From positions 1 to 64,000 of the forward strand of contig JBHIEG010000009.1 of the NCBI GenBank assembly GCA_046760505.1: a stretch of 64,000 bases of DNA, given 5' to 3'. The translations under genes were made by a program, and so were the position numbers. Every line of letters starts with the position of its first letter. Position 1 is the first letter of the stretch. This stretch comes from CAYFZR01 sp046760505 [NCBI: Candidatus Hydrothermarchaeota archaeon]. GTDB lineage: Archaea; CAYFZR01. The notes beneath the pieces are model-generated. The model did no database searches. It had not been told where the DNA came from and was given only the letters and a program-made list of their open reading frames with translations. Positions 1 through 64,000 of the stretch are shown piece by piece.

Positions 1-1
1 T

Positions 2-304
2 ATGATTCGTATGAAATTTAGTAAGCAAATGAATAAAATACTTTTAGTTCTTAGGAAAAATTTGGATGGATTGCCTGAGTCTAAGATAATAGTCAAGGGA
101 GAAAACTTGGATAACGAAAGAAAAAATGATCGTGTAAAATTTTTGAAGTCAACCTACAGAATGTCCATCAAAAAATTAGTTTCTCGTGATCTTATCGCAA
201 AAGATAAGGGAAAATATAAATTAACTGGAAAAGGAATTGATATTGCTCAAAAAATTCACGAAGAAGTCAAAGAATTTATCAGAGAGTACGGTCATCTGGT
301 TTAA
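2..304 (+). CDS. Small winged-helix-like protein, hypothetical
   Basis: A basic protein of about 100 residues with no recognised family. Its middle and end look like a winged helix: a helical segment rich in Lys/Ser, then a short 'GKYKLTGKGIDIAQ' wing of the type seen in archaeal MarR/PadR-like DNA-binding proteins. The first ATG is at the second base of the window, with another in-frame ATG three codons on, so the gene may begin upstream of the window. It is followed by a fresh promoter, so it is probably not co-transcribed with the next gene. The regulator role is inference only. Confidence 0.55.
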   Translation: MIRMKFSKQMNKILLVLRKNLDGLPESKIIVKGENLDNERKNDRVKFLKSTYRMSIKKLVSRDLIAKDKGKYKLTGKGIDIAQKIHEEVKEFIREYGHLV

Positions 305-310
305 TTTTTT

Positions 311-323
311 AAAGTTTAAATAG
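311..323 (+). promoter_or_regulatory. TATA/BRE promoter of the AhpF-like gene
   Basis: The purine-rich BRE followed by TTTAAAT lies about 40 bases before the next start codon. It leaves room for a short leader with an AAAGGTGA ribosome binding site just upstream of the ATG. Assigned by motif and position only. Confidence 0.5.
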
Positions 324-354
324 TTCATGTCTCCTCAATTATAAAGGTGAAAAT

Positions 355-1965
355 ATGCCAGAGAATGGAGAAGAATCTATTCTTTCCAGAGATGCGAGAG
401 ATACCCTTAAAAAAAGTTTCAAGAAACTTAAGAACAAAGTTTTGATCGAAGTTTTTATAAAAGAAGGTGAAAACGATCAATACAATGAACTAACCATTAA
501 ATTTCTCTCAGAACTCTCAAAACTCTCAAGAAAAATCAATACAAAAATTAACAAAATTGGAGACGAAAAATCAGAAAAATATGAGGTTTACAGATCGCCC
601 ACCATTTTAATTGAGCCAGAAAAATATAGAATAAGATTTACAGGTTCTCCTTTAGGAGAGGAGGCTAAATCTTTTATAGAGACATTGTTCTTGGTCTCTG
701 CTCGAGAAAGTGGCTTATCAGGCGAATCTAAAAAGAAATTGGCAGATCTTAAGGATAAGAGATACGTACAGGTATTTGTTCTTCCAACATGCCCTTATTG
801 CCCGTGGGAAGTTTTAAATGCTATTAGAACTGCAATAGAGAGACCTGATTTAATAACTGCTGAATGCATTGAATCAAGCGAAAACGAGGATTTAGCAAGG
901 GAATTTGATGTTATTTCAGTTCCTCAAACGATAGTAAATGGCATAAAGGTTGCCATGGGTCTTCAGCAAGAAGACATGTTCATCCAATCGCTCATAACAT
1001 TAGAGCCGCAGGTTGAATTAAAACCTGAATTAGCAGAGGAAATCGTTGGAGAGGCAGATCTAATTATAGTCGGTGCAGGTCCCGCTGGCTTGACAGCGGG
1101 AATATATGCGGAGAGAAGTGGCTTAAGAACCATAATACTTGAGAAAGAAGCGGTTGGAGGTCAGGTTTCATTAACTCCGGTGGTAGAAAACTATCCTGGA
1201 TTCGAAAATATACCTGGAAAGAGACTTATGGAAATGATAAGTACACAAGCGAGAAACTACGCTCATATACATGAGGGAGAAGAAGTTTTAGAGATAAAGG
1301 TTGGGAAGAAAATAGAGGCAATTACAAGAAAGGGAAAATATCTGGCAAATGCTTTGATTATTGCCACAGGGGCTATGCATAGAAGACTCGATGTTCCGGG
1401 AGAAGAGAAATACGCAGGAAGAGGAGTTAGTTACTGCGCTACATGTGATGGTTACTTTTATAAGGGAAAAGAAGTTATCGTCGTCGGAGGAGGAAACAGC
1501 GCACTGACAGACGCTCTCTATTTAGATAGTTTGGGTGCAAAGGTCACTCTGATTCATAGGAGAGATTCTCTGAGAGCAGAAAAAAGGTTACAGGACAGTC
1601 TTTTCGAGAGAAAAATCCCAGTGATATGGAACTCTGTTATGGAAGAGATCTACGGAAACGATGAGGTCAAGGGCGTAAAGATCAGAAATCTATTGGATAA
1701 TTCGGTAAAGGAAATTTCAACTAGCGCAGTTTTTATAGCAATTGGAGAAGTTCCAAACTCTGAAATTGCAAGAGAAATTGGAATCGAAGTGGATGAAAAA
1801 GGTTTCATAAAAACAGATAGGTCTCAGAGAACGAACATACCAAGAATCTATGCAGCAGGCGATGTAACTGGCGGCGTTAGACAGATCGTAACAGCAGTAG
1901 GAGAAGGGGCAACTGCTGCTCTAGCAGCATTTGAAGACCTTTCAAAACCTTATTGGAGAAGATAA
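355..1965 (+). CDS. AhpF-like disulfide reductase (double thioredoxin-fold domain fused to thioredoxin reductase)
   Basis: This 536-residue flavoprotein probably passes NAD(P)H electrons to thiol peroxidases or protein disulfides in the cytoplasm. The first ~220 residues form a PDO/AhpF-type pair of thioredoxin folds. The first fold has no CxxC and the second carries CPYC near residues 146-149. The rest is a thioredoxin reductase with a GAGPAG FAD-binding motif near residue 240, the redox pair CATC near 361-364, and a GGGNSA nucleotide-binding motif. Length and order match bacterial AhpF and archaeal PDO-reductase fusions. The N-terminal site is CPYC rather than the CHNC of enterobacterial AhpF, so glutaredoxin-like substrates are possible. 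A rubredoxin-like and a desulforedoxin-like mini-gene follow closely, suggesting a redox operon. No peroxiredoxin lies in the window. Confidence 0.85.
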
Positions 1966-1966
1966 T

Positions 1967-2080
1967 ATGGCTAAATGGAAATGTACTGTATGCGGATATA
2001 TACATGAAGGAGGAGAGCCTCCAGAAAGATGCCCAAAGTGCGGAGCACCTAAAACTGCATTTGTAAAAATTAGCGACTGA
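1967..2080 (+). CDS. Rubredoxin-like mini-protein (37 aa)
   Basis: This 37-residue protein carries CxxCGY and CPKCGA, the two metal-binding knuckles of the short rubredoxin domain found at the end of rubrerythrins. It probably binds a single Fe(Cys)4 and shuttles electrons in the cytoplasm. Its ATG lies one base after the stop codon of the AhpF-like gene, so translation is probably coupled. It is shorter than normal rubredoxin (52-54 residues) because the loop between the knuckles is compressed. A zinc ribbon is the alternative reading. Confidence 0.8.
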
Positions 2081-2099
2081 TCTAATAGGAGGTGAAATA

Positions 2100-2222
2100 A
2101 TGGGGGTTCAAAAGGTTGGTGAAAAATACAGGTGTAACATATGCGGCAACGAAGTCACCGTCACAAAGGTAGGAGGCGGCACTCTCGTTTGTTGCGGCGA
2201 GGATATGGAACTAATAGGCTAA
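2100..2222 (+). CDS. Desulforedoxin-like mini-protein (40 aa)
   Basis: The 40-residue product has the desulforedoxin/desulfoferrodoxin N-terminal pattern: CNICG, then a CC pair, ending in EDMELI. In desulforedoxin this fold binds Fe(Cys)4 and dimerises. The superoxide-reducing domain of desulfoferrodoxin is absent. A GGAGGTGA ribosome binding site sits directly before the ATG. It is third in a tight run with the AhpF-like and rubredoxin-like genes, which suggests a small electron-transfer chain. A full superoxide reductase without this domain is encoded at 47.9 kb. Confidence 0.8.
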
Positions 2223-2261
2223 TTAGTCATTAAATGATTAATAACTGAATAAGAGGATAGT

Positions 2262-2764
2262 ATGGATGTTTATGAAGCGATAGAAAAGAGAAAAAGCATT
2301 AGGAAGTTTAGACCAGATCCTGTTCCTGAAGATGTTCTTAAAAAAGTACTTTATGCTGGTACACTTGCTCCAAATGCATTCAACACAGAACCATGGGAGT
2401 TCATAATTATAAAAGATCAAAAAATTAAGGATCAAATCGCTAAAATGCGAGAAAAGATCCCTCGTCAAAAAGAGGCAATAATTACTGCTCCTCTTTTAAT
2501 AGGAGTGTGTTACGACAATAAATTGGGCAACGAGTCGCTTGCATCTGCTTATACATGTATTGAAAATATTTTACTTGCTCTAACATCAGAAGGGCTTGGT
2601 TCTGTTATATTAACTTTCAAAGGGAGAAAAATTAAAGAATTACTGAGGATTCCAGATAACATAGAAATCGCATGCCTAATTCCTGTAGGATATCCTGCAG
2701 AAGTTCCTGAAAACCGTTAAGAACTCCTGTTGAAGAAAAGATCCACTTCAATACCTATGATTGA
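2262..2764 (+). CDS. Nitroreductase-family protein, C-terminus frameshifted
   Basis: This FMN-dependent nitroreductase-family oxidoreductase starts with the family signature (AIEKRKSIRKF) and contains PNAFNTEPWEF in the expected place. As sequenced the frame stops at 2720 after 152 residues. The -1 frame directly downstream encodes the usual family C-terminus (KPLRTP...IHFNTYD, stop at 2762-2764). One extra A in the A-run near 2710-2713 would restore a protein of about 167 residues, the normal length. This is either an assembly error, a recent mutation or, less likely, programmed frameshifting. A GAGGAT ribosome binding site precedes the ATG. Substrate unknown. Confidence 0.75.
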
Positions 2765-2772
2765 AGTTTAAA

Positions 2773-3837
2773 ATGAAAGCAATTGCGGTTAATCCTCTTA
2801 AAAAAAATTCACTGCGGTTAATAGATGTTCCTGAACCTGATATCGGAGAGAACGAGGTACTTTTAAAGGTTCTCTGCGTTGGAATAGATGGAACAGACAG
2901 AGAAATCAGCGAAGGCTTCTATGGAAAAGCGCCAGATGGATATGACTATCTGATCATTGGGCACGAATGCCTTGCTTTAGTTGAAGAAGTCGGAAGTAAA
3001 GTTAAAGACTTTAAAAGAGGAGATCTGGTTGTACCTACCGTAAGGAGACCCTGTCCTGAAAGATGTATTAATTGTAGAAATCAAGAATCAGATATGTGCT
3101 TGACCGGAAACTATCTTGAACATGGAATTCATGGATTGCATGGCTTTGCGAGTGAATTTACCGTCTCAGATGCTGATTATTTAGTTAAAATACCAGAAGA
3201 AATTAAAGATTTTGCTGTTCTCCTTGAACCATTGAGTATAGCAGAGAAGGCTATCTATCAATCATTTAAAATTCAAGAAAGAATGATATGGAATCCAAGA
3301 AGGACAGCAGTACTTGGAATAGGACCCTTAGGTCTTTTACTTGTTTTTATTTTAAGACTAAAAGGCATTGAAACATATGTACTTGGAAGAAGTCCTAGAG
3401 AAAGTTTAAGAGCGAATTTGGCAAATAAAGTTGGTGCTATCTATATCGATACGAGAGAAACCTCTAAATCCGATATAGGAAATTTTGACCTCGTATTCGA
3501 GGCAACCGGAAGCGTTTCATTTGCACTTGAACGCTTAGATCTGCTGAATCCAAACTCTGTTTTCTGTATTCTAGGAATCTACCGAGAATTAAAGGAGTGC
3601 AAGGACTTTGGAAATTTACTTACAGAAATTGTTTTGAAAAACAAGTTGATTTTTGGATCTGTAAATGCTAACAGAAGATATTTTGAAACGGGCATTGATC
3701 ATATGTTAGATATAAAAGAAAGATGGGGAAACTTGTTAAAAGAATTGATTACAAGAGAGGTCAAGCCAGAGAATTATGCTGAAGCCCTTAAAAAATATCC
3801 TGAAGACATCAAGACAGTGATCAGATTTAATCTCTAA
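2773..3837 (+). CDS. Zinc-dependent glucose/alcohol dehydrogenase (MDR family)
   Basis: A medium-chain dehydrogenase of 354 residues, closest in appearance to archaeal glucose 1-dehydrogenases. It has the opening MKAIAV, the GHE catalytic-zinc motif, a four-cysteine structural-zinc lobe (CPERCINC then C), a Rossmann motif GIGPLG, and the DFGNLLTE-type segment near the end. It would oxidise a sugar or polyol with NAD(P). I chose the ATG because it gives the family N-terminus; a TTG four codons earlier overlaps the restored nitroreductase end. Substrate cannot be read from sequence. Confidence 0.8.
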   Translation: MKAIAVNPLKKNSLRLIDVPEPDIGENEVLLKVLCVGIDGTDREISEGFYGKAPDGYDYLIIGHECLALVEEVGSKVKDFKRGDLVVPTVRRPCPERCINCRNQESDMCLTGNYLEHGIHGLHGFASEFTVSDADYLVKIPEEIKDFAVLLEPLSIAEKAIYQSFKIQERMIWNPRRTAVLGIGPLGLLLVFILRLKGIETYVLGRSPRESLRANLANKVGAIYIDTRETSKSDIGNFDLVFEATGSVSFALERLDLLNPNSVFCILGIYRELKECKDFGNLLTEIVLKNKLIFGSVNANRRYFETGIDHMLDIKERWGNLLKELITREVKPENYAEALKKYPEDIKTVIRFNL

Positions 3838-4178
3838 GATTTTGATTTAAGATATCTCTCTATCGGTCTTCTATCAGGAATCGTTTCGTATTTCTTCTTC
3901 CCCTTTATGTAATCATCGGTTACATAAAGAGTGCAGAGACAGCGACCATATTCATCAAGATCAGGATCTCTGTAGTCGCATGGACAGATTATATCTCTGT
4001 CTTCACTCAATACTCCGCTTGCCATCCTGCATGGACATGAGCGATATCCGTATCTCTCCTCGTTTCTTAAAAGACCTTCCAGAATTTTGCTCAATATCTC
4101 CCAGTCTGGATTTAACGTATAACCTGTTTTCTCAGCATATATTTTCAGCGTGTTGTATAGATCCTCTACTGCTTTCAT
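3834..4178 (-). CDS. Ferredoxin:thioredoxin reductase catalytic-subunit homologue
   Basis: A 114-residue FTR beta-like protein. It carries the three CxC-type motifs of the family, CPC, CPC and CLC, which in FTR bind a [4Fe-4S] cluster beside a redox-active disulfide. Spacing is 14 and 12 residues rather than the plant 16 and 8, and the third motif is CLC rather than CHC, so the active-site histidine is absent. The likely role is reducing a glutaredoxin or thioredoxin with ferredoxin electrons. The start codon overlaps the stop of the upstream glutaredoxin gene by an ATGA, so the two are translationally coupled. The same two domains are fused in one protein at 53.5 kb. Confidence 0.85.
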   Translation of the reverse strand: MKAVEDLYNTLKIYAEKTGYTLNPDWEILSKILEGLLRNEERYGYRSCPCRMASGVLSEDRDIICPCDYRDPDLDEYGRCLCTLYVTDDYIKGKKKYETIPDRRPIERYLKSKS

Positions 4179-4420
4179 ATCCTTAAAACCTCCCTTATTC
4201 GATCCTCATTGTAGCCCAAGATCACGTTGCCATCTATTATGAGAGTTGGAAATTTTAGGGTTTTGCTTGCCTTAATAACTTCTTCTATTGCTTTCTCTCT
4301 TTCTTCGCCTTCCAATAGATCTACATCAACGTATTCATATTCAACATCATTTTCATCCAGAAATTTCTTCAAAGCTCTGCAAAAAATGCATGTGCTTAGA
4401 GTGTAGGCTTTTATCTTCAT
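4175..4420 (-). CDS. Glutaredoxin/NrdH-like protein
   Basis: An 81-residue glutaredoxin-fold protein with active site CIFC after LST and the FPT cis-proline segment. It is probably the partner reduced by the FTR-like protein encoded directly downstream. The start chosen (MKIKAYTLST) matches the family N-terminus; an upstream in-frame ATG would add 12 unlikely residues. A TATA-like AGTTTATAT lies just before this start, compatible with a leaderless or short-leader transcript. In known archaeal ferredoxin:disulfide reductase systems the same pairing feeds ferredoxin electrons into thiol pools. Confidence 0.82.
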   Translation of the reverse strand: MKIKAYTLSTCIFCRALKKFLDENDVEYEYVDVDLLEGEEREKAIEEVIKASKTLKFPTLIIDGNVILGYNEDRIREVLRI

Positions 4421-4491
4421 ACTTTTCCCTGTTTTTTCATATAAACTTCTATTCATTTTTTAATCTTCATTAGGTGTTAAATTGATTTTCT

Positions 4492-4504
4492 CAAAATTTA
4501 AATC
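4492..4504 (+). promoter_or_regulatory. TATA-like element upstream of the structured region
   Basis: An AAAATTTAAAT element lies about 25 bases before the GC-richer structured block. The box is almost palindromic, so it could also serve the leftward glutaredoxin gene. Assignment to the RNA is by spacing only. Confidence 0.35.
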
Positions 4505-4514
4505 TTTACACAAA

Positions 4515-4655
4515 TGCGGTGATGCTTCGCTTTAGCCTGCTGAGTCCTATCATCTCGGCGACTATCGCAATAGACGGTAATCGCGATCTAGGCAGAAAAG
4601 ACTTTACCGTCCTTTGACCTAGCTGAGAATGATCGTACAAATCCCATACCACGGA
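4515..4655 (+). ncRNA. Candidate structured RNA with pseudoknot and alternative helices
   Basis: This ~140-base block has clearly higher GC than the flanks and no sensible ORF. Pairings seen by eye: 4549-4559 with 4622-4633 (11 pairs, one bulge), 4564-4568 with 4583-4587, 4588-4592 with 4618-4622, and an 8-pair perfect helix 4573-4580 with 4604-4611. The last of these starts in a hairpin loop and so makes a pseudoknot. 4518-4524 can also close with 4645-4650. GCTGAG occurs at 4539-4544 and 4622-4627, and both copies can pair with 4554-4559, giving mutually exclusive folds. It could be a free-standing RNA or a leader of the aldehyde dehydrogenase gene ~140 bases on. No known family recognised; strand is uncertain. 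Confidence 0.45.
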
Positions 4656-4802
4656 GTTTACCCACTATTTAATTCTGAATTAGCTTTTATCTGAAGTTTG
4701 AAGATGTATATGTTGAATAATGAAGAAATAAAAAGATTCATATGATTGTTTTACACCCCATATCTCTAAAAAACAATAACGCGATAATTCACGGTGAGAA
4801 GT

Positions 4803-6062
4803 ATGGAACTTGAAAATAGGATCGAATTAATTCTTTCGCTAGCTGATAGAATAGATGAGAAGAAAGACGATCTAATAGAAGTCGCGATTGAGGATATAGG
4901 ATTCACGCATAAGGATACATCTTACGAATTCGAGCTTACCATAGATCGATTGAAAAATTTTCAAAATGCAAAGAAATTAGTAGAGGCAAGAGAACCAATT
5001 TGCAGGAAAGATGAGGAAGTTGCATTAATATTGCCATATAATGGGAGTAGTTGGCTAAACATAGCTATAGTATCCATATTTCTCGCTGGCAACAACGTTA
5101 GGGTGAAATTTTCCTCCAAGAGTCCTAGGATAACAAAGCTCATAGAAAATATCTACGATCAAATATTTGGTAATACGATAAAATTCGATTACAGGCATGG
5201 AAAGGAATTTATGAAATATGCAATTGAAAGTCCAAAGGTCAAGGCTATAATTGCATTCGGATCTGATTCCACGGTTTTGCCATATGAAGAAGAGGTTGAA
5301 AGAGCTAGGAAAAAACTCGTATTCGAGGGCCCAGGGAATGATCCCCTAATTATTTTAAACGATGCAGATCTTGAATCAGCCGTTAAAGAACTCACGTCTA
5401 CCAAATATATGTTCTCCGGACAGGCGTGCACCGCTCCTGAAAGGATCTATGTGCAGGAAGATATCTATGAAACTTTTCTCGATGAGTTCTTGGAACAAAC
5501 AAAGAATTTGGTAGTGGGAGATCCCAAGAGTCCTGAAACGGATGTAGGTCCACTTGCGAGCAAGAGAGCGGTGGAGAACATTGAAAGACAATTGAGAGAT
5601 GCCGCTGCTAAAGGAGCAAGAATAGTTTACGGTGGAAAAATCGAAGGAAATTTTGTATATCCAACAATCGTTGCTGACGCAAATCACGGTATGCTTGGAA
5701 TGCGAGAAGAAGTATTTGGACCAGTTAGCTATATATGCAAATTTAACTCCATTGAAAAGGTGGTAAGGCTCGCAAGGGATAGCAAATATGGTTTGAGAGC
5801 AGCGATATTTGGGAAAAAAGATGCAGAATTGATTGCTAGCGCTCTCAGAGGTGCTGACTATCTAGAGGAAGTAGAAAACTATACATTTGGAAAATTTGGA
5901 ACTTTGGGTGTAAACGAGCCAAGGGCTGAGACTTGGAGAGATGCTCTCGTTACCAAGCCAATTGGAGGCTATGGTTACTCAGGCTGGGTATGGGACTTCG
6001 AAAATGGAGAATTCAAGATAAAACAGGGACCAAAGCTATTCAGCCTGGAAACCTCAAGGTAG
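4803..6062 (+). CDS. Aldehyde dehydrogenase family protein
   Basis: A 419-residue NAD(P)-dependent aldehyde dehydrogenase. The catalytic cysteine lies in FSGQACTAPERI, the general-base region is FEGPGNDPLI, and EEVFGPV is the usual late motif. It lacks the first ~60-80 residues of standard ~480-residue enzymes, like several archaeal short forms. I chose the ATG preceded by GGTGA over the GTG three codons upstream. No neighbour indicates the substrate. The candidate RNA at 4.5 kb lies upstream and could be its leader. Confidence 0.85.
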   Translation: MELENRIELILSLADRIDEKKDDLIEVAIEDIGFTHKDTSYEFELTIDRLKNFQNAKKLVEAREPICRKDEEVALILPYNGSSWLNIAIVSIFLAGNNVRVKFSSKSPRITKLIENIYDQIFGNTIKFDYRHGKEFMKYAIESPKVKAIIAFGSDSTVLPYEEEVERARKKLVFEGPGNDPLIILNDADLESAVKELTSTKYMFSGQACTAPERIYVQEDIYETFLDEFLEQTKNLVVGDPKSPETDVGPLASKRAVENIERQLRDAAAKGARIVYGGKIEGNFVYPTIVADANHGMLGMREEVFGPVSYICKFNSIEKVVRLARDSKYGLRAAIFGKKDAELIASALRGADYLEEVENYTFGKFGTLGVNEPRAETWRDALVTKPIGGYGYSGWVWDFENGEFKIKQGPKLFSLETSR

Positions 6063-6693
6063 CAAGAAAACGGGATGCTGGAGAATGTCCATCCAGAAGT
6101 ATACGGTTCTCCCTATGAATTCATATTATTTCCCCTGGAATACGAAGGAGCCCAGATCTGAAATTGTTAGATTCAATAGAGCTTTAAAATTGGCTAACCT
6201 ATCCGAAAAAAAGAGTAAGAATGTTATAACTATAAACTAACACGAAAAAGAGGACATTGAAAAGATTTTTAATAGATTTAACGTAAGTTATGAAAAAAAG
6301 ACATTATTTCAGCGTATTTAGGTATTTAATGCCGAGATAACGGCATTAATACAGCAATTTTTCCAGCCAGCTGATGAGATACAAGTATTAATCATTATGC
6401 GCTTCTTCGTTATTTTTCTAATCACCATTCAAAATAACTCTCTGTTAAGACTTTGATAAATTTGCATACACTTTGATTTTTTTATAGAATAGATATAAAA
6501 AAGGATCCAGATTTAGATTTTTTAAAATTTAAGGTGTTTATAGTAGGTTTTATAAAAAAATAATTATATCAGGCTATCTCAAGGCCGATTGGATAAGATT
6601 TGTAATAGATTCATTATTAAACCCTTCGCATGAGAAAAAATTTTTATCTTAGTTTTTCATATCCTATTTGAAAAAGTACTGGTTTATTCTAAG
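6063..6693 (+). other. Gene-poor region with coding remnants and a perfect inverted repeat
   Basis: About 630 bases without a convincing gene. A short ORF at 6115-6240 (41 codons) reads like normal protein (SEIVRFNRALKLANLSEKK) and continues in the same frame for 27 codons after its TAA, so it may be a decayed gene. A 9-base perfect inverted repeat lies at 6326-6349. The right half is AT-rich and probably holds the promoter of the Mer-like operon. I see no tRNA or insertion-sequence ends. Confidence 0.4.
6326..6349. repeat. Perfect 9-bp inverted repeat (TTAATGCCG / CGGCATTAA)
   Basis: Two perfect 9-base arms are separated by six bases in an otherwise AT-rich gap. It is not followed by a T-tract, so an operator or RNA hairpin is more likely than a terminator. 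Function unknown. Confidence 0.6.
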
Positions 6694-6705
6694 TTGGAGA
6701 TAGAA

Positions 6706-7686
6706 ATGAGAATTTCTCTAGGGCTAACCACGAGCATGCCCATAGAAAAATCTATTGATTATGCCCGTCTCGCTGATGAGTGCGGTTATTACAGGATTTG
6801 GGTCGGAGAGGATGTTCTTTCCAGGGAAATTTTTACCTATATCTCCGTGATAGCGCTCAAAACAGAAAAAATTTTGGTTGGAACTGGAGTTACAAACCCA
6901 TATGTGAGGAACATAGCGGTAATTGCCTCAAATTCAGCAGGAATTCAGGAATTGAGCAAAAATCGATTCACACTCGGTTTAGGAGCTGGCGGAATTCCAG
7001 AGGTAGAGAAAATGACCGGGGAAAAGCCAAAGAGAGTGGTAGAGGTTATGAGAGAAGCCACAACATTGCTGAGAAGAATATTCAACGGAGAAAAAATTAC
7101 TTACGATGGAATATTGGCTCATTTAAAGGATTATAAGTTATCTATTTCTGGTATATCTCCTCCAAAAATATACTTTGGAGTAAGAGGGCCAAAAATGCTG
7201 GCTCTTGCAGGAGAAATTGCAGACGGAGTAATATTCAGCGGGTCGAAGGACTATCTCTTGAAGGCAATTAAAAGAGTAGAAGAATCCGCCAGAAAAGCAG
7301 GAAGAGATCCTGAAGACATAGATTTTGTCTTGTGGAATCCGGTTGTCGAGATCAAAGAAGAAAAAGACTTAGATCTTGCTAGACTTGTAACTGCTACAAT
7401 AGTCGCAAGCCAGCCGGATAGTGTCTTGAGAGAAATGAACCTAGATACTGAAAAGGTAGAAAGGATTAGAGAACTATTCAAGTCAGGAAACTATGATAAG
7501 GCAAGTGATATGGTGAGCAGGGACTTACTGGATAGCATTTGTATAGCAGGATCAAGGGATCAAGTCATTGAGACTTTCGAAGAATTTCATAAAAAAGGAT
7601 TTAGGGAATTTGTTCTAGGACCTCCCTATGGAAGAAATCCTGTAGAAACGATTAAATCTTTTAAAAAATGCGCAGGAGAACTGTAA
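6706..7686 (+). CDS. F420-dependent methylenetetrahydromethanopterin reductase-like protein
   Basis: A 326-residue luciferase-fold oxidoreductase. Segments GTGVTNPYVR and ELSKNRFTLGLGAGG closely resemble Mer, which reduces methylene-H4MPT with F420H2 in the archaeal Wood-Ljungdahl branch. Other F420-dependent members of the family (glucose-6-phosphate or secondary alcohol dehydrogenases) share the fold, so the substrate is not certain. The ATG follows a GGAGA ribosome binding site; an upstream TTG is less likely. A second member follows after one base, and other H4MPT-type genes occur in the window, favouring a C1 role. Confidence 0.75.
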   Translation: MRISLGLTTSMPIEKSIDYARLADECGYYRIWVGEDVLSREIFTYISVIALKTEKILVGTGVTNPYVRNIAVIASNSAGIQELSKNRFTLGLGAGGIPEVEKMTGEKPKRVVEVMREATTLLRRIFNGEKITYDGILAHLKDYKLSISGISPPKIYFGVRGPKMLALAGEIADGVIFSGSKDYLLKAIKRVEESARKAGRDPEDIDFVLWNPVVEIKEEKDLDLARLVTATIVASQPDSVLREMNLDTEKVERIRELFKSGNYDKASDMVSRDLLDSICIAGSRDQVIETFEEFHKKGFREFVLGPPYGRNPVETIKSFKKCAGEL

Positions 7687-7687
7687 T

Positions 7688-8626
7688 TTGGATTACGGAA
7701 TCAACTTTAACGGTGATATGCCATTTCAAGATATTGCAAAGGGTTCAAAGATATCGGAAGAGATAGGATTCCACTACATTTGGGTGGGGGAATCTAAAGA
7801 TGTCGTTCATCCGTTTCCTGTTATTGCGCTAATATGCGAAAGTACCGAAAAGACCAGAATAGGTTCTGGCGTAATATCGCCCCAGTTAAATCGATGCGAG
7901 CACATAATAAAGGCTTTTGAGACTCTGCAAGAGGTATACGGAAGGAGATTCGTGGTAGGTCTTGCCCCAGGAGACTACTTTGGACTCAAATCTTTAGGAA
8001 TTAAGAGAAAACCAATCGAAACAGTTGGGGTATGTGTGATAGACATAGTTACAAGCAGGAACCCTGTTTTCGTTGTTGATGATGTGGAAGATCTGAAGGC
8101 AAAGTCAAGAATAAAAAGAGACATAACCGATATACCTATATTCATTGGTGCTGCCAGCCCTAAGATGATTAAACTAGCGAGTTCCATAGCAGATGGTGTT
8201 TTACTGAATTATGTGCATCCTGATTTTGTTGAATGGGCCTTAAGATACTTCAAGAAAAAAAACTACGTTGGAGTTTATGGTCCATCTCTTATTTTGCCTG
8301 ATAAAAAATACGAGGGTCATTTGAAAATTGCAGCATCTGTAGTTGCCTCGAGCGTTAGCAAGGAGATTCAGGAAGAATTTGATATGGAAGAAAGTATAGA
8401 AGACATTAAAAATATCATTTTGAAGAAGAGGTACGGAGAATTAAAAAAATATAACAATTTTTTACTCGAGAAATTTACGATCTCTGGTGATATATCTGAA
8501 ATCAGGAACAGGATAGATGAATTTAAAGATATGAAGGTTGATCAGGTAATTTTCGGAGGCCCGATGTGCGAGAACATAAATTCAATCAAACAACTTAAAG
8601 GATTGTTGAACGGTTCTTCGCAATAA
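7688..8626 (+). CDS. Second luciferase-fold (Mer-like) oxidoreductase
   Basis: A 312-residue paralogue of the gene before it. It starts with TTG one base after the previous stop codon, so the pair is translationally coupled. It keeps the N-terminal barrel segments (IGFHYIWVGES, RIGSGVISPQL, RFVVGLAPGD) but is more divergent: the NPYVR motif becomes SPQLNR. It may form a heteromer with the first protein or be a regulator or paralogue with another substrate. F420 use is inferred from the family. Confidence 0.68.
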   Translation: MDYGINFNGDMPFQDIAKGSKISEEIGFHYIWVGESKDVVHPFPVIALICESTEKTRIGSGVISPQLNRCEHIIKAFETLQEVYGRRFVVGLAPGDYFGLKSLGIKRKPIETVGVCVIDIVTSRNPVFVVDDVEDLKAKSRIKRDITDIPIFIGAASPKMIKLASSIADGVLLNYVHPDFVEWALRYFKKKNYVGVYGPSLILPDKKYEGHLKIAASVVASSVSKEIQEEFDMEESIEDIKNIILKKRYGELKKYNNFLLEKFTISGDISEIRNRIDEFKDMKVDQVIFGGPMCENINSIKQLKGLLNGSSQ

Positions 8627-8690
8627 TTTAACTATGATTTAACTGTTTAACTGTAATAATAATTTGTTACGAGAACTTATTTTTACTTCT

Positions 8691-9287
8691 TCATGATTTT
8701 TTAATAAGTCTGATGATCTCTTTTCCCTTTTCATAGGCATCTTTCATGGCGGTTGGATGGTTTTCTATTTTCCCCAGCTTGTCCATGTTGTTGTAAAGGA
8801 GAGTATCTGTGAATTCCATGTCTATAATGTCGAAAAAAGCTGTCACTGTCATTGTTGCGCCCATGAATACTTTATCGTAGTCCATGCCAGCAACAGATAT
8901 AAAAAGTCCCTTTCTCCTTCTTTTTTTCTCAGGAGATATGAAAGAATCCTTTAAAACGTATTTTTTTGCCCAGAAAACCTGACATCTGTCCATTAAGGCC
9001 TTCATCTTTGCTGGTATTCCAAGGGTCATAACTGGGGTTGCTAAAAATATGCTATCTGCTTCCTTTATTTTCTCGTAGATCTCATTCATATCATCTTTGA
9101 TGGGGCATTCTCCGGTTTCAATACAATCAAATATCTCTCCACAAGGTTCAATATTTTTAAAGGCGACGTATATTTTTTCCACTTTTGCTCCTTCGCTCTT
9201 CGCTCCTTCGATTGCTCTATCCAAGAGCCTGTCTGTATTTCCACCCTTTCTTGGACTCCCTACTAACGCTAAGACTTTTATTTTCAT
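8691..9287 (-). CDS. NADPH-dependent FMN reductase / flavodoxin-like protein
   Basis: A 198-residue flavodoxin-fold protein with the FMN-phosphate loop GSPRKGGNTDRLL and TPVMTLGIPA, typical of the iron-sulfur flavoprotein/NAD(P)H:FMN reductase family. Three cysteines in CGEIFDCIETGEC sit where iron-sulfur flavoproteins carry a cluster, but the compact Cx2Cx2C pattern is missing, so a cluster is doubtful. The ATG is preceded by GGTG. It stands alone between the Mer-like pair and the mercury operon. Confidence 0.75.
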   Translation of the reverse strand: MKIKVLALVGSPRKGGNTDRLLDRAIEGAKSEGAKVEKIYVAFKNIEPCGEIFDCIETGECPIKDDMNEIYEKIKEADSIFLATPVMTLGIPAKMKALMDRCQVFWAKKYVLKDSFISPEKKRRRKGLFISVAGMDYDKVFMGATMTVTAFFDIIDMEFTDTLLYNNMDKLGKIENHPTAMKDAYEKGKEIIRLIKKS

Positions 9288-9394
9288 TTGCACCAACGTT
9301 TTATAACTCGGTAGTTCATTTTAACTTATTTTGTTGTAATTTACCTTGATTCGACATATAAAGTATGACATAAAAAGACGGTATGAAAATAAAA

Positions 9395-10792
9395 CTATTC
9401 TGCGCAACAACTCATCTTCGTTACATCTCTTTTAAAAGATGTTGCAACCAGTTTTATTGCCTCCGCCATGGTTGGAAACACATGGACCGTATCGATGATG
9501 TCATCAATGGTTAGTTTATACTTTACCGCGAGCACTCCTTCGTGTATCATTTCAGCAGCGAAGGGGGCAAGAATATGAATGCCGAGAATGCGTTTTGTGT
9601 CTCTCTCAATGACCATCTTTATCAAACCTCTTGTGTCTTTAATGACGTTTGCCTTTGGAACAAGTTTCATAGGCAAAGTTTTGCATACGCAGTTGTAACC
9701 TTTTTCCAATGCTTCTTTATCTGTTAATCCTACACTTGCTACTTGGGGAGATGTGAAAACTGCGTGAGGTATTGCAAAGTAATCCATCTTTATTCCTTTA
9801 TTTTTTAAAGCATTTTCAGCCGCTATAGAGCCTTCTTTTGCTGCTGTGGTCTCGAGCATCGGCTTTCCAATCACGTCTCCTGCTGCATAAATGTGTTTAG
9901 CCGTAGTTTGCATCTCGTCGTTTACTACTATGGCTCCATTTTTGTCAACTTCAACACCAACCTTGTCTAAACCCAGGCCTTCTGTGTTTGGTTTTCTTCC
10001 CGTCGCCATAAGAATCTTTTCTCCCTTGAATTCTCTTTTTTCTCCTCTAACTTCCGCTTTAACTACTTTGCAATCCCCTTCCCTTCTTACGCTTTTGATC
10101 GTAACTCCAGTATGAATCTCTATCCCCTCCTCTTCAAGGTATTTTCTCAAAGCTATAGAGATCTCTGGCTCTTCATCAGGTAATATTAATGGGCTTCTCT
10201 GCAGCATCGTAACCTCAGTACCAAAGTGAGCATACATCTGGGCGAACTCACATGCCAATGCTCTTCCTCCTATTATGATCATTGATTCCGGCAGTTCTTT
10301 AAGATCTAATGCTTCTACATTTGTGAGGTAATCGATCTCTTCGATTCCCTTGATTTTCATGATGTTTGGCGAAGAACCTGTTGCTACTATAAATTTTTCC
10401 CCATAAAGCGTCTTTCCGTTTACCGAAACTTCATTTTTTGATGTAAAGAAAGCCCTTCCTCTAATCAAGGAGACTCCCGGGAGTGAATTTGCAACGTCAA
10501 TGTACTTCTCCTTTCTCAAATTCTTTACTAAATTATCTTTTTCGTGCATAACTCTACCGAAGTCTAAGGTTGATCTCACCTCCAACCCTCTAAGCCCGTG
10601 ATTTTCATAGTAATGAATTTCTCCGACGTGAAGTAGGTGTTTCGTTGGTATGCAGCCCACATTAACGCATGTTCCCCCTATAACTCCTCTCTCTATCATC
10701 GCTATATTCGCTCCTAAATCAGATGCCTTTATTGCAGCTCCAAATGCAGCGGACCCGCTTCCTAGAATGATCAAATCATATTTTTCCATCAT
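9395..10792 (-). CDS. merA: Mercuric reductase
   Basis: A 465-residue FAD-disulfide oxidoreductase. The N-terminal redox motif is GGTCVNVGCIPTK (C42/C47) and the C-terminus ends in a vicinal pair (C462-C463 in MSCCAE). That tail pair hands Hg(II) to the active site in MerA and is absent from lipoamide dehydrogenase. It reduces Hg(II) to Hg(0) with NADPH in the cytoplasm. No N-terminal metal-binding domain is present. It lies downstream of an ArsR-type regulator and a MerT-HMA transporter, all on the same strand, which strongly supports the call. A GAGGT ribosome binding site precedes the ATG. Confidence 0.9.
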   Translation of the reverse strand: MMEKYDLIILGSGSAAFGAAIKASDLGANIAMIERGVIGGTCVNVGCIPTKHLLHVGEIHYYENHGLRGLEVRSTLDFGRVMHEKDNLVKNLRKEKYIDVANSLPGVSLIRGRAFFTSKNEVSVNGKTLYGEKFIVATGSSPNIMKIKGIEEIDYLTNVEALDLKELPESMIIIGGRALACEFAQMYAHFGTEVTMLQRSPLILPDEEPEISIALRKYLEEEGIEIHTGVTIKSVRREGDCKVVKAEVRGEKREFKGEKILMATGRKPNTEGLGLDKVGVEVDKNGAIVVNDEMQTTAKHIYAAGDVIGKPMLETTAAKEGSIAAENALKNKGIKMDYFAIPHAVFTSPQVASVGLTDKEALEKGYNCVCKTLPMKLVPKANVIKDTRGLIKMVIERDTKRILGIHILAPFAAEMIHEGVLAVKYKLTIDDIIDTVHVFPTMAEAIKLVATSFKRDVTKMSCCAE

Positions 10793-10814
10793 TATACCTC
10801 AAATTAAATTATTT

Positions 10815-11372
10815 TCAATTAACTGATTTATCTTCTACTATTTCTGCCCTATATGGCTTGAACAAAGAAATAATTTCTTCTTTGGCTATTCTATCAGGAT
10901 CATAGGTTACCTCTCCCTTTCCATCGTAATAACTCACCTCGGCTTTGATTATTCCTTCCTCTTTCTTCAATCTATCCTCTAAGATGGTCGCACAGGATGG
11001 GCAAGTCATTCCATCGACACTTAAAACGATAATTCGCTGGTAGTGCTCTCTATCCCCTGGAGCAATTTCGCCTTCAAATTTAATGGCTGTAATTCTTGGA
11101 ACGATTAAGAAAGTTATTAATGTGTAGAAGGCCAAATATGTTATGAGAGTTGCGATAATAAATTTAACTCTGTTTCTCATTGTGCAACAACTTTTATTCT
11201 TCCTAAAGTACATTCCTATTGCGACTGCTAAAAAAACAAAACTCATAACGAGAAAATAGTTCTTGTATAGAGTGATTGTCAGCGCTGTTGTAACGCCGCC
11301 TATTCCAAGGATAACTATGAGTGCAGGAACGATACAACAAAGAACGGCGATTAGGCTTGATAGAGTACCCAA
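10815..11372 (-). CDS. merT: MerT-like mercuric transporter fused to an HMA (MerP-like) domain
   Basis: An integral membrane protein with a MerT-like first helix containing a vicinal CC (LCCIVPALIVILG), a second CC after NKS in a loop, one or two more helices, and a C-terminal heavy-metal-associated domain with GMTCPSCA. It should import Hg(II) and pass it to MerA. The first canonical start is TTG, but the reading frame continues upstream with family-like residues (KIDPRSVG) to an ATA at 11402-11400 placed six bases after a perfect GGAGGT. The true start may therefore be non-canonical or mutated. The domain order is the reverse of separate MerP secretion, since the HMA domain is tethered here. 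Confidence 0.82.
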   Translation of the reverse strand: MGTLSSLIAVLCCIVPALIVILGIGGVTTALTITLYKNYFLVMSFVFLAVAIGMYFRKNKSCCTMRNRVKFIIATLITYLAFYTLITFLIVPRITAIKFEGEIAPGDREHYQRIIVLSVDGMTCPSCATILEDRLKKEEGIIKAEVSYYDGKGEVTYDPDRIAKEEIISLFKPYRAEIVEDKSVN

Positions 11373-11418
11373 ACCAACGGACCTAGGATCAATTTTAACT
11401 ATGGAAAAACCTCCATGT

Positions 11419-11742
11419 TCAGCTCAATATTTCGCACGCTAGAATTTTCTCGAAGAGCGTTCTTACATGGTTGTCCGACAGTTTTAGTATTTCCTGAACT
11501 AAATCTCCATTTAGAGAATAGAGGATGAACTTTCCCTTTTTCTTTGTTTTCACCAAGCCGCAGTTCCTTAAACAAGCCAAGTGATGGGATATACTGCTCT
11601 GCTCTTTACCTGTCTCATCACAGATATCAGTAACACTCATCCACCTATTTTTTCTCAAAGCCTCCAATATTTTTATCCTCGTTTCATCGCCCAAAGCCTT
11701 GAAAAATCTAGCCTTTGCCAACGTTAGGTCTCCATCAAACAT
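11419..11742 (-). CDS. ArsR/SmtB-family metal-responsive repressor of the mer operon
   Basis: A 107-residue winged-helix repressor with the ArsR pattern ALGDETRIKILEAL and the recognition helix SSISHHLACLRNCGLV. Cysteines in DICDE, in HLACLRNC and near the C-terminus (ILACE) could bind Hg(II) and release DNA. It is the first gene of the mer operon, and a perfect palindrome overlaps its start codon, implying autoregulation. ArsR-type control of mer genes is known in other archaea; bacteria mostly use MerR. Which cysteines bind metal is inference. Confidence 0.88.
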   Translation of the reverse strand: MFDGDLTLAKARFFKALGDETRIKILEALRKNRWMSVTDICDETGKEQSSISHHLACLRNCGLVKTKKKGKFILYSLNGDLVQEILKLSDNHVRTLFEKILACEILS

Positions 11743-11761
11743 ATGAAGATAGGTTCATATG
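11740..11761 (-). promoter_or_regulatory. Palindromic operator at the mer operon start
   Basis: CATATGAA and TTCATATG form perfect 8-base arms with a 6-base spacer. The final ATG of the palindrome is the start codon of the ArsR gene, and a TATA-like AATATAAAT lies about 25 bases upstream. A repressor bound here would cover the transcription start. It has the geometry of ArsR/SmtB operators. Confidence 0.65.
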
Positions 11762-11791
11762 ATGTTATTTATATTTTTTTATTGTCAGTTA

Positions 11792-13048
11792 TTACTGTCT
11801 ATAGGTAAGTATTCTAAGAATAACCGTTAAATTTGAAATAACCGCTATGACTAGCAGGGAGAGTAATATCTGATTGAAGATTCCACCAAGCATTATTAGA
11901 AAAAGCCTCATGTCTCTTCTCATAATCAGGAAAAAGTTAAATCTATCTTTCTTTTCTATTAAATCAGCCCTTGCTGCTGAATAACTTATCATAAGGGATC
12001 CGATAATAGCAAATAGACCGGCTAAGAGTGTTATATCGGAGAAATTTCCTAGGATCATTCCTAAAATAATGGCAAAGTCTGCATATCTATCAAGAATAGA
12101 ATCTAAGAAGGCGCCGAAATTACTTTGAAGATTCTTTAGCCTCGCTATTTCTCCATCACAACCATCCACGATAGATGCGATCTGAGTCAAAATTCCTGCC
12201 AAGAAGTTTAGGGTAAGAAAGAATAAGTAAGCAGGCATCAATGAAAATATAAAACTTATTATGGTTAGTTGGTTTGGATTTATGTTGTATCTAACCAGAA
12301 ATTTTGAAATTCTAGATGATATCTTTCTGTTTATATATTTAGAAACTGGACCGTCATCTTCCTTTACCAAAGAATTTTGTATGTAAATTTCTGCCTCCCT
12401 CAAGTCTTCTTCGGTATCTATGTCTTTCCAGTAAAAATTCTCTATTTTAATTGCTCTCAGTTCTTTTTCCTTTATCAGCTCTTTCATTACATCCGAAATT
12501 GTAAAAATTTCCTTTTCTTTCGCTACTGTTGTTGTTATGTCAAATATATATGGCTGGCAAATGAACAATCCAGTGTCAATGGCGTTCCATTTTTCTATAT
12601 TCTTTCCTATATCAAGAATAAAGTCCCCTTCAACATAAACCTTTGTTGCTTCTTCTTTTTCATTTATTTTTGAAACGAACAGAACGTTTTCTTTGTGTTT
12701 TTCTTTTAGAAAAGAGTATATGCTTCTTTCAAAGTAATGATCTCCCATACAAATTAAAAAAGGCTCGTTTATAAGATCTCTCGTGAGATGCAAAGAATAA
12801 CCATTTTCCCTCCAAGGATCTGGGTTATCAACATAAGTGATCTTTATTCCGAGTTTGCTTCCGTCTCCAAAGTAATCTTTTATGTTCTTCGAATCATCTG
12901 ATATTACGATAATGAATTCATCGATTGTTTCTCTAAGCGCTCTGAGTGTGTGTTCTAAAATAGGTAGTCCAAATAATCTTGCAAGCGGTTTCGGTACCTC
13001 GCCCTTAAACCTCTCGCCCTTGCCAGCAGCCAGTATAACTGCTTTCAA
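11792..13048 (-). CDS. Bifunctional inositol-1-phosphate cytidylyltransferase / DIPP synthase
   Basis: A 418-residue two-domain protein. Residues 1-215 are a nucleotidyltransferase (LAAGKGERFKG, then PKPLARLFG) that would make CDP-inositol. Residues ~235-418 are a membrane CDP-alcohol phosphotransferase with the full DG..AR...G..D...D signature (DGCDGEIAR, then FLDSILDRYAD) and several helices. The fused enzyme is known from Archaeoglobus and Thermococcales, where it makes phosphorylated di-myo-inositol phosphate, a heat and salt solute. It overlaps the inositol-phosphate synthase gene by four bases. Confidence 0.88.
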   Translation of the reverse strand: MKAVILAAGKGERFKGEVPKPLARLFGLPILEHTLRALRETIDEFIIVISDDSKNIKDYFGDGSKLGIKITYVDNPDPWRENGYSLHLTRDLINEPFLICMGDHYFERSIYSFLKEKHKENVLFVSKINEKEEATKVYVEGDFILDIGKNIEKWNAIDTGLFICQPYIFDITTTVAKEKEIFTISDVMKELIKEKELRAIKIENFYWKDIDTEEDLREAEIYIQNSLVKEDDGPVSKYINRKISSRISKFLVRYNINPNQLTIISFIFSLMPAYLFFLTLNFLAGILTQIASIVDGCDGEIARLKNLQSNFGAFLDSILDRYADFAIILGMILGNFSDITLLAGLFAIIGSLMISYSAARADLIEKKDRFNFFLIMRRDMRLFLIMLGGIFNQILLSLLVIAVISNLTVILRILTYRQ

Positions 13049-14274
13049 CCAAGGTCCCCGTATACGTACTCGAGAGGTTCTTCATATTTTAAATTGGTTT
13101 TTTTACTCGAGTTAACCCATTCAACAAGCTCCATAAACTGTTCATGAGTATTTACCTTTTTAGAGTCCATTGGGTCCTTGAAAAAGAATCCCATCTCCTT
13201 GATTACTCCATATTCGCCTCTGCGTTTCGCATACAACAATAGCCTTGCTATGTCTATGATGAGCGGTGCAGCGAGTATACAGTCTATGCCATCCCAGACA
13301 AACTGAAACTTCATTTTTGTGCCTAGAAAGCCCTTGAAATGTACGAAATCGAACGCAATTTTATTATCCACAAGGGAAGGAAATAGAGAGATCTCGCATA
13401 TGCTGTGAGGAGAGTAACCTAGTATCGCTTCCAATACACTGTCTTTTGTTATTATCTTGCTTGTCTTGTTGTCTTGATGATCAAGTACTTTACCGTCGTC
13501 ATCTCCTAAGATGTTAAAGCTCATCCAGCCTAGGATATCTAGGTTCCTGTAGAGAAACATAGGAACCAACGTGGTCTTGACAAGCGTTTCTCCTGTCTTT
13601 CCATCGTTCCCAGCGTGCGGAACTTTGTTTTCTAAAGCAAGTTTCTTTAATGCTGGCAAACTCGAACCAACACTAGGTGTAAAGTTTGCGTAGGGAATGC
13701 CGTTTTTTAATGCAGAATAAGCATATAGTGCGCTTGCTCTGATTTTTTCTTTTTTGTCCTCGTCCAACAATCTTTCGAAGTCGTCTGTCCTAATGTGATA
13801 CTCCGGATCAATTTCTAATGGAGGCTCGGTGGAAGCTATGTTTATTATTACCGTGTCCTTCTTCTTAAACTTCTTCATATCACTCGATAGTATGTCCACG
13901 ATCTCTCTAAGGGAGTAATCATCTTCAAGTCCGCATGTTTCTCCAAGCGCTTTAATTCCCTGACCGCAATTTAACGCTGTTCCTTTTTTTGCTCTTACCT
14001 CAGAGAGGTCTTCTTTGACTTCCTCGAGTATTTCCATGTCGTAGTGTCTGTTTTGGTTCCAGTGCATCAAAGATGCCTCGTAGGCATTAAATCCCAGGTT
14101 TCTTATTTCATGCCCACCAAATCGAAATTTCAGCGGAATTTTCTTTACGTTTGAGAACTGGGCTAATTCAGTAACCAAACCTGTTTTAGGTGCTATTCCC
14201 CTTTCAATTCCCTTTGCTCCTACCATCGTCGTGGTAGAGACTGCTCCATAAGCTCCTATCAACCATAGATCCAT
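13045..14274 (-). CDS. ino1: Myo-inositol-1-phosphate synthase
   Basis: A 409-residue NAD-dependent isomerase converting glucose 6-phosphate to inositol 1-phosphate. The N-terminal GAYGAVSTT nucleotide loop, the NFTPSVGSS segment and NDGKTGETLVKT are hallmark sequences. I chose the ATG preceded by GGTGGGG, which gives MDLWLIGAYG. The longer frame upstream lacks family similarity and lies in the divergent promoter. It feeds the downstream cytidylyltransferase/DIPP synthase and probably also the inositol lipid enzyme at 24.5 kb. Confidence 0.93.
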   Translation of the reverse strand: MDLWLIGAYGAVSTTTMVGAKGIERGIAPKTGLVTELAQFSNVKKIPLKFRFGGHEIRNLGFNAYEASLMHWNQNRHYDMEILEEVKEDLSEVRAKKGTALNCGQGIKALGETCGLEDDYSLREIVDILSSDMKKFKKKDTVIINIASTEPPLEIDPEYHIRTDDFERLLDEDKKEKIRASALYAYSALKNGIPYANFTPSVGSSLPALKKLALENKVPHAGNDGKTGETLVKTTLVPMFLYRNLDILGWMSFNILGDDDGKVLDHQDNKTSKIITKDSVLEAILGYSPHSICEISLFPSLVDNKIAFDFVHFKGFLGTKMKFQFVWDGIDCILAAPLIIDIARLLLYAKRRGEYGVIKEMGFFFKDPMDSKKVNTHEQFMELVEWVNSSKKTNLKYEEPLEYVYGDLG

Positions 14275-14363
14275 GTTCCCCACCCCTACCGTTATAAATT
14301 TAGAACGGTGTAAAAATTTATATTGAACTTTCTTATATAAATATTTCTTTGAGGAATGAAGAT

Positions 14364-14936
14364 ATGTTGGATGAATCAAAAGAGCCAAAACAGGAAAGAA
14401 TTAAGATATTAGAAAAGAAAGAGCAATATGAGGCTTTAAAAAACCCTACTAAGAAAAATATATTGAAAAAAATCTCAAAAAAGTCAAAAACGATAACAGA
14501 ATTGGCTAGAGAGTTAAAAATTCCAAAATCAGAAATAGCATATCATGTGAAGGGGCTTAGAAACAGTGGACTGATAAGACTGGAAAGAACAGAAGAAGAC
14601 AAAAAGGGACTCAGAAAAAAGTACTATCTTTCAACTGCCCAAGTTTTTTTAACCAACGATGATGCACCCCAGATAGTAAAGGACGATCTGATTGCCCAGG
14701 CAGAGCTTTTTGTTATTGGATATCTAGAAGGATTAAGGCATGTGAATAAGTTTGAAGAAGATATTTATGAAAAAATAAAAACAGAGGACCTTGCCGCAAG
14801 CGTGGTTAGGGAGTCTTTACTTCTGAGTAAAGAACCACTCGAAGCCAAGCCTACTGTACTCGCCTCATTGTTCCGGAAGGCTCTCCAAAAAATCATTTCT
14901 CGAGATGAGAAGATTTCATACTTACTGGATTTATAA
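14364..14936 (+). CDS. Winged-helix transcription regulator divergent from ino1
   Basis: A 190-residue regulator. Residues ~20-90 form an ArsR-like winged helix (LKNPTKKNILKKISK, ITELARELKIPKSEIAYHVKGL) with a charged wing. The C-terminal ~90 residues are helical and of unknown function. It is transcribed away from ino1 across about 90 bases holding both TATA elements, so it may control the inositol solute genes, for example in response to heat or salt. The ATG is preceded by GAGG; an earlier TTG is less likely. Confidence 0.75.
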   Translation: MLDESKEPKQERIKILEKKEQYEALKNPTKKNILKKISKKSKTITELARELKIPKSEIAYHVKGLRNSGLIRLERTEEDKKGLRKKYYLSTAQVFLTNDDAPQIVKDDLIAQAELFVIGYLEGLRHVNKFEEDIYEKIKTEDLAASVVRESLLLSKEPLEAKPTVLASLFRKALQKIISRDEKISYLLDL

Positions 14937-15044
14937 ATAGAAGAAGATATATAAGACAATTTTATAAAATAATTTTAATAAACTAAATTAAACTAAATAA
15001 AAAGTTATGGAGTGTAGAATAAAACTAAAATAAAGAGTGATCAG

Positions 15045-15551
15045 ATGAAAAGACAACACTACGGCAAGTATTCTCTTCTTGATGATAGTTTTAGAGGTAT
15101 GTTGAGATCGCTGGAAGGAGAAAAAGTAGACCCTAAAGTGGCTAGAAACAGCTTAAATGCCTTGAGAGCTAGAATAGATCATATCGTGGGATTATATGAG
15201 GATTTAATGATAGAAGGAAGGGAAGAAATGAAGGAAAGAGCCAACCAGATAATCAAAGTTATGGATAATATGTTGAAGGAATTTGAAGGTATTGATGATT
15301 TGGTTCCTATGGACGGAACATTAAGAGACCACCTCGTTCAGTTAAACGCTGCATTAGGGTCATTCGTGCTTTATGTTGGAAGAAGCGAGTTAGTAGATAA
15401 AGTCTCGGACAGATTGAGCTTACAGATATTATTAACTGAAAGTCTGAAAGGTATAGAAGATAGAATGAAAACAAAAATAGATGAGATGGAAAGTAGAATT
15501 AAAAAAATAGAAGAGGATATTAGAAAGATCCGAAAAGAAATTAGTAAATGA
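15045..15551 (+). CDS. Unknown helical protein with C-terminal coiled coil
   Basis: A 168-residue acidic/basic helical protein that I do not recognise. Residues 1-125 are predicted helices (SLNALRARIDHIVGLYEDL). The last ~40 residues are a heptad-rich coiled coil (KIDEMESRIKKIEEDIRK). A GTGATC ribosome binding site precedes the ATG, and AT-rich direct repeats (ACTAAATTAAACTAAATAAA) lie just upstream. It sits with another small gene between the inositol genes and the replication origin, so a chromosome-related role is possible but unproven. Confidence 0.65.
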   Translation: MKRQHYGKYSLLDDSFRGMLRSLEGEKVDPKVARNSLNALRARIDHIVGLYEDLMIEGREEMKERANQIIKVMDNMLKEFEGIDDLVPMDGTLRDHLVQLNAALGSFVLYVGRSELVDKVSDRLSLQILLTESLKGIEDRMKTKIDEMESRIKKIEEDIRKIRKEISK

Positions 15552-15583
15552 ATTATTTAAAACTATAAGAAACTTAATAAAGA

Positions 15584-15850
15584 ATGTATATGCTGAAAGG
15601 TACTTACAGAGAAATAATGGAACTGTGTTATAGTAAAGGGGAAATCACTTCAAGAATCGTAGCAGAAAATGTATACAGTTATTTGGAGAAGAGAAAAGCT
15701 ATGATCAACGCTTGTAGAGCATTAAACTGGTTGTGTAAAAAAGGATTATTAGTAGAAGTGGATAAAGATATGGATATAAAAGTTTACGCGCCTGCTATCA
15801 GTAAAGAGAAATACAATAAAAGGGTAAGTGAAGGGTTATTGTTAGAATGA
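15584..15850 (+). CDS. Small winged-helix-like protein next to the origin
   Basis: An 88-residue protein with a helix-turn-helix pattern (ITSRIVAENVYSYLEKRKAMINACRALNWLCKKGLLVEV) and a short C-terminal tail. No family recognised. Two in-frame ATGs lie two codons apart. It is followed directly by the origin region, so it could be a local DNA-binding factor; this is inferred from position alone. Confidence 0.6.
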   Translation: MYMLKGTYREIMELCYSKGEITSRIVAENVYSYLEKRKAMINACRALNWLCKKGLLVEVDKDMDIKVYAPAISKEKYNKRVSEGLLLE

Positions 15851-15969
15851 GGTGACTGTTAAACTGTTTATAAATTAATAACAAATCCCACATTTCTTTA
15901 AATTCTTATGTTTCAAAGTTGATTAATCTATTTATAATCTATTATAATCTGTTACAATCATAGATAATA

Positions 15970-15989
15970 CCCCTTTATTTCTAGTGGAA
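15970..15989 (-). repeat. Origin recognition box 1 (inverted, degenerate)
   Basis: Read on the minus strand it matches about 15 of 20 positions of the ORB core with its G-string outward. It is the only box pointing left, so it could bound the unwinding element. Confidence 0.55.
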
Positions 15990-16050
15990 TATTCATCGGA
16001 GGTTTGTATTTTATGTTTACATATCGCGTAAACAACTTGGAGTTATTAAC

Positions 16051-16071
16051 ATCTCCAGTGGAAACAAAGGA
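16051..16071 (+). repeat. Origin recognition box 2
   Basis: ATCTCCAGTGGAAACAAAGG is an almost perfect ORB core, lacking only the long G-string at its right end. It is expected to bind Orc1/Cdc6. Confidence 0.75.
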
Positions 16072-16198
16072 CTCTTGACACTCATTTCTATTTTTCTAAA
16101 TAGAAGTTTTTTTAAAATTTAAAGGAGATTTTCATCTTTTTAACACTATTTACTTTAAATCATAAACAATAATCTCAATCCAACTCTTTATCAGTATT

Positions 16199-16223
16199 AT
16201 CTCCAATGGAAACAAAGGGGGTG
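16199..16223 (+). repeat. Origin recognition box 3
   Basis: CTCCAATGGAAACAAAGGGG plus a further G is a full ORB with complete G-string and one core change (AGTGG to AATGG). It lies just upstream of the TATA-like region of orc1/cdc6, so initiator binding could also regulate its own gene. Confidence 0.75.
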
Positions 16224-16257
16224 CAGCTTTACATACATTAAATCTATATACTTCCTA

Positions 16258-16278
16258 ACTTCCAGTGGAAAAGGGGGG
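16258..16278 (+). repeat. Origin recognition box 4, at the initiator start
   Basis: ACTTCCAGTGGAAAAGGGGG is a shortened ORB. It ends 13 bases before the ATG of orc1/cdc6. Its presence argues against the GTG start that lies within it. Confidence 0.65.
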
Positions 16279-16291
16279 AAGTGGTATATTG

Positions 16292-17485
16292 ATGAGAAGT
16301 CAAAGTACGTTAGAGGGTTTGTTTGAAAGAATCTACAAGACGAAAACAATTTTTAGAAATAAGGAAGCTTTAAGACATTCTTACACGCCAGAAAATCTCC
16401 CTCACAGAGACAATCAAATAAACCAACTTGCTACCATATTAGTTTCCGCTTTAAGGAAGGAAACACCCTCAAATATAATTATGTATGGTAAAACCGGAAC
16501 AGGGAAGACCGCGGTTGTAAAATACGTGGGAAAAGAATTGGAAAAAATAAGCGCAAAGTATGACGCAAATGTTCATTTCATATACATGAACTGCGAGGTC
16601 GTGGATACTCAGTATAGGGTTCTTGCAAATCTATGCAATAACTTCTGCTCTGAAAAGGTTCCTCTTACTGGTTGGCCAACAGATCAGCTCTATTCTTTAT
16701 TTATTAAAGAGATTGATACCGACTCCAAGGTAGTTGTGATTGTATTAGACGAAATTGATAAACTGGTTAAGAAAAGTGGTGATGATGTTTTATACAATTT
16801 GACTAGAAGCAATGATGATCTTAAAAATGCCAAAGCAAGTATTATAGGAATATCGAATGATCTGAAGTTCACTGAGTACCTAGATCCAAGAGTAATAAGT
16901 AGTTTGGGAGAAGAAGAGATTATTTTCCCGCCCTATGACGCAATACAGTTAGAAGACATCTTAAAACAAAGAGTCTCAATAGCATTTAAGGAAGGAGTAT
17001 TGGAGGAGACAGTAGTTCCTCTATGTGCAGCATACGCGGCAAGGGAGCACGGTGATGCAAGAAAAGCTCTAGATCTCCTAAGAGTTTCTGGTGAAATAGC
17101 TGAAAGAAAGGGAAATAGAAAGGTTACTGAAGAGGATGTGAGAATGGCAAAGGACAAGATTGAACAGGATAGAATAATCGAAGTAGTAAAGACTCTACCA
17201 AAACAATCAAAATTAATCTTATACTCAATATTACAGCTGAAAAGAGAAGACGATAGACCTATAATGACCGGAGAGGTTTTTGAAGTTTACAGGGAGTTGT
17301 GCAAGAGGACATCACTAGATGTTTTAACCCACAGAAGAGTTAGCGATCTCATATCCGAACTAGACATGCTCGGGATCATATCGGCTAAAGTAGTTAGTAA
17401 GGGAAGATACGGAAGAACAAAAGAGATTTATCTGACGATACCTTCTTATAGAATAAAAACCCTCCTCCAGGAGGAAATTCTTTAA
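16292..17485 (+). CDS. orc1/cdc6: Orc1/Cdc6 replication initiator
   Basis: A 397-residue AAA+ ATPase that binds ORB boxes, opens the origin and recruits MCM. Walker A (YGKTGTGKTAV) is near residue 68, Walker B (VIVLDEIDKL) near 150, sensor 1 is IGISNDL, and the C-terminal winged helix includes TSLDVLTHRRVSDLI. I chose the ATG (MRSQSTLEGLF) over a GTG nine codons upstream that falls inside an ORB. The next gene starts three bases after its stop codon, so initiator and polymerase subunit are likely co-expressed. Confidence 0.95.
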   Translation: MRSQSTLEGLFERIYKTKTIFRNKEALRHSYTPENLPHRDNQINQLATILVSALRKETPSNIIMYGKTGTGKTAVVKYVGKELEKISAKYDANVHFIYMNCEVVDTQYRVLANLCNNFCSEKVPLTGWPTDQLYSLFIKEIDTDSKVVVIVLDEIDKLVKKSGDDVLYNLTRSNDDLKNAKASIIGISNDLKFTEYLDPRVISSLGEEEIIFPPYDAIQLEDILKQRVSIAFKEGVLEETVVPLCAAYAAREHGDARKALDLLRVSGEIAERKGNRKVTEEDVRMAKDKIEQDRIIEVVKTLPKQSKLILYSILQLKREDDRPIMTGEVFEVYRELCKRTSLDVLTHRRVSDLISELDMLGIISAKVVSKGRYGRTKEIYLTIPSYRIKTLLQEEIL

Positions 17486-17487
17486 AG

Positions 17488-18954
17488 ATGGATCAAACAA
17501 GCATAATACATTCTTTCCTAAAAGAAGGAGTGAACATACATCCGGATACCTTAAGAGAGATACAAAACTCAGAAAATCCGGAGTTATTGATTCAGAGTCT
17601 TTTGAGGAGGATAGCCAAAACAGAGAAACCGCCTGTACTGCTTCCTGAACATCTCACTCCTGTAGAGAGAATAGAAAAAGACCTTTCTATAATCAAGAGT
17701 AAGGAGTTCTATCCTATAGCAAAAGATATTGAAGAAGATATAAAGATTATCTCCGATATCACAGGTAAATCTTTCTGCGAAGGAAAGATCGAGAACTTCG
17801 TAGAATTTTTTAATGACAGATACAAGAAGATCTGTACGATCTTTAAAGAGAGAATTGATTTTAGGGATTTCATCCCTATTTCTCATGCAAAGCGGTTACC
17901 AGACAGGAGAGTGAGGGTAGTAGGTATGGTCTCCAGTATTTCGGAGACATCTAAAGGAAGAGTAATGATGAGTATAGAAGATCCTACAGGGACAATAAAT
18001 GCAATTTTACCGAATCCTGGAGAAAAAGACTCTAAAATTGTAAATGATGAAGTCTTAGGATTGGAAGGCCATATAAATAGGGGCCTTTTTATTGTAGACA
18101 GATTTGCCAGACCAGACGTTCCTGTTAGAAAGACACATAAAAAGGTAGATGATCCTGTATCCGTTGTCTTGCTATCCGATCTTCATGTTGGAAGTAAAGA
18201 ATTCTTGGAAAAAGAATTTTTAAGATTTTTAAGCTGGTTGAATGGAGGAATCGGCAGAGGAGACCAAAGAGCCCTTGCTGAAAGTGTAAAATACATTATC
18301 ATTGCTGGGGATATCGTTGACGGCATTGGAGTTTATCCGAATCAAGAAGAAGACCTCCTAATAGATGATGTCTCAGAGCAATACGATCAAGTGACAAGGC
18401 TGCTTTCTCATATTCCAGAGCATATAAGCATAATAATATCTCCGGGAAATCACGATGCCGTTAGATTTGCCGAACCCCAGCCTTCATTGCCAAGAGACAT
18501 AGCAGGCGCTCTTTATGAGCTCCCAAATGTAACTATGGTTGGAAATCCCGCATACATTTCTCTTCATGGAATAAACTTCTTGATCTATCACGGCAGAAGC
18601 CTTGACGACATGGTGGCATCAATATCTGGATTGAGCTATCAGTCGCCTTCTGAGATCATGATTGAACTACTTAAAAGAAGACACCTTGCACCAATTTATG
18701 GCGAAAGAACATCTATTGCACCTGAAAAGGAAGATTATTTGGTTATAGACAGGGTACCAGATGTATTTCATTCAGGACACATTCACACTGTAGGAGTCAC
18801 AAACTACAGAGGAATATTGGTAGCAAACTCTGGGGCATGGCAGACCCAGACAGAATATCAGAGAACGTTAAACTTAATTCCGGATCCCTGCAGGGTTCCC
18901 GTGATAAATTTAAATACATTCCAAACAACCGTGATGAGGTTTAAATTTAACTAA
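17488..18954 (+). CDS. polB: DNA polymerase D small subunit (DP1)
   Basis: The 488-residue exonuclease subunit of the euryarchaeal replicative polymerase PolD. A helical N-terminus precedes an OB-fold (RRVRVVGMVSSISETSKGR), then a calcineurin-like phosphoesterase domain with DLHVGS near residue 229, GDIVDG, GNHDA and HSGHIH, which coordinate the metals for 3'-5' proofreading. It follows orc1/cdc6 by two bases. The large subunit DP2 is not in the window. Its end overlaps the convergent Lsm gene by eight bases. Confidence 0.95.
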   Translation: MDQTSIIHSFLKEGVNIHPDTLREIQNSENPELLIQSLLRRIAKTEKPPVLLPEHLTPVERIEKDLSIIKSKEFYPIAKDIEEDIKIISDITGKSFCEGKIENFVEFFNDRYKKICTIFKERIDFRDFIPISHAKRLPDRRVRVVGMVSSISETSKGRVMMSIEDPTGTINAILPNPGEKDSKIVNDEVLGLEGHINRGLFIVDRFARPDVPVRKTHKKVDDPVSVVLLSDLHVGSKEFLEKEFLRFLSWLNGGIGRGDQRALAESVKYIIIAGDIVDGIGVYPNQEEDLLIDDVSEQYDQVTRLLSHIPEHISIIISPGNHDAVRFAEPQPSLPRDIAGALYELPNVTMVGNPAYISLHGINFLIYHGRSLDDMVASISGLSYQSPSEIMIELLKRRHLAPIYGERTSIAPEKEDYLVIDRVPDVFHSGHIHTVGVTNYRGILVANSGAWQTQTEYQRTLNLIPDPCRVPVINLNTFQTTVMRFKFN

Positions 18955-19171
18955 CGTTTTCTACGGGGGATATTACTGAAACGTTGTTTCCTCTTATCAC
19001 GATGGTTCCCAATTCTGTCTCCCCCTCATCAGAGATCTCTGAAGTGTTCTCCAGTATGAGATTCATAAAATTGTCAAAGCCCTTAAGTTTACCGATGAAG
19101 CGCTGTCCCCATTTCAGCTCTACGCAAACTTTCTTATTTAGCCATAACTTCAAAAGATCGTCCGCATACAA
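18947..19171 (-). CDS. Lsm/Sm-like RNA-binding protein
   Basis: A 74-residue Sm-fold protein with the Sm1 motif (VCVELKWGQRFIGKLKGFDNFMNLIL) and Sm2 motif (IRGNNVSVISP). Archaeal Lsm proteins form heptameric rings on U-rich RNA. It is the last gene of a leftward run with a 35-residue membrane peptide and marker protein 2. Its ATG follows directly after the stop codon of the mini-gene. Confidence 0.9.
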   Translation of the reverse strand: MYADDLLKLWLNKKVCVELKWGQRFIGKLKGFDNFMNLILENTSEISDEGETELGTIVIRGNNVSVISPVENVS

Positions 19172-19279
19172 TTAAATACCTCCGATGTATTCTATTACAA
19201 TTGCTAGTATCCAAGAGACCATGAAGACTAGCATAAGAATCGCAAACAATTTCTTCTTATTTAGTCTTAGTCTCTTCAC
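19172..19279 (-). CDS. 35-aa single-helix membrane protein
   Basis: A tiny gene between marker 2 and lsm. GTG start; a basic N-terminus (KRLRLNKKK) is followed by one hydrophobic helix (LFAILMLVFMVSWILAIVI) and a short tail EYIGGI. It overlaps the end of the marker 2 gene, and its TAA abuts the lsm ATG, so all three are translationally linked. The inside-positive rule puts the N-terminus in the cytoplasm. The helix-only design recalls small subunits of membrane complexes, but I cannot name it. Confidence 0.6.
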   Translation of the reverse strand: MKRLRLNKKKLFAILMLVFMVSWILAIVIEYIGGI

Positions 19280-20243
19280 TTCTTAACCCCGTAATAATGT
19301 CTTCTTCGAAGTTAAATAAAACTTCCTCTTTCGATCCATGTTTCAAAAATAATATATTTTCTTCGATTATTTTCCCTACGCAAGAGGCTGAAAAACCTCC
19401 AGCTTTCAATATATCTATTACCTTGGTAGTTTTTTCTGAATCACAGGTAAATATGAAGCCTGTTCCAGGATAGACTCTGACCCAGTCTTTCATTTCTACC
19501 TCTTTCGGGGCAGGAATTTTTTCTACCTCAACGTAGGCTCCTTTTCTGCTTGTTTCAAGGAGCATGCCTAAAGTTCCTAGAACGCCTGGATTACTTATAT
19601 CCTTGCCTGAGCGAACGAGCGCCTTTTTCGCGAGTAATCTCAGAGAACCATACAACCTTGATATCTCTTCCTTTGATTTTTTTGTGGTAGAATCCCAGTT
19701 CAGCAACTTTGGATAGAATTTCCCATCTAAATCAATTGCAAATATAATGTCGTCACCTATCCTTGCAGAGGAACTCAGTATAATCTCTTCTTTTTTCAGT
19801 GTTCCTATGATTGCCACGTCTATTGAGTTGTACGGAGAATCAGGATGTATGTGTCCTCCTAGCATTGGAACATTAAATTTCGATACTCCATCTCTCATTC
19901 CCTCTATTGCCTTAAAGCAAAATCTCTCGTTTTGCATCGAAACAACATTTACCATACCTATTGGCTCTCCTCCCATGGCATATACGTCATTGACATTTAC
20001 CAGTACTGCACAATAACCCGCCCACCAAGGATCCTTTTTAATTAATCTGTCCCAAACTCCATCTGCCGCAAAGACAAGTAAGTTTTCATCCAAATCGATA
20101 ACAGCCGAATCTTCGCCAAAATCTGCAATGATTCTATCAAAGGAACAATCAGCCTCTTTTAATATATCAACTATGTTGTGGATGGGTTTTTTTCTAAGTA
20201 AGCCTTCATACTCCCTTACTGCTCTCACAATATCTTCAAGCAT
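19257..20243 (-). CDS. Methanogenesis marker protein 2 (AIR synthase/SelD-related)
   Basis: A 328-residue ATP-dependent kinase/ligase fold of the PurM/SelD superfamily. The start LEDIVRAVREYEGLLRKKPI and the segments FGEDSAVIDL, AADGVWDRL, NVNDVYAMGGEPIGMVNVV and GGHIHPDS match the family called methanogenesis marker 2. Its biochemical function is unknown to me. It is found in methanogens and relatives with H4MPT or coenzyme M metabolism, and here it sits with no mcr genes. It overlaps the start of a tiny membrane-protein gene. Confidence 0.82.
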   Translation of the reverse strand: MLEDIVRAVREYEGLLRKKPIHNIVDILKEADCSFDRIIADFGEDSAVIDLDENLLVFAADGVWDRLIKKDPWWAGYCAVLVNVNDVYAMGGEPIGMVNVVSMQNERFCFKAIEGMRDGVSKFNVPMLGGHIHPDSPYNSIDVAIIGTLKKEEIILSSSARIGDDIIFAIDLDGKFYPKLLNWDSTTKKSKEEISRLYGSLRLLAKKALVRSGKDISNPGVLGTLGMLLETSRKGAYVEVEKIPAPKEVEMKDWVRVYPGTGFIFTCDSEKTTKVIDILKAGGFSASCVGKIIEENILFLKHGSKEEVLFNFEEDIITGLRSEETKTK

Positions 20244-20305
20244 AGAAATCGAACCTCTACGAGATAAAAATAAATAGGACTATATAATCTTTGCATGGTG
20301 AGATG

Positions 20306-20806
20306 ATGAGAATATCCATGACCTTAGAGTTGAAGGATGTGCCAGGACAGTTAGTATACGCCTTAGAACCAATTTCTAAGCATAGAGGAAATATAGTGTC
20401 AGTAGTCCATCTTAGGGATAAAAAAACTAGGAAAGAATATGTACCAGTGGAAGTTACCTTTGAGGTAGAAAACAGATCTCAGCTGAATAAAATAAAAAAA
20501 GGGTTAATTGATAGAAAGATAAGGATAGCGAAGATAGGGGAAGAAAGAGGCGAGATAAAGATATCTGTGATTCTGATAGGGCACGTCGTAGACACCGACA
20601 TCAGAGATACGATAGACAGGATAAATGAAGTAGAAGGTGTTACAGTAGCAGACCTGGATTTAGAAATGCCAGATCCATTACAAGAATCATCCGCGCACAT
20701 GACCATAGTTGGTCAATCACAGGATTCTCTGAGAAATGCTTTGAAAGCTTTGGAGGAGGTTGCAGAAGAAAAAGACCTCCTAATAATTAAGTCACTGGAG
20801 AGTTAA
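20306..20806 (+). CDS. ACT-domain amino-acid sensor protein
   Basis: A 166-residue protein with an N-terminal ACT-like domain ([18 protein letters not shown]) and a second ACT-like half ([19 protein letters not shown]). It directly precedes homoserine dehydrogenase with one base between them, as in several methanogens, and probably supplies feedback sensing of threonine or methionine because the dehydrogenase here has no ACT domain of its own. The start follows GGTGAG; upstream TTG and ATG codons are alternatives. Confidence 0.82.
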
Positions 20807-20807
20807 A

Positions 20808-21827
20808 ATGAACATTGCCTTACTAGGTTTTGGAACCGTAGGTCAGGGGCTTGCCAAGGTAATAAAAGAAAAAAAGGAGACGCTAAAAAAGAGATATTCC
20901 ATGGAAATAAATATAGTTGGAGTGGCTGATAGCAGTGGAGCAGCCCTGAATGAAAATGGATTAGACGTGGATATATTGTTAAAGTCAAAAGAAAAGGGAT
21001 CTGTTTCGAACTACCCGAAATTTGGTAGGGATCTCACAGGATCTGAACTGATAAAGGAGTCCAATGCTGATTTAATAGTTGAGGCAACTCCAACGAATAT
21101 ATCTGATGGAGAACCCGGAAATACGCATATAAGATGTGCGCTAAAGGAAAAAATGCATGTCGTAACATCCAATAAAGGACCACTAGCATTGTTCTTTTCA
21201 GATCTAGTTGGGCTGGCAGAAAGAAACAAGGTAGAATTTAGATATGAAGCCTCAGTTGGAGGAGCAATGCCGATTATAAATCTAGCTAGGGAGACACTGG
21301 CGGGAAACGAGATTCTTGCTATAGTGGGAATATTGAATGGAACGACCAATTACATACTAACAAGAATGTTAAAGGAAGAGGAACCTTTTTCTTATATTTT
21401 GAAGGAGGCCCAAGAATTGGGTATCGCAGAGGCAGATCCGACCTTAGATATTTCTGGCGTTGATACGGCTTGTAAGCTGGTAATCTTGGCAAATACTCTA
21501 ATGAATATGAAGCAAAGTTATAGAGATGTTAAGGTGGAAGGAATAACAAGAATAACTCCAGAAGCGATGGAACTTGCATGGAAGAATGGTTATGTGATCA
21601 AGTTGATCGGAGAGGCAAGAAACTCGAATTTGGAAGTAGGTCCAAGATTGGTTCCTGCTCACCATCCTCTTTCGGTAGAGGGAACACTAAATGTTGCCAT
21701 GTTGGAAACAGACCTTGCTGGAGAAGTTACCGTTGTAGGTAGAGGGGCTGGACAAAAAGAGACTTGCAGCGCGTTGCTGAGTGACATCATCGCCATTCAC
21801 AAAAAAATGCTAAGCGAGATACGATAA
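20808..21827 (+). CDS. hom: Homoserine dehydrogenase
   Basis: A 339-residue NAD(P)-dependent enzyme converting aspartate semialdehyde to homoserine for threonine and methionine synthesis. The Rossmann motif GFGTVGQG starts at residue 7. Further hallmarks are [23 protein letters not shown] and the substrate/metal segment [14 protein letters not shown]. It lacks the C-terminal ACT domain of longer forms, consistent with the separate ACT protein encoded immediately upstream. Confidence 0.94.
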
Positions 21828-21847
21828 GTTTTTGTATTTTTTTAATT

Positions 21848-21866
21848 GTTTACACAATATGTAAAC
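21848..21866. repeat. 19-bp palindrome GTTTAC-N7-GTAAAC
   Basis: Perfect 6-base arms with a 7-base spacer, between the convergent hom and DUF89 genes. The same arms and spacing occur once more, inside the replication origin. Role unknown; a DNA-binding-protein site or a hairpin in the hom mRNA tail is possible. Confidence 0.5.
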
Positions 21867-21876
21867 ATACCAAAAA

Positions 21877-22704
21877 TCAAACCAATTTTATTATGATTTT
21901 CTTATGCTCCACGCCTAAACTCTCTGCAACTGAGAGACACTTTGCCTTCAGAACATACAGAAGCCTGCCGGAGAGTTTTCCCTCGCACTCCGAGAGAACT
22001 TCATAGTTTCCCATCCCCTTGCTTATAATAAGATCGGCTTCTCCAAATAACTTTAAAAAATCTTTATCAGCCTCTTCAAAGTTTACTCCAACGGATTTTC
22101 CAGCAGATAAAACAGGAGCGTCTGTAAATTCTTTTACTTCTTCAATCGTCACATCGTTTATTACAGGAACCTCTTTTGCTGCAATAAAGACCTCTTTATC
22201 TCTTTTTTTCAGCTCTTCTATGAGGAGGAGATCGAATATGAATTCTCCTGCATTGTCTGTAAGAAACAATATTTTCTGAGAGTTTTCGATTTTGTCTATA
22301 ATCAGATCCGGAACAGGAATGTCCTTTCTCAAAGAGTTCTCAATCGATTCTAACGCAAACTCGTGCCCTAGAACACCAAACTCTATTGCGTTTGCAGAGG
22401 CTGAAAGAGAAATTAACTCATTGAGGTTTCTGTACTTAATGTTCTTGGAGATTTCTAGGGCTATTTTATTGGTAATTTCTTTCAGTTCTTTGTATGGATC
22501 AGGATTCTTTGTAACTTCTTTTATGATCCTATCCCTCATTGTTCCTAGGTGTGCAGGTACCTTGTCCCTAGAAATATTATTTGACAGAAATGCGGTAAAC
22601 CTTTTTAAGATTTCAAAGTGCAAGTTTTCGTCTTCAGTTGCAAGTTCACCCTCTATTATAGCCCTTCTTATCAAACACGATATGCATCTTGGTTTTATCT
22701 TCAT
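21877..22704 (-). CDS. DUF89-family metal-dependent phosphatase
   Basis: A 275-residue archaeal DUF89 (ARMT1-like) protein. It has the N-terminal four-cysteine-type opening (RCISCLIRRA) and the active-site segments FLTDNAGEFIFDLLLIEEL, NDVT and ISKGMGNYE, the DN, N and D residues that bind the metal. The family hydrolyses damaged or excess phosphometabolites. I chose the ATG behind GAGGTG. It is convergent with hom and upstream of nothing obvious; substrate unknown. Confidence 0.88.
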   Translation of the reverse strand: MKIKPRCISCLIRRAIIEGELATEDENLHFEILKRFTAFLSNNISRDKVPAHLGTMRDRIIKEVTKNPDPYKELKEITNKIALEISKNIKYRNLNELISLSASANAIEFGVLGHEFALESIENSLRKDIPVPDLIIDKIENSQKILFLTDNAGEFIFDLLLIEELKKRDKEVFIAAKEVPVINDVTIEEVKEFTDAPVLSAGKSVGVNFEEADKDFLKLFGEADLIISKGMGNYEVLSECEGKLSGRLLYVLKAKCLSVAESLGVEHKKIIIKLV

Positions 22705-22728
22705 GATCACACCTCTAAAATGTAAAAA

Positions 22729-23808
22729 TTAGGTAGACTTCTTCATAGCCTTTAAAACCTCTTGCATACCCTCTTTGGCGTCTAGATTCTCCTGATCAAT
22801 CTTCAAAGCCATTTCAAATGATTTAAGGGCTTCTTCATACATTCCCAAATCTTTCAGAGAATAACCTTTGCTGGACCATGCATCAGAAAGGTTTGGTTTC
22901 AGTTCCAAAGCTTTATCGAAGCATTTTATTGATTCACCAAGCATTTCCAAGGAGTATAGAGCAACACCCTTGCTGAACCATGCTATTTCATCTTCAGGAT
23001 CTAATTCTATGGCTTTGTCAAAACATTCTAATGCCTCTTCGTACCTGCACTGGTTTAGGAGGTAAGTTCCTTTGTTCTTCCACGCATGAGTATAGTTGGG
23101 GTTTATTTCCAGGGCCTTATCGTATGATTCAATACATCTCTCATCTCCTTTACTATAGAGAGTCAGACCCCTATAGTTCCATGCCTCAGCATCTTTGGGA
23201 TCAAGTTCTAGTGCTCTCTCAAAACTTGTCAGCGCCTGAGTTAGCATTCCCTGATTGAGCAAAACGAGCCCCTTACCCTTCCAAGCCAACCCGTACTCCG
23301 GATTTATCTTTATGGCTTGCTCATAGCATTTCACCGATTCGTCTAATCTTCCTAGGTTGTAGAGAGCATATCCCTTACTGCTCCATGATCTGTAGTTATC
23401 GGGATTTAACTCCAATGCCTTGTCATAACAAATCAGAGACTCGTCATATCTTCCCAACTCTTGGAGAGAATCTCCCTTATCTCGCCATGCGTTAGCATAG
23501 TTTGAATCTATTTCTATTGCTTTTTCATAACAATCCAGTGCTTCTCCTAATTTACCCAGAAAATGAAGTGAGATACCTTTATTATACCAGGCTTTAGCAT
23601 TCTCTGGATTTATATTAATTACCCTTTCGTAGCATTCTATTGCTTCTTCATACTTTCCTATAACGAGAAAAGTTTCTCCTTTGTAGTTCCAAGCCTCTTC
23701 ATCTTCAGGATTCAATTCTATGGCTTTATCAAAGCATTTTATTGCCTCATCATAATTTTCCCTTCCATAAAGGGAGATGCCCTTATCCTTCCAATTTTTT
23801 ACTTTCAT
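22729..23808 (-). CDS. TPR-repeat protein (ten tandem repeats)
   Basis: A 359-residue protein made almost entirely of ten 34-residue TPR units of the form W..KG..L..LG.Y.EA...Y.KALE.NP. Unit seven is two residues short (KGDERCIESY). No signal peptide, so it is a cytoplasmic scaffold binding an unknown partner. The start follows GAGGTGAT. It lies downstream of a PHP phosphoesterase and a CDP-alcohol transferase on the same strand, perhaps one operon. Confidence 0.9.
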   Translation of the reverse strand: MKVKNWKDKGISLYGRENYDEAIKCFDKAIELNPEDEEAWNYKGETFLVIGKYEEAIECYERVININPENAKAWYNKGISLHFLGKLGEALDCYEKAIEIDSNYANAWRDKGDSLQELGRYDESLICYDKALELNPDNYRSWSSKGYALYNLGRLDESVKCYEQAIKINPEYGLAWKGKGLVLLNQGMLTQALTSFERALELDPKDAEAWNYRGLTLYSKGDERCIESYDKALEINPNYTHAWKNKGTYLLNQCRYEEALECFDKAIELDPEDEIAWFSKGVALYSLEMLGESIKCFDKALELKPNLSDAWSSKGYSLKDLGMYEEALKSFEMALKIDQENLDAKEGMQEVLKAMKKST

Positions 23809-23818
23809 CGAGATCACC

Positions 23819-24463
23819 TCAAAGTTCACTCAACATCCTCTGACAAATACGCCTTAAGGAATGACTCGGAGGAATAGGATTGAAGTAAGGTTTACACTTT
23901 CCCTTCTTTATCATGCTCAGTACTTCGTCTTCATTGTTTGCCTCCAACAAGGTAAACCCTCTGCCTACCTCGTCTAGGAAATGAGCATCGCTTCCTCCAG
24001 TCATAGGCAGTTTGTTTTTTCTTGCATAAAGGGTTGAGAAAAAATTGTTTATACGAAAGAAATCTTTTGAATTATGTGTTTCTATAGCATCAATGTTTAT
24101 TTTTCCTATACGGTGGAGTAGACTTTTTCTTAGAAGAGAATAGGGATGTGGAGCGATTTTTAATCCGTTTTGTTTTTCTATCTCATCCTCTATTTCCTTT
24201 AGGCCCAGATTATTGTTTATTTCTTCGTATATTCCTAAAGCAATTAAGTGACCACTCTTGGTGGATAACTCTACTCCCGGCACGACGATTAGACCTTCAA
24301 AATCTTTTTTAAGTTTGATCGCCTCTAATGAACCCTTTAACGAGTTATGATCTGCTATACAAATTCCATCTAAGCCTATTTTCTTACAAACCTTCAATAT
24401 TTCCCTTACCTTAGTGCGTGAATCGCTTGAATAGATACTGTGTACATGGAGATCATACCTCAT
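23819..24463 (-). CDS. PHP-domain metal-dependent phosphoesterase
   Basis: A 214-residue PHP protein beginning MRYDLHVHS, with DHNSLKG, HPYS and GGSDAH as the other metal-binding motifs. Such proteins hydrolyse phosphoesters, and some act on polymerases or nucleotides. Its ATG overlaps the stop of the CDP-alcohol transferase by ATGA, so the two are coupled. Substrate unknown. Confidence 0.88.
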   Translation of the reverse strand: MRYDLHVHSIYSSDSRTKVREILKVCKKIGLDGICIADHNSLKGSLEAIKLKKDFEGLIVVPGVELSTKSGHLIALGIYEEINNNLGLKEIEDEIEKQNGLKIAPHPYSLLRKSLLHRIGKINIDAIETHNSKDFFRINNFFSTLYARKNKLPMTGGSDAHFLDEVGRGFTLLEANNEDEVLSMIKKGKCKPYFNPIPPSHSLRRICQRMLSEL

Positions 24464-25038
24464 TTTAACATCCTCACACCGTACCACATTCTCTGAATCA
24501 TTGTGAAGTAAGCTAGTAGAACAACCAGAAGCACGCCTATGCTCAACTCATCTATAATAGAAAATAAAACAATTATCAGAATTCTTTCAGCCCTTTCTCC
24601 CAGTCCAATTCCGGTTTTTTCTATTCCAAGCGCATCAAGCTTGGCTCTCGTATAACTGACCATTATGGAGGCATGTAACGCTAAAGCACCCCATACAAAT
24701 CCAGGTATTCCCAAGAAGCCAGATATTCCACCAACTATTATGCCAATAAATACCAAGCCCTCAACTATCTTGTCCAGAACAGAGTCAATGAAAGATCCAA
24801 GAGAAGTTGCTTTTTTTAAAAATCTTGCCAGAGAACCATCGATAACATCTAAAGAAGCGGAAATAAGAAGCATAATCCCACCGATTAATTCTAAGTTTAC
24901 TGCATAGCAGTAACTTGCAAATAGACCAAATACTAGCGTTAGAACAGTCAATAAATTTGGAGTTATCCCAATTCTCGCAAGCAAGGGCATTAAAGGTTCG
25001 AGATATGCTTCTACTTCTTCCCTATATTTTCCAATCAT
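24460..25038 (-). CDS. CDP-alcohol phosphatidyltransferase (archaetidylinositol phosphate synthase-like)
   Basis: A 192-residue membrane enzyme with the CDP-alcohol signature spread over DVIDGSLAR and GSFIDSVLDK, and about five helices. By length and sequence it resembles archaetidylinositol-phosphate synthase, which joins CDP-archaeol and inositol 1-phosphate. That substrate would come from ino1 in this window. A glycerol-phosphate-type transferase is the alternative. Confidence 0.82.
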   Translation of the reverse strand: MIGKYREEVEAYLEPLMPLLARIGITPNLLTVLTLVFGLFASYCYAVNLELIGGIMLLISASLDVIDGSLARFLKKATSLGSFIDSVLDKIVEGLVFIGIIVGGISGFLGIPGFVWGALALHASIMVSYTRAKLDALGIEKTGIGLGERAERILIIVLFSIIDELSIGVLLVVLLAYFTMIQRMWYGVRMLK

Positions 25039-25078
25039 GATTTAAAGTATATCAAGAATATTTAAATAAGGTGTGATT

Positions 25079-26614
25079 ATGAGGATCTTAGCAGTAACCG
25101 GACAATTTGCTAAGGAAGATGTAAGGAGATTTTCAAAGGATTATGACGTAGATGTTATTGATTTGCCTGTAACAGTTGCGGCGTTCCTGACACCAAAAAA
25201 AATAGCCTCTTATCTAAAACAAAAAGACGTTACAAGGTACGATTTTTTGCTGACCCCTGGTTTGGTCAGGGGAGACGTTGGATATATAGAAAGGGAGCTA
25301 GGCATTCCAACCTACAAGGGACCTAGAACTGCTGCAGATTTACCTGTTTTGTTGAGTTTAATAGAAAGATTCAAAAAGGTAAAATTATCGAAAACAGTTC
25401 CTGCATGTGTATTTATAAAAGAGAAACTCGAAAAAGAGATAAAAAAAGAAATAGACAGGTACAGAGAAGACAGGGAATTAATAAACAATCTTCTGGGTAG
25501 AGAAGGTAATTTTTTAATCAAAGACTTGCCATTAGGCAAAGATTTTCCAATGAGGGTGCTAGCAGAGGTTGTAAATGCCCCAATTCTAAAGAAAAGAGAG
25601 CTTATAGCGAAAGTAGAGTATTATATTTCCAATGGAGCCGACATGATAGATTTAGGTATGATTGCAGGGGAAGATTATGCGAAGAAGGCCGGAAAACTCG
25701 TAAAGATAGTTAAGGATAATTTTGATTGTCCGGTCAGTATAGATTCAATGAACCCTGAAGAAATATGGTCTGGGGTAAATAAAGGTGCTGATTTAGTATT
25801 AAGCGGAGACAAAAGCAATCTGGATGATCTCAGTGGTATTGATGTTCCAGTGGTCATAGTTCCAACAGACTACTCTAGGGAATACGTGCCCCATAAATTT
25901 GAGGAGAGGATTAAATTGCTAAAAGAGAACATAGATATTGCCTTGAGGAATAAAATTTTTCCTATAGCAGACCCACTTTTGGATCCAATTCATTCTACGA
26001 GTCTAAGTGAGTCTATAGCAACATGTGTTTTATTTAGAAGAGAATTTAAAAACATTCCTTTATTTTTTGGTTTAGGAAATGTTACAGAATTGTTAGATGC
26101 CGATTCCCCGGGTGCAACCGCTGTTCTAGCGGGAATAGCCTCTGAACTGGACGCTTGCATACTATTTGCTCCAGAGGCAAGTGATAAGACAAGAAAAAAT
26201 ATAAGAGAACTTTCTATCGCATCAAAGATGATGTTTATATCAAAAATAAGGAGGTCTCCACCAAAAGACATAGGAATAGATTTGCTAACGATAAAAGAAA
26301 AAAGAAAAAAAGGAGAAACACTTGATATTGATGTAACAAAGGTAGAAGCAAAAGAGAAGAAAGGATACAGACTGGATCCTGCAGGTATTTTTAGAATAAT
26401 CGTAGACAACCGTATAAGGGCGATACACTTCCTTAACGGCAAGCCTACGCTAGAAATAGTGGGAGAAAATGCCAAGGAGATATGCGACGAAATAATGAGG
26501 AGAAATTTAGTATCAATGTTAGATCATGCTTTTTACTTGGGAAGAGAACTTTGTAAAGCAGAGATAGCCTTAAAATTAGATAAAAGTTATATCCAGGACC
26601 TTCCTCTCTTCTGA
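25079..26614 (+). CDS. Dihydropteroate synthase-related protein
   Basis: A 511-residue protein whose middle is a DHPS-like TIM barrel (EYYISNGADMIDLGMIAGE and FDCPVSIDSMNPEE correspond to the G.D.ID.G and SID.....V motifs). It has an N-terminal ~150-residue extension and a C-terminal domain. This archaeal family occurs in organisms that make tetrahydromethanopterin and is thought to act in pterin or H4MPT biosynthesis. I chose the ATG behind GGTGAT rather than the GTG two codons earlier. Convergent with the MtrA-like gene. Confidence 0.82.
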   Translation: MRILAVTGQFAKEDVRRFSKDYDVDVIDLPVTVAAFLTPKKIASYLKQKDVTRYDFLLTPGLVRGDVGYIERELGIPTYKGPRTAADLPVLLSLIERFKKVKLSKTVPACVFIKEKLEKEIKKEIDRYREDRELINNLLGREGNFLIKDLPLGKDFPMRVLAEVVNAPILKKRELIAKVEYYISNGADMIDLGMIAGEDYAKKAGKLVKIVKDNFDCPVSIDSMNPEEIWSGVNKGADLVLSGDKSNLDDLSGIDVPVVIVPTDYSREYVPHKFEERIKLLKENIDIALRNKIFPIADPLLDPIHSTSLSESIATCVLFRREFKNIPLFFGLGNVTELLDADSPGATAVLAGIASELDACILFAPEASDKTRKNIRELSIASKMMFISKIRRSPPKDIGIDLLTIKEKRKKGETLDIDVTKVEAKEKKGYRLDPAGIFRIIVDNRIRAIHFLNGKPTLEIVGENAKEICDEIMRRNLVSMLDHAFYLGRELCKAEIALKLDKSYIQDLPLF

Positions 26615-26619
26615 AATTT

Positions 26620-27453
26620 CTATATCCAAAAATCATCGACATCTTTAATTTTTTTCCAGTTATCAAAGGATGAAGTCCAAACTAAATCGTGTACGGTTAA
26701 TCTACCTTCTCTTATCCACTCCTTAACAGTCTTTAGATCAACAGGACCATACTTTCTTCCTTCTTTAAAAACATACCAAGTTTGAGGCTTTTCTGGTTTT
26801 TTTACGGAATCCCTGATTTTTTGTACAATTATTGCATCATCTTTTTCGAGATAGGTCCATGGCTCTCTCACCTTCCAGGTGATCTTTCCGCATATCGGGG
26901 GCTCAGGATAGGCTCCAGGATCATACAATCTATAACCCATGAATTCGGTTGGCTCCTCTTGATAACAAGACCGAACCGCTTCCCTTATCACATCAGGGCT
27001 TCCTTCGTTTAGAAGATCGATTAAAGTTATTTGATTCCTGAACCTTTCGATGGCTTCTATTTTTACATTATAGAGAAAAGGGGTTGGGGCTTCTGTACCA
27101 ATTATTTTTCTTTTTTTGTCCACTCCGTTTTTTATAAAGGCTATAAAAGCATCTCCTGTTAGATGTCCCAAAGATTCTCTTCCGCAGAGAATTATGTATC
27201 GGATGTTGGGGTTCGCCACCACGTTTGTTATGATCTTTTCTATTCCTATGTTTTCTGTTTGTAACATTCCGGCCAATGCTGCGCCAGTTTCTATAGAAAC
27301 CCTGACGATTTCTTCTAGATATAGAGGTATTTCTGTGTCCCATGTATTGAGAATCGCAACAACAGCCACGGGAGAATAATCGTTTCCTCTCAGATATCTT
27401 CCTTCTTCGGGAGGGTAATCTGGACAGGGCTTTACCTTCAGTATCTCCTCCAC
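26620..27453 (-). CDS. Soluble MtrA-like corrinoid protein with C-terminal GYF_2-type domain
   Basis: A 277-residue protein. Residues 1-190 match MtrA of the methyl-H4MPT:CoM methyltransferase (GNDYSPVAVVAILNT, LGHLTGDAF) and keep the histidine (H97) that ligates the cobamide in MtrA. The C-terminal membrane helix of true MtrA is missing; instead residues ~228-275 form a GYF_2-like domain (WYVFKEGRKYGPVDLKTV, W.....F..WK). No other mtr genes are nearby, so it is probably a soluble methyl carrier for another methyltransferase. GTG start. Confidence 0.85.
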   Translation of the reverse strand: MEEILKVKPCPDYPPEEGRYLRGNDYSPVAVVAILNTWDTEIPLYLEEIVRVSIETGAALAGMLQTENIGIEKIITNVVANPNIRYIILCGRESLGHLTGDAFIAFIKNGVDKKRKIIGTEAPTPFLYNVKIEAIERFRNQITLIDLLNEGSPDVIREAVRSCYQEEPTEFMGYRLYDPGAYPEPPICGKITWKVREPWTYLEKDDAIIVQKIRDSVKKPEKPQTWYVFKEGRKYGPVDLKTVKEWIREGRLTVHDLVWTSSFDNWKKIKDVDDFWI

Positions 27454-27600
27454 CTATATCTTTTCTTTAATTAATTTTACTTAAGACTTACAAGTGGTTA
27501 AGATCTTTCGTAACTAAAATCATGGATAAGAGTCCTTGCATGATTTTTACGGTAAAAAAGGAGCAAAGATCACCGATGTAGATCTTTTGTTAAAAGAAGT

Positions 27601-27816
27601 TTAGCACTTTTCTGTCTCTATATATTCTAATTTCAAGACTCCGTTCTTACATCCTTCAACACATATGGTACACATATCTCGCTGGCAGCATTTTTCAACA
27701 TCGACCTTGAATTCTATACCATCGTACTCAATAGCCCCTAGAGGACATGTGTTTACACAAATCATGCACATGCTGCAATTTTTTTTGTCAGTTAACCTTG
27801 GTATGGCAACTTCCAT
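27601..27816 (-). CDS. Two-cluster ferredoxin
   Basis: A 71-residue protein with two iron-sulfur sites: CSMCMICVNTCP and a longer-spaced CCQRDMCTICVEGC. Likely two [4Fe-4S] clusters, with extra cysteines at the second. It starts ten bases after the thioredoxin-fold gene upstream on the same strand and ends just short of a small coding remnant on the other strand. It may carry electrons to or from that thiol protein. Confidence 0.85.
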   Translation of the reverse strand: MEVAIPRLTDKKNCSMCMICVNTCPLGAIEYDGIEFKVDVEKCCQRDMCTICVEGCKNGVLKLEYIETEKC

Positions 27817-27826
27817 TTAATTAGCC

Positions 27827-28486
27827 TCATGGCACCTCTTTTTTGTGGAGGATCCAAGGGATCGTAATACTGAGTATGTATTCTCCCCATTCCTCAGAAA
27901 TCCTTAATGCTTCTTTTATATTCTCAATAAATTCTTTGTAGTCATTTTTTTCAAAAGATTTGACCGAATCATCTGTTTTTTTATCTAAAATCTCTAAATA
28001 TCCTATGGATTTCTCACACCAGTTTTTTGAAGGAGCTATCTTTTTTGAATTTTCGATCTGACTCTTTAAAATATTTAGAAGTGATTTCATGATGTTTTCT
28101 TTGAGTATATCTTCCTTGAAGGTTTCTAGGATTTCCAATATACACTTTAGGGAGGTAGAAATACTGGTGTTCCTGATTAAAAGAGATTGCATTCTTTCCC
28201 ATGTCATAGCTGTTTTCACCTTTAATTCGTGGGCTCGCTCTACCATGCTTCTTAGTTTGTCTGCATCTGGAACTCCAACAATTGCTAGTTTATTGTCTAT
28301 CGCAATGCTGGGTACTCCAGGTATTCCATATTCCATTGCTTTTTTCTGACCCTTTTCCGTGGCTGTGTTTAATAAAACATACTCCAGTTTATCAGACATC
28401 TCATTGGCTATCTCTTTTACCACGTCCTCTGCATATGGACAGTATGGACATGTGGGCGAGATAAATAGTTCGAGCAATACCTTCAC
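27827..28486 (-). CDS. Thioredoxin-fold protein with long helical C-terminus
   Basis: A 219-residue protein. The first 85 residues are a glutaredoxin/thioredoxin fold with CPYC (SPTCPYCPYAEDV) and the cis-proline motif GVPSIAIDNKLAIVGVP. The remaining ~130 residues are helical with no family I know. The GTG start sits behind AGGTGG; the long upstream frame is spurious and crosses the divergent promoter. The N-terminal part is very similar to the first domain of the DsrE fusion at 51.5 kb. It is co-directional with a ferredoxin gene. Confidence 0.8.
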   Translation of the reverse strand: MKVLLELFISPTCPYCPYAEDVVKEIANEMSDKLEYVLLNTATEKGQKKAMEYGIPGVPSIAIDNKLAIVGVPDADKLRSMVERAHELKVKTAMTWERMQSLLIRNTSISTSLKCILEILETFKEDILKENIMKSLLNILKSQIENSKKIAPSKNWCEKSIGYLEILDKKTDDSVKSFEKNDYKEFIENIKEALRISEEWGEYILSITIPWILHKKEVP

Positions 28487-28574
28487 GACTACCACCTTCT
28501 GTTCATATTTATTGAACAATAGTGAATTAGGATAAGTATTTATACTTTCCCCCTTAGATAACTTTGTGATCTTT

Positions 28575-29045
28575 ATGACCGAGCTATCTCCCTTAAGCAT
28601 ATTGATGAAACTTCCCAAGACTAATTGTAAAAAGTGTGGATTACCAACATGCATGGCCTTCGCAGTCTCATTGATCCAAAGGAAGAAGGAGTTGGAAGAA
28701 TGTACTCCCTTGTTCGAAGATGCTAAGTACGCTAAGAACAGGGAAGAATTACAGGAGATGTTAAAACCCCTCAAAGAAGTAAGTACAGAAACCGGTTTGA
28801 TAGTTAACGAAGATCTGTGCTTTGGATGTGGAAACTGCGTTATAGCATGTCCAGTTAATGTGGCGGAAGAGCCTTACAGGGTAGGACAGGGAAAAGGACC
28901 CCAATCTGATAAGTATATATTACACACTGAAGATGGCGTTGTAAAAGCTATAAATGTAAAATCCTGCAGACGCTTTGGTGAACACAGAGTTTTGTGCGAG
29001 GCATGTATTGTAACTTGTCCAAGCAAAGCCATAAAGTTTGTTTGA
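28575..29045 (+). CDS. Fe-S protein: CdhE-type cluster domain plus two [4Fe-4S] sites
   Basis: A 156-residue electron-transfer protein. Residues 12-50 form the four-cysteine Fe-S domain seen at the start of CO dehydrogenase/acetyl-CoA synthase gamma subunits (CKKCGLPTCMAF plus a later Cys). The C-terminal half has a ferredoxin site CFGCGNCVIACP and a second (C, then CEACIVTCP). It is the first gene of a tight operon with FwdB-like and FwdD-like genes and probably feeds their clusters. Confidence 0.83.
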   Translation: MTELSPLSILMKLPKTNCKKCGLPTCMAFAVSLIQRKKELEECTPLFEDAKYAKNREELQEMLKPLKEVSTETGLIVNEDLCFGCGNCVIACPVNVAEEPYRVGQGKGPQSDKYILHTEDGVVKAINVKSCRRFGEHRVLCEACIVTCPSKAIKFV

Positions 29046-29054
29046 GGTCTCTTT

Positions 29055-30128
29055 ATGGAGGTAATTTGTTCAGGATGCAGTTGCTTGTGCGACGACATTG
29101 AAATAAAAGGCACCGTCTTCTGGAATGCTTGCAGAAAAGGAACCGGGAGACTTAAGCCGGTAGAAGGAGAAACCGATGTTAAAAAAATAAATGAGGCGAT
29201 AGATCTCTTAAATTCTTCTAAAAAAATAGGAATCTACGGTGGTGCAAACCTGTCTAACGAAGGAATAAAAATCCTATTCGATCTAGCAGAAAACCTAGGA
29301 GCTATTTTTTGGAACAGAGATTTAATCCAAAGAAATTTGTTTTTGAAAGCGTACGAAGAATGGGAAATCGCAAAACTTGACGAAATAAAGGATTATGGAA
29401 GATTTATTATGTGCTGGGGATCGGATAACATGAACACTCATCCAAGGCTTTTGAGCAGGTACATTTACTTTACTCATGGAGAAAAGACCCCAAAAGGCTA
29501 TGAAGACAGGATCTTAGTTCCAATAGACATCGAATTAACCCCAACAGCAGTTATTTCATTGCCATACTACGTCAAATTGAAGAAAGGAACCATATCTGAG
29601 ATAGAGAAAGCGGACAAAAAGGAGACTAAATTGGTTAAACATGCTCTAGAGAAGGCTGAACACAGGTATATTATAATTGGAGAGAGAATAATAGAAGAGG
29701 AAGACGAACTGGATAGGTTCATAAAAGAGTACGAAATGAAGGTTTTGCCCTTAGCGCATGGATTCAACCACTACTCATTGTTTGAAGAACTCTTGAAAAG
29801 AACAAAGAATATCTCTCCCTATGACTTTGAAAACAAAGAGATAGCTAAAGAGTACAAAGTTGATGTACTCTTGATTGTGGGGGGAAATCCTTTTGCAAAG
29901 GTGCCTGACTCGCAAGAATGGGCTGAAAAAATTATAACACTAGATCCTTTCAGATCATACACCGCGTTGAAATCAGAAGTCTGGATAAAGAGTGCACTTA
30001 ATGGAGTTTGTGTATCGACAAATGCAAAAAGAATGGATGGGGAGGATGTTTCCATAGAGGCATTGTATCAAGGAAAGTTGCTCTCTGATGAGGAGATTCT
30101 CAGGAGTATTTTGGAGGGAACCACATGA
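29055..30128 (+). CDS. FwdB-like molybdopterin protein lacking the active-site cysteine
   Basis: A 357-residue homologue of formylmethanofuran dehydrogenase subunit B, shorter than the usual ~430. The N-terminal cluster motif (CSGCSCLCDD, then NACRKG) and the segments MCWGSDNMNTHPRLLSRY and LIVGGNPFAK are conserved. The stretch that normally holds the Cys or SeCys ligand to W/Mo (a C-H-G-P motif between the 'GA' strand and the 'WG..P..HPR' motif) is here FWNRDLIQRN with no cysteine and no in-frame TGA. Activity is therefore doubtful or altered. It overlaps the FwdD-like gene by ATGA. Confidence 0.8.
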   Translation: MEVICSGCSCLCDDIEIKGTVFWNACRKGTGRLKPVEGETDVKKINEAIDLLNSSKKIGIYGGANLSNEGIKILFDLAENLGAIFWNRDLIQRNLFLKAYEEWEIAKLDEIKDYGRFIMCWGSDNMNTHPRLLSRYIYFTHGEKTPKGYEDRILVPIDIELTPTAVISLPYYVKLKKGTISEIEKADKKETKLVKHALEKAEHRYIIIGERIIEEEDELDRFIKEYEMKVLPLAHGFNHYSLFEELLKRTKNISPYDFENKEIAKEYKVDVLLIVGGNPFAKVPDSQEWAEKIITLDPFRSYTALKSEVWIKSALNGVCVSTNAKRMDGEDVSIEALYQGKLLSDEEILRSILEGTT

Positions 30129-30448
30129 GAATTAGCGTGTTTGTTGGAGATTATGTATTCCAAACTGCAAGGGACGCCTTGAGTAAAGATTACGTTGATT
30201 CCTCTGCCATATGTATATTAAGCGAAGAAACCGCAAAGAAATTAAATGTTAAAGGCGAAGATAGAGTTGAACTAAATATTAACGGAAAATCACTGGTTTT
30301 AAAGGTAAAGATAACTGAAAGAAAAGTAGATTATGCTTTTGTCCCGCTAAGCCCATGGATCGTGGATTTGGTAACGCAGGAACAGATAGAAAAAGGATTT
30401 ATTTCAGATATCCAAAAAACCACAAGGGAGATTGAGCCGTTACCTTAA
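30125..30448 (+). CDS. FwdD-like molybdopterin-dinucleotide-binding protein
   Basis: A 107-residue beta-barrel domain like FwdD/FmdD (AICILSEETAKKLNVKGEDRVELN, then VPLSPWIVDLVT). In the Fwd complex this piece binds the second half of the pterin cofactor. It overlaps the FwdB-like gene and ends the operon. FwdA, FwdC, FwdF and FwdG are not nearby. Confidence 0.8.
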   Translation: MRISVFVGDYVFQTARDALSKDYVDSSAICILSEETAKKLNVKGEDRVELNINGKSLVLKVKITERKVDYAFVPLSPWIVDLVTQEQIEKGFISDIQKTTREIEPLP

Positions 30449-30469
30449 GATTCCAACTTTATTTTTTAC

Positions 30470-30592
30470 TCAGTACCTAATCCGTTTTTTAAATAATAAT
30501 TTGATGCAGTTTTTAGCTTTTAAATATCCATTTATTTCCCACGTCTTCTTTTTCTTTTTCTCTTTTGCCTCCTCTGTCTCTTCTTCTTCCAT
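30470..30592 (-). CDS. Possible 40-aa Lys/Glu-rich small protein
   Basis: An ATG-started frame in a gap between two rightward genes. It has an acidic/basic N-terminus (EEEETEEAKEKKKKK) and a normal-looking basic tail (TWEINGYLKAKNCIKLLF). The strand is strongly purine-rich, as coding strands here are. No family recognised and no good ribosome binding site. A TATA-like stretch lies about 50 bases before the ATG. It could equally be chance. Confidence 0.3.
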   Translation of the reverse strand: MEEEETEEAKEKKKKKTWEINGYLKAKNCIKLLFKKRIRY

Positions 30593-30718
30593 TTTTTTCT
30601 CAAGGCGACCCCTCTGAATTCAAAAAATTTTCCAGGTATTATAAAAATTACGCAAAGAATACATTAATTTTGTATGGCTAGGAACTTATAAGTAATCAGG
30701 TATAAACTAATCTAAGAT

Positions 30719-31981
30719 ATGAAAAGGGTGAGTTTGCTACCTGGAGAGTATTTAACCATAGAGGGAGCTGCAAGATTAAACATAAAAGAAGGTGAAGTTT
30801 TAATCGGTGAAAAGGAATATTTTGAAGGTGAAGAATACATAATTTTGCGTGGCGATAAGATCTTTGTTAAAGCGATGAAAGAATCAACTCTAGAAATATT
30901 TCTAGGCACTGGTGGTTCTATAAAAAAAGTTGAGCAGGTAATACCAGAGAGTTGGGTTAAAGCGGCTAAAGCAATCTTAGATCATGAAAAACCATGCGTG
31001 TCCATGATAGTTGGAGGAGTGGATACAGGAAAGACAACTTTAACTACTTATATCGCAAATCAATGTTTTGAAAACAACTTAAGGACGATAGTTATAGATG
31101 CCGACCTTGGACAATCCAGTATAGGACCTCCAACCACGATTTCTTTGGGAATCGTGAATAGGAAAATAAGCAGATTGTCCGATTTGAACATGGAAAGCGG
31201 ATTCTTTGTAGGTTCTACTTCTCCAAATCACCATTTATTACAGTGCATATCTGGTTTAAGGTTGCTTCTAGACAAGGCACTTCAGCTCAAAGGAGATGTG
31301 ATACTGATAGATACATCTGGAATGATATCGGGAGGTCCTGGAAGGGCTTTAAAGATTCATAAAACCATGCTAATAAAGCCAAATTTCTTATTTATTCTCA
31401 GAAAAGGGAAAGAACTGGATTACCTCATTAATATATTTCGAAATATAAATGTTCGCCCGCTAGAAGTACCAGAAGAAGTCAGGGGAACATCTAGAGAAGA
31501 AAGGAGATTTTTCAGGGAATTGGCATTCAGAAACTACTTCTCAAATGCCAGAGAAATAGAATTTGATCTGAAAAAAGTAAAGGTTATTGGAACATTTTTT
31601 GGCACAGGCACCGTTGATGAAGAAATGAAATACAAAATCTCTTCATTCTTTAAGGAAAAAATAAATTATTGTGAGAATTTGGGTGAAGGGTATTTAATTG
31701 TAACTGAAAAACCTAGGCAAGGAAGAGTTAGAAACGATTTTGATAGGCAGTTTAAAGTTTTAGAAAAAGGTTTTGAAGAGCAAATTCTCGTTGGATTGTT
31801 GGACGGAGATCAAGAACTTCTAGATCTAGGAATAATGAGAAGAATTGACTATTCAAATAAAAAAGCATATGTTTACTCCCCGACTATCGATCCTGATAAA
31901 ATCAATACGATAAAGTTGGGTTCAATAAGGATAAAAGAGGATGGAAAGGAAATAGGCTTCATTCCTTTGGGTAGTTTTTGA
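30719..31981 (+). CDS. Clp1/Grc3-type polynucleotide 5'-hydroxyl kinase
   Basis: A 420-residue protein with an N-terminal beta domain, a P-loop kinase core with GGVDTGKTTL near residue 99, DADLGQSSIGPPTT, DTSGMI, and a C-terminal beta domain. Archaeal members phosphorylate 5'-OH ends of RNA or DNA and are linked to RNA processing. It ends exactly where the convergent bpsA gene ends. A TATA-type promoter (AACTTATAAGT) lies about 30 bases upstream, so the mRNA has a short leader. Confidence 0.9.
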   Translation: MKRVSLLPGEYLTIEGAARLNIKEGEVLIGEKEYFEGEEYIILRGDKIFVKAMKESTLEIFLGTGGSIKKVEQVIPESWVKAAKAILDHEKPCVSMIVGGVDTGKTTLTTYIANQCFENNLRTIVIDADLGQSSIGPPTTISLGIVNRKISRLSDLNMESGFFVGSTSPNHHLLQCISGLRLLLDKALQLKGDVILIDTSGMISGGPGRALKIHKTMLIKPNFLFILRKGKELDYLINIFRNINVRPLEVPEEVRGTSREERRFFRELAFRNYFSNAREIEFDLKKVKVIGTFFGTGTVDEEMKYKISSFFKEKINYCENLGEGYLIVTEKPRQGRVRNDFDRQFKVLEKGFEEQILVGLLDGDQELLDLGIMRRIDYSNKKAYVYSPTIDPDKINTIKLGSIRIKEDGKEIGFIPLGSF

Positions 31982-32971
31982 TCAAGGACCTTCCATGTAG
32001 TCGTATAGGTCCCCATCAACTCTTTCCTCGTAGATTATATTCTTATCTTTGATTAATTCTATTCTGAATAGATTTGACTTGTACCATCTTTTGGTTGGCT
32101 CCGGGACTTCTTCAGAAACGCCTTCTCCCCTATATAATTTGGCAATCTCTGGATAAAGTTCGTACGTGCTGAAGTTTCTTCTTATATCGGTAACTACGAA
32201 TCCCATGTCCATTAAAGATTTTTCTACAAAATACCATCTTGAAAGAGGCGCATCTGTGAAGGTCATTGAGAAGTATCCGGAACCTTCCTCCTTTAAGCAT
32301 TCTAATCCTCTACATACAAACAAAGTTAGTGCAATCGCTGTATCAGGAGGATCTGTGGTAAAACAATCGAATTTATCTCTCAGATCTCTAGGAATCGGAT
32401 CTCTAAGGTCAAATCTAATGGTTTTAATTCCAAGTTCCTGATCGTTTATGAATTCCAATATCCTTTCGTCAATATCTATTGCTGTCACTTTCTTTGCCAA
32501 GCCAGTCATTGCAATCGCTATGCTTACAAGATCATCGTCTCCCAAAACGATGATGTTCTTTCCATCTATATCTCCATAGTTGAGCATGAATAAAACCCTT
32601 GCAATTGTGGAATCTGTAGTTATGAATGATTGATCGTATTCAGGCACGTTGTAAGGTCTGTTTCTAGAAATTTCCTCGAATTCTTTAAGAAAATCATCAT
32701 CGATTGCTATTCCTCTTCCATCACACTCTGGACAAACTTTATCTCCCACTTCTTTTACACCTAATTCTTCCGCAAAATTCTCTCCCTCTTTAGTAAGAGA
32801 GAATCTATAATTATTCTCGTCAACGTAACCATTTTTTCTAAGGATCTTGAGTGTTTTTGTTAGTTCTCGCATTGGTACTGCGGAAAATGAGGCAATCTCC
32901 CAAATATCCAAATCTTTTTTAAGCAGAGCCCTCAAAATTTCTCTAACATATCTCATTCTTGTTACTCCCAT
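31982..32971 (-). CDS. bpsA: Branched-chain polyamine synthase BpsA
   Basis: A 329-residue aminopropyltransferase making N4-bis(aminopropyl)spermidine, a polyamine of thermophilic archaea. An N-terminal winged helix precedes a CPECDGRG knuckle, the PEYDQ motif, the nucleotide loop LGDDDLVSIA, and TDPPDTA. The C-terminal acidic tail (EERVDGDLYDYMEG) is typical. The start is uncertain: ATG at 32971 is my choice, but GTG at 32989 overlaps the GGAGGTGA motif and ATG at 32956 is possible. Its presence supports a thermophilic host. Confidence 0.9.
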   Translation of the reverse strand: MGVTRMRYVREILRALLKKDLDIWEIASFSAVPMRELTKTLKILRKNGYVDENNYRFSLTKEGENFAEELGVKEVGDKVCPECDGRGIAIDDDFLKEFEEISRNRPYNVPEYDQSFITTDSTIARVLFMLNYGDIDGKNIIVLGDDDLVSIAIAMTGLAKKVTAIDIDERILEFINDQELGIKTIRFDLRDPIPRDLRDKFDCFTTDPPDTAIALTLFVCRGLECLKEEGSGYFSMTFTDAPLSRWYFVEKSLMDMGFVVTDIRRNFSTYELYPEIAKLYRGEGVSEEVPEPTKRWYKSNLFRIELIKDKNIIYEERVDGDLYDYMEGP

Positions 32972-33150
32972 CTCTCTTATCGTCTTCACCTCCGGTGTGA
33001 TAATTTAGCCTAGATTATTGCTTTTCGTTTTTGGTCGATAAAACTTATGGTGTATTTCAAGATTTAATCAAAAATGTAAAAAAAGTCTACAAGGTTTTTT
33101 AAGCAAAAAAAACATTTTGACACTTTCCTGTTAAGAATAGAGCCGAATAG

Positions 33151-33162
33151 AAAAGTTTATAT
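33151..33162 (+). promoter_or_regulatory. Strong TATA/BRE promoter for the structured RNA
   Basis: AAAAGTTTATAT is a textbook archaeal BRE plus TATA box. The RNA's terminal helix begins about 28 bases after the TATA core, the expected distance to a transcription start. No protein-coding gene starts downstream on this strand. Confidence 0.75.
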
Positions 33163-33185
33163 CTTTAAAGTTACACTTCATATTT

Positions 33186-33359
33186 GCCCCAAGCAGATCG
33201 GGAAAACTTGCGACGAGGTGAACCGCTCAGCATCGAGAATTCGATGTTGAACGGGGTGGTAGTTGCAAGAACGATACCACGATGCAAAGAACCAGTTGAA
33301 AAACTGGGGAAGGTGTCGGTGGCCAGTATCGAAGTACCGAGACTGCTTGGGGCTTTTTT
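33186..33359 (+). ncRNA. Novel-looking structured RNA: closed three-helix junction
   Basis: About 174 bases, GC-rich against the flanks, with no ORF. Helix P1 pairs 33186-33196 with 33343-33353 (11 perfect pairs) and continues 33198-33201 with 33337-33340. P2 pairs 33207-33214 with 33262-33269 and is capped by a 10-pair hairpin, 33227-33236 with 33241-33250. P3 pairs 33272-33277 with 33326-33331, then CAC/GTG, and is capped by a 6-pair hairpin with a GAAA tetraloop (33292-33307). A T6 tract follows P1, and a strong promoter precedes it. It is not 5S, tRNA or a recognisable RNase P or SRP RNA. Confidence 0.75.
33343..33359 (+). terminator. T-tract terminator at the end of the structured RNA
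   Basis: The 3' strand of helix P1 is followed at once by six T residues, matching archaeal U-tract termination and a helix-plus-T-run pattern. The convergent marker 4 gene ends 27 bases further on. Confidence 0.6.
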
Positions 33360-33385
33360 ATTGTTTCTTCTAACTTATTGATAGT

Positions 33386-34177
33386 TTAATTTTTCAAAGC
33401 ACTTGCAAGCGCAACAGCATTTTCGTAGTTTGGGCTTACTCTGGAGGTATCGACGAACACCCTGTCTATGTTTACTACTGGAGCGCCAAAGCCCTTTCCT
33501 CCCCCTAAAAGGACTAGGGTTCTGAAGATAAGGTTTCCTGTTATTCCATCTGGCACTATAATAATGTTAGCCTCTTTCACTGCATCTTCTATAAGTATTT
33601 CATAGTGCTTGCAATCCACCTTTTCTTTTAGTATGCTAGCCAGATATTCGCCTTCCATCAATGTTTTATCAACTCTTTCGTCTCTTCCCAAGTCCTGCTT
33701 CCTACCTCCAGATATTATACCAACCCTTGGCTTTATATCGATTTTTTTTGCAATCTCTGCTCCGAATTCCACGAATTCTAATTTCTCCAAAGGTGTTCTG
33801 CCTTCATCTATTCCGACCGGGGCAAGAAAAAAATATCTGTCCTTTGGAGTACCCAGCAAAGCCATTCTCAATATTTTCGGATAATATTTTTTAAGGAAAG
33901 ATAACGTATCGCTAGCGGGTAGAGACCCCCTCACTGCTCCCTCTACATCTCCCTTCATCAACAACTCTATCAGAGTCAAACATGGGTCATCGCTCACTAT
34001 AGTTTCGACAAGCCTAGATTTTTTTTGAGAAACCAAAACCACGTCAGCATATCCTTTTTCGATTGCGCTAATCGCCTTTTCTTCAGCTCTTTCAAAATAT
34101 CCTTTTTTTTCTGTTCCCGCTCCTAAGGCTATTCTAGCCTTATTCCTTTTTGCCATTTCGTATATTTTTTGGATCAT
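33386..34177 (-). CDS. Methanogenesis marker protein 4 (phosphotransacetylase-like)
   Basis: A 263-residue protein of the phosphate acetyl/butyryltransferase fold, with N-terminal [57 protein letters not shown], and a C-terminal [20 protein letters not shown] that corresponds to the family active-site region. It matches methanogenesis marker 4, whose function is unknown to me. It pairs with marker 2 at 19.3 kb. Next gene on the same strand is a PRTase, 17 bases upstream. Confidence 0.8.
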
Positions 34178-34194
34178 GCTAGAAATTGATGGGA

Positions 34195-34872
34195 TTAGAT
34201 AATATCTTTTTCGAGATTTGATGTTATTTCTCTAATTTCATTCAATTTTTTTTCTAAGTATTCAATGACTTCTTCATCTGTTAAATCGGGAAAACTTTCG
34301 TAGAAACTTGCGACTGCAAAAAATGGTCTGTCATCTGATATTAAATTTACAATTTCATCTGCTTCAGGCTCAACAACCTCAATTGCTCTTGCAGAGGCAG
34401 TAGGAACTGCTATTATTATCTTTCTGGGGTTAAACTTTTTCAAATATTTTAAAGCCGCGAGCATAGTAAAGCCGCTTGCCAGTCCATCATCCACAACTAT
34501 GACATTCTTGCCAGTTATTTCAGGGAATGGTTTTTCTTTACGATATTTTTTTATCCTCCTACTCACTTCCATCATTACCTTTCTTGCCAAGAATTCGATT
34601 TCTCTTGGTTCTAGTCTTAAGTAAGAGACAAGGGGTTCATTAAGAACTATTGTTCCATCTGCGGTTACAGCCCCAAATCCTGCCTCAGGATCACTTGGTA
34701 TGGGAATCTTCCTTACGACTACAACATCCAAAGGCGCGTTAATCTTTTTTGAAATTCTGTAGGCTACTGGGACTCCACCCCGGGGTATGGCTAAAACTAT
34801 TGCATCCTCCTTATATTCAGCCAATTTTTCCCCGAGTATTTTCCCGGCTTCCTCTCTATCTTTAAATATCAT
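34195..34872 (-). CDS. Phosphoribosyltransferase-family protein
   Basis: A 225-residue PRTase-fold protein. The PRPP loop is VIVVDDGLASGFTMLAAL, and the N-terminus has AIPRGGVPVAYRIS and LDVVVVRKI. This subfamily is often annotated as a 'putative phosphoribosyltransferase' of unknown substrate, close to purine or erythromycin-esterase-linked PRTases. The operon with marker 4 may be accidental. Initiation by ATG; ribosome binding site weak. Confidence 0.85.
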   Translation of the reverse strand: MIFKDREEAGKILGEKLAEYKEDAIVLAIPRGGVPVAYRISKKINAPLDVVVVRKIPIPSDPEAGFGAVTADGTIVLNEPLVSYLRLEPREIEFLARKVMMEVSRRIKKYRKEKPFPEITGKNVIVVDDGLASGFTMLAALKYLKKFNPRKIIIAVPTASARAIEVVEPEADEIVNLISDDRPFFAVASFYESFPDLTDEEVIEYLEKKLNEIREITSNLEKDII

Positions 34873-34929
34873 ATTCCAGATCTTTCTTTTACTACTTTCT
34901 TTAAAAATGCATTACTATACAAACATGCT

Positions 34930-34943
34930 TCAGATATATCTGA
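34930..34943. promoter_or_regulatory. 14-bp perfect palindrome TCAGATATATCTGA
   Basis: A perfect dyad in the 274-base gap between the PRTase gene and the secreted-protein gene. It lies 58 bases upstream of the PRTase start, a plausible operator position. Confidence 0.45.
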
Positions 34944-34995
34944 GCTGATGTATTCTATAAAAATAAGAAATATTATAAAAAATTATAAAAAAATA

Positions 34996-35023
34996 GGTGG
35001 GGAGGGTGTGGGGCTAAGGCAGG
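34996..35023 (+). other. G-rich run (G-quadruplex-like) in an AT-rich gap
   Basis: Three runs of three or four G plus two GG pairs within 28 bases, flanked by almost pure A/T on the left. It sits downstream of a TATAAAAAAATA element and upstream of GATATAAATG. No gene or known RNA fits. The rest of the 34873-35146 gap holds nothing else I can name. Confidence 0.4.
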
Positions 35024-35146
35024 CGATATAAATGTGTGTTAACCATAAAATAAATTCTTCCTATACATTTTTGCTAAGAATTCGTGAAAATCTGTTCAGA
35101 TCAATTTTAATTTTCGACCCCTCAGAGGGCAACAATTATCTAAGGA

Positions 35147-36295
35147 TTACCTAAAGAAGTACAAAAGCAAACTTATTGCTCTTTCAAACAGCGACATTTC
35201 TTCTTTCGATCTTACAATAAATTTAATTTGGAAGTCTTTTCCAACACCTTCATTGCTTTTCAAACTTGCAGTAAAATCGTACTCACCTAAGAATGGAGGG
35301 GGGATATTTAATTTAACCAAAAAGTATTCTGTCTTATTTGATTCTAAAATTAAGCTCTCAGGCTCAATTTTAACTATCCACTTCCTTAATTCCGGAGGAA
35401 ATTCTAGGGTTACATTGTGCAAGGGCTCTTTTTTTATTTTGCTTTTCATAGATACCGGTATTTTAATATTTACCTCCTCACCTTGGTAAACTTCTACTGG
35501 TTCTTTAAGATCCACAATGATTTTCCTATCATCTACCACTTTTTTACCCACATATTTCTTCCCATCTTCAATGTTTTCTTTCAATTCTTCGAGGCTGTTA
35601 CCAACCGCGAAAATTACAGGAATCTCAAATTCCTTTATTACATTTTTAGCATCCCACTGAAGGGCAATTGCTGGGTCGTCTATGTTTGTTTTGAGAGCGT
35701 TGTTAAGACTGTCATTTTTTATATGAAGCCATAGTTTGGAGTAAGGAGTGCTTAAGTCATGCCTTGATGGTTTTATGGGAGATGAAATACCAACGTAGGT
35801 TTTCTCGTGTATATAAGCGATATCGTTTAATTCGTCATATTTTCCATAATCAAAGTTTACTGTGGCATCTACATCGAAATCTACTCCCTGATAGAACTTT
35901 ATCGATTCTAAAGGTCTTTTTGGAACTATTTTATAACTTATTATGAGCCACTTTCTGTCTGGCGGCAAAAAGATATTCCTTTCAACTGATATTTCGTCGT
36001 CTGAAAAGATGGATCTGGTTTTGTTTATTATGTTTCCTTTCAAAACCCTTAGATTTTTTAAAGGATAAGTATTCTCAGACGTATAGATCTTTTTTCCGTA
36101 TCTTATGCAGAATCTCTCCAAATAAAGGTGATCCGCATTTCTATAAAATAAATTTGTTGAAGATCCTAGGCTCGCTTCCAACTTCATAACATCGTTGGAA
36201 ACGATGAGTTCTTCTTTTTTCAAAATTTCTGGTTTCTGAGAGAAGCCAATTATAATTATAGTGGTTAGCAGAGATACAATCACCAAATTTCTCAT
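35147..36295 (-). CDS. Secreted or surface protein of unknown function
   Basis: A 382-residue protein with an N-terminal signal/anchor (LVIVSLLTTIIIIGFSQ) and an all-beta body. The middle (EISVERNIFLPPDRKWLIISY) resembles a sugar-binding beta-sandwich. Residues ~270-360 look like a NEW3/CARDB-type Ig-like domain (EVYQGEEVNIKIPVSM). A short hydrophobic tail (AISLLLYFF) may anchor it. RBS AAGGTG. Family not identified; adjacent purE is probably independent. Confidence 0.6.
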   Translation of the reverse strand: MRNLVIVSLLTTIIIIGFSQKPEILKKEELIVSNDVMKLEASLGSSTNLFYRNADHLYLERFCIRYGKKIYTSENTYPLKNLRVLKGNIINKTRSIFSDDEISVERNIFLPPDRKWLIISYKIVPKRPLESIKFYQGVDFDVDATVNFDYGKYDELNDIAYIHEKTYVGISSPIKPSRHDLSTPYSKLWLHIKNDSLNNALKTNIDDPAIALQWDAKNVIKEFEIPVIFAVGNSLEELKENIEDGKKYVGKKVVDDRKIIVDLKEPVEVYQGEEVNIKIPVSMKSKIKKEPLHNVTLEFPPELRKWIVKIEPESLILESNKTEYFLVKLNIPPPFLGEYDFTASLKSNEGVGKDFQIKFIVRSKEEMSLFERAISLLLYFFR

Positions 36296-36304
36296 TGTAA
36301 CACC

Positions 36305-36769
36305 TTATAAATTTAAATCTCTCTCCACTACGTTCTTTTCTTTTCTATATTGGATCAATTTAGCCTTTATATTATCGTTGAAAAGGGCAAGTATTTTTAC
36401 TGCCAGGAGAGAAGCGTTTTCCGCGTTATCTATACCTACAACTCCCACTGGGATCCCTCTTGGCATCTGGACCATGGAGAGTAATGAATCAATGCCCAGT
36501 AAATTAGAAGAAACTGGAAGCCCGATTACAGGCTTCAACGTCTTTGATGCAACTATTCCCGGAAGATGAGCAGACATTCCTGCCACGCATATGTAAATCA
36601 TTGTCCCCTTGCTCTCTGCGTAATCAATCAACTTATCCAACTCTTCGGGAGATCTGTGAGCAGAAACAATATTTAGAGAATAATTAAGATCAAATTTCTT
36701 TAAAATTGAAGAAATCTTCTTTCCAACTTCCAAATCACTTTTACTTCCAAGTATTACGCAAACATCCAT
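36305..36769 (-). CDS. purE: PurE: phosphoribosylaminoimidazole carboxylase catalytic subunit
   Basis: A 154-residue enzyme of purine synthesis acting on carboxyaminoimidazole ribotide. Motifs: GSKSDLEVG, VSAHRSPEEL, AGMSAHLPGIVAS, PVIGLPV and MPRGIPVGVVGID. Typical PurE length. It lies behind a small winged-helix gene (22 bases) and ahead of the surface-protein gene. Which PurE class (mutase or AIR carboxylase) cannot be decided by eye; no purK is nearby. Confidence 0.92.
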   Translation of the reverse strand: MDVCVILGSKSDLEVGKKISSILKKFDLNYSLNIVSAHRSPEELDKLIDYAESKGTMIYICVAGMSAHLPGIVASKTLKPVIGLPVSSNLLGIDSLLSMVQMPRGIPVGVVGIDNAENASLLAVKILALFNDNIKAKLIQYRKEKNVVERDLNL

Positions 36770-36791
36770 TAGGACACCAATTTAATTCTAT

Positions 36792-37148
36792 CTATTCTAG
36801 CAACTCACTCATTCTTTTATACATGTCTTCTAAATTTTCTTTCATCTTCTTCTTTATTCCTTCTTCAGGAGATGCGTAGTACTTATAGTAGTAACCGCCC
36901 TCATCTTTGGATAGTGATTTCCTGTAGGCTAACCCCTTACTCACTAAATTTTGAAGTATCCTTTGTGCGCTACTTCTATTTCTATTTATACTTTCAGCCA
37001 AACTCTTTACATCCTTAGATCCTTCTCTCAATGCAAAGTAGGCTTCTATTTCAATGGGCCTTAGATCTAGTAGACATTGCATTGCGTCTCTCAAAGTTAG
37101 ATCACGATTGCTAATTATTGATCGTAAATCTTCAAATCCCATGAACAT
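36792..37148 (-). CDS. Winged-helix regulator, TrmB/MarR-like
   Basis: A 118-residue DNA-binding protein with a helix-turn-helix (SLAESINRNRSSAQRILQNLVSKGLAYRK) and a basic wing (GGYYYKYYAS), ending in a helix that may dimerise. This is the DNA-binding half of a TrmB-like regulator without the sugar-binding half. AAGGA precedes the ATG. It could regulate the purE operon or itself. Confidence 0.75.
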   Translation of the reverse strand: MFMGFEDLRSIISNRDLTLRDAMQCLLDLRPIEIEAYFALREGSKDVKSLAESINRNRSSAQRILQNLVSKGLAYRKSLSKDEGGYYYKYYASPEEGIKKKMKENLEDMYKRMSELLE

Positions 37149-37204
37149 TTTTTCCTTCTTTTAATAAAAAAACCTTTTGATCATAGTTCATTTTCCTCTG
37201 GATA

Positions 37205-38392
37205 TTAAACTTTAAATGAGCAAACTTGTTTGAACTCAGCCAGAGGCTCTCCTAATGCACATTCTTCGATTTTTTGGAGAACTTCCATCCCTCTGTAGGT
37301 GTAAGGAACTTCTCTGGGATTGGAAAGAATGAAGGTTCGATCTTTGGCAAGGATCTTGAAGTATCTGGAATTTTTTATCTGGACCGCTTTTACCTCCTTA
37401 CATGATGTGTTAAGTGTATAGCCTCCTCCATGAGGCAGAACGTTCACATATTTGATGAATTCCTCAAGACCTAACTCTTCCGCCCTTTCTTGAAATCTTA
37501 GTCGCTCAACGGTTCCTTGTGAAAGATTTGGATAGCCCCTTATCAATATAACTGGAAGATCCCATCCTAGGGCAAGAGGAAATAAGGGAGCATTTAGGCT
37601 ACAAGTTGACTTATCGGTGGAATCGTAAACTCCAAGGCGCATAACATTTGCATCGAATAATCCCTGATGAATGGGATTACATATAATATTGCAGTCTCCG
37701 AATATCTCTGCTAGGAGAAGTTTTCTTTTTTTCTCTGAAAATGCCTCAAGTTTTCTGTATTGATTGTAGTACTTCTTCGCCTCTTTTCCTTCCAAAACAT
37801 AGCATTTTCCGAATGGAGTTTCTTCCCATGTACCCTCGTAGTTTTCAAAATTATAGAGTAGATGTTTTATTTCAGAAGCAGATGTATGAATCAAGGCTAG
37901 TAAAGACCCTTCTGGGATGCTATCTAACCTAGACCATTTAACCGAAAGAACTTCTATGAAGTGGTTTCCTTTGTTTAAGTCCCATTTGATGGAAACTCCA
38001 TTTACACATAAGTCCATTTTCTTTGTTTCGTATATCATTTCGAGTATCTCTGCATCAGACAGCGCTTCATTCAAAATGGCTAAAATCATTCCACAAGCAT
38101 TTGGCCTAACCTCTGGAAAAATGATTTTGTCATATTTTTTTCCTGGCCAGTGGATGATACACCCATATCCAAAGCCGCTCATCCATCTATCATAGTTCCT
38201 CGTTATCGTTGCATCAGGTCCGAGAAGTGAGAAAGTTTCAGTTTTATCGATACCGTAACTTCTGAGGACATGGATAATTTTTGCTATTCCGTATCTCATA
38301 TTCAAGTAAGAAAGTGTGGAAGCAGTATCGCCTAGACCAAGGGAAAAAATTCTTTTTTCAGATTCTTTAAGGAGTTCTTCTTCCCCAAGCAA
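37205..38392 (-). CDS. Divergent RtcB-like (RNA ligase family) protein
   Basis: A 395-residue protein that I align by eye with the RNA ligase RtcB. NACGM (Cys100), GNHF (N143, H144), IHTSAS (H169), CNPIH (H242) and LPHGGGY (H321) fall in the order of the Mn and guanylate ligands of RtcB, and the C-terminus (AYK-like 'TYRGMEVLQKIEE', then GEPLAEFKQV) fits too. The aspartate three residues before the cysteine is replaced by proline, and HGAGR became HGGGY. It may be an inactive or re-purposed paralogue. TTG start behind GAGG. Divergent from an M14-type gene. Confidence 0.5.
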   Translation of the reverse strand: MLGEEELLKESEKRIFSLGLGDTASTLSYLNMRYGIAKIIHVLRSYGIDKTETFSLLGPDATITRNYDRWMSGFGYGCIIHWPGKKYDKIIFPEVRPNACGMILAILNEALSDAEILEMIYETKKMDLCVNGVSIKWDLNKGNHFIEVLSVKWSRLDSIPEGSLLALIHTSASEIKHLLYNFENYEGTWEETPFGKCYVLEGKEAKKYYNQYRKLEAFSEKKRKLLLAEIFGDCNIICNPIHQGLFDANVMRLGVYDSTDKSTCSLNAPLFPLALGWDLPVILIRGYPNLSQGTVERLRFQERAEELGLEEFIKYVNVLPHGGGYTLNTSCKEVKAVQIKNSRYFKILAKDRTFILSNPREVPYTYRGMEVLQKIEECALGEPLAEFKQVCSFKV

Positions 38393-38461
38393 TGTTAGTC
38401 CTCTTTGCTGAACTTGAGCCCAACTAAAACTATTTAAAGTTTATCTCTCAATAAGGCTTAC

Positions 38462-39307
38462 ATGGGTGATAATGACATTCCAGAGAGAATCAAGAGACTT
38501 TTGATCACATATGATGACTTGGTTAGTGAACTAAAAGAATTTTCTGGATTAAATTTAGATTTTTACCCTTCTTTGCCTAAAGATATTCCCGTAGTTCGCA
38601 TAGGAAACTCAAACAAAGTCATCATGTTTGTCGCGAGGATCCATGGAGACGAACCTACAGGCACAGAAGCGTGTAGGTGGTTTATCAGAAGTAAAGAGCC
38701 TAATGACTTTGCTTATGTCCTCTTTCCTCTAGTGAACACATACGGGTGTGAATATAACAAGAGAGAAAACATCCATAACATAGACATTACTCGAGATTTT
38801 ATGGTAAGCAAGGAGTTTGAAACACTTGCTTTAAAAAATGCGATAGAAAAATTTAAGCCAAGATTTATATTGGACCTACATAACACCAACTTTCTGACAC
38901 CCCTCTCGAAGAATCCAAGAGGATATCTTCAACCCGCTAACGACAATGAATCTATCAGGGCGGCATTGCAAATTAAGAGTTACCTAGATAAACACGGCTT
39001 ATCGAATCTTATTAGGAAAGATATGCTTCCAGAATGTTTTCTAAATCCAAAAGGAGGCAAACACACAAATTACAAGAAGATAGATGACGGTGTATTCGTG
39101 AGATATAAGGGTGAAACAGGTTTCAAGGAATACACAATGAAGTTGGGAATTCCCCATATATGCGTAGAATCTCCTGCTAAAACAAAGAATTTCTTCTTTA
39201 GAGAAAAGGAAGAAATAGAGAGATATGAAAAGAATTTCAAGAGCTATGTGAATTTCCATTATCTCAGCATGCTTGGTGTGATAGAATATCTCAAGGCAAG
39301 GAGGTAG
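38462..39307 (+). CDS. M14-type zinc carboxypeptidase / aspartoacylase-like deacylase
   Basis: A 281-residue metalloenzyme with the zinc motifs IHGDEPTGTE (His and Glu) and, about 70 residues on, LDLHN, as in succinylglutamate desuccinylase and aspartoacylase. A later ETGFKEYTM region could hold the general-base Glu. It removes an acyl or amino-acid group from a small substrate. The ATP-grasp gene starts four bases after its stop codon, with the ribosome binding site inside its last codons, implying coupled expression and a shared pathway. Confidence 0.75.
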   Translation: MGDNDIPERIKRLLITYDDLVSELKEFSGLNLDFYPSLPKDIPVVRIGNSNKVIMFVARIHGDEPTGTEACRWFIRSKEPNDFAYVLFPLVNTYGCEYNKRENIHNIDITRDFMVSKEFETLALKNAIEKFKPRFILDLHNTNFLTPLSKNPRGYLQPANDNESIRAALQIKSYLDKHGLSNLIRKDMLPECFLNPKGGKHTNYKKIDDGVFVRYKGETGFKEYTMKLGIPHICVESPAKTKNFFFREKEEIERYEKNFKSYVNFHYLSMLGVIEYLKARR

Positions 39308-39311
39308 TAAG

Positions 39312-40856
39312 ATGGACATCACTGATCTGTCCATCGAGTTGTACGAGTCACATCAAAGAATGATCAATTCAGAAAAGAAAAATTTCGTGAAAGAGGTTGA
39401 GAGTTTTCAGAAATATCTTGATAAAATCAGCGAGATATTTGGTATTGATCAATACAATCTCGCAAGATACGGGTATTTTTTGGACATGAGATTGATGAGA
39501 GAGACCTACTTGGAATTACTTGAGGAAAGACCAGATATCGCAGAAGTAAGAAAGAGTGAAAATTTACCCGTTCTTATGAGCGTAGATATGATGGATTGTG
39601 GCGGTAAGATAGCAGTGATAGAAACAAACGGATTTACTTGCAGGGGATTCAGTTGCGGGGATGTTGAGATGATTGTTAGTTCTCTAAAAAATGTACTCAA
39701 AGATGGAAAGGTTACATTTGCAATCGGATATCCATTTGAGGAAGGAAAATCAAGAAAATCTGATGACCTTGTATACGAAAAAATATTGTACTGCGGTGCA
39801 TTGGCTAAGAAGATGAGAGAACATGGAAAGAAGGTAAAAGTTGAGAAATTTGATGATAGAATAGATAGTGGTAGAATAAATAATGACTTTGATATACTGA
39901 TGCTCTTGATACCAAAAAACATGTCAGAGAATTTTGAGATAAGAGATAACCGAGTCTTTCTTGAAAATGTAAGAATCGACTTCATATCTGATAACATAGC
40001 AAGGACAAGAAACGAATTGGTAGACTATGTAATTAACATCAATCCCAATGGTAAGATTTCAGACAGCAAGCATCTAACATATAAGGCAGTCGAAAGTTTT
40101 TTAAAATCTTTGAAAAGAAAGTCTCCAGTCCATGCTCTTTACTCTCATCGAATAAATGTCAAAGAATTAGGTGACAAAGAAATTAGAGAAGAAGTTAAGA
40201 AAGCTACAAGGAATATTCTTGCCATGGGGAGAAATATCCTTGTAAAACCAGATAAGGGGTCTGGTGGTGGCGGTATCTTTGTTTGCAGTACCGAAGAGGA
40301 AGTTTTTGAGAGAATTAAATTAGCAGAGCCCTATGCACCCGATGGAAATATTTTAATAATGGAATGTGCGCCCGTAGTTCCAGTGGATCTTGATTTGGAT
40401 GTAGGTAAGATTAGGTCTGGAGATTTGCTTGAAAAGGTAATCAGAGAGATCCATCAACACGCTCTGGAAGAAGGTATTCCTGAGAACTTTTTAAAAGGCA
40501 AACATGCGGTAGATTTCAGATTCTATGTTGTATGTCTGAAAGGGAAAGAAATAATCGAAAAATACGGTGTAAAGAAAATTAACGGAGAAAGTTTTTATTT
40601 GGCCCCTCTTGCAGCAATTCTCAGGATGGCTCCAGGAATCTGGATTGATGATTCGAAGTTTTTGGTAGAAGATCCAACAATAATAAAGACCAATATCAGC
40701 CAAGAAGTGAAAGATAAGGGTGCAAAGGTAGAACACGGCATACTTAGATTTTTTGTCCCCTTCAAAGAAATCCTTGAAGCATTCAACTATAGAGAGAGAT
40801 ATAAAGACTTTATGATTGCTTCTTTCGATGCGGTAAAGGCAACGATTTATTACTAG
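39312..40856 (+). CDS. ATP-grasp-fold ligase of unknown substrate
   Basis: A 514-residue protein. The C-terminal half has the ATP-grasp loop NILVKPDKGSGGGGIFVC and a late DFRFYVVCLKG strand carrying metal-binding residues. The N-terminal half (MDMRLMRETYLELL, DMMDCGGKIAVIETNGFTCRGFSCG) is unfamiliar. Such enzymes join a carboxylate to an amine through acyl-phosphate. Coupled to a deacylase, it may build or recycle a peptide-like conjugate. AGGAGG ribosome binding site. Function not assigned. Confidence 0.7.
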   Translation: MDITDLSIELYESHQRMINSEKKNFVKEVESFQKYLDKISEIFGIDQYNLARYGYFLDMRLMRETYLELLEERPDIAEVRKSENLPVLMSVDMMDCGGKIAVIETNGFTCRGFSCGDVEMIVSSLKNVLKDGKVTFAIGYPFEEGKSRKSDDLVYEKILYCGALAKKMREHGKKVKVEKFDDRIDSGRINNDFDILMLLIPKNMSENFEIRDNRVFLENVRIDFISDNIARTRNELVDYVININPNGKISDSKHLTYKAVESFLKSLKRKSPVHALYSHRINVKELGDKEIREEVKKATRNILAMGRNILVKPDKGSGGGGIFVCSTEEEVFERIKLAEPYAPDGNILIMECAPVVPVDLDLDVGKIRSGDLLEKVIREIHQHALEEGIPENFLKGKHAVDFRFYVVCLKGKEIIEKYGVKKINGESFYLAPLAAILRMAPGIWIDDSKFLVEDPTIIKTNISQEVKDKGAKVEHGILRFFVPFKEILEAFNYRERYKDFMIASFDAVKATIYY

Positions 40857-40875
40857 CCATTTTTTTAATCCTAAA

Positions 40876-41694
40876 TCAGGATTCTTTAGCTATTTCCCAG
40901 AGCATATCCCAGAAAAGCATGAAAGACTTTGCAAAGCTGTCATTTTCAAAATATAATCCTGTGACATTCAAGAGAGCATCACCCTTTATTCCTGGCAAAC
41001 AAATGAATATAGCCTTTGAATCCACGAGAGTTATCTTAATGGGGGGCATTATCCCTTCTTTTTCTCCAAACCTTATGAGGGGAGATATAGTTCTAATTAT
41101 TCCCTCTTTTTTGAGTTTTTCAAGATCTTTCTCATCGAGACTATCAGGGATGATAGGTCTTTTGCGAGCCACTATCTTGACCCTGGCATTTCTATCTTTT
41201 TTTTCCATGATGATATTTTCTATGATTTTAAATTCGTTTCTAAGGAAGTATCCATTGACAATTCGAATCTCTTTTTTCGCGCTCCTTAATATTTCTTCCA
41301 ATTTTATTAGATAATTCTGTTCTCCGCTGACTATCCAGACAGTTGTTTCCTCTTCTCGAGTCTCCCTTCTCTTCAAGTAGATCTGGTTGATATAGGGTAT
41401 AATTTGATCACTCATTTCTTGAAGTTCATTTGATCTCGTTAGAACAAAGTTCTTCAGCGCGTTATTTGGATCAAGCGCTCGGAAGACTTTAGGTCTTTTG
41501 TACTGTACTTCAAGCAGCCCCCACTTCGTAAGTTTATCCAGGGCTTCGTAGACTTTTGGACGGGAAAAACCTGATAGTTTGCTCAGTTCTCCAGCTGTGG
41601 CCTGATTTCGCGATAGTAGTAGGAGATATGTCTTTGTCTCTGCTTCTGTCATTCCCAAATCCTGCAGTTGCCTTTGAATTTCATGCAACTTCAT
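40876..41694 (-). CDS. TrmB-family transcription regulator (exporter-linked)
   Basis: A 272-residue regulator with an N-terminal winged helix (LGMTEAETKTYLLLL, AGELSKLSGFSRPKVYEALDKL) and a C-terminal TrmB effector domain. The start behind GGTGAGGT gives MKLHEIQRQL. It diverges from the ABC exporter operon across a short promoter region containing a GTTTATA/TATAAAC inverted repeat, so it probably regulates the exporter. Effector unknown; the C-terminal domain lacks an obvious sugar motif. Confidence 0.85.
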   Translation of the reverse strand: MKLHEIQRQLQDLGMTEAETKTYLLLLSRNQATAGELSKLSGFSRPKVYEALDKLTKWGLLEVQYKRPKVFRALDPNNALKNFVLTRSNELQEMSDQIIPYINQIYLKRRETREEETTVWIVSGEQNYLIKLEEILRSAKKEIRIVNGYFLRNEFKIIENIIMEKKDRNARVKIVARKRPIIPDSLDEKDLEKLKKEGIIRTISPLIRFGEKEGIMPPIKITLVDSKAIFICLPGIKGDALLNVTGLYFENDSFAKSFMLFWDMLWEIAKES

Positions 41695-41798
41695 TGACCT
41701 CACCATTAATGTTGTCAAGTAAGTTGTTTACAATAGAAAGGTTTATAAGTTTCTTTATATATAAACTTGACTGGCTAATTAAAAAAGGAGCACTGAAG

Positions 41799-42719
41799 TT
41801 GCGAGCCATAGTTGAGACCTTCAACTTAACAAAGGAGTTCAACGGACTTATTGCAGTAGATAATATAAACTTTAAAATAAAAAAAGGCGAGATATTCGGT
41901 TTACTAGGACCTAATGGTGCAGGAAAATCCACCCTAGTTAATATGCTTTGCTGTTTGTTGAAACCTACGAGAGGGACCGCTAGAATAGCCGGAATAGACA
42001 TATTGGAGGAACCAGAGGCGGTAAAGTCAGTGATAGGGGTAGTTCCCCAAGAACATTGCTTGTATGATAATCTCACGCTGTATGAAAATCTTGATTTTAT
42101 GGCAGAGATGTACGAGATTCCAAAAGAAAAGAGAAAATTACTGATAAAACAAGCCCTTGATTTAATGTTCCTTTATGAGAGGAGAAATGATCCTATAGGA
42201 ACATTCTCCGGGGGAATGAAGCAAAGATCGAACATAGCAAGTGGCTTGATCAATGAACCTGAGATACTTTTTCTAGACGAGCCTACTACAGGTATTGATC
42301 CTCAAAATAGACAGGCAATCTGGGATTTCATAAGAAGACTCAACCAAGAGGAAGGAGTTACCATTTTTATAACCACACATTACATGGACGAGGCAGATCT
42401 TCTCTGCGATCGCGTCGCCATAATGGATCATGGCAAAATCATAGCCTTAGATACTCCTAGAGAGCTAAAGGGCTTACTAAAAGGAGACATCATTGAGATA
42501 GAATCTGATATAATCGATATAGACCTAATTAAATCTTTAGAAGGCGTTAGCGAGATCATTGAAACTAAACCTGCAAAAATCATCGTTGAAGATGCAGATT
42601 CCGTTTTGCCCGATATAATAAAAAATGTTCCAAATATAAAATCCATTAGAGTAGAAAAACCAACTTTGCAGGACGTATTCTTGAAATTGACAGGAAGGGA
42701 GCTTCGGGACCGTGCGTGA
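41799..42719 (+). CDS. ABC-2-type exporter, ATP-binding subunit
   Basis: A 306-residue ATPase with Walker A GPNGAGKST, signature FSGGMKQR, Walker B ILFLDEPTTGID and the C-terminal extension of drug/polysaccharide exporters (DrrA/CcmA-like). I start it at TTG, eight bases after AAAGGAG; the longer open frame runs back through the TrmB promoter and is not family-like. Partner permease follows after 27 bases. Confidence 0.9.
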   Translation: MRAIVETFNLTKEFNGLIAVDNINFKIKKGEIFGLLGPNGAGKSTLVNMLCCLLKPTRGTARIAGIDILEEPEAVKSVIGVVPQEHCLYDNLTLYENLDFMAEMYEIPKEKRKLLIKQALDLMFLYERRNDPIGTFSGGMKQRSNIASGLINEPEILFLDEPTTGIDPQNRQAIWDFIRRLNQEEGVTIFITTHYMDEADLLCDRVAIMDHGKIIALDTPRELKGLLKGDIIEIESDIIDIDLIKSLEGVSEIIETKPAKIIVEDADSVLPDIIKNVPNIKSIRVEKPTLQDVFLKLTGRELRDRA

Positions 42720-42746
42720 TATAAAATTTCAAAACTGGGAGATCTC

Positions 42747-43886
42747 ATGAGTCTTAAAAGGGATTTGCATCATGCAAAAACTATAGCGAAAAAAGACCTG
42801 CGAGAACTGAGCAAAGTCCCCCATGTGTATATCGCCTTAACGCTCTTTCCACTAATAATGGTATCAATAATAGCTTGGGGGTTTGGTGGAGATATAGATC
42901 ATATAAAGGTAGCATTTGTTGACGAGGATAGTACTGCTATTTCCATTGACTTAATGGAAGAATTTCAGAGTTCCAAAATCTTAGACGTCATAGAAGTTAA
43001 TGGAGTGGATCAGGCAAGAAAGATGCTGGAAGACGAGAGAGTATTTGGAGTCATAGTTATTCCCGAAGGATTTGGTAAGAATTTTGAAGAGTCCCGGTAC
43101 AAGATTGATCTATATCTAGATGGATCGCGGTACACCATAATGAACATAATCTCCAGAGAAGTAGAAAGAATAACATCCGCGTATGCGAGCGGTATATCAC
43201 TGGAAATTTTATCAAAATACCATGAGGATCCTGAAGTTATTTTCAAACCAGTTGATCTCCAAAAAGACTATCTCTTCGGCGGTAATTCGGAGTATCTCGA
43301 TTTTATAATTCCCGGAGGAATCGCGTTTGCCATTGCAGTTGGAGTGATGCTCAGGATGGGGGATATGATTGTAAGAGAGAGGGAGAGAGGCACAATCCAA
43401 AGGATTTTAATCACTCCCGCTACCAATAGAGCGATAATCCTCGGCAAAACTCTTTCAAGTTTGGCAATAGATATTCCTCGTGCTTTCATAGTAACTATCC
43501 TTGCATTCATGATTTTTCCCATTTATCTCAGGGGTAGCTTCTTTTCCTTAATGGTAATCGAGTTTCTGGAAATCCTCATATTCATAGGAATCGGATTCAT
43601 GATTTCTAGTAGAATAAAATCCATGGCGGAGTACATACCCATTGCATTGCCCTTAACCATACCTCCAGCATTTATTTCCGGTGTTTTTTTCCCGATAGAG
43701 GCCCTTCCATGGATTTTAAACAAATTCGCTTATTTATTGCCCCTAACGTATGTGGCCCATGCTTTAAGAGAAATAACAATAAAGGGCTATGGACTCTCTA
43801 TGATCATGACTGATGTTACCGCTCTTTCAATATACGCGATTATAGCAATGGGACTTGGAGTATTAACATTCCAGAGAGAAGTTTGA
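42747..43886 (+). CDS. ABC-2-type exporter, permease subunit
   Basis: A 379-residue membrane protein: one N-terminal helix (VYIALTLFPLIMVSIIAWGF), a ~150-residue extracytoplasmic domain, then five C-terminal helices with the typical ABC-2 segment (IALPLTIPPAFISGVFFPIEALP). It forms the channel for the ATPase upstream. The following surface protein may be its partner or cargo receptor. Confidence 0.9.
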   Translation: MSLKRDLHHAKTIAKKDLRELSKVPHVYIALTLFPLIMVSIIAWGFGGDIDHIKVAFVDEDSTAISIDLMEEFQSSKILDVIEVNGVDQARKMLEDERVFGVIVIPEGFGKNFEESRYKIDLYLDGSRYTIMNIISREVERITSAYASGISLEILSKYHEDPEVIFKPVDLQKDYLFGGNSEYLDFIIPGGIAFAIAVGVMLRMGDMIVRERERGTIQRILITPATNRAIILGKTLSSLAIDIPRAFIVTILAFMIFPIYLRGSFFSLMVIEFLEILIFIGIGFMISSRIKSMAEYIPIALPLTIPPAFISGVFFPIEALPWILNKFAYLLPLTYVAHALREITIKGYGLSMIMTDVTALSIYAIIAMGLGVLTFQREV

Positions 43887-43897
43887 GGTGATAATAT

Positions 43898-45457
43898 ATG
43901 AGGAAAACATATTTTTTGATAATTACAATAATCTTAATATCTCAAATAGGATTTTCTCAAATATCTGGGAGAATTTGCTGTCCTGAGCCGGAGATAGAGG
44001 GAGGAATAAAACAGGAAACCTCAGGACCTTTTGCAATTACACTCGTTACATCTGATCCTTCTCCAATAAGACCTGGAGACAGGGACGTACAACTGAATAT
44101 CTGGATTGAGTACAGAGAAGAGAGAACTATAGAGGATTTGAGCGTTCAATTGGCTATAGATAAACCGTTTTCTCTAGCAAGAAAAGGTGGCTCTTTGGCG
44201 TATATCGGCATGCTTGGACAGTACGGAGAAGGAAAATGCGAGTTTTACGTAAACGTTGATGAATCCGCTATATCCAACGTTTATGAATTGGAACTTTTAT
44301 TTTCTTATTTAAAGGACGGCGAAAGAGTTTTTTCAAAAGAAAAAGTAAAGATACCTGTAGAAGGAAAGGCAGAGATAGTTTTAACGAATTTAAAAACAGA
44401 GCCCGAGACAGTTTCACCGGGAGAAAGCGCATTGGTTTCCATGAGCATAGAAAATAGTGGAACCGGAGATGCAAGAAGTTTCTGGATTGTATTGGAGCCA
44501 GAATATCCTTTTACAGTAGATAAGAATGAATACTACTTAGGAACATTAAATCCCGGCGAGAAGAATGATTTAAAATTTTTACTATACGTAGACGATCTGG
44601 CAGAAGAAAAGACCTATCCATTGAATTTAGATATAAGATACGAAGACGAATCCGGAGGTATACACGAAGCAACACGAAGGATGGGTATTTCTGTTCAAGA
44701 AAAAGATTCTCTGATGGTAGAAAAAACCATTACCGACCCAAAAAAAATAAAACCCGGAGATGAAAATGTCCTGTTGAAAATTTTTATTGTAAATGCTGGT
44801 GGAAAAATTCTAAAAAACGTGGATGCCAAACTATTAACTTTTGAAGGAATAAAACCTTCTTGGACTGGGGCAGAAAGGAAATTCCTAGGAAATTTATTAC
44901 CCTATCACTCAGCGGAATGCGATTTCTATTTGGACATAGATGATGACATGAAATCAGGCATATATCCCCTTAAACTTGAATTAGTTTACAGTGGAGGGAG
45001 CACTACAAAAGTAATACAGACCAAGGTCTCTGCTCACGCAAGATTTGAGATAGGAAACTTAACACATAACAAGGCGGTTCAGGGCGGCTCAGTCAAGATC
45101 CATATCCCAGTAAAAAATGTTGGAGATGAAAAAGCAGAATCTGTTAAAGTACAGCTAAAAACACCAAATTATTTCACAGGATACAAAACGAGTTATCTTG
45201 GAACAATAGGACCAGGAGAGAGCGATACCGCTGTTTTTGATCTAGATATCGACAAAGAGGCGGAACCAGATGAGTACCTGATAGATGTAAAGATATTCTG
45301 GGACGAGGATGAGGAAAGATACACGGATACAGAGACCTTCTCCTTGCGCGTATACAAGAGCTGGATGAGAATGTATCTTTTTTTGGTACTTACTATACTC
45401 GTTATTTTGCTTATAAGCGTGGCTATAAAGGTAAAAAAACAGAGAAAGGAGGAGTAA
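43898..45457 (+). CDS. Membrane-anchored surface protein with four CARDB/NEW3-like Ig repeats
   Basis: A 519-residue protein with a signal peptide (YFLIITIILISQIGFSQ), four repeats of about 115 residues each beginning 'I.PG..', e.g. PSPIRPGDRDVQLNIWIEY and PETVSPGESALVSMSIENSG, and a C-terminal helix (MYLFLVLTILVILLISVAI) before a basic tail. It is of the COG1361 S-layer-like type and would stand outside the membrane. It starts 11 bases after the permease gene, suggesting an exporter accessory role. Confidence 0.82.
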   Translation: MRKTYFLIITIILISQIGFSQISGRICCPEPEIEGGIKQETSGPFAITLVTSDPSPIRPGDRDVQLNIWIEYREERTIEDLSVQLAIDKPFSLARKGGSLAYIGMLGQYGEGKCEFYVNVDESAISNVYELELLFSYLKDGERVFSKEKVKIPVEGKAEIVLTNLKTEPETVSPGESALVSMSIENSGTGDARSFWIVLEPEYPFTVDKNEYYLGTLNPGEKNDLKFLLYVDDLAEEKTYPLNLDIRYEDESGGIHEATRRMGISVQEKDSLMVEKTITDPKKIKPGDENVLLKIFIVNAGGKILKNVDAKLLTFEGIKPSWTGAERKFLGNLLPYHSAECDFYLDIDDDMKSGIYPLKLELVYSGGSTTKVIQTKVSAHARFEIGNLTHNKAVQGGSVKIHIPVKNVGDEKAESVKVQLKTPNYFTGYKTSYLGTIGPGESDTAVFDLDIDKEAEPDEYLIDVKIFWDEDEERYTDTETFSLRVYKSWMRMYLFLVLTILVILLISVAIKVKKQRKEE

Positions 45458-45550
45458 AGGCACTCAAATTTATAGATACCATCAACCCTAATCACCATTT
45501 ATTTTACATTTGAAAAAAGATTAAATATTACTAAAACAAGAGATGCACTC

Positions 45551-45847
45551 ATGTCTGGCGCGGTTAAAAAATACCATGAGATCTACAACAACCTGTTCAG
45601 AAGCAAATATACGGGCTTAGCGCTCTTAATACTAATTGAAAATGAAGGTAAACTTGAAAGACCAAAATTACGTAAGCTCGTTGAATGTAGAGATTTTAAC
45701 AGATATGTAATGATTCCTCTCCTAGATAATGAATACATAGAAGTGGTTCAGGATAAAAGCAAGTATCCATACAAAACCTACGTAGCGCTAACCGATAAGG
45801 GAAGGAAAATTGCAGAAAAGGTAAAGTCATGCATCGATGAGTTCTAG
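45551..45847 (+). CDS. Small winged-helix regulator
   Basis: A 98-residue MarR/PadR-like protein with a helix-turn-helix (LALLILIENEGKLERPKLRKLVECRDFNRYVM) and a wing ending in ALTDKGRKIAEKVK. It stands before the oxygen-defence genes but has its own short promoter region. Target unknown. Confidence 0.75.
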   Translation: MSGAVKKYHEIYNNLFRSKYTGLALLILIENEGKLERPKLRKLVECRDFNRYVMIPLLDNEYIEVVQDKSKYPYKTYVALTDKGRKIAEKVKSCIDEF

Positions 45848-45891
45848 ATGTTCTTAACCAAGTTTAACGAACTAGATCAGGAGGTAAAAAT

Positions 45892-47079
45892 TTGGCTGTT
45901 GAATTGAAGAAGGGAGTCTACTGGGTAGGTGCCATAGACTGGAATATAAGGGATTTCCATGGATATTTAACTCCAAAAGGAACCACATACAACGCGTATC
46001 TTATTGTAGATGACAAAATAACGCTTGTTGATACGGTAAGGCATGGATTCTTTGATGAAATGCTTAGGAGGATCAAAGAAATTGTTGATCCCAGAGAAAT
46101 CGATTTTGTAGTTTCTAATCATGTTGAAAAAGATCATTCAGGCTCTCTAATCGACATAATGAGATTGGCCAAAAATGCAGAAATTTATGCCACGAGAAAA
46201 GGGAAAGATGGCCTAATAAAATACTACAAAAAAGATTGGCCTTTCAACATTGTTAAAACAGGAGACGAATTAGATATAGGCAAAAAAACCCTGATGTTCA
46301 TCGAGGCGCCGATGTTGCATTGGCCAGATAGTATGTTCACATACATAAAGGAGGATCATATTCTACTGCCAAACGATGCGTTTGGACAACATGTAGCGAG
46401 TCATCAAAGGTTTGATGATGAAGTAGACGTTATGGAAGACGCAGCCACCTATTATGCAAACATACTAATGCCTTTTGCTCCTATGATACTTAGGAAAATA
46501 GAAGAAGTGGTATATCTAGGAATCAAAATAGATATGATAGGACCAAGTCACGGGATAATATGGCGGAAGGAACCAGATAAAATAATCAAGGCATACGTTG
46601 ATTGGAGCAAAGGAATCACAAGAGATAAGATCATAATCGTCTACGATACCATGTGGGGGAGCACAGAAAAAATAGCCAGATCAATCCTTCGAGGAATAAA
46701 AAGAGAAGGAATAGAGGCCAAATTGTTGAAGCTGAGAGAGAATCACAGGAGTTATGTTGTAAGAGAAGTTCTTGATTCTAAGGTAGTTTTGGTTGGCTCG
46801 CCAACAATTAACAATGGAATTTTCCCTACGGTAGCAGATTTCATCACCTATCTTAAGGGCTTGAAACCCAAAAAGAAAATTGGAGCTTCTTTTGGTTCCT
46901 ACGGCTGGGGAGGTGGCGCATGTAATATTTTAAACAAAGAATTAAGAGAAATGGGTTTTGAAGTTTTAGATGCAAATCTAGAGTTTAAATACGCTCCGGA
47001 TGAAAGTGAATTGCAGAAATGCGTTGATTTTGGAAGAGAACTTGTAAAAAAGATGAGCACTCATATACCCAGCAATTAA
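45892..47079 (+). CDS. fprA: Flavodiiron protein FprA (F420H2- or NADH-coupled oxidase)
   Basis: A 395-residue enzyme that reduces O2 to water (or NO to N2O). The N-terminal metallo-beta-lactamase domain carries the diiron ligands in NHVEKDHSG, and the C-terminal flavodoxin domain has YDTMWGSTEKIA and SPTINNGIFPTV. TTG start behind AGGAGG. In methanogens this family uses F420H2. It opens a run of oxygen-defence genes. Confidence 0.93.
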   Translation: MAVELKKGVYWVGAIDWNIRDFHGYLTPKGTTYNAYLIVDDKITLVDTVRHGFFDEMLRRIKEIVDPREIDFVVSNHVEKDHSGSLIDIMRLAKNAEIYATRKGKDGLIKYYKKDWPFNIVKTGDELDIGKKTLMFIEAPMLHWPDSMFTYIKEDHILLPNDAFGQHVASHQRFDDEVDVMEDAATYYANILMPFAPMILRKIEEVVYLGIKIDMIGPSHGIIWRKEPDKIIKAYVDWSKGITRDKIIIVYDTMWGSTEKIARSILRGIKREGIEAKLLKLRENHRSYVVREVLDSKVVLVGSPTINNGIFPTVADFITYLKGLKPKKKIGASFGSYGWGGGACNILNKELREMGFEVLDANLEFKYAPDESELQKCVDFGRELVKKMSTHIPSN

Positions 47080-47218
47080 TAAACAATTTTGAAAGAACAT
47101 TGAAGAGTTAAATACGAATTGAGGCGTATTGTGCAGTAAATATGACTAATTTCGTACAGAAATTTATATAAATCACAATAATTTATATGGAAATTCGTAT
47201 AAATTTAGGGGGAATTGT

Positions 47219-47722
47219 ATGGAGAAAATCGAAGAAAAATTGCAAACCGCCTTTGCAGGAGAGAGCCAAGCAAACAGGAAGTATCTTGCATACTCAAAGA
47301 AAGCGGATGAAGAGGGCTACAAGCAAATTGCAAGGTTATTCCGTGCAGTTGCAGCAGCAGAGACAATTCACGCGCATAACCATTTAAGAATAATGGGAGG
47401 CATCAAAACTACAGAAGAGAATTTGAAGGCAGCGATAGAGGGCGAACACTACGAGTTTACGAAAATGTACCCAGAGTTTATAGAACAAGCAAATAAAGAG
47501 AGCAAAAAAAGAGCGGCTAGAAGTTTTGAGTGGGCAAACGAGGTAGAGAAAGTACATGGAGAGCTTTACTCCAAGTACCTCGAGAGGCTAAAGGCAGGCG
47601 AGAAATTTGAAGAGGAGGACTTCTATGTTTGTGAGGTTTGTGGCTATACTGGAGAGGGAGAAACACCAGATAAATGCCCTGTATGCAGAGCTGTTAAAGA
47701 AAAATTTATGAAAATTGAATAA
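47219..47722 (+). CDS. rbr: Rubrerythrin
   Basis: A 167-residue peroxide reductase with an N-terminal ferritin-like diiron domain (AFAGESQANRKYLAYS, AETIHAHNH, EGEHYEFTKMYPEF) and a C-terminal rubredoxin domain (CEVCGYTGEGETPDKCPVC). A promoter region with TTTATATAAATC and a run of AATTCGTATAAATTT lies before it. It heads the operon rubrerythrin, rubredoxin, superoxide reductase, ferritin-like. Confidence 0.95.
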   Translation: MEKIEEKLQTAFAGESQANRKYLAYSKKADEEGYKQIARLFRAVAAAETIHAHNHLRIMGGIKTTEENLKAAIEGEHYEFTKMYPEFIEQANKESKKRAARSFEWANEVEKVHGELYSKYLERLKAGEKFEEEDFYVCEVCGYTGEGETPDKCPVCRAVKEKFMKIE

Positions 47723-47749
47723 TTTAGTGAAAATAGGATAGGGGTTTTT

Positions 47750-47914
47750 ATGGCAGAAAAATGGAGATGTACGATATGTGAATATGTCTATGATCCTGAA
47801 GAAGGGGATCCAGACGGCGGAATAGAAGCAGGCGTTAAATTCGAAGATTTACCAGGAGATTGGACCTGTCCTGTTTGTGGAGCATCAAAAGATATGTTTG
47901 AAAAAATCGAGTAA
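47750..47914 (+). CDS. Rubredoxin
   Basis: A standard 54-residue rubredoxin with [10 protein letters not shown] and [11 protein letters not shown] knuckles around one iron. It is expected to carry electrons to rubrerythrin or superoxide reductase, encoded either side. Note CTICEY in place of the usual CxxCGY. It begins 27 bases after the rubrerythrin stop. Confidence 0.95.
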
Positions 47915-47923
47915 GGTGATAAA

Positions 47924-48301
47924 ATGGAAGAAAAATCTTGTGGAGAAAATCTCTTTTGTGGTTTGAATAAACCTGCGAATATAAAAAGTATGAGCGATTT
48001 GGAGAAAAAACATACTCCAGTAATCGAGTCACCATCTAGGGTAAAAAAAGAAGAAGTATTCGAGGTTAGCGTAGAGATTGGAAAACTCCTAAAGCATCCA
48101 AACGAAATAGGACATTTTATCCAGTGGATAGAACTTTACTGTGGAGATACTTTTCTAACGAGAGTTGATTTAACTCCTGAATTTACTGAACCAAAGATTA
48201 CTGTTCCAGTACGTTTAACTCATGCTCATCCATTGAGAGCGATAGGAAGATGCAACCTCCACGGTCTTTGGGAGAATACCAAAGAAATTAATGTAGAATA
48301 A
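47924..48301 (+). CDS. Superoxide reductase (neelaredoxin type)
   Basis: A 125-residue one-iron superoxide reductase. EKKHTP near residue 29 carries the Glu and His of the site, HPNEIGHFIQWIEL the next two His, and CNLHGLW the Cys and final His. It lacks the desulforedoxin N-terminal domain (found alone at 2.1 kb). It reduces superoxide to peroxide using rubredoxin electrons. GGTGAT ribosome binding site. Confidence 0.93.
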   Translation: MEEKSCGENLFCGLNKPANIKSMSDLEKKHTPVIESPSRVKKEEVFEVSVEIGKLLKHPNEIGHFIQWIELYCGDTFLTRVDLTPEFTEPKITVPVRLTHAHPLRAIGRCNLHGLWENTKEINVE

Positions 48302-48327
48302 TCTTGAGGAAATTCTAAGTGATTAGC

Positions 48328-48750
48328 ATGAAGATAAATAAGGAAAAATTAGTAGAGTTGCTCAACGATGATCTCTCGTGGGAATATACAGCGTTGGTAC
48401 AGTATGTGCAACACAGTGGAGTCATGACAGGCGCAGAATATGGGGACATTGTGAAAGAGATTAAAATTCATGCTACCGAGGAACTTCAGCATGCCTTAAT
48501 ATTGGTGGACCAGATCGATTATTTGGGGGGTACACCAACCGCCAAAGTATATCTTGCCAAAACATCACGGGATCCGAGGGAGATGTTGCAACAAGATTTA
48601 GATGGTGAAGAAGACGCAATAAGAAGATATAGAGAAAGAATAGAGCAGGCAGAAGAGCTTAAAGAATTTGCATTGGCCCAAAAACTCCGTGAAATATTGA
48701 CTATGGAACAGGAACACGCCATGGATCTTAAATTTGCTTTGGGGAGGTAG
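48328..48750 (+). CDS. Ferritin-like/bacterioferritin-type protein
   Basis: A 140-residue four-helix diiron protein (LSWEYTALVQYVQH, ATEELQHALILVDQI, EILTMEQEHAMDL). It resembles archaeal Dps-like/bacterioferritin proteins that store iron with peroxide as oxidant. ATG chosen behind a GTGAT motif; a GTG three codons earlier is possible. Last gene of the oxygen-defence run. Confidence 0.85.
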   Translation: MKINKEKLVELLNDDLSWEYTALVQYVQHSGVMTGAEYGDIVKEIKIHATEELQHALILVDQIDYLGGTPTAKVYLAKTSRDPREMLQQDLDGEEDAIRRYRERIEQAEELKEFALAQKLREILTMEQEHAMDLKFALGR

Positions 48751-48825
48751 TGTACAACCTCATTTTTTTTCTTACTATTTTCTCTGATATCTAACTTTAC
48801 GAGACTGCTCAAAATTTAAAAAAAG

Positions 48826-49650
48826 ATGGTGAAAGAGATTAAAATCCAAGATCCATTTGCTAGGTTAAAGAAGGTAATAACTTCTCCTCCTTTATACCTC
48901 AGACCAGAGCCTATAGATGAGATATCTAGCAAGTGGTCTAGGATAGGCGATTTTGATAAAAATTTGGCGTTGGAGCAATATGAGAACTTTGTTGATACAT
49001 TGAAATCTGAGGGAGTGAAAGTTAAAATTTTAGAACCTTCTCCTGTAAAATGGAATCAAACATTTGTCAGAGACGTGGGATTTTCCTTAAAAAATGGAGT
49101 AATCATAGGAAGAATGAAAGAACATGGAAGAATGGGGGAGGAAGATCTTCTGATGAAGTTTTTAAAACTTATAGACATACCTGTAATCCATAGGGTAGAG
49201 AGGGGATTTTTGGAAGGCGGGGACATCCTTTTTATAAACGAGAAAGTATTCATTGGTCATGGGAACAGAACAGATCACGAGGGTATAAGAGAGATTAAAG
49301 ATTTTTTAGGTGATTTGGAGATAGATACCATTCATCTGAAGAAAGAATTTGTTCATTTGGATTTGGCTATGAATGTGGTAGATGATTCAACCATCTTGAT
49401 GTTTCCAAACGCTTTTCATGCGGAAATTAAAATTTCTGACTGGAACACCATACTCGCAAGCGAAAAAGAATACCTTACTATTCCAGCAAATGTATTACTT
49501 CTTAGAGAAGGGAAGGTAATAGCATCAGAGGAGAATCATCTTACAAATAAACTGCTGGAAAAAGAGGGAATAGATGTAGTTAGGGTAGAAATCAACGAAA
49601 TTCTAAAAGCAGGTGGAGGTCCAAGGTGTCTAACCTTTCCAATATATTGA
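48826..49650 (+). CDS. Dimethylargininase/amidinotransferase-family hydrolase
   Basis: A 274-residue guanidine-group-modifying enzyme with FVRDVGF, the catalytic acid FLEGGD, the His in FVHLDLAMNVVD and the nucleophilic Cys in GGGPRCLTFPI. Members hydrolyse arginine, dimethylarginine or related amidines. No arginine genes lie near; it is probably unlinked to its neighbours. Confidence 0.85.
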   Translation: MVKEIKIQDPFARLKKVITSPPLYLRPEPIDEISSKWSRIGDFDKNLALEQYENFVDTLKSEGVKVKILEPSPVKWNQTFVRDVGFSLKNGVIIGRMKEHGRMGEEDLLMKFLKLIDIPVIHRVERGFLEGGDILFINEKVFIGHGNRTDHEGIREIKDFLGDLEIDTIHLKKEFVHLDLAMNVVDDSTILMFPNAFHAEIKISDWNTILASEKEYLTIPANVLLLREGKVIASEENHLTNKLLEKEGIDVVRVEINEILKAGGGPRCLTFPIY

Positions 49651-49756
49651 GGATAATCAGCTCAAGTTTTAACTTCATTCATTTTATTTCTCCATTGCCG
49701 CAAAATAGAGAGGATCTCGCTTCGAAGTGTTAAAGCGATGTACTATCTATAAGGAG

Positions 49757-50170
49757 TTATATGAAGAGATTAATCTCTGAGTCTTTGGCGGTATTGATGT
49801 AGGTTCCGATACCTGCTACTTCTACATCATCGACGAAATCTTCTTTTTTAATACCCATTATCTCCATGGACATATCGCAAGCAATCATCTTTACACCAAG
49901 CTCTCTAAGATCATCAAACTGCTCTTGTAAGAGTGGAACATTTTTTTCTTTCATTTTCTTTTTCATAAATCTACTTCCAATGCCGAGATAATCTTTTTTT
50001 GAAAGAGTTATGTTTTTGAGTCCATCTTTCTTAATCGCTTCTAATCCCCAAAATGTAAAGAATATTGTTACGTCCATTCCGAATGAAGCCGCGCCATTTG
50101 CTATATTGAATGCGGCATACACTCTCTCAAAATCATTACTAGAACATATAATTGTAAGTTTTTTCGCCAT
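49757..50170 (-). CDS. DsrE/DsrF-like sulfur-transfer protein (DsrE2 type)
   Basis: A 137-residue Rossmann-like DsrE protein (MAKKLTIICSSNDFERVYAAF, TIFFTFWGLEAI). A single conserved cysteine in IACDMSMEIMG is the likely persulfide carrier. It is last in a five-gene leftward operon of TusA and DsrE proteins, and its ATG follows the TusA stop directly. It may be membrane-peripheral like other DsrE2 proteins, but no helix is present here. Confidence 0.9.
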   Translation of the reverse strand: MAKKLTIICSSNDFERVYAAFNIANGAASFGMDVTIFFTFWGLEAIKKDGLKNITLSKKDYLGIGSRFMKKKMKEKNVPLLQEQFDDLRELGVKMIACDMSMEIMGIKKEDFVDDVEVAGIGTYINTAKDSEINLFI

Positions 50171-50407
50171 TTACTCACCTGTTTTTTTAATTATGATCTT
50201 CCAACCACCTTCGGGAAGATCTAATATTTCTAAGACGGTATTCCCGGATTCTTTCATTGCAAGGGGCAATTCTTTCCTAGAGATATCGTGATCTATTAGT
50301 ATTTCAAGAATGTCGCCATGATTCATCTTAATCAACTTCTTTCTTGCTTCTACAAGTGGTTTTGGGCACAAGAGTCCTTTTGCATCCACGAAAAATGTGT
50401 TGGGCAT
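50171..50407 (-). CDS. TusA-family sulfur carrier
   Basis: A 78-residue TusA protein: FVDAKGLLCPKPLVEARKKL contains the CPxP motif whose Cys carries a persulfide. Remaining strands match the family. Next to DsrE proteins on both sides, it probably shuttles sulfur between them or to biosynthetic acceptors. Confidence 0.93.
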   Translation of the reverse strand: MPNTFFVDAKGLLCPKPLVEARKKLIKMNHGDILEILIDHDISRKELPLAMKESGNTVLEILDLPEGGWKIIIKKTGE

Positions 50408-50416
50408 GGAACCACA

Positions 50417-50854
50417 TTAAAACGTCAATATCAGATTGTGATTCTCTATTTCCTTTACGAGTTCTCTATTTTCTATGAGTTTTACTCCATCTATCAAATC
50501 TTCGATGGATAACCCCCTTTTCTCAAGGGAGGATTTCAATGCATACAGAGTTCCTTGCAATTCGAGGAAATCTGATATGATTTCTAGGTTATTTGGTAAA
50601 TGTATATCCTCTGGATTTTGATGTTTTACTGCGCAATATACTCCGTCGCCCATTAAGATTATGGTAGCTTTCTGTTGTTTTGCGATAGCGGCATTTCCCA
50701 CGTATATGGAGCCAAGAACATCATCGATGTATCCATATGTTCCATGCGTGATAAGTATAAGCAAAGAAGGTACATCTCTCGTGGGTGGCGCTATTTTATC
50801 CAAATCTATAGTGCTCAAATCTGGCTCGCATTCATCACAATATTCTTCCTCCAT
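50417..50854 (-). CDS. DsrE-like protein
   Basis: A 145-residue DsrE-fold protein (LLILITHGTYGYIDDVLGSIYVGNAAI, ATIILMGDGVYCAVK). Cysteines in its N-terminus (YCDECEPD) and in VYCAVK are candidate sulfur carriers. It follows the TusA-DsrE fusion gene with a four-base gap. The acidic Cys-bearing N-terminal extension is unusual for the family. Confidence 0.87.
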   Translation of the reverse strand: MEEEYCDECEPDLSTIDLDKIAPPTRDVPSLLILITHGTYGYIDDVLGSIYVGNAAIAKQQKATIILMGDGVYCAVKHQNPEDIHLPNNLEIISDFLELQGTLYALKSSLEKRGLSIEDLIDGVKLIENRELVKEIENHNLILTF

Positions 50855-50858
50855 ACTC

Positions 50859-51446
50859 TCACCCCGGAAAACTAATGGATTGATGAGACTCTTTTAGCCA
50901 ATATATGAGATCGTAAAGTCCTACAAGGGGCAAATCCCCAACGATCACATCTTGTGTGAGTCCTCTAGCCTCTGCACATCTGGCGCATACTTTAATGTTG
51001 ACTCCTTTTTCTATCATCTTCTTGAAGTGTTCTTCGATGTTTGGAAAATTCTTTGGGTTTTGTTTTTTGTGGGGAGCCCATACACCATCTATGTAAAGAT
51101 AGAGATTTACATTGTACCCTTTCTCCCTGGCTTTTAGGGCGAGATTTAGAGCCACATCTGTATATTCAGATATGTAAGGACCTCTATTTAGCACTACTGT
51201 TAAAGTTTTCGCTTTTTTCTTTAAATAGATCTTTATCGCTTCTTCCGATTTTTCAATTCCTAAAACTTCATGTTTTTGATCTTTCGCCCATTCAGATATG
51301 TTATCAGGTGCATCTGGGTCTGTAGTGATTATTTCTAAAATATCTCCATGATTTAGTTTTTCTATCTCGGTTTTTGTAATAACTAGAGGATAGGGACACT
51401 TCTTTCCTCTAACGTCTATCGAACGAGTAGGTTTTATTTCATCCAT
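50859..51446 (-). CDS. TusA-DsrE fusion protein
   Basis: A 195-residue fusion. Residues 1-75 are TusA (IDVRGKKCPYPLVITKTEI, with CPYP) and residues 80-195 are DsrE-like (TVVLNRGPYISEYTDVALNLALKA) with cysteines in KVCARCAEARG. Covalent linkage of carrier and acceptor supports direct persulfide hand-over. ATG chosen behind AGGTGA. The domain order TusA then DsrE is uncommon in my experience. Confidence 0.88.
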   Translation of the reverse strand: MDEIKPTRSIDVRGKKCPYPLVITKTEIEKLNHGDILEIITTDPDAPDNISEWAKDQKHEVLGIEKSEEAIKIYLKKKAKTLTVVLNRGPYISEYTDVALNLALKAREKGYNVNLYLYIDGVWAPHKKQNPKNFPNIEEHFKKMIEKGVNIKVCARCAEARGLTQDVIVGDLPLVGLYDLIYWLKESHQSISFPG

Positions 51447-51455
51447 ATTCTTCAC

Positions 51456-52328
51456 CTAAAAGAGCAAAACCCTATCCCATTGCTCCATAATCAAATCAAC
51501 TAGATCATCGTAGGGTCTTTCCGTAATTTTTATGTTCTCCATTAGCATTTCTTTAATTAAACCATTGGCTTTGAGATGTGGATCACTTGCTGTGATCTCT
51601 CCTCCTTTTTCCAGAAAGGTTTTAAGCAGAGGCTCAATCTGTGATCCCTTCTTTGCAGTCCAGACGCCATCACTTAGAAGAAAAATTTCTGCTCCATTTT
51701 CCTCTTTGAGTAAGTCAACCGCTAACATCAAAGCATTTTCTATATTCTCGTTATTAAAAGGAGGTTTTGTAATTATTATCCCAATTTTGTTCTTCTTCTT
51801 ACCCAAAATCTCATCTATAATCTCTATAACTTCCTCCGGAGATAAAACTCCTTCTATTGCTTTTCCATTGAAAATGGAAGTGGGTGCTTTGATTATTCCT
51901 CTCTTCTCAGCCTCAGGAGATGGAAAAGAGAGTAACTTTACCGTGATGTTTTCTTTTTTATCGTAAATAGCCTCAAAAATGTTCTTAGTTAGTGTTTGGC
52001 ATCTCTTTCCTGGAGGTACATTTCTAAAGATCTCTATCAATATTCCTTTTTCTTCCAAGGCTTTTCTAACTTCCATTGCATGTTTTATTTTTTCTATGAG
52101 TTCTTCCTCGCTCGGTACGCCAACTATAACCAGTTTATTATCTATTGCTATGGATGGAGTTCGAGTGACACCATATCTTGCTGCTTTTATTTTTCCTTCT
52201 TCTTCGTCGGTGCTTATTTCCACGTATTCTACCTCTGGCATCTCACCTACTACTTTTTCTATGATTTCTTTTGCGTATGGACAATCGCGACATTTTGAGG
52301 CTGTGAACAACTCTAATAGAACTTTCAT
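51456..52328 (-). CDS. Tandem thioredoxin-fold plus DsrE fusion protein
   Basis: A 290-residue first gene of the sulfur operon. Residues 1-85 are a thioredoxin fold with CRDC (ASKCRDCPYAKEI). Residues 90-175 are a second fold with one Cys (PPGKRCQTLTKN) and cis-Pro (APTSIFNGK). Residues 180-290 are DsrE-like (IGIIITKPPFNNENIENAL) without an obvious Cys. It could reduce or receive persulfides. ATG behind GGAG. Divergent from a TrmB gene sharing a mirror-image promoter. Confidence 0.82.
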   Translation of the reverse strand: MKVLLELFTASKCRDCPYAKEIIEKVVGEMPEVEYVEISTDEEEGKIKAARYGVTRTPSIAIDNKLVIVGVPSEEELIEKIKHAMEVRKALEEKGILIEIFRNVPPGKRCQTLTKNIFEAIYDKKENITVKLLSFPSPEAEKRGIIKAPTSIFNGKAIEGVLSPEEVIEIIDEILGKKKNKIGIIITKPPFNNENIENALMLAVDLLKEENGAEIFLLSDGVWTAKKGSQIEPLLKTFLEKGGEITASDPHLKANGLIKEMLMENIKITERPYDDLVDLIMEQWDRVLLF

Positions 52329-52391
52329 TTGTATCTCCATGGAAGCTGCTATTTTTCTATAATTTTACCTTATGAATCATATGCAAGCAAC

Positions 52392-52423
52392 TATAAATAT
52401 TTTACCACCAATAAGTGGTGTTA
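52392..52423 (-). promoter_or_regulatory. Mirror-image promoter/operator, left arm (sulfur operon)
   Basis: Contains a TATA-like stretch (TATAAATATTTTA) and the dyad ACCAC-N6-GTGGT. It is the reverse complement of the right arm at 28 of 32 positions, with differences only in four central bases. It serves the leftward sulfur operon. Confidence 0.7.
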
Positions 52424-52480
52424 CTTTGAAATAAATAAATCCTAGAGATAGAGTGTAATAAGTCCAATAAATCTAAAATT

Positions 52481-52512
52481 TAACACCACTTTCCAGTGGT
52501 AAAATATTTATA
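52481..52512 (+). promoter_or_regulatory. Mirror-image promoter/operator, right arm (TrmB gene)
   Basis: Contains the dyad ACCACTTTCCAGTGGT followed by TATA-like AAAATATTTATA facing the TrmB gene. The dyad lies just upstream of the TATA box, where archaeal activators of this family can bind. The TrmB protein encoded downstream is the obvious candidate to bind both arms. Confidence 0.7.
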
Positions 52513-52570
52513 TAATTAGTAGGAGAATAGTACAAGCCTAGAGAAAGGTTAACAATCAACCGGTGGGAAA

Positions 52571-53314
52571 ATGGATATTGAAGAATCGTTAGTCCAGTTA
52601 GGTCTAAACAGATATGAGGTCAAGACCTATCTTGCAATACTAAAAAGTTCGGAGATATCTGCACCTTCAATAAGCAATATTTCTGGAGTTCCGTTTTCAA
52701 GGATATATGATACTCTTTCGAGTTTAGAAAGAATAGGTCTGGTAGAATGTAAGTTGCAAAGACCTAAACTCTATCGCGCAAGCGATCCAAGCATTGCCAT
52801 TGAAAATTTACTCAAAAATTTGGAGAAGAAGCAGAAAAAAGAATTGGAATATAAGAGCCGAATTGCAAAGAAGATTCTTCCATCTTTGGTAGAAATTTAC
52901 AACGAAAAATCTGAGGCGGATGAAACAATATGGACGATTCGAGGAAATGAAAATGTTATGAAAAAGATTGATGAGATAGTTCCAAAGACAAGAGAAATTC
53001 TTAGAATTGCAGGAAAAAAACCATTTTTCATGTTAGAATGTGGTGAGGTGGTTGAAAAGGCGGCTCTTAAGGGAGTCAAGATTAAGGCCATTGGAGAGTT
53101 CAATCCTGAGTGCATCGAACTCCTTAATCGCATTCATGCTAAATACAAAGAGTTTCAATTCATGTATCAGTATCTCTTAATAGGAGATGAGAAGTTTGTA
53201 CTTATCGTTGTCCACGATCAAAGTGGAATTCCTCTTGGAATATATAGTGAAAACGCTGATTTTGTCAAAGCAAATTTAGAACTGTTTGAGCGCATGTGGA
53301 AGGAGATAGAATAA
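52571..53314 (+). CDS. TrmB-family regulator of the sulfur operon
   Basis: A 247-residue regulator. The winged helix (LGLNRYEVKTYLAILKS, SISNISGVPFSRIYDTLSSL) is followed by a coiled segment and a C-terminal TrmB-like domain (IWTIRGNENVMKKIDEIV). It diverges from the TusA/DsrE operon and shares two near-identical dyads with it, so it probably regulates both. Possible ligand: a sulfur or redox signal. Cysteines in MLECGEVV and NPECIELL could sense it; this is inference. Confidence 0.87.
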   Translation: MDIEESLVQLGLNRYEVKTYLAILKSSEISAPSISNISGVPFSRIYDTLSSLERIGLVECKLQRPKLYRASDPSIAIENLLKNLEKKQKKELEYKSRIAKKILPSLVEIYNEKSEADETIWTIRGNENVMKKIDEIVPKTREILRIAGKKPFFMLECGEVVEKAALKGVKIKAIGEFNPECIELLNRIHAKYKEFQFMYQYLLIGDEKFVLIVVHDQSGIPLGIYSENADFVKANLELFERMWKEIE

Positions 53315-53404
53315 CATTGGCACACCTTTTTTAGGCTAAATCATACGAAAGTGATGGAAAGAAAAACTTTTTTCGTTATTTAACAAAATAATAGATGATT
53401 AGAT

Positions 53405-53485
53405 ATGATTGGAGAAGAAGTTGAAAAAACTGTTAGGGTTAGACTAAGGACTGTCGCCAATATCGATAAGGGGAATTTTCTATGA
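53405..53485 (+). CDS. Possible 26-aa leader peptide
   Basis: A short frame (MIGEEVEKTVRVRLRTVANI, then DKGNFL) whose TGA overlaps the ATG of the Grx-FTR fusion gene. Overlap and sensible composition suggest translational coupling, but such a short frame may be chance. It has no family. Confidence 0.25.
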   Translation: MIGEEVEKTVRVRLRTVANIDKGNFL

Positions 53486-55326
53486 ATGTTAAGGTCTATA
53501 GTTTATCCACTTGTCCTTATTGTAGATTAGTAGAGAGTTTTTTGAACACTCATGGAGTAAAATATGAGAGAATAATGATAGACGAACTCAAGGGAGAGGA
53601 ACAGAAAAAGGCAATCGCAGAGGCCTATCGTTTAAGCGGTCAGAGAAGCTTTCCTGTTACTCGTATAAACGAGAAAACAATTATCGGCTTCGACGAGTCA
53701 ATGTTAACGAAGGCTTTAGGCCTTAAGGAAAAGGAAGTTGACCTATCAACACGAATAGATGAGGAAAAAAAGACAGATATCCAGCAATACTATGATCTCA
53801 TAAGAAAAGATGCTGAGAAAACCGGATACATCTTAAATCCAAATAGAGAATTTGTAGACATGATATTGTTGGGCCTTCTAGAAAATAGAGAACGCTATGG
53901 CTATGCCACCTGCCCCTGTAGATTGGCTAGCGGAAAAATAGAAGAGGACAATGAGATAATCTGTCCATGCACAAACAGAGATCTTTATCTCCAAAGATAT
54001 GATCGTTGTCTCTGCGGACTTTATGTCACCGAGAATTACAACCCGTATGATCCCACGAGCCCTTTTTGCCTCGCAGAGTATCATGAAGAAATGCTAGAAC
54101 ACGATGTTTCTACTCCAACTTACGTTAAGGTATTTGGTTACTCTATGATGGGCGTTAACGAAGAAAGCATCAAAAATAACTTCAAACAGGTGGTAAGTTC
54201 ATGTGAATTAAACCCGGAATATATAAGATGGAGAGAGAAGGATGCTTTAATTTCTAAAATCTTTGAAGATAGATACCGAGTAACTTTAAAAATGAATATC
54301 TCCAGAGATTTTTATACCTATCAGGTGTGGGCAATCTCAGTGAAAGAATCGCCATCTGAAATATTCAATTTAATAGATCTCTTTGCCTCACTGGATTTCT
54401 CTTGGAATCACAATCAATTATTTGCTTTAGATATCCTTTTGAATGAGAAGGATTTTTTCGATGAAAACCTAGATGATCTCCTACCAAAATCAGATAGGGT
54501 TGGAAGCAAACTCCGTGACGGTATTTGGATAATGACCAGCGACCAAGAAAAGAGGATAGGAAGGGAAAGATATATCGTCACTCCCATTCGAGGAGATATC
54601 GTTGAGGATATAATAACCATAGAATCCAGTTATCACCTCTTAAATCTAGAGAAGCAAAAATATACTCTGATATCCGATCGTTTGAGTCGAATCGAGGATG
54701 AAACAGTATCTAAATTGGGATCTATAAGCATAAGCCTACCCAAAGCAAGCCACGAACTCCTAAAGGACTGGATGCATGAAATTAGCAACAGTTTCTCTGA
54801 GATAGCAGGCATTACTGAGGAGGTGAACCACCACTATCTCGATGCAACATCACATAGAGATAGCTTAAAATCGATATTCGAAGAGTGGAATGAAAGTACC
54901 ATAGACAATCTTCCATTGATCTCATCTTCCATTCTAAGCAAGGTTAGGGATATCGAGAGAGATTACGAAAGACTGTACAATAGAATAGATGGCATACGCA
55001 AGGAAATGGAAGACACTATCAATATTTTAAGAACAAAAATAGATTTGATTCAACAGAAACAGAGTTTTGACCTCCAGAAAAGTATGCATGTTACTACACA
55101 GACACAACTGGATCTACAGAAAGCGGTCAAAGGAGTGTATGTATTTTTAGTGGCATTTTATTTCACTGAACTTGCAAGAATAGTTTTCGAGGCAATGGAA
55201 GCGAGAGGAATAATTCATATTGCACCCTCCATACCAACTGCCTTGTTCATTCCGGTGGCGCTTTTTTTGGGATGGTTACTATCGATGAAGACAGAAAAAT
55301 TGATCAGAAGGAAAAGGGAGCATTGA
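53482..55326 (+). CDS. Membrane-anchored glutaredoxin-FTR fusion with DUF3422-like C-terminus
   Basis: A 614-residue protein. Residues 1-80 are a glutaredoxin with CPYC (11-14). Residues ~90-195 are an FTR catalytic domain with CPC near 143, CPC near 160 and CLC near 175, the same spacing as the split copy at 3.8 kb. Residues 205-440 are of unknown fold with a helical segment (EDIITIESSYHLLNLEKQKY) like DUF3422. Then come a coiled coil (DRIERD-like, ~485-545) and two hydrophobic helices near 550-573 and 585-608, with a basic tail. All cysteine motifs face the cytoplasm. It may deliver ferredoxin electrons to thiols at the membrane. Confidence 0.82.
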   Translation: MNVKVYSLSTCPYCRLVESFLNTHGVKYERIMIDELKGEEQKKAIAEAYRLSGQRSFPVTRINEKTIIGFDESMLTKALGLKEKEVDLSTRIDEEKKTDIQQYYDLIRKDAEKTGYILNPNREFVDMILLGLLENRERYGYATCPCRLASGKIEEDNEIICPCTNRDLYLQRYDRCLCGLYVTENYNPYDPTSPFCLAEYHEEMLEHDVSTPTYVKVFGYSMMGVNEESIKNNFKQVVSSCELNPEYIRWREKDALISKIFEDRYRVTLKMNISRDFYTYQVWAISVKESPSEIFNLIDLFASLDFSWNHNQLFALDILLNEKDFFDENLDDLLPKSDRVGSKLRDGIWIMTSDQEKRIGRERYIVTPIRGDIVEDIITIESSYHLLNLEKQKYTLISDRLSRIEDETVSKLGSISISLPKASHELLKDWMHEISNSFSEIAGITEEVNHHYLDATSHRDSLKSIFEEWNESTIDNLPLISSSILSKVRDIERDYERLYNRIDGIRKEMEDTINILRTKIDLIQQKQSFDLQKSMHVTTQTQLDLQKAVKGVYVFLVAFYFTELARIVFEAMEARGIIHIAPSIPTALFIPVALFLGWLLSMKTEKLIRRKREH

Positions 55327-55397
55327 AAATGTTAGGCGCCATCTTTATATAGGTGTAAAAATTCTCCCCAATTATACAAAAAATTCGAGGTGATTGC

Positions 55398-55577
55398 ATG
55401 CCTCCAGTTGTAGATCATGAAAAATGCGATGGCGATGGAATTTGCGTGGATGTATGTCCAACTGAAGTATTTGAACTTGAAGAAGGAAAATCCATTGTTG
55501 CACGTCCAGAAGAATGTATAGAATGCGAAGTGTGCGTTGATGAATGCCCTCAAGGAGCGATAACCTTAGAAGAATGA
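55398..55577 (+). CDS. Ferredoxin with Asp-ligated first cluster
   Basis: A 59-residue ferredoxin. The first motif is CDGDGICVDVCP, i.e. Cx2Dx2Cx3C: the second cysteine is aspartate, as in the Pyrococcus ferredoxin whose cluster has Asp as fourth ligand. The second motif is CIECEVCVDECP with all four Cys. A GAGGTGAT ribosome binding site precedes the ATG. It is next to the Grx-FTR fusion gene on the same strand and may be its electron donor. Confidence 0.9.
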   Translation: MPPVVDHEKCDGDGICVDVCPTEVFELEEGKSIVARPEECIECEVCVDECPQGAITLEE

Positions 55578-55786
55578 AATTTGAAGGGATAATAAGCACA
55601 ATAACCTGTTCGATGGACAGTTTTTAATTACTACTCATCCTTCCTTTCCTTAATGGATTCAGAAAATTACCTTTTTCACAAAAACCTAACATATCAGTTA
55701 GTGCTAGTGTTACGTAAGGTTAAGACAAAAAACTTTTAAAACATCTACGCAAACTATTTTCGAACAAATTTCCGAGAGAAAAGATA

Positions 55787-56029
55787 ATGAAAAGAAATTT
55801 AAAGCCAGATAGATCAATAGATCTAATTGGATTATACTGTCCAGTTCCAATTCTTAAGACAAGGGAAGCATTAGATGAGATGAAGGTAGGGGAAATCCTA
55901 GAGGTTCTCGCCGATGACCCGGCTGCAGAAGAGGACTTAATTCGTTTCGCAAAAAGAACAGGACAAGAACTTCTTGAAATAAAAAAGGAAGATGAGATCA
56001 TTCGTTTCCTCTTCAAGAAAGCAAAATAG
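55787..56029 (+). CDS. TusA-family sulfur carrier, Isc operon
   Basis: An 80-residue TusA protein with the CPVP motif (IGLYCPVPILKTREALDEM). It begins a tight rightward operon: TusA, DsrE-like, IscS-like, IscU, a small Cys-rich protein and NifU C-terminal domain. It probably carries the sulfur destined for cluster assembly. Confidence 0.92.
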   Translation: MKRNLKPDRSIDLIGLYCPVPILKTREALDEMKVGEILEVLADDPAAEEDLIRFAKRTGQELLEIKKEDEIIRFLFKKAK

Positions 56030-56050
56030 AATAAAAAGGAGTTGTTATTC

Positions 56051-56422
56051 ATGCCTGAACATAGAAAGAAAATAATGTATGTACAAACAAGTGGAGTAAA
56101 TACTCCAGAAAGACTATATTCTCCATTTATACTGGCACAAACAGCCAAAACAATGGATATCGATGCCATTATTTATTTCCTAGGTATGGGAGTTACCGTT
56201 CTTAAGAAAGGAGAGGCTGAAAAAATAAAACTTGGCAGTTTTCCCAGTCTTAAAGAGGTGATAGACCAAACCATCAAAATGGGTATTGAGTTCTATGTAT
56301 GTGAACAGAGTACTCAGCTTTTGAACATGGAGAGAGGAGATTTTATAGAGGGGACTAAGATAGTCGGAGCAGCCACCTTGAATGATCTTGTGTTGGAAGT
56401 AGATGGAGTAATGTGGTTTTAG
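56051..56422 (+). CDS. DsrE-like protein, Isc operon
   Basis: A 123-residue DsrE-fold protein (KIMYVQTSGVNTPERLYSPF, IIYFLGMGVTVLKKGE). The cysteine in IEFYVCEQSTQLLNM is in the family's carrier position. ATG chosen nine bases after AAAAAGGAG. Placed between TusA and IscS genes, it may relay persulfide to the IscS/IscU pair. Confidence 0.88.
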   Translation: MPEHRKKIMYVQTSGVNTPERLYSPFILAQTAKTMDIDAIIYFLGMGVTVLKKGEAEKIKLGSFPSLKEVIDQTIKMGIEFYVCEQSTQLLNMERGDFIEGTKIVGAATLNDLVLEVDGVMWF

Positions 56423-56436
56423 AGGGAAATGGAAAA

Positions 56437-57597
56437 ATGAAAAAAGTATACATGGACTATGCTGCATCTTCTCCAACGGATCCGCGTGTTATTGAAGCAA
56501 TGATTCCGTACTACATCGAGAAGTATGGAAATCCATCATCAATATACTCATTTGCCCATGAAGACAAATTAGCGGTAGAAGAATCTAGAAAAAAGGTGGC
56601 AGAACTCATTGGAGCTAGAGACGATGAGATTATCTTTACTTCAGGCGCAACTGAGAGTATTAACTTGGCTTTAAAGGGAGTAGCCTACAGAAATAAAGAG
56701 AAAGGAAACCATATCATTACCTCAAAAATAGAGCATATTTCAGTTCTGAACACATGCAAGTATTTGCAGAGAGAAGGCTTCAAGGTCTCGTATATCCCGG
56801 TAGACGAATATGGAACGGTTGATGTGGAGAAGTTAAAGGAGGAGATATCAGATAAAACCATACTCATTTCTATCATGTATGCTAACAACGAGATAGGGAC
56901 AATACAACCAATTAGGGAGATAGGAGAGATAGCCAGTGACAAGGGAATTTATTTCCATGTTGACTCGGTTTCTTCCTTGGGGAAGGTACCAATAGATGTT
57001 GTAAGAGAGAATATAGATTTGTTATCGATGTCATCGAACGATATCTACGGTCCTAAAGGTAAAGGAGCCTTGTATATTAAAAAAGGAACTAAAATAGTTC
57101 CCATTTTACATGGGGGTGGACAGGAACACGGTTTGAGATCCGGTACCGAAGACGTTCCAGGCATTGTTGGTATGGGTAAGGCTGCTGAAATTATGAAAGA
57201 AGAGATGGAAGAGGAGAGTAAAAGGCTGAAAAAATTGAGAGATATGATAATTAAAGGCGCCACTGAGAGCATAGACCATTGCTATCTAAATGGTCATCCA
57301 ACAAATAGACTTCCAAACAATGTAAATCTTAGGTTTAACTACATAGAAGGAGAGTCTTTAATTCTGAGCCTCGATATGTATGGAATTTATGCTTCTACAG
57401 GCTCTGCATGTACTTCGAAGACTTTAGAGCCTTCTCACGTTCTTATTGGAATAGGATTGTCACATGAACTGGCACATGGATCGCTACAACTCACGCTTGG
57501 AAAATCGAATGATGAAGGGGATGTCAAATATTTTTTAGAAGTTCTGCCAGAAGTAGTGAGCAAGTTAAGAGAACTGTCTCCATTAACACCGAGGTGA
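56437..57597 (+). CDS. IscS/NifS-like protein lacking the PLP lysine
   Basis: A 386-residue class V aminotransferase-fold protein with DYAASSPTDP, EIIFTSGATESINLALKG, DSVSSLG and the catalytic-loop cysteine ASTGSACTS (C325). In IscS the motif S.HKIYGPKG holds the PLP lysine; here it is SSNDIYGPKG (N201, D202). Loss of that lysine is as reported for the Archaeoglobus fulgidus IscS, which is not an active desulfurase. It probably acts with IscU in cluster assembly, supplying a ligand or docking site. ATG chosen after an AGAGGGA motif. Confidence 0.9.
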   Translation: MKKVYMDYAASSPTDPRVIEAMIPYYIEKYGNPSSIYSFAHEDKLAVEESRKKVAELIGARDDEIIFTSGATESINLALKGVAYRNKEKGNHIITSKIEHISVLNTCKYLQREGFKVSYIPVDEYGTVDVEKLKEEISDKTILISIMYANNEIGTIQPIREIGEIASDKGIYFHVDSVSSLGKVPIDVVRENIDLLSMSSNDIYGPKGKGALYIKKGTKIVPILHGGGQEHGLRSGTEDVPGIVGMGKAAEIMKEEMEEESKRLKKLRDMIIKGATESIDHCYLNGHPTNRLPNNVNLRFNYIEGESLILSLDMYGIYASTGSACTSKTLEPSHVLIGIGLSHELAHGSLQLTLGKSNDEGDVKYFLEVLPEVVSKLRELSPLTPR

Positions 57598-57601
57598 TTT
57601 A

Positions 57602-57979
57602 ATGTATAGCGAAAAAGTGATGGAACACTTCAGAAATCCTCGAAACGTAGGAGTAATTCCAGACGCGGATGGAGTAGGAACAGTGGGAAATCCCGTTTGT
57701 GGAGATCTCATGAGCGTCTACATAAAAGTAGAGAATAATATTCTAAAAGACGTTAAATTCCAGACTTTTGGATGCGGCGCAGCAATAGCCACAAGCAGCA
57801 TGATTACCGAATTAGCAAAAGGAAAAACCATAGATGAGGCGCTAAAAATCACAAAAAAAGATGTTGCAGAAGCTTTAGAAGGTTTACCCCCAGTAAAAAT
57901 GCATTGTTCTAATCTTGCTGCAGATGCATTGCATGCTGCAATAGAAGATTATAAGAAGAAAAGATCTCAGGAGAGTTGA
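57602..57979 (+). CDS. iscU: IscU Fe-S scaffold
   Basis: A 125-residue IscU with its three cluster cysteines (PVCGDLMSVYI, FGCGAAIATSS, KMHCSNLAADAL) and the aspartate in VCGD. It receives iron and sulfur and passes a [2Fe-2S] or [4Fe-4S] cluster to apoproteins. It begins four bases after the IscS-like gene, with GAGGTGATT before the ATG. Confidence 0.94.
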   Translation: MYSEKVMEHFRNPRNVGVIPDADGVGTVGNPVCGDLMSVYIKVENNILKDVKFQTFGCGAAIATSSMITELAKGKTIDEALKITKKDVAEALEGLPPVKMHCSNLAADALHAAIEDYKKKRSQES

Positions 57980-57983
57980 TAAG

Positions 57984-58133
57984 GTGGCTTGTGAATTTTG
58001 TAGTAAGGAAATCCTTCCAGAAGATTGTCTCTTCGCCCTACATAAGAAGATTATAGATGATAAGGAATACGTTTTTTGCTGCTCAATTTGTCTTGAAGCC
58101 TTTGAAAAGAAAGAAAAAGGGGTGAAAGAATGA
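57984..58133 (+). CDS. Small Cys-rich (zinc- or iron-binding) protein
   Basis: A 49-residue protein with CEFC at the start and CCSIC later, a four-cysteine treble-clef-like set (plus one extra Cys at 15). GTG start behind AAGG; its TGA overlaps the next ATG. No name recognised, but the position inside an Isc operon suggests a zinc ribbon or an iron/sulfur chaperone. Confidence 0.65.
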   Translation: MACEFCSKEILPEDCLFALHKKIIDDKEYVFCCSICLEAFEKKEKGVKE

Positions 58134-58360
58134 AAGAAGAAGTAGAAAAAGTAATCAATGAATACATCAGACCAAGCCTCAAAGCAGACGGAGGAGACAT
58201 AGAATTAGTCGATATAGACGAGAAAAACGATATCGTAAAGGTAAGATTGGTTGGAGCCTGTGCTGGCTGTCCAATGTCTCAATTTACTGCTCTTAATGTG
58301 GTAGAGAGTACACTGAAAAGGTTTGTTAAGGATACTATAATAGTGGAGACCGTTATTTAG
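58130..58360 (+). CDS. NifU C-terminal-domain protein (Nfu-like)
   Basis: A 76-residue Nfu-type carrier with GACAGCPMSQFTALNVVEST, whose CxxC binds a [4Fe-4S] cluster shared between subunits. It ends the Isc operon and overlaps the preceding mini-gene by ATGA. It probably accepts clusters built on IscU. Confidence 0.93.
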   Translation: MKEEVEKVINEYIRPSLKADGGDIELVDIDEKNDIVKVRLVGACAGCPMSQFTALNVVESTLKRFVKDTIIVETVI

Positions 58361-58369
58361 CAAATATAT

Positions 58370-59008
58370 TTACATCGGGTATCTGACATCGTAAAAAGGC
58401 TTTTCCAAGTCCTCAATTATTTTAGAAGGTATATCCACGACTTTTTTAGACTTCTTAATCAAAACGTGATCGCTCGTTGCGATACATTCAAAACTCAAAA
58501 GGTCCCTATCACAATGTTTTGACGTGATTGCAGTGCCATTTAAACCTTTTTTCTCTATAAAATCTTTTACCTTGCTCGACAGTTCTCCGCTCTTTCTGAC
58601 AGGACTATCAAAAACAAAAACTACTTCTCTTGGAGGATAATGACTCAAGACATCTAAAATGAGATTCATTGCCTTCATTGTATATTCATTTATCCTATAC
58701 TTTCCAAAAGAGGCTTCAACGTCCCTTATGAATGAGTCATCGCATTTTATTAAAGGTCTATCCATTAGTATGCACTCCGTGGTGATCAAAACGTTATATC
58801 CATCGATCCCTAAATTTAAGTTCTCTAATTCATTCATTTTTATGCGCCTTTTGCAAAGCAATTCTGCCTCTTTCTTAGAAAATACAGCTCTAGCAAGAAG
58901 ATTTCTTTCCTTCGGTGAAAGCATATGGTGATCTGAAACGAACTTTAGGGCGCTTTTCTTCTTGTAACCATGATTTAAAAGAAATCTAAGCTCATTGGCA
59001 GCTTTCAA
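58370..59008 (-). CDS. DUF434/DUF5616-family protein (possible nuclease-like)
   Basis: A ~212-residue archaeal protein. An N-terminal DUF434 part (AANELRFLLNHGYKKKSALKFV, MLSPKERNLLARAVF) precedes a C-terminal domain with acidic residues (LGIDGYNVLIT, VVFVFDSPVRKSG, CDRDLLSFECIATSDHVLI), which looks like a PIN/NYN-type metal-binding fold. The start is uncertain: a TTG just after the LeuRS stop is likely, while an ATG further back would overlap the leuS end by 83 bases. Function unknown. Confidence 0.7.
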   Translation of the reverse strand: MKAANELRFLLNHGYKKKSALKFVSDHHMLSPKERNLLARAVFSKKEAELLCKRRIKMNELENLNLGIDGYNVLITTECILMDRPLIKCDDSFIRDVEASFGKYRINEYTMKAMNLILDVLSHYPPREVVFVFDSPVRKSGELSSKVKDFIEKKGLNGTAITSKHCDRDLLSFECIATSDHVLIKKSKKVVDIPSKIIEDLEKPFYDVRYPM

Positions 59009-59012
59009 TACT

Positions 59013-61871
59013 TTATTCCATGTAAATTGCTGGTTTAAATGGTTTTGCGTGTTTTCTCTTATTTTTTGGGTCATATGCTTCTTCTTCCGTAACAATATGG
59101 ATATTTGTTTTTGTTTGATCTGATAAAAAGTCTTTCGATTCCCACAAAATGTCTTTTTCTTCTAGAGAAAAATCTAGGATTTTTTTAATTCTCTCGGGAT
59201 GCATCTTGTTTACTTCATCTATGATGAGCAAGGCAAATTTTTTTATTTCTTCTGTATAACTCTTCAATTCTTCATCTTTTTTAAAGGCATCCAAAATTTT
59301 AGGAAACTCTATCTTTCCTTTCAGTCTTTCTTTCAGCATTACTCGGTAGACCTTGTCTTTCCATGGCGGAGCCAGATATATGTAGGTGTTTTTTGGCGTT
59401 ATATTTGTTATTTTAAGTATGGCTTCTATATCCGCCATGAGATTATCAATATATTCTTCTGCCAATTCTACATTGTAATCAATTAGTTTTTCATCAACTT
59501 TTGGCCATTCCGCGTTGAATACAAAACCTGAGTTACCCATTCTCTCCCATAACTCCTCACACATATGGGGTATGAATGGAGCAAGCAATCTTATCCAGAC
59601 ATTCATTACCCGCATTAGCACTTCTTTGTTTGGCTTTTTTGCTCTTCTTAAATATCTCCTAACATCGCGCATCAAAGAAAAGAAAGACTCTTGAACCGCT
59701 CTTCTTGTTTGAAAAGAGTTCAATGAGTTTGTTGTCTCTCTTATCCTTTCCTGAAGTCTACTTAGTAGCCATCTATCTATAGATCTAACCTCGTCTTCAT
59801 ATGAATCCATGTCTATGATATCGTTGGCAAGTTTCCAGAATCTCTGAAGATTTTGCTCCATGGATCTTATTTGCCTCTCCTGCCAGTCGAAGTCTTGCCA
59901 TGGATCTGCTGAGAACATCAGGTACATTCTTGTGGTATCTCCTCCATACCTCTCCAAGGCATCTTGGAACAGGATTACGTTTCCTTTGGACGATGACATT
60001 TTTTCTCCTTCTAAAAGACCTATTCCAAAGACCACAATCCCACGGGGCCAGTTTTCTTCAGGGAATATCGCGGTATGGTGAAAGATGTGGAATGAGAGGT
60101 GGTTTCCTATCAAATCCTTTGCGGAGAATCTTATGTTCACCGGATACCAGTAGGTGAATTCTCTTCTCATCGCCTTCAATGCGTGGATGCTTATGTTTTT
60201 TTTCTCTGAGATTTCTTCAGGGGAGCCTAAACCAAAGAAAATATAATCGAATACATTATCGTCAAGTTGGTCTGGACTCAGGTTTTTTATTATGTGGGAT
60301 ATGGTGTAGTAAGCCATGTAGACAGTAGAATCGCTCAGAGGCTCTACTATCCAGTTTAAATCCCAAGGTATCCTTGTTCCAAGACCGATCTTCCTAGCGC
60401 AGGCCCAGTCATTCAGCCAGTCTATTACATAGAGAAAGTTTGCTCTCACTTCCTCAGGTACAATTATCATCTGGTTAAGACATTTTCTCGCTGATTCCTT
60501 CCACTCTTTATCGGAGTACTTCAGAAACCACTGATCGCTCAATAGCTTAACCAAACACTTTGTGCCGCATCTGCATATTACAGGCTTTTCTGAGAAATCC
60601 CACATTAAATTGGCTTTATTTTCTTTTATAAAATCGTTTTTGACCATTTCTCTTGCTTCAAATACGCTATAATTACCATATTTTGGAATATTTCCTAGCA
60701 TACGCCCTTTTGCAAATTCAATTCTGTATATTTCTTCTGTCAATTCTTCTAATTTTTTATCATTCTGATCATTTACGTTGTATTTTTCTACGATCTCTTT
60801 TGCAGGATATTCTCCGTAACCCTCTACTTCTATGAGAGAAATAGGTTCTATTTGACTCACATCAATATTGTATTCTTCAAGAAAAGAAGAATCATCTTTC
60901 AATTGTTTCAACGCGACGTAATCATAGGGTGCATGAGCAGGAACGCTCATTACTATGCCGCTAGCATAATCAGGATCCACGAAGGAGGCGGGGAGTATAA
61001 TTAACTGATTACCAAGAGCAGGATTCTTTGCGTATTTTCCAACAAGAACTTTTCCGCTTATGATTTTTTCTTTATGGACATTATATCCCTGTTCTTTAAG
61101 TTTTTCCACTGATTCTTCGCTTATTATCCACTTTTCCCCGTCTACATCTGCGACAATGTAATCAATATCGGGTCTAACCCACAGATTTGTGGCACCAAAA
61201 ACTGTTTCTGGTCTTAAGGTTCCGCATGGAATCTTGTAATCATTGTACTCAAATTTTAGTAGGGTAAATGCTAATATGTTGGCTTCTTCACCTTCCAGTA
61301 GATCGTGATCTCCTACAGGATTTTTGTCATTTGGACACCATTTTACCGGGTGCTCTCCCCTAGCAACATATCCTTTCTCTCTTAATTTTCTAAACTGCCA
61401 TTCTATGAATTTATTGTACTGAGGATCAGTTGTAGTGAATTCTCTTCTCCAATCTATAGAGTAACCAATTCTGTTCATGTTATTCTTGTATTCCCTGCAG
61501 AAATATTCCACAATCTTGTGCGGATTGGTAAACATGGACAGAGTCTTTTCATCAACCCGGTAGAGATCTTTGTAGAGACTTAATACACTTTGATCTCCTC
61601 GCTGAAACCTACTTGCAATTCCAACTACCGGTGCACCAGTAACGTGCCAAGCCATTGGAAACAATACATTGTAACCCTGCATTCTTTTAAAACGGGCGAT
61701 TACATCAGGTACGGTATATGTTCTCCCATGTCCTACATGCATTGAACCGGATGGATAGGGGTAGGCAACAGTGATGTAGAACTTTGGTTTTTCTTGGGGC
61801 TTTGAATGGTGAAGACCTTCCTTTTTCCAAATCTCTTGCCATTTTGCTTCGAATTCTCTCCACTCTGACAT
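59013..61871 (-). CDS. leuS: Leucyl-tRNA synthetase
   Basis: A 952-residue archaeal-type class I synthetase. The HIGH motif is HVGHG ([16 protein letters not shown]) and the KMSKS motif is KMSSSKGN. An editing domain with [16 protein letters not shown] and the anticodon domain ([20 protein letters not shown]) are present. I chose the ATG behind GGAGTGA. It ends close to the DUF434 gene and starts six bases after the alaS stop, so alaS and leuS are probably one operon. Confidence 0.95.
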
Positions 61872-61876
61872 GACTT

Positions 61877-64000
61877 TCACTCCAGAATCGTGCGAAGGTA
61901 TGATAGAATATCTTTCAGCGCATCATCTTCCCATTTTTTCACACTTCCTTTGGCAAGATTCTTTTTTCCGCCTCCTCCGCCACCCATTCTTGAGGTAATC
62001 TCCTTAATTAAATCGTTCGCGCTTACATCAATGGATTCTCCAACGCTTACAACTACATAATTTTTGGGATTTCTTAGAATTGATATCGTATCTCTTCTTT
62101 TATTCATCATCTGAATAGCTGTTTTTTCAAGTTCTTTGTCGGATAAATCAAGTTTTTCTTTTATTACCAATGATTTCCCTATTTTTTCTCCTTTTTTCAC
62201 AAGTTCTTCGACTTTCAGAGAAGCTAATTCTTCTTGGAGTCTCTCAACGTCCTTTTTAAGTTCCTTCCATTCCGTAAAGAAACGTCTAGCGGTTTCTGGA
62301 GTTTGCGTTATGGGTACCTTAAAAATACCTGCAGTGCTTTCCAGAGTTTCTTCCAATTCTTGAATCTGCTCTATGGCAGGCAGTCCTGCTGAAAACTCAA
62401 ATCTTTCAACGCCGTCTTGGATTCTTTCATTTCTTATTATTTTGATAGTCCCAATCTCTCCGGTATAATCTACATGTGTTCCAGCACAAGCCTGAGCATC
62501 TACGTTGTTGATTTCTAGGATGCGTATGTTCTTTCCCGGAACAACTCCTCCCTGATACAATCTAAATCCATATTTCTTTTCAGCCTGATTTCTTTCCATC
62601 CAAATCTTACGTACTGGCAGGTTTTTCATAACGTATTCATTTGCAAGCCTTTCGATTTGTCTTAATTGTTGTTTGGTAACTCGTTGGTAGTGTGTTAAAT
62701 CAATTCTGGCGCTTTTCTCTCCTTTTTGGGCTCCAGCCTGCCAGATGTGATTTCCTAATACATTTCTTGCAGCAGCCATTACCAAATGAGTGGCAGTGTG
62801 ATGCCTAACGTGAGCCAATCTTCTCTCTTTATTTATTTTACCAAGAATCTCTCCGTATTCGACTTTTCCTCTTATCCTATGCACGACCACATTCTTTACC
62901 TTTTGTACATCTATGACTTCTACTTCCCTACCGTTTTGTTCGAAGTAACCTGTGTCGCATGGTTGACCTCCTCCCTCTGGATAGAAGTACGTCTTATCTA
63001 GTATGACAAAATCCCCTTCTAGTCCAATTACGTTTGCTTTGAATTCGAAAACATTTGGATCTTTGTAAAATAGTAATTCTGTAGGCGGGTATTCTTTAAT
63101 CTCAATTTTTTCTTCCTTTATTTCTTCCTCTCTTTTTTGATGGAGCTCCGCTACCTTGGCATAAAAATCGTCAGGAATATTTACTTCTATATCATCCTTT
63201 GCAATTTCCCTAACTATCTCCGGAGGTATTCCCTGCGAGTCATATAGATTTATAAGTGTGGTGACATCTAACTCCTTTTTACCTCTCTTTTTGATAGCAC
63301 TGACTGTTCTTAAAACGAGCCTTTCTCCTCTCTTCAAAGTTTCTTTATATCTTTTTTCTTCTACGTTTACCTCATCCAGTATGGTGTCCATGTTTTCTAT
63401 TAATTCTGGAAAACTGGAACCTAAGTACTCTATTTGCATCGCCACGATCTCAGAGAAAGAGAGATCCAACTCTAATTCTTTTAGAAATCTTAAGGCACGT
63501 CTCAATACGAGTCTTGCCAGATAACCTTCTCTAACATTGGAAGGGACTATTCCATCTCCAAACATGAATGATATACATCTTGAGTGGTCTGCTAGTGTAT
63601 AAATCGATTCTAGTGGCTCCATTATTTTTGATAGTTCGACAACGTCGATCCCGATTTTTTCTGCTACCTTTTTTCTTAATTTTCGCACGTCTGCGAGTGT
63701 CATTATGTCCATCAGACCAGCTAATTTAGCGTGTTCGATTACGATATCCTTTTCTTCCTTTACTCCAGCCAATTTTTTTAATTTAACAAGAAAAGCATCG
63801 AAAACAGCATCATATGCGGTAGGAGTACCTTGAGAAACCCACGTAAATCTTTCCAGGCCGTAGCCAGTATCAACGACCTTCATGTCCATCTCACGATATT
63901 CTCCGTTTATGGGCCCCTCATACTGCATAAAAACTAAGGTGGCTAATTCTGCGCCATCTACTATAGCCTCAAAACACGGGCCTGCGTTGCCACCACCCTC
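61877..64000 (-). CDS. alaS: Alanyl-tRNA synthetase, 5' part outside the window
   Basis: A 707-residue fragment of the archaeal-type synthetase, truncated at the window edge. The first visible residues ([16 protein letters not shown]) are the end of the class II catalytic core. Next come the C-terminal editing domain with HHTATH and CAGTHV (zinc-binding His/Cys), and the archaeal C-terminal [20 protein letters not shown] tail. The true start lies beyond base 64000. Confidence 0.95.

Follow-up and report, generated by a model that had tools for sequence, protein, structure and literature searches.

A candidate stand-alone RNA gene of no recognised family, with a predicted strand-asymmetric three-way-junction fold, between bpsA and an mtxX-like gene in an archaeal genome

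An element of 168 nt at 33186-33353 on the + strand, lying between bpsA and an mtxX-like gene in the window (the whole 64-kb stretch of DNA that was analysed), is predicted to fold into a three-way junction and is probably a real stand-alone non-coding RNA (ncRNA) gene of some kind. Its fold, its strand preference, its outlier status within the window, the geometry of a promoter-like site and a T-tract, and the absence of a known family are supported by computation. On balance we favour a fuller reading, in which this stand-alone ncRNA gene would have its own promoter, would end at a T6 tract and would encode a structural, trans-acting RNA. By exclusion, a structural (RNP-scaffold-like) RNA is most likely, rather than an antisense RNA, a riboswitch or a guide. 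The element and its surroundings comprise the following features, all pairing being predicted.

31982-32989, - strand: bpsA (Pfam BpsA_C), divergent neighbour of the element
33150-33163, + strand: BRE/TATA-like element GAAAAGTTTATATC, TATA centre about 27 nt 5' of the first paired base
33186-33201, + strand: 5' strand of P1, with P1a (33186-33196, 11 bp) pairing with 33343-33353 and P1b (33198-33201, 4 bp) with 33337-33340
33207-33269, + strand: arm P2, 8+3+10 bp, loop GAAU; layers P2a 33207-33214/33262-33269, P2b 33223-33225/33252-33254, P2c 33227-33236/33241-33250
33215-33222, + strand: GAGGTGAA in the P2 internal loop, Shine-Dalgarno-like, judged chance
33272-33331, + strand: arm P3, 5+3+6+6 bp, GAAA tetraloop; layers P3a 33272-33276/33327-33331, P3b 33277-33279/33320-33322, P3c 33280-33285/33313-33318, P3d 33292-33297/33302-33307
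33337-33353, + strand: 3' strand of P1 (P1b and P1a)
33354-33359, + strand: T6 tract directly 3' of P1, predicted as the likely transcription end
33386-34177, - strand: phosphate acetyl/butyryltransferase-like gene (mtxX-like), convergent neighbour of the element, which we take, as did the original prediction, to be MtxX (methanogenesis marker 4)

The predicted fold is well defined, with a pairing probability of at least 0.94 for 53 of the 56 helix pairs (0.87, 0.71 and 0.52 for the remaining three). The 11-bp inverted ends of the element (P1a) are perfect, the internal loop between P2a and P2b is purine-rich, and a second purine internal loop, AAAGAA/GGAAG, lies between P3c and P3d; tandem G-A pairs can be drawn in the latter, leaving an extra A-G unpaired, and no K-turn is claimed there. 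Purines account for 45 of the 50 unpaired bases (90%; 29 of them A), a share reached by none of 3000 shuffles, and the longest unpaired run in the minimum free energy (MFE) structure is 6 nt. This anatomy agrees in essence with the original prediction of a promoter, a three-way junction and a T-tract at this site: its 11+4 bp terminal helix is found at 33186-33201/33337-33353, and T6 adjoins P1 at 33354-33359. The junction itself stands, while the folded part measures 168 nt rather than the 174 bases proposed; P3 was rightly drawn with a GAAA-capped 6-bp hairpin, and has more layers than described.

The element is an outlier in both composition and stability. Its GC content of 0.536, as against 0.375 for the 64-kb window, is matched by no other 168-nt stretch when the window is sampled every 4 nt, which bears out the high GC that had been claimed. 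Its predicted MFE is -79.1 kcal/mol, compared with a mean of -45.7 and a lowest value of -62.8 among 3000 dinucleotide shuffles, none of which folds as low (z = -8.5; z = -8.7 with 200 shuffles). When the 64 kb were scanned on both strands (168-nt windows, step 12, a grid on which the exact element window falls), none of the 10,638 windows had a lower MFE or, after correction for GC, a more negative residual than the element, which also ranks first in a scan of intergenic sequence only (19 regions, 830 window-strand tests).

A TATA/BRE-like sequence, GAAAAGTTTATAT, lies at 33150-33162. The usual distance from TATA to start in Archaea is about 25-27 nt; the site, which is promoter-like as had been predicted, lies at the right distance from the predicted RNA 5' end. 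The corresponding pattern, RAAANNTTTATAT, has three matches in 64 kb versus 0.58 expected, and three or more occur in one of 100 shuffles. A Gibbs motif sampler applied to 29 upstream regions of the 64-kb window recovered no TATA motif, and the promoter call therefore relies on the consensus general to Archaea.

Downstream on the + strand, the next open reading frame to reach 200 codons begins at 38462, and the element is therefore not the leader of a nearby same-strand gene, in line with the statement that no gene follows it on its strand. Frames of 60-105 codons do occur on the + strand between the element and 38462, and are taken as chance frames opposite - strand genes. No gene lies directly downstream on the + strand of the kind that a riboswitch or other cis-regulatory leader would control, and the lack of such a gene close by makes cis regulation less likely.

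The fold is strongly strand-specific. The + strand of the element is more stable than the - strand by 14.8 kcal/mol, i.e., -8.8 kcal/mol per 100 nt, compared in Methanocaldococcus with -6.9 for the signal recognition particle (SRP) RNA, a mean of -6.2 for 29 pieces of rRNA and a mean of -3.5 for 22 tRNAs (18 of them negative). Within the 64-kb window, asymmetry of at least this size in either direction is found in 4.2% of 1596 background windows.

The alternative that survives best, although unlikely, is a regulatory sRNA that pairs with mRNAs in the manner of sRNA162 of Methanosarcina mazei, which reportedly targets mRNAs through two domains. As with sRNAs of this type, the element is predicted to be a stand-alone RNA in a methanogen-related archaeon; its intergenic position, promoter-like site and T-tract would suit such a function, and GAGGUGAA within it could pair with sequences resembling the anti-Shine-Dalgarno (anti-SD). 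Unlike sRNA162, however, the element has almost no open sequence: unpaired runs in its MFE structure are 6 nt long at most, which makes regulation by base pairing less likely. The sequence GAGGTGAA in P2 is that of the bpsA ribosome site, but it was rejected as a Shine-Dalgarno decoy: 4.6% of 2000 shuffles contain GAGGUGA, and the strongest anti-SD duplex of the element falls in P3 rather than in the P2 loop, with a strength that 18% of shuffles equal. The target search behind these figures covered a few rRNA and anti-SD tests.

Less likely than an sRNA, and doubtful in its own right, is a housekeeping or guide RNA of a known family (H/ACA guide, RNase P RNA, SRP RNA or 5S) that has diverged very far. 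In SRP RNA and RNase P RNA a terminal helix closes the ends, as it does in the element, and the terminal helix together with the three-way junction recalls 5S. With archaeal SRP RNA the element further shares the strand-asymmetric fold; at 168 nt, however, it matches neither the SRP nor the RNase P covariance model, nor were the signature motifs of these RNAs seen in it by eye. In a positive control, which covers SRP only, Methanocaldococcus gave 257.9 bits with the SRP model. More generally, the Rfam 15 search that the original prediction had proposed gives no match at gathering score in the 64-kb window, and none on the element even when E values up to 10 are admitted over 32990-33400, where the sole match is TtnuCD8 at 33068-33120 on the - strand (19.9 bits, where the gathering score is 70). 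The claim that the RNA belongs to no recognised family is upheld by this search, and the wider claim of a stable ncRNA of no known family is partly supported, with Rfam, strand folding, purine loops, promoter-like site and T-tract in agreement.

HgcE, HgcF and HgcG were discovered, and named, as high-GC intergenic ncRNAs of AT-rich hyperthermophiles. Like them, the element is a GC-rich intergenic island in an AT-rich genome and has high fold stability. According to PMC4652768, these three RNAs are H/ACA guides with Rfam numbers, and archaeal H/ACA RNAs have a lower stem of 7-9 bp, 14-16 nt between the closing pair of the upper stem and the ACA box, and a K-turn or K-loop 8-11 bp above the pocket. 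An H/ACA identity was examined in detail because P2 lies within these limits, having an 8-bp lower stem and 15 nt from the upper-stem closing pair to position 85, dimensions that are weak evidence by themselves. Unlike HgcE, HgcF and HgcG, however, the element matches no such Rfam model and has neither box nor turn: after the lower stem of P2, the required place of an ACA/ANA box is occupied by AAC, and no K-turn or K-loop is present at the top of P2, whose upper stem consists of Watson-Crick and GU pairs with one C-A mismatch below the GAAU loop. The best rRNA target of the P2 pocket (in the rRNA operon of the distant Methanocaldococcus, not that of the host) is no better than that of 25% of 500 shuffled guides, which suggests chance targets; with the box and the turn lacking as well, an H/ACA guide was rejected. 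No description of the element was found in a search of open-licence papers on archaeal ncRNAs, including passages of PMC3124441, PMC4652768 and PMC2864571, which is weak evidence.

How far strong folding alone can be trusted was calibrated on 1.2 Mb of a Methanocaldococcus genome, in which 54 merged regions lie more than 0.16 above the mean GC; two long ones (>1500 nt, one being the rRNA operon) were left out of fold scoring. For ten of the remaining regions, in nine loci, the best z is no higher than -5.2. Three of the ten overlap an Rfam match (SRP RNA, tRNA-Sec and two tRNAs), and matches to flpD and CRISPR in the nine loci fall outside the strong-z regions. The other seven comprise four that share CCATAGGG...CCCTATTGG hairpins, which look like repeat clusters, and three that overlap frames of 96 to 156 codons. 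Since only three of the ten overlap an Rfam match, a strong z in an AT-rich archaeon is no proof of an ncRNA; weight was therefore placed on the strand and loop tests, and an origin as a mobile element was kept among the alternatives.

Such an origin, as a non-autonomous mobile or repeat (MITE-like) element with an 11-bp terminal inverted repeat, ranks below a divergent known family and has a slim chance of being correct. It would account for the perfect inverted ends, and hairpin-rich, repeat-like regions of Methanocaldococcus reach similarly strong z. The element nevertheless occurs as one copy within the 64 kb, is no simple hairpin, and has a promoter-like site at the right distance; apart from TTT in a T-rich flank, it shows no clear target duplication. 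Its strand asymmetry, moreover, is unlike that of four of the five GC-rich Methanocaldococcus regions labelled palindrome clusters (+1.6, -4.7, +0.1, +2.6 and +2.6 per 100 nt); the region at -4.7 (539386-539616) overlaps a 96-codon frame.

As an observation on the control genome in its own right, the four short-hairpin, GC-rich clusters carrying CCATAGGG...CCCTATTGG (Methanocaldococcus G006 C1, 13315-13566, 749869-750078, 916525-916797 and 921292-921501) combine very strong z with near-equal energy on both strands, and have no Rfam match at gathering score.

Improbable, and placed after a mobile element, is a cis element of the - strand, for example a bpsA leader or the 3' terminus of the transcript from the mtxX-like gene. 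The element does sit between two - strand genes, and its - strand is also far better folded than its shuffles (z = -7.4); in one sub-window of the intergenic scan, 33190-33349, the - strand z (-6.9) is even lower than that of the + strand (-6.1). Against this, the + strand is better by 15 kcal/mol over the element, the promoter-like site and the T-tract are + strand features, and bpsA has its own TATA-like site near 33036-33046 (-), read by eye, between the element and the gene. Finally, a small protein gene is highly improbable: the statement that no ORF exists is not literally true, as a 65-codon TTG frame (33184-33381, +) is open across the element, but this frame has no Pfam match, its start codon lies 2 nt ahead of the predicted transcript start, and the extreme strand-specific folding speaks against it.

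Relatives of the element were sought with R1, a covariance model built from its single sequence that scores 210 bits on itself; the search sets overlap, and the filters were stricter in runs that covered more than 40 genomes. No credible homologue was found in 34 loci, 15 genomes, 237 genomes of one class and 11 loci, nor in 392 genomes of the Mnemosynella phylum drawn from a larger group (one match, 22.1 bits, E 0.125), 40 genomes (one match, 14.7 bits) or 56 loci (one 22-bit match). The 22.1-bit match in G246 (L155; 72% GC) and the 22-bit match in L124, a viral contig of 64% GC with a second match of 11.8 bits at the same locus, were judged chance, and the 14.7-bit match in G042 was rejected as a homologue. 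Exact-pattern searches of viral contigs returned 34, 1, 10, 0 and 4 stretches, numbers guessed to be near chance; R1 gave only the L124 match in the first 45 of these loci and none in the last 4. BLAST of plasmids and phages gave only short matches (E 0.6-0.7).

This lack of homologues says little on conservation of the RNA, because a single-sequence model overlooks relatives that have diverged and the protein searches brought up no close relative of the host. In the genomes searched, the best matches to its leucyl-tRNA synthetase (LeuRS) show about 50% identity, with 53-54% over part of the protein in two of them. At E 1e-270, LeuRS has no match in 36 genomes of the Methanocaldococcus phylum. 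A single-sequence search with BpsA found no relative, while a profile search gave identities of at most 41% (best 80 of 126 matches), and the mtxX-like protein reaches at most 55% among the matches listed. The host seems to be a deep lineage, as judged from the LeuRS identities.

Among the genes of the window are an inositol-phosphate synthase next to a fusion gene, genes resembling those of formylmethanofuran dehydrogenase, and one whose domains are those of the small subunit of the family-D polymerase; this content presumably indicates a thermophilic, methanogen-related euryarchaeon. At 11792-14388, inositol-1-phosphate synthase adjoins a nucleotidyltransferase-CDP-alcohol phosphatidyltransferase fusion, a pair that we take to be the signature of di-myo-inositol phosphate synthesis in hyperthermophiles. 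At 29055-30448, a short, divergent protein resembling formylmethanofuran-dehydrogenase subunit B (357 aa) is encoded, and the next gene has a weak match to molybdopterin-binding; the best solved relative is at E 1.1e-20.

For the preferred reading of a structural RNA, we infer transcription, stability in the cell, protein binding and action in trans. RNA polymerase would start at about 33186 under the element's own BRE/TATA promoter and would stop at the T6 tract. In the resulting transcript, about 170 nt long, P1 would lock the two ends. The RNA would then fold as a three-way junction with two long arms, leaving unpaired bases that are nearly all A or G, and would most likely act in trans as a stable, compact scaffold, probably the core of an RNP, to which proteins could bind via the purine-rich loops and the GAAA-capped arm. 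It is possible, and proposed here tentatively, that the element represents a class of structural RNA (RNP core or ribozyme-like) not recognised before, of which it would be the first member seen and which would occur only in thermophilic, methanogen-related archaea of a deep and poorly sampled lineage.

Archaeal structural RNAs are hallmarks of core processes (RNase P, SRP, guide RNAs), so that a new one would be worth having. With its extensive predicted structure and a host that has no close relative among the genomes searched, the element is a well-defined subject for covariation analysis as soon as sequences of relatives become available. Where homologues are lacking, the tests of strand asymmetry and loop purines provide a cheap means of sorting orphan RNA candidates from repeat hairpins.

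Two further features of the window fall outside the element. A Thioredoxin_3 domain is fused to a pyridine-nucleotide-disulphide oxidoreductase (thioredoxin-reductase-like) at 355-1965. The second strongest folded region of the window is an AT-rich inverted repeat at 52341-52570 with the short palindromes ACCACCAATAAGTGGT and ACCACTTTCCAGTGGT, located between divergent Thioredoxin_3/DsrH-like and TrmB-family regulator genes; these palindromes look like operators of the TrmB-family regulator.
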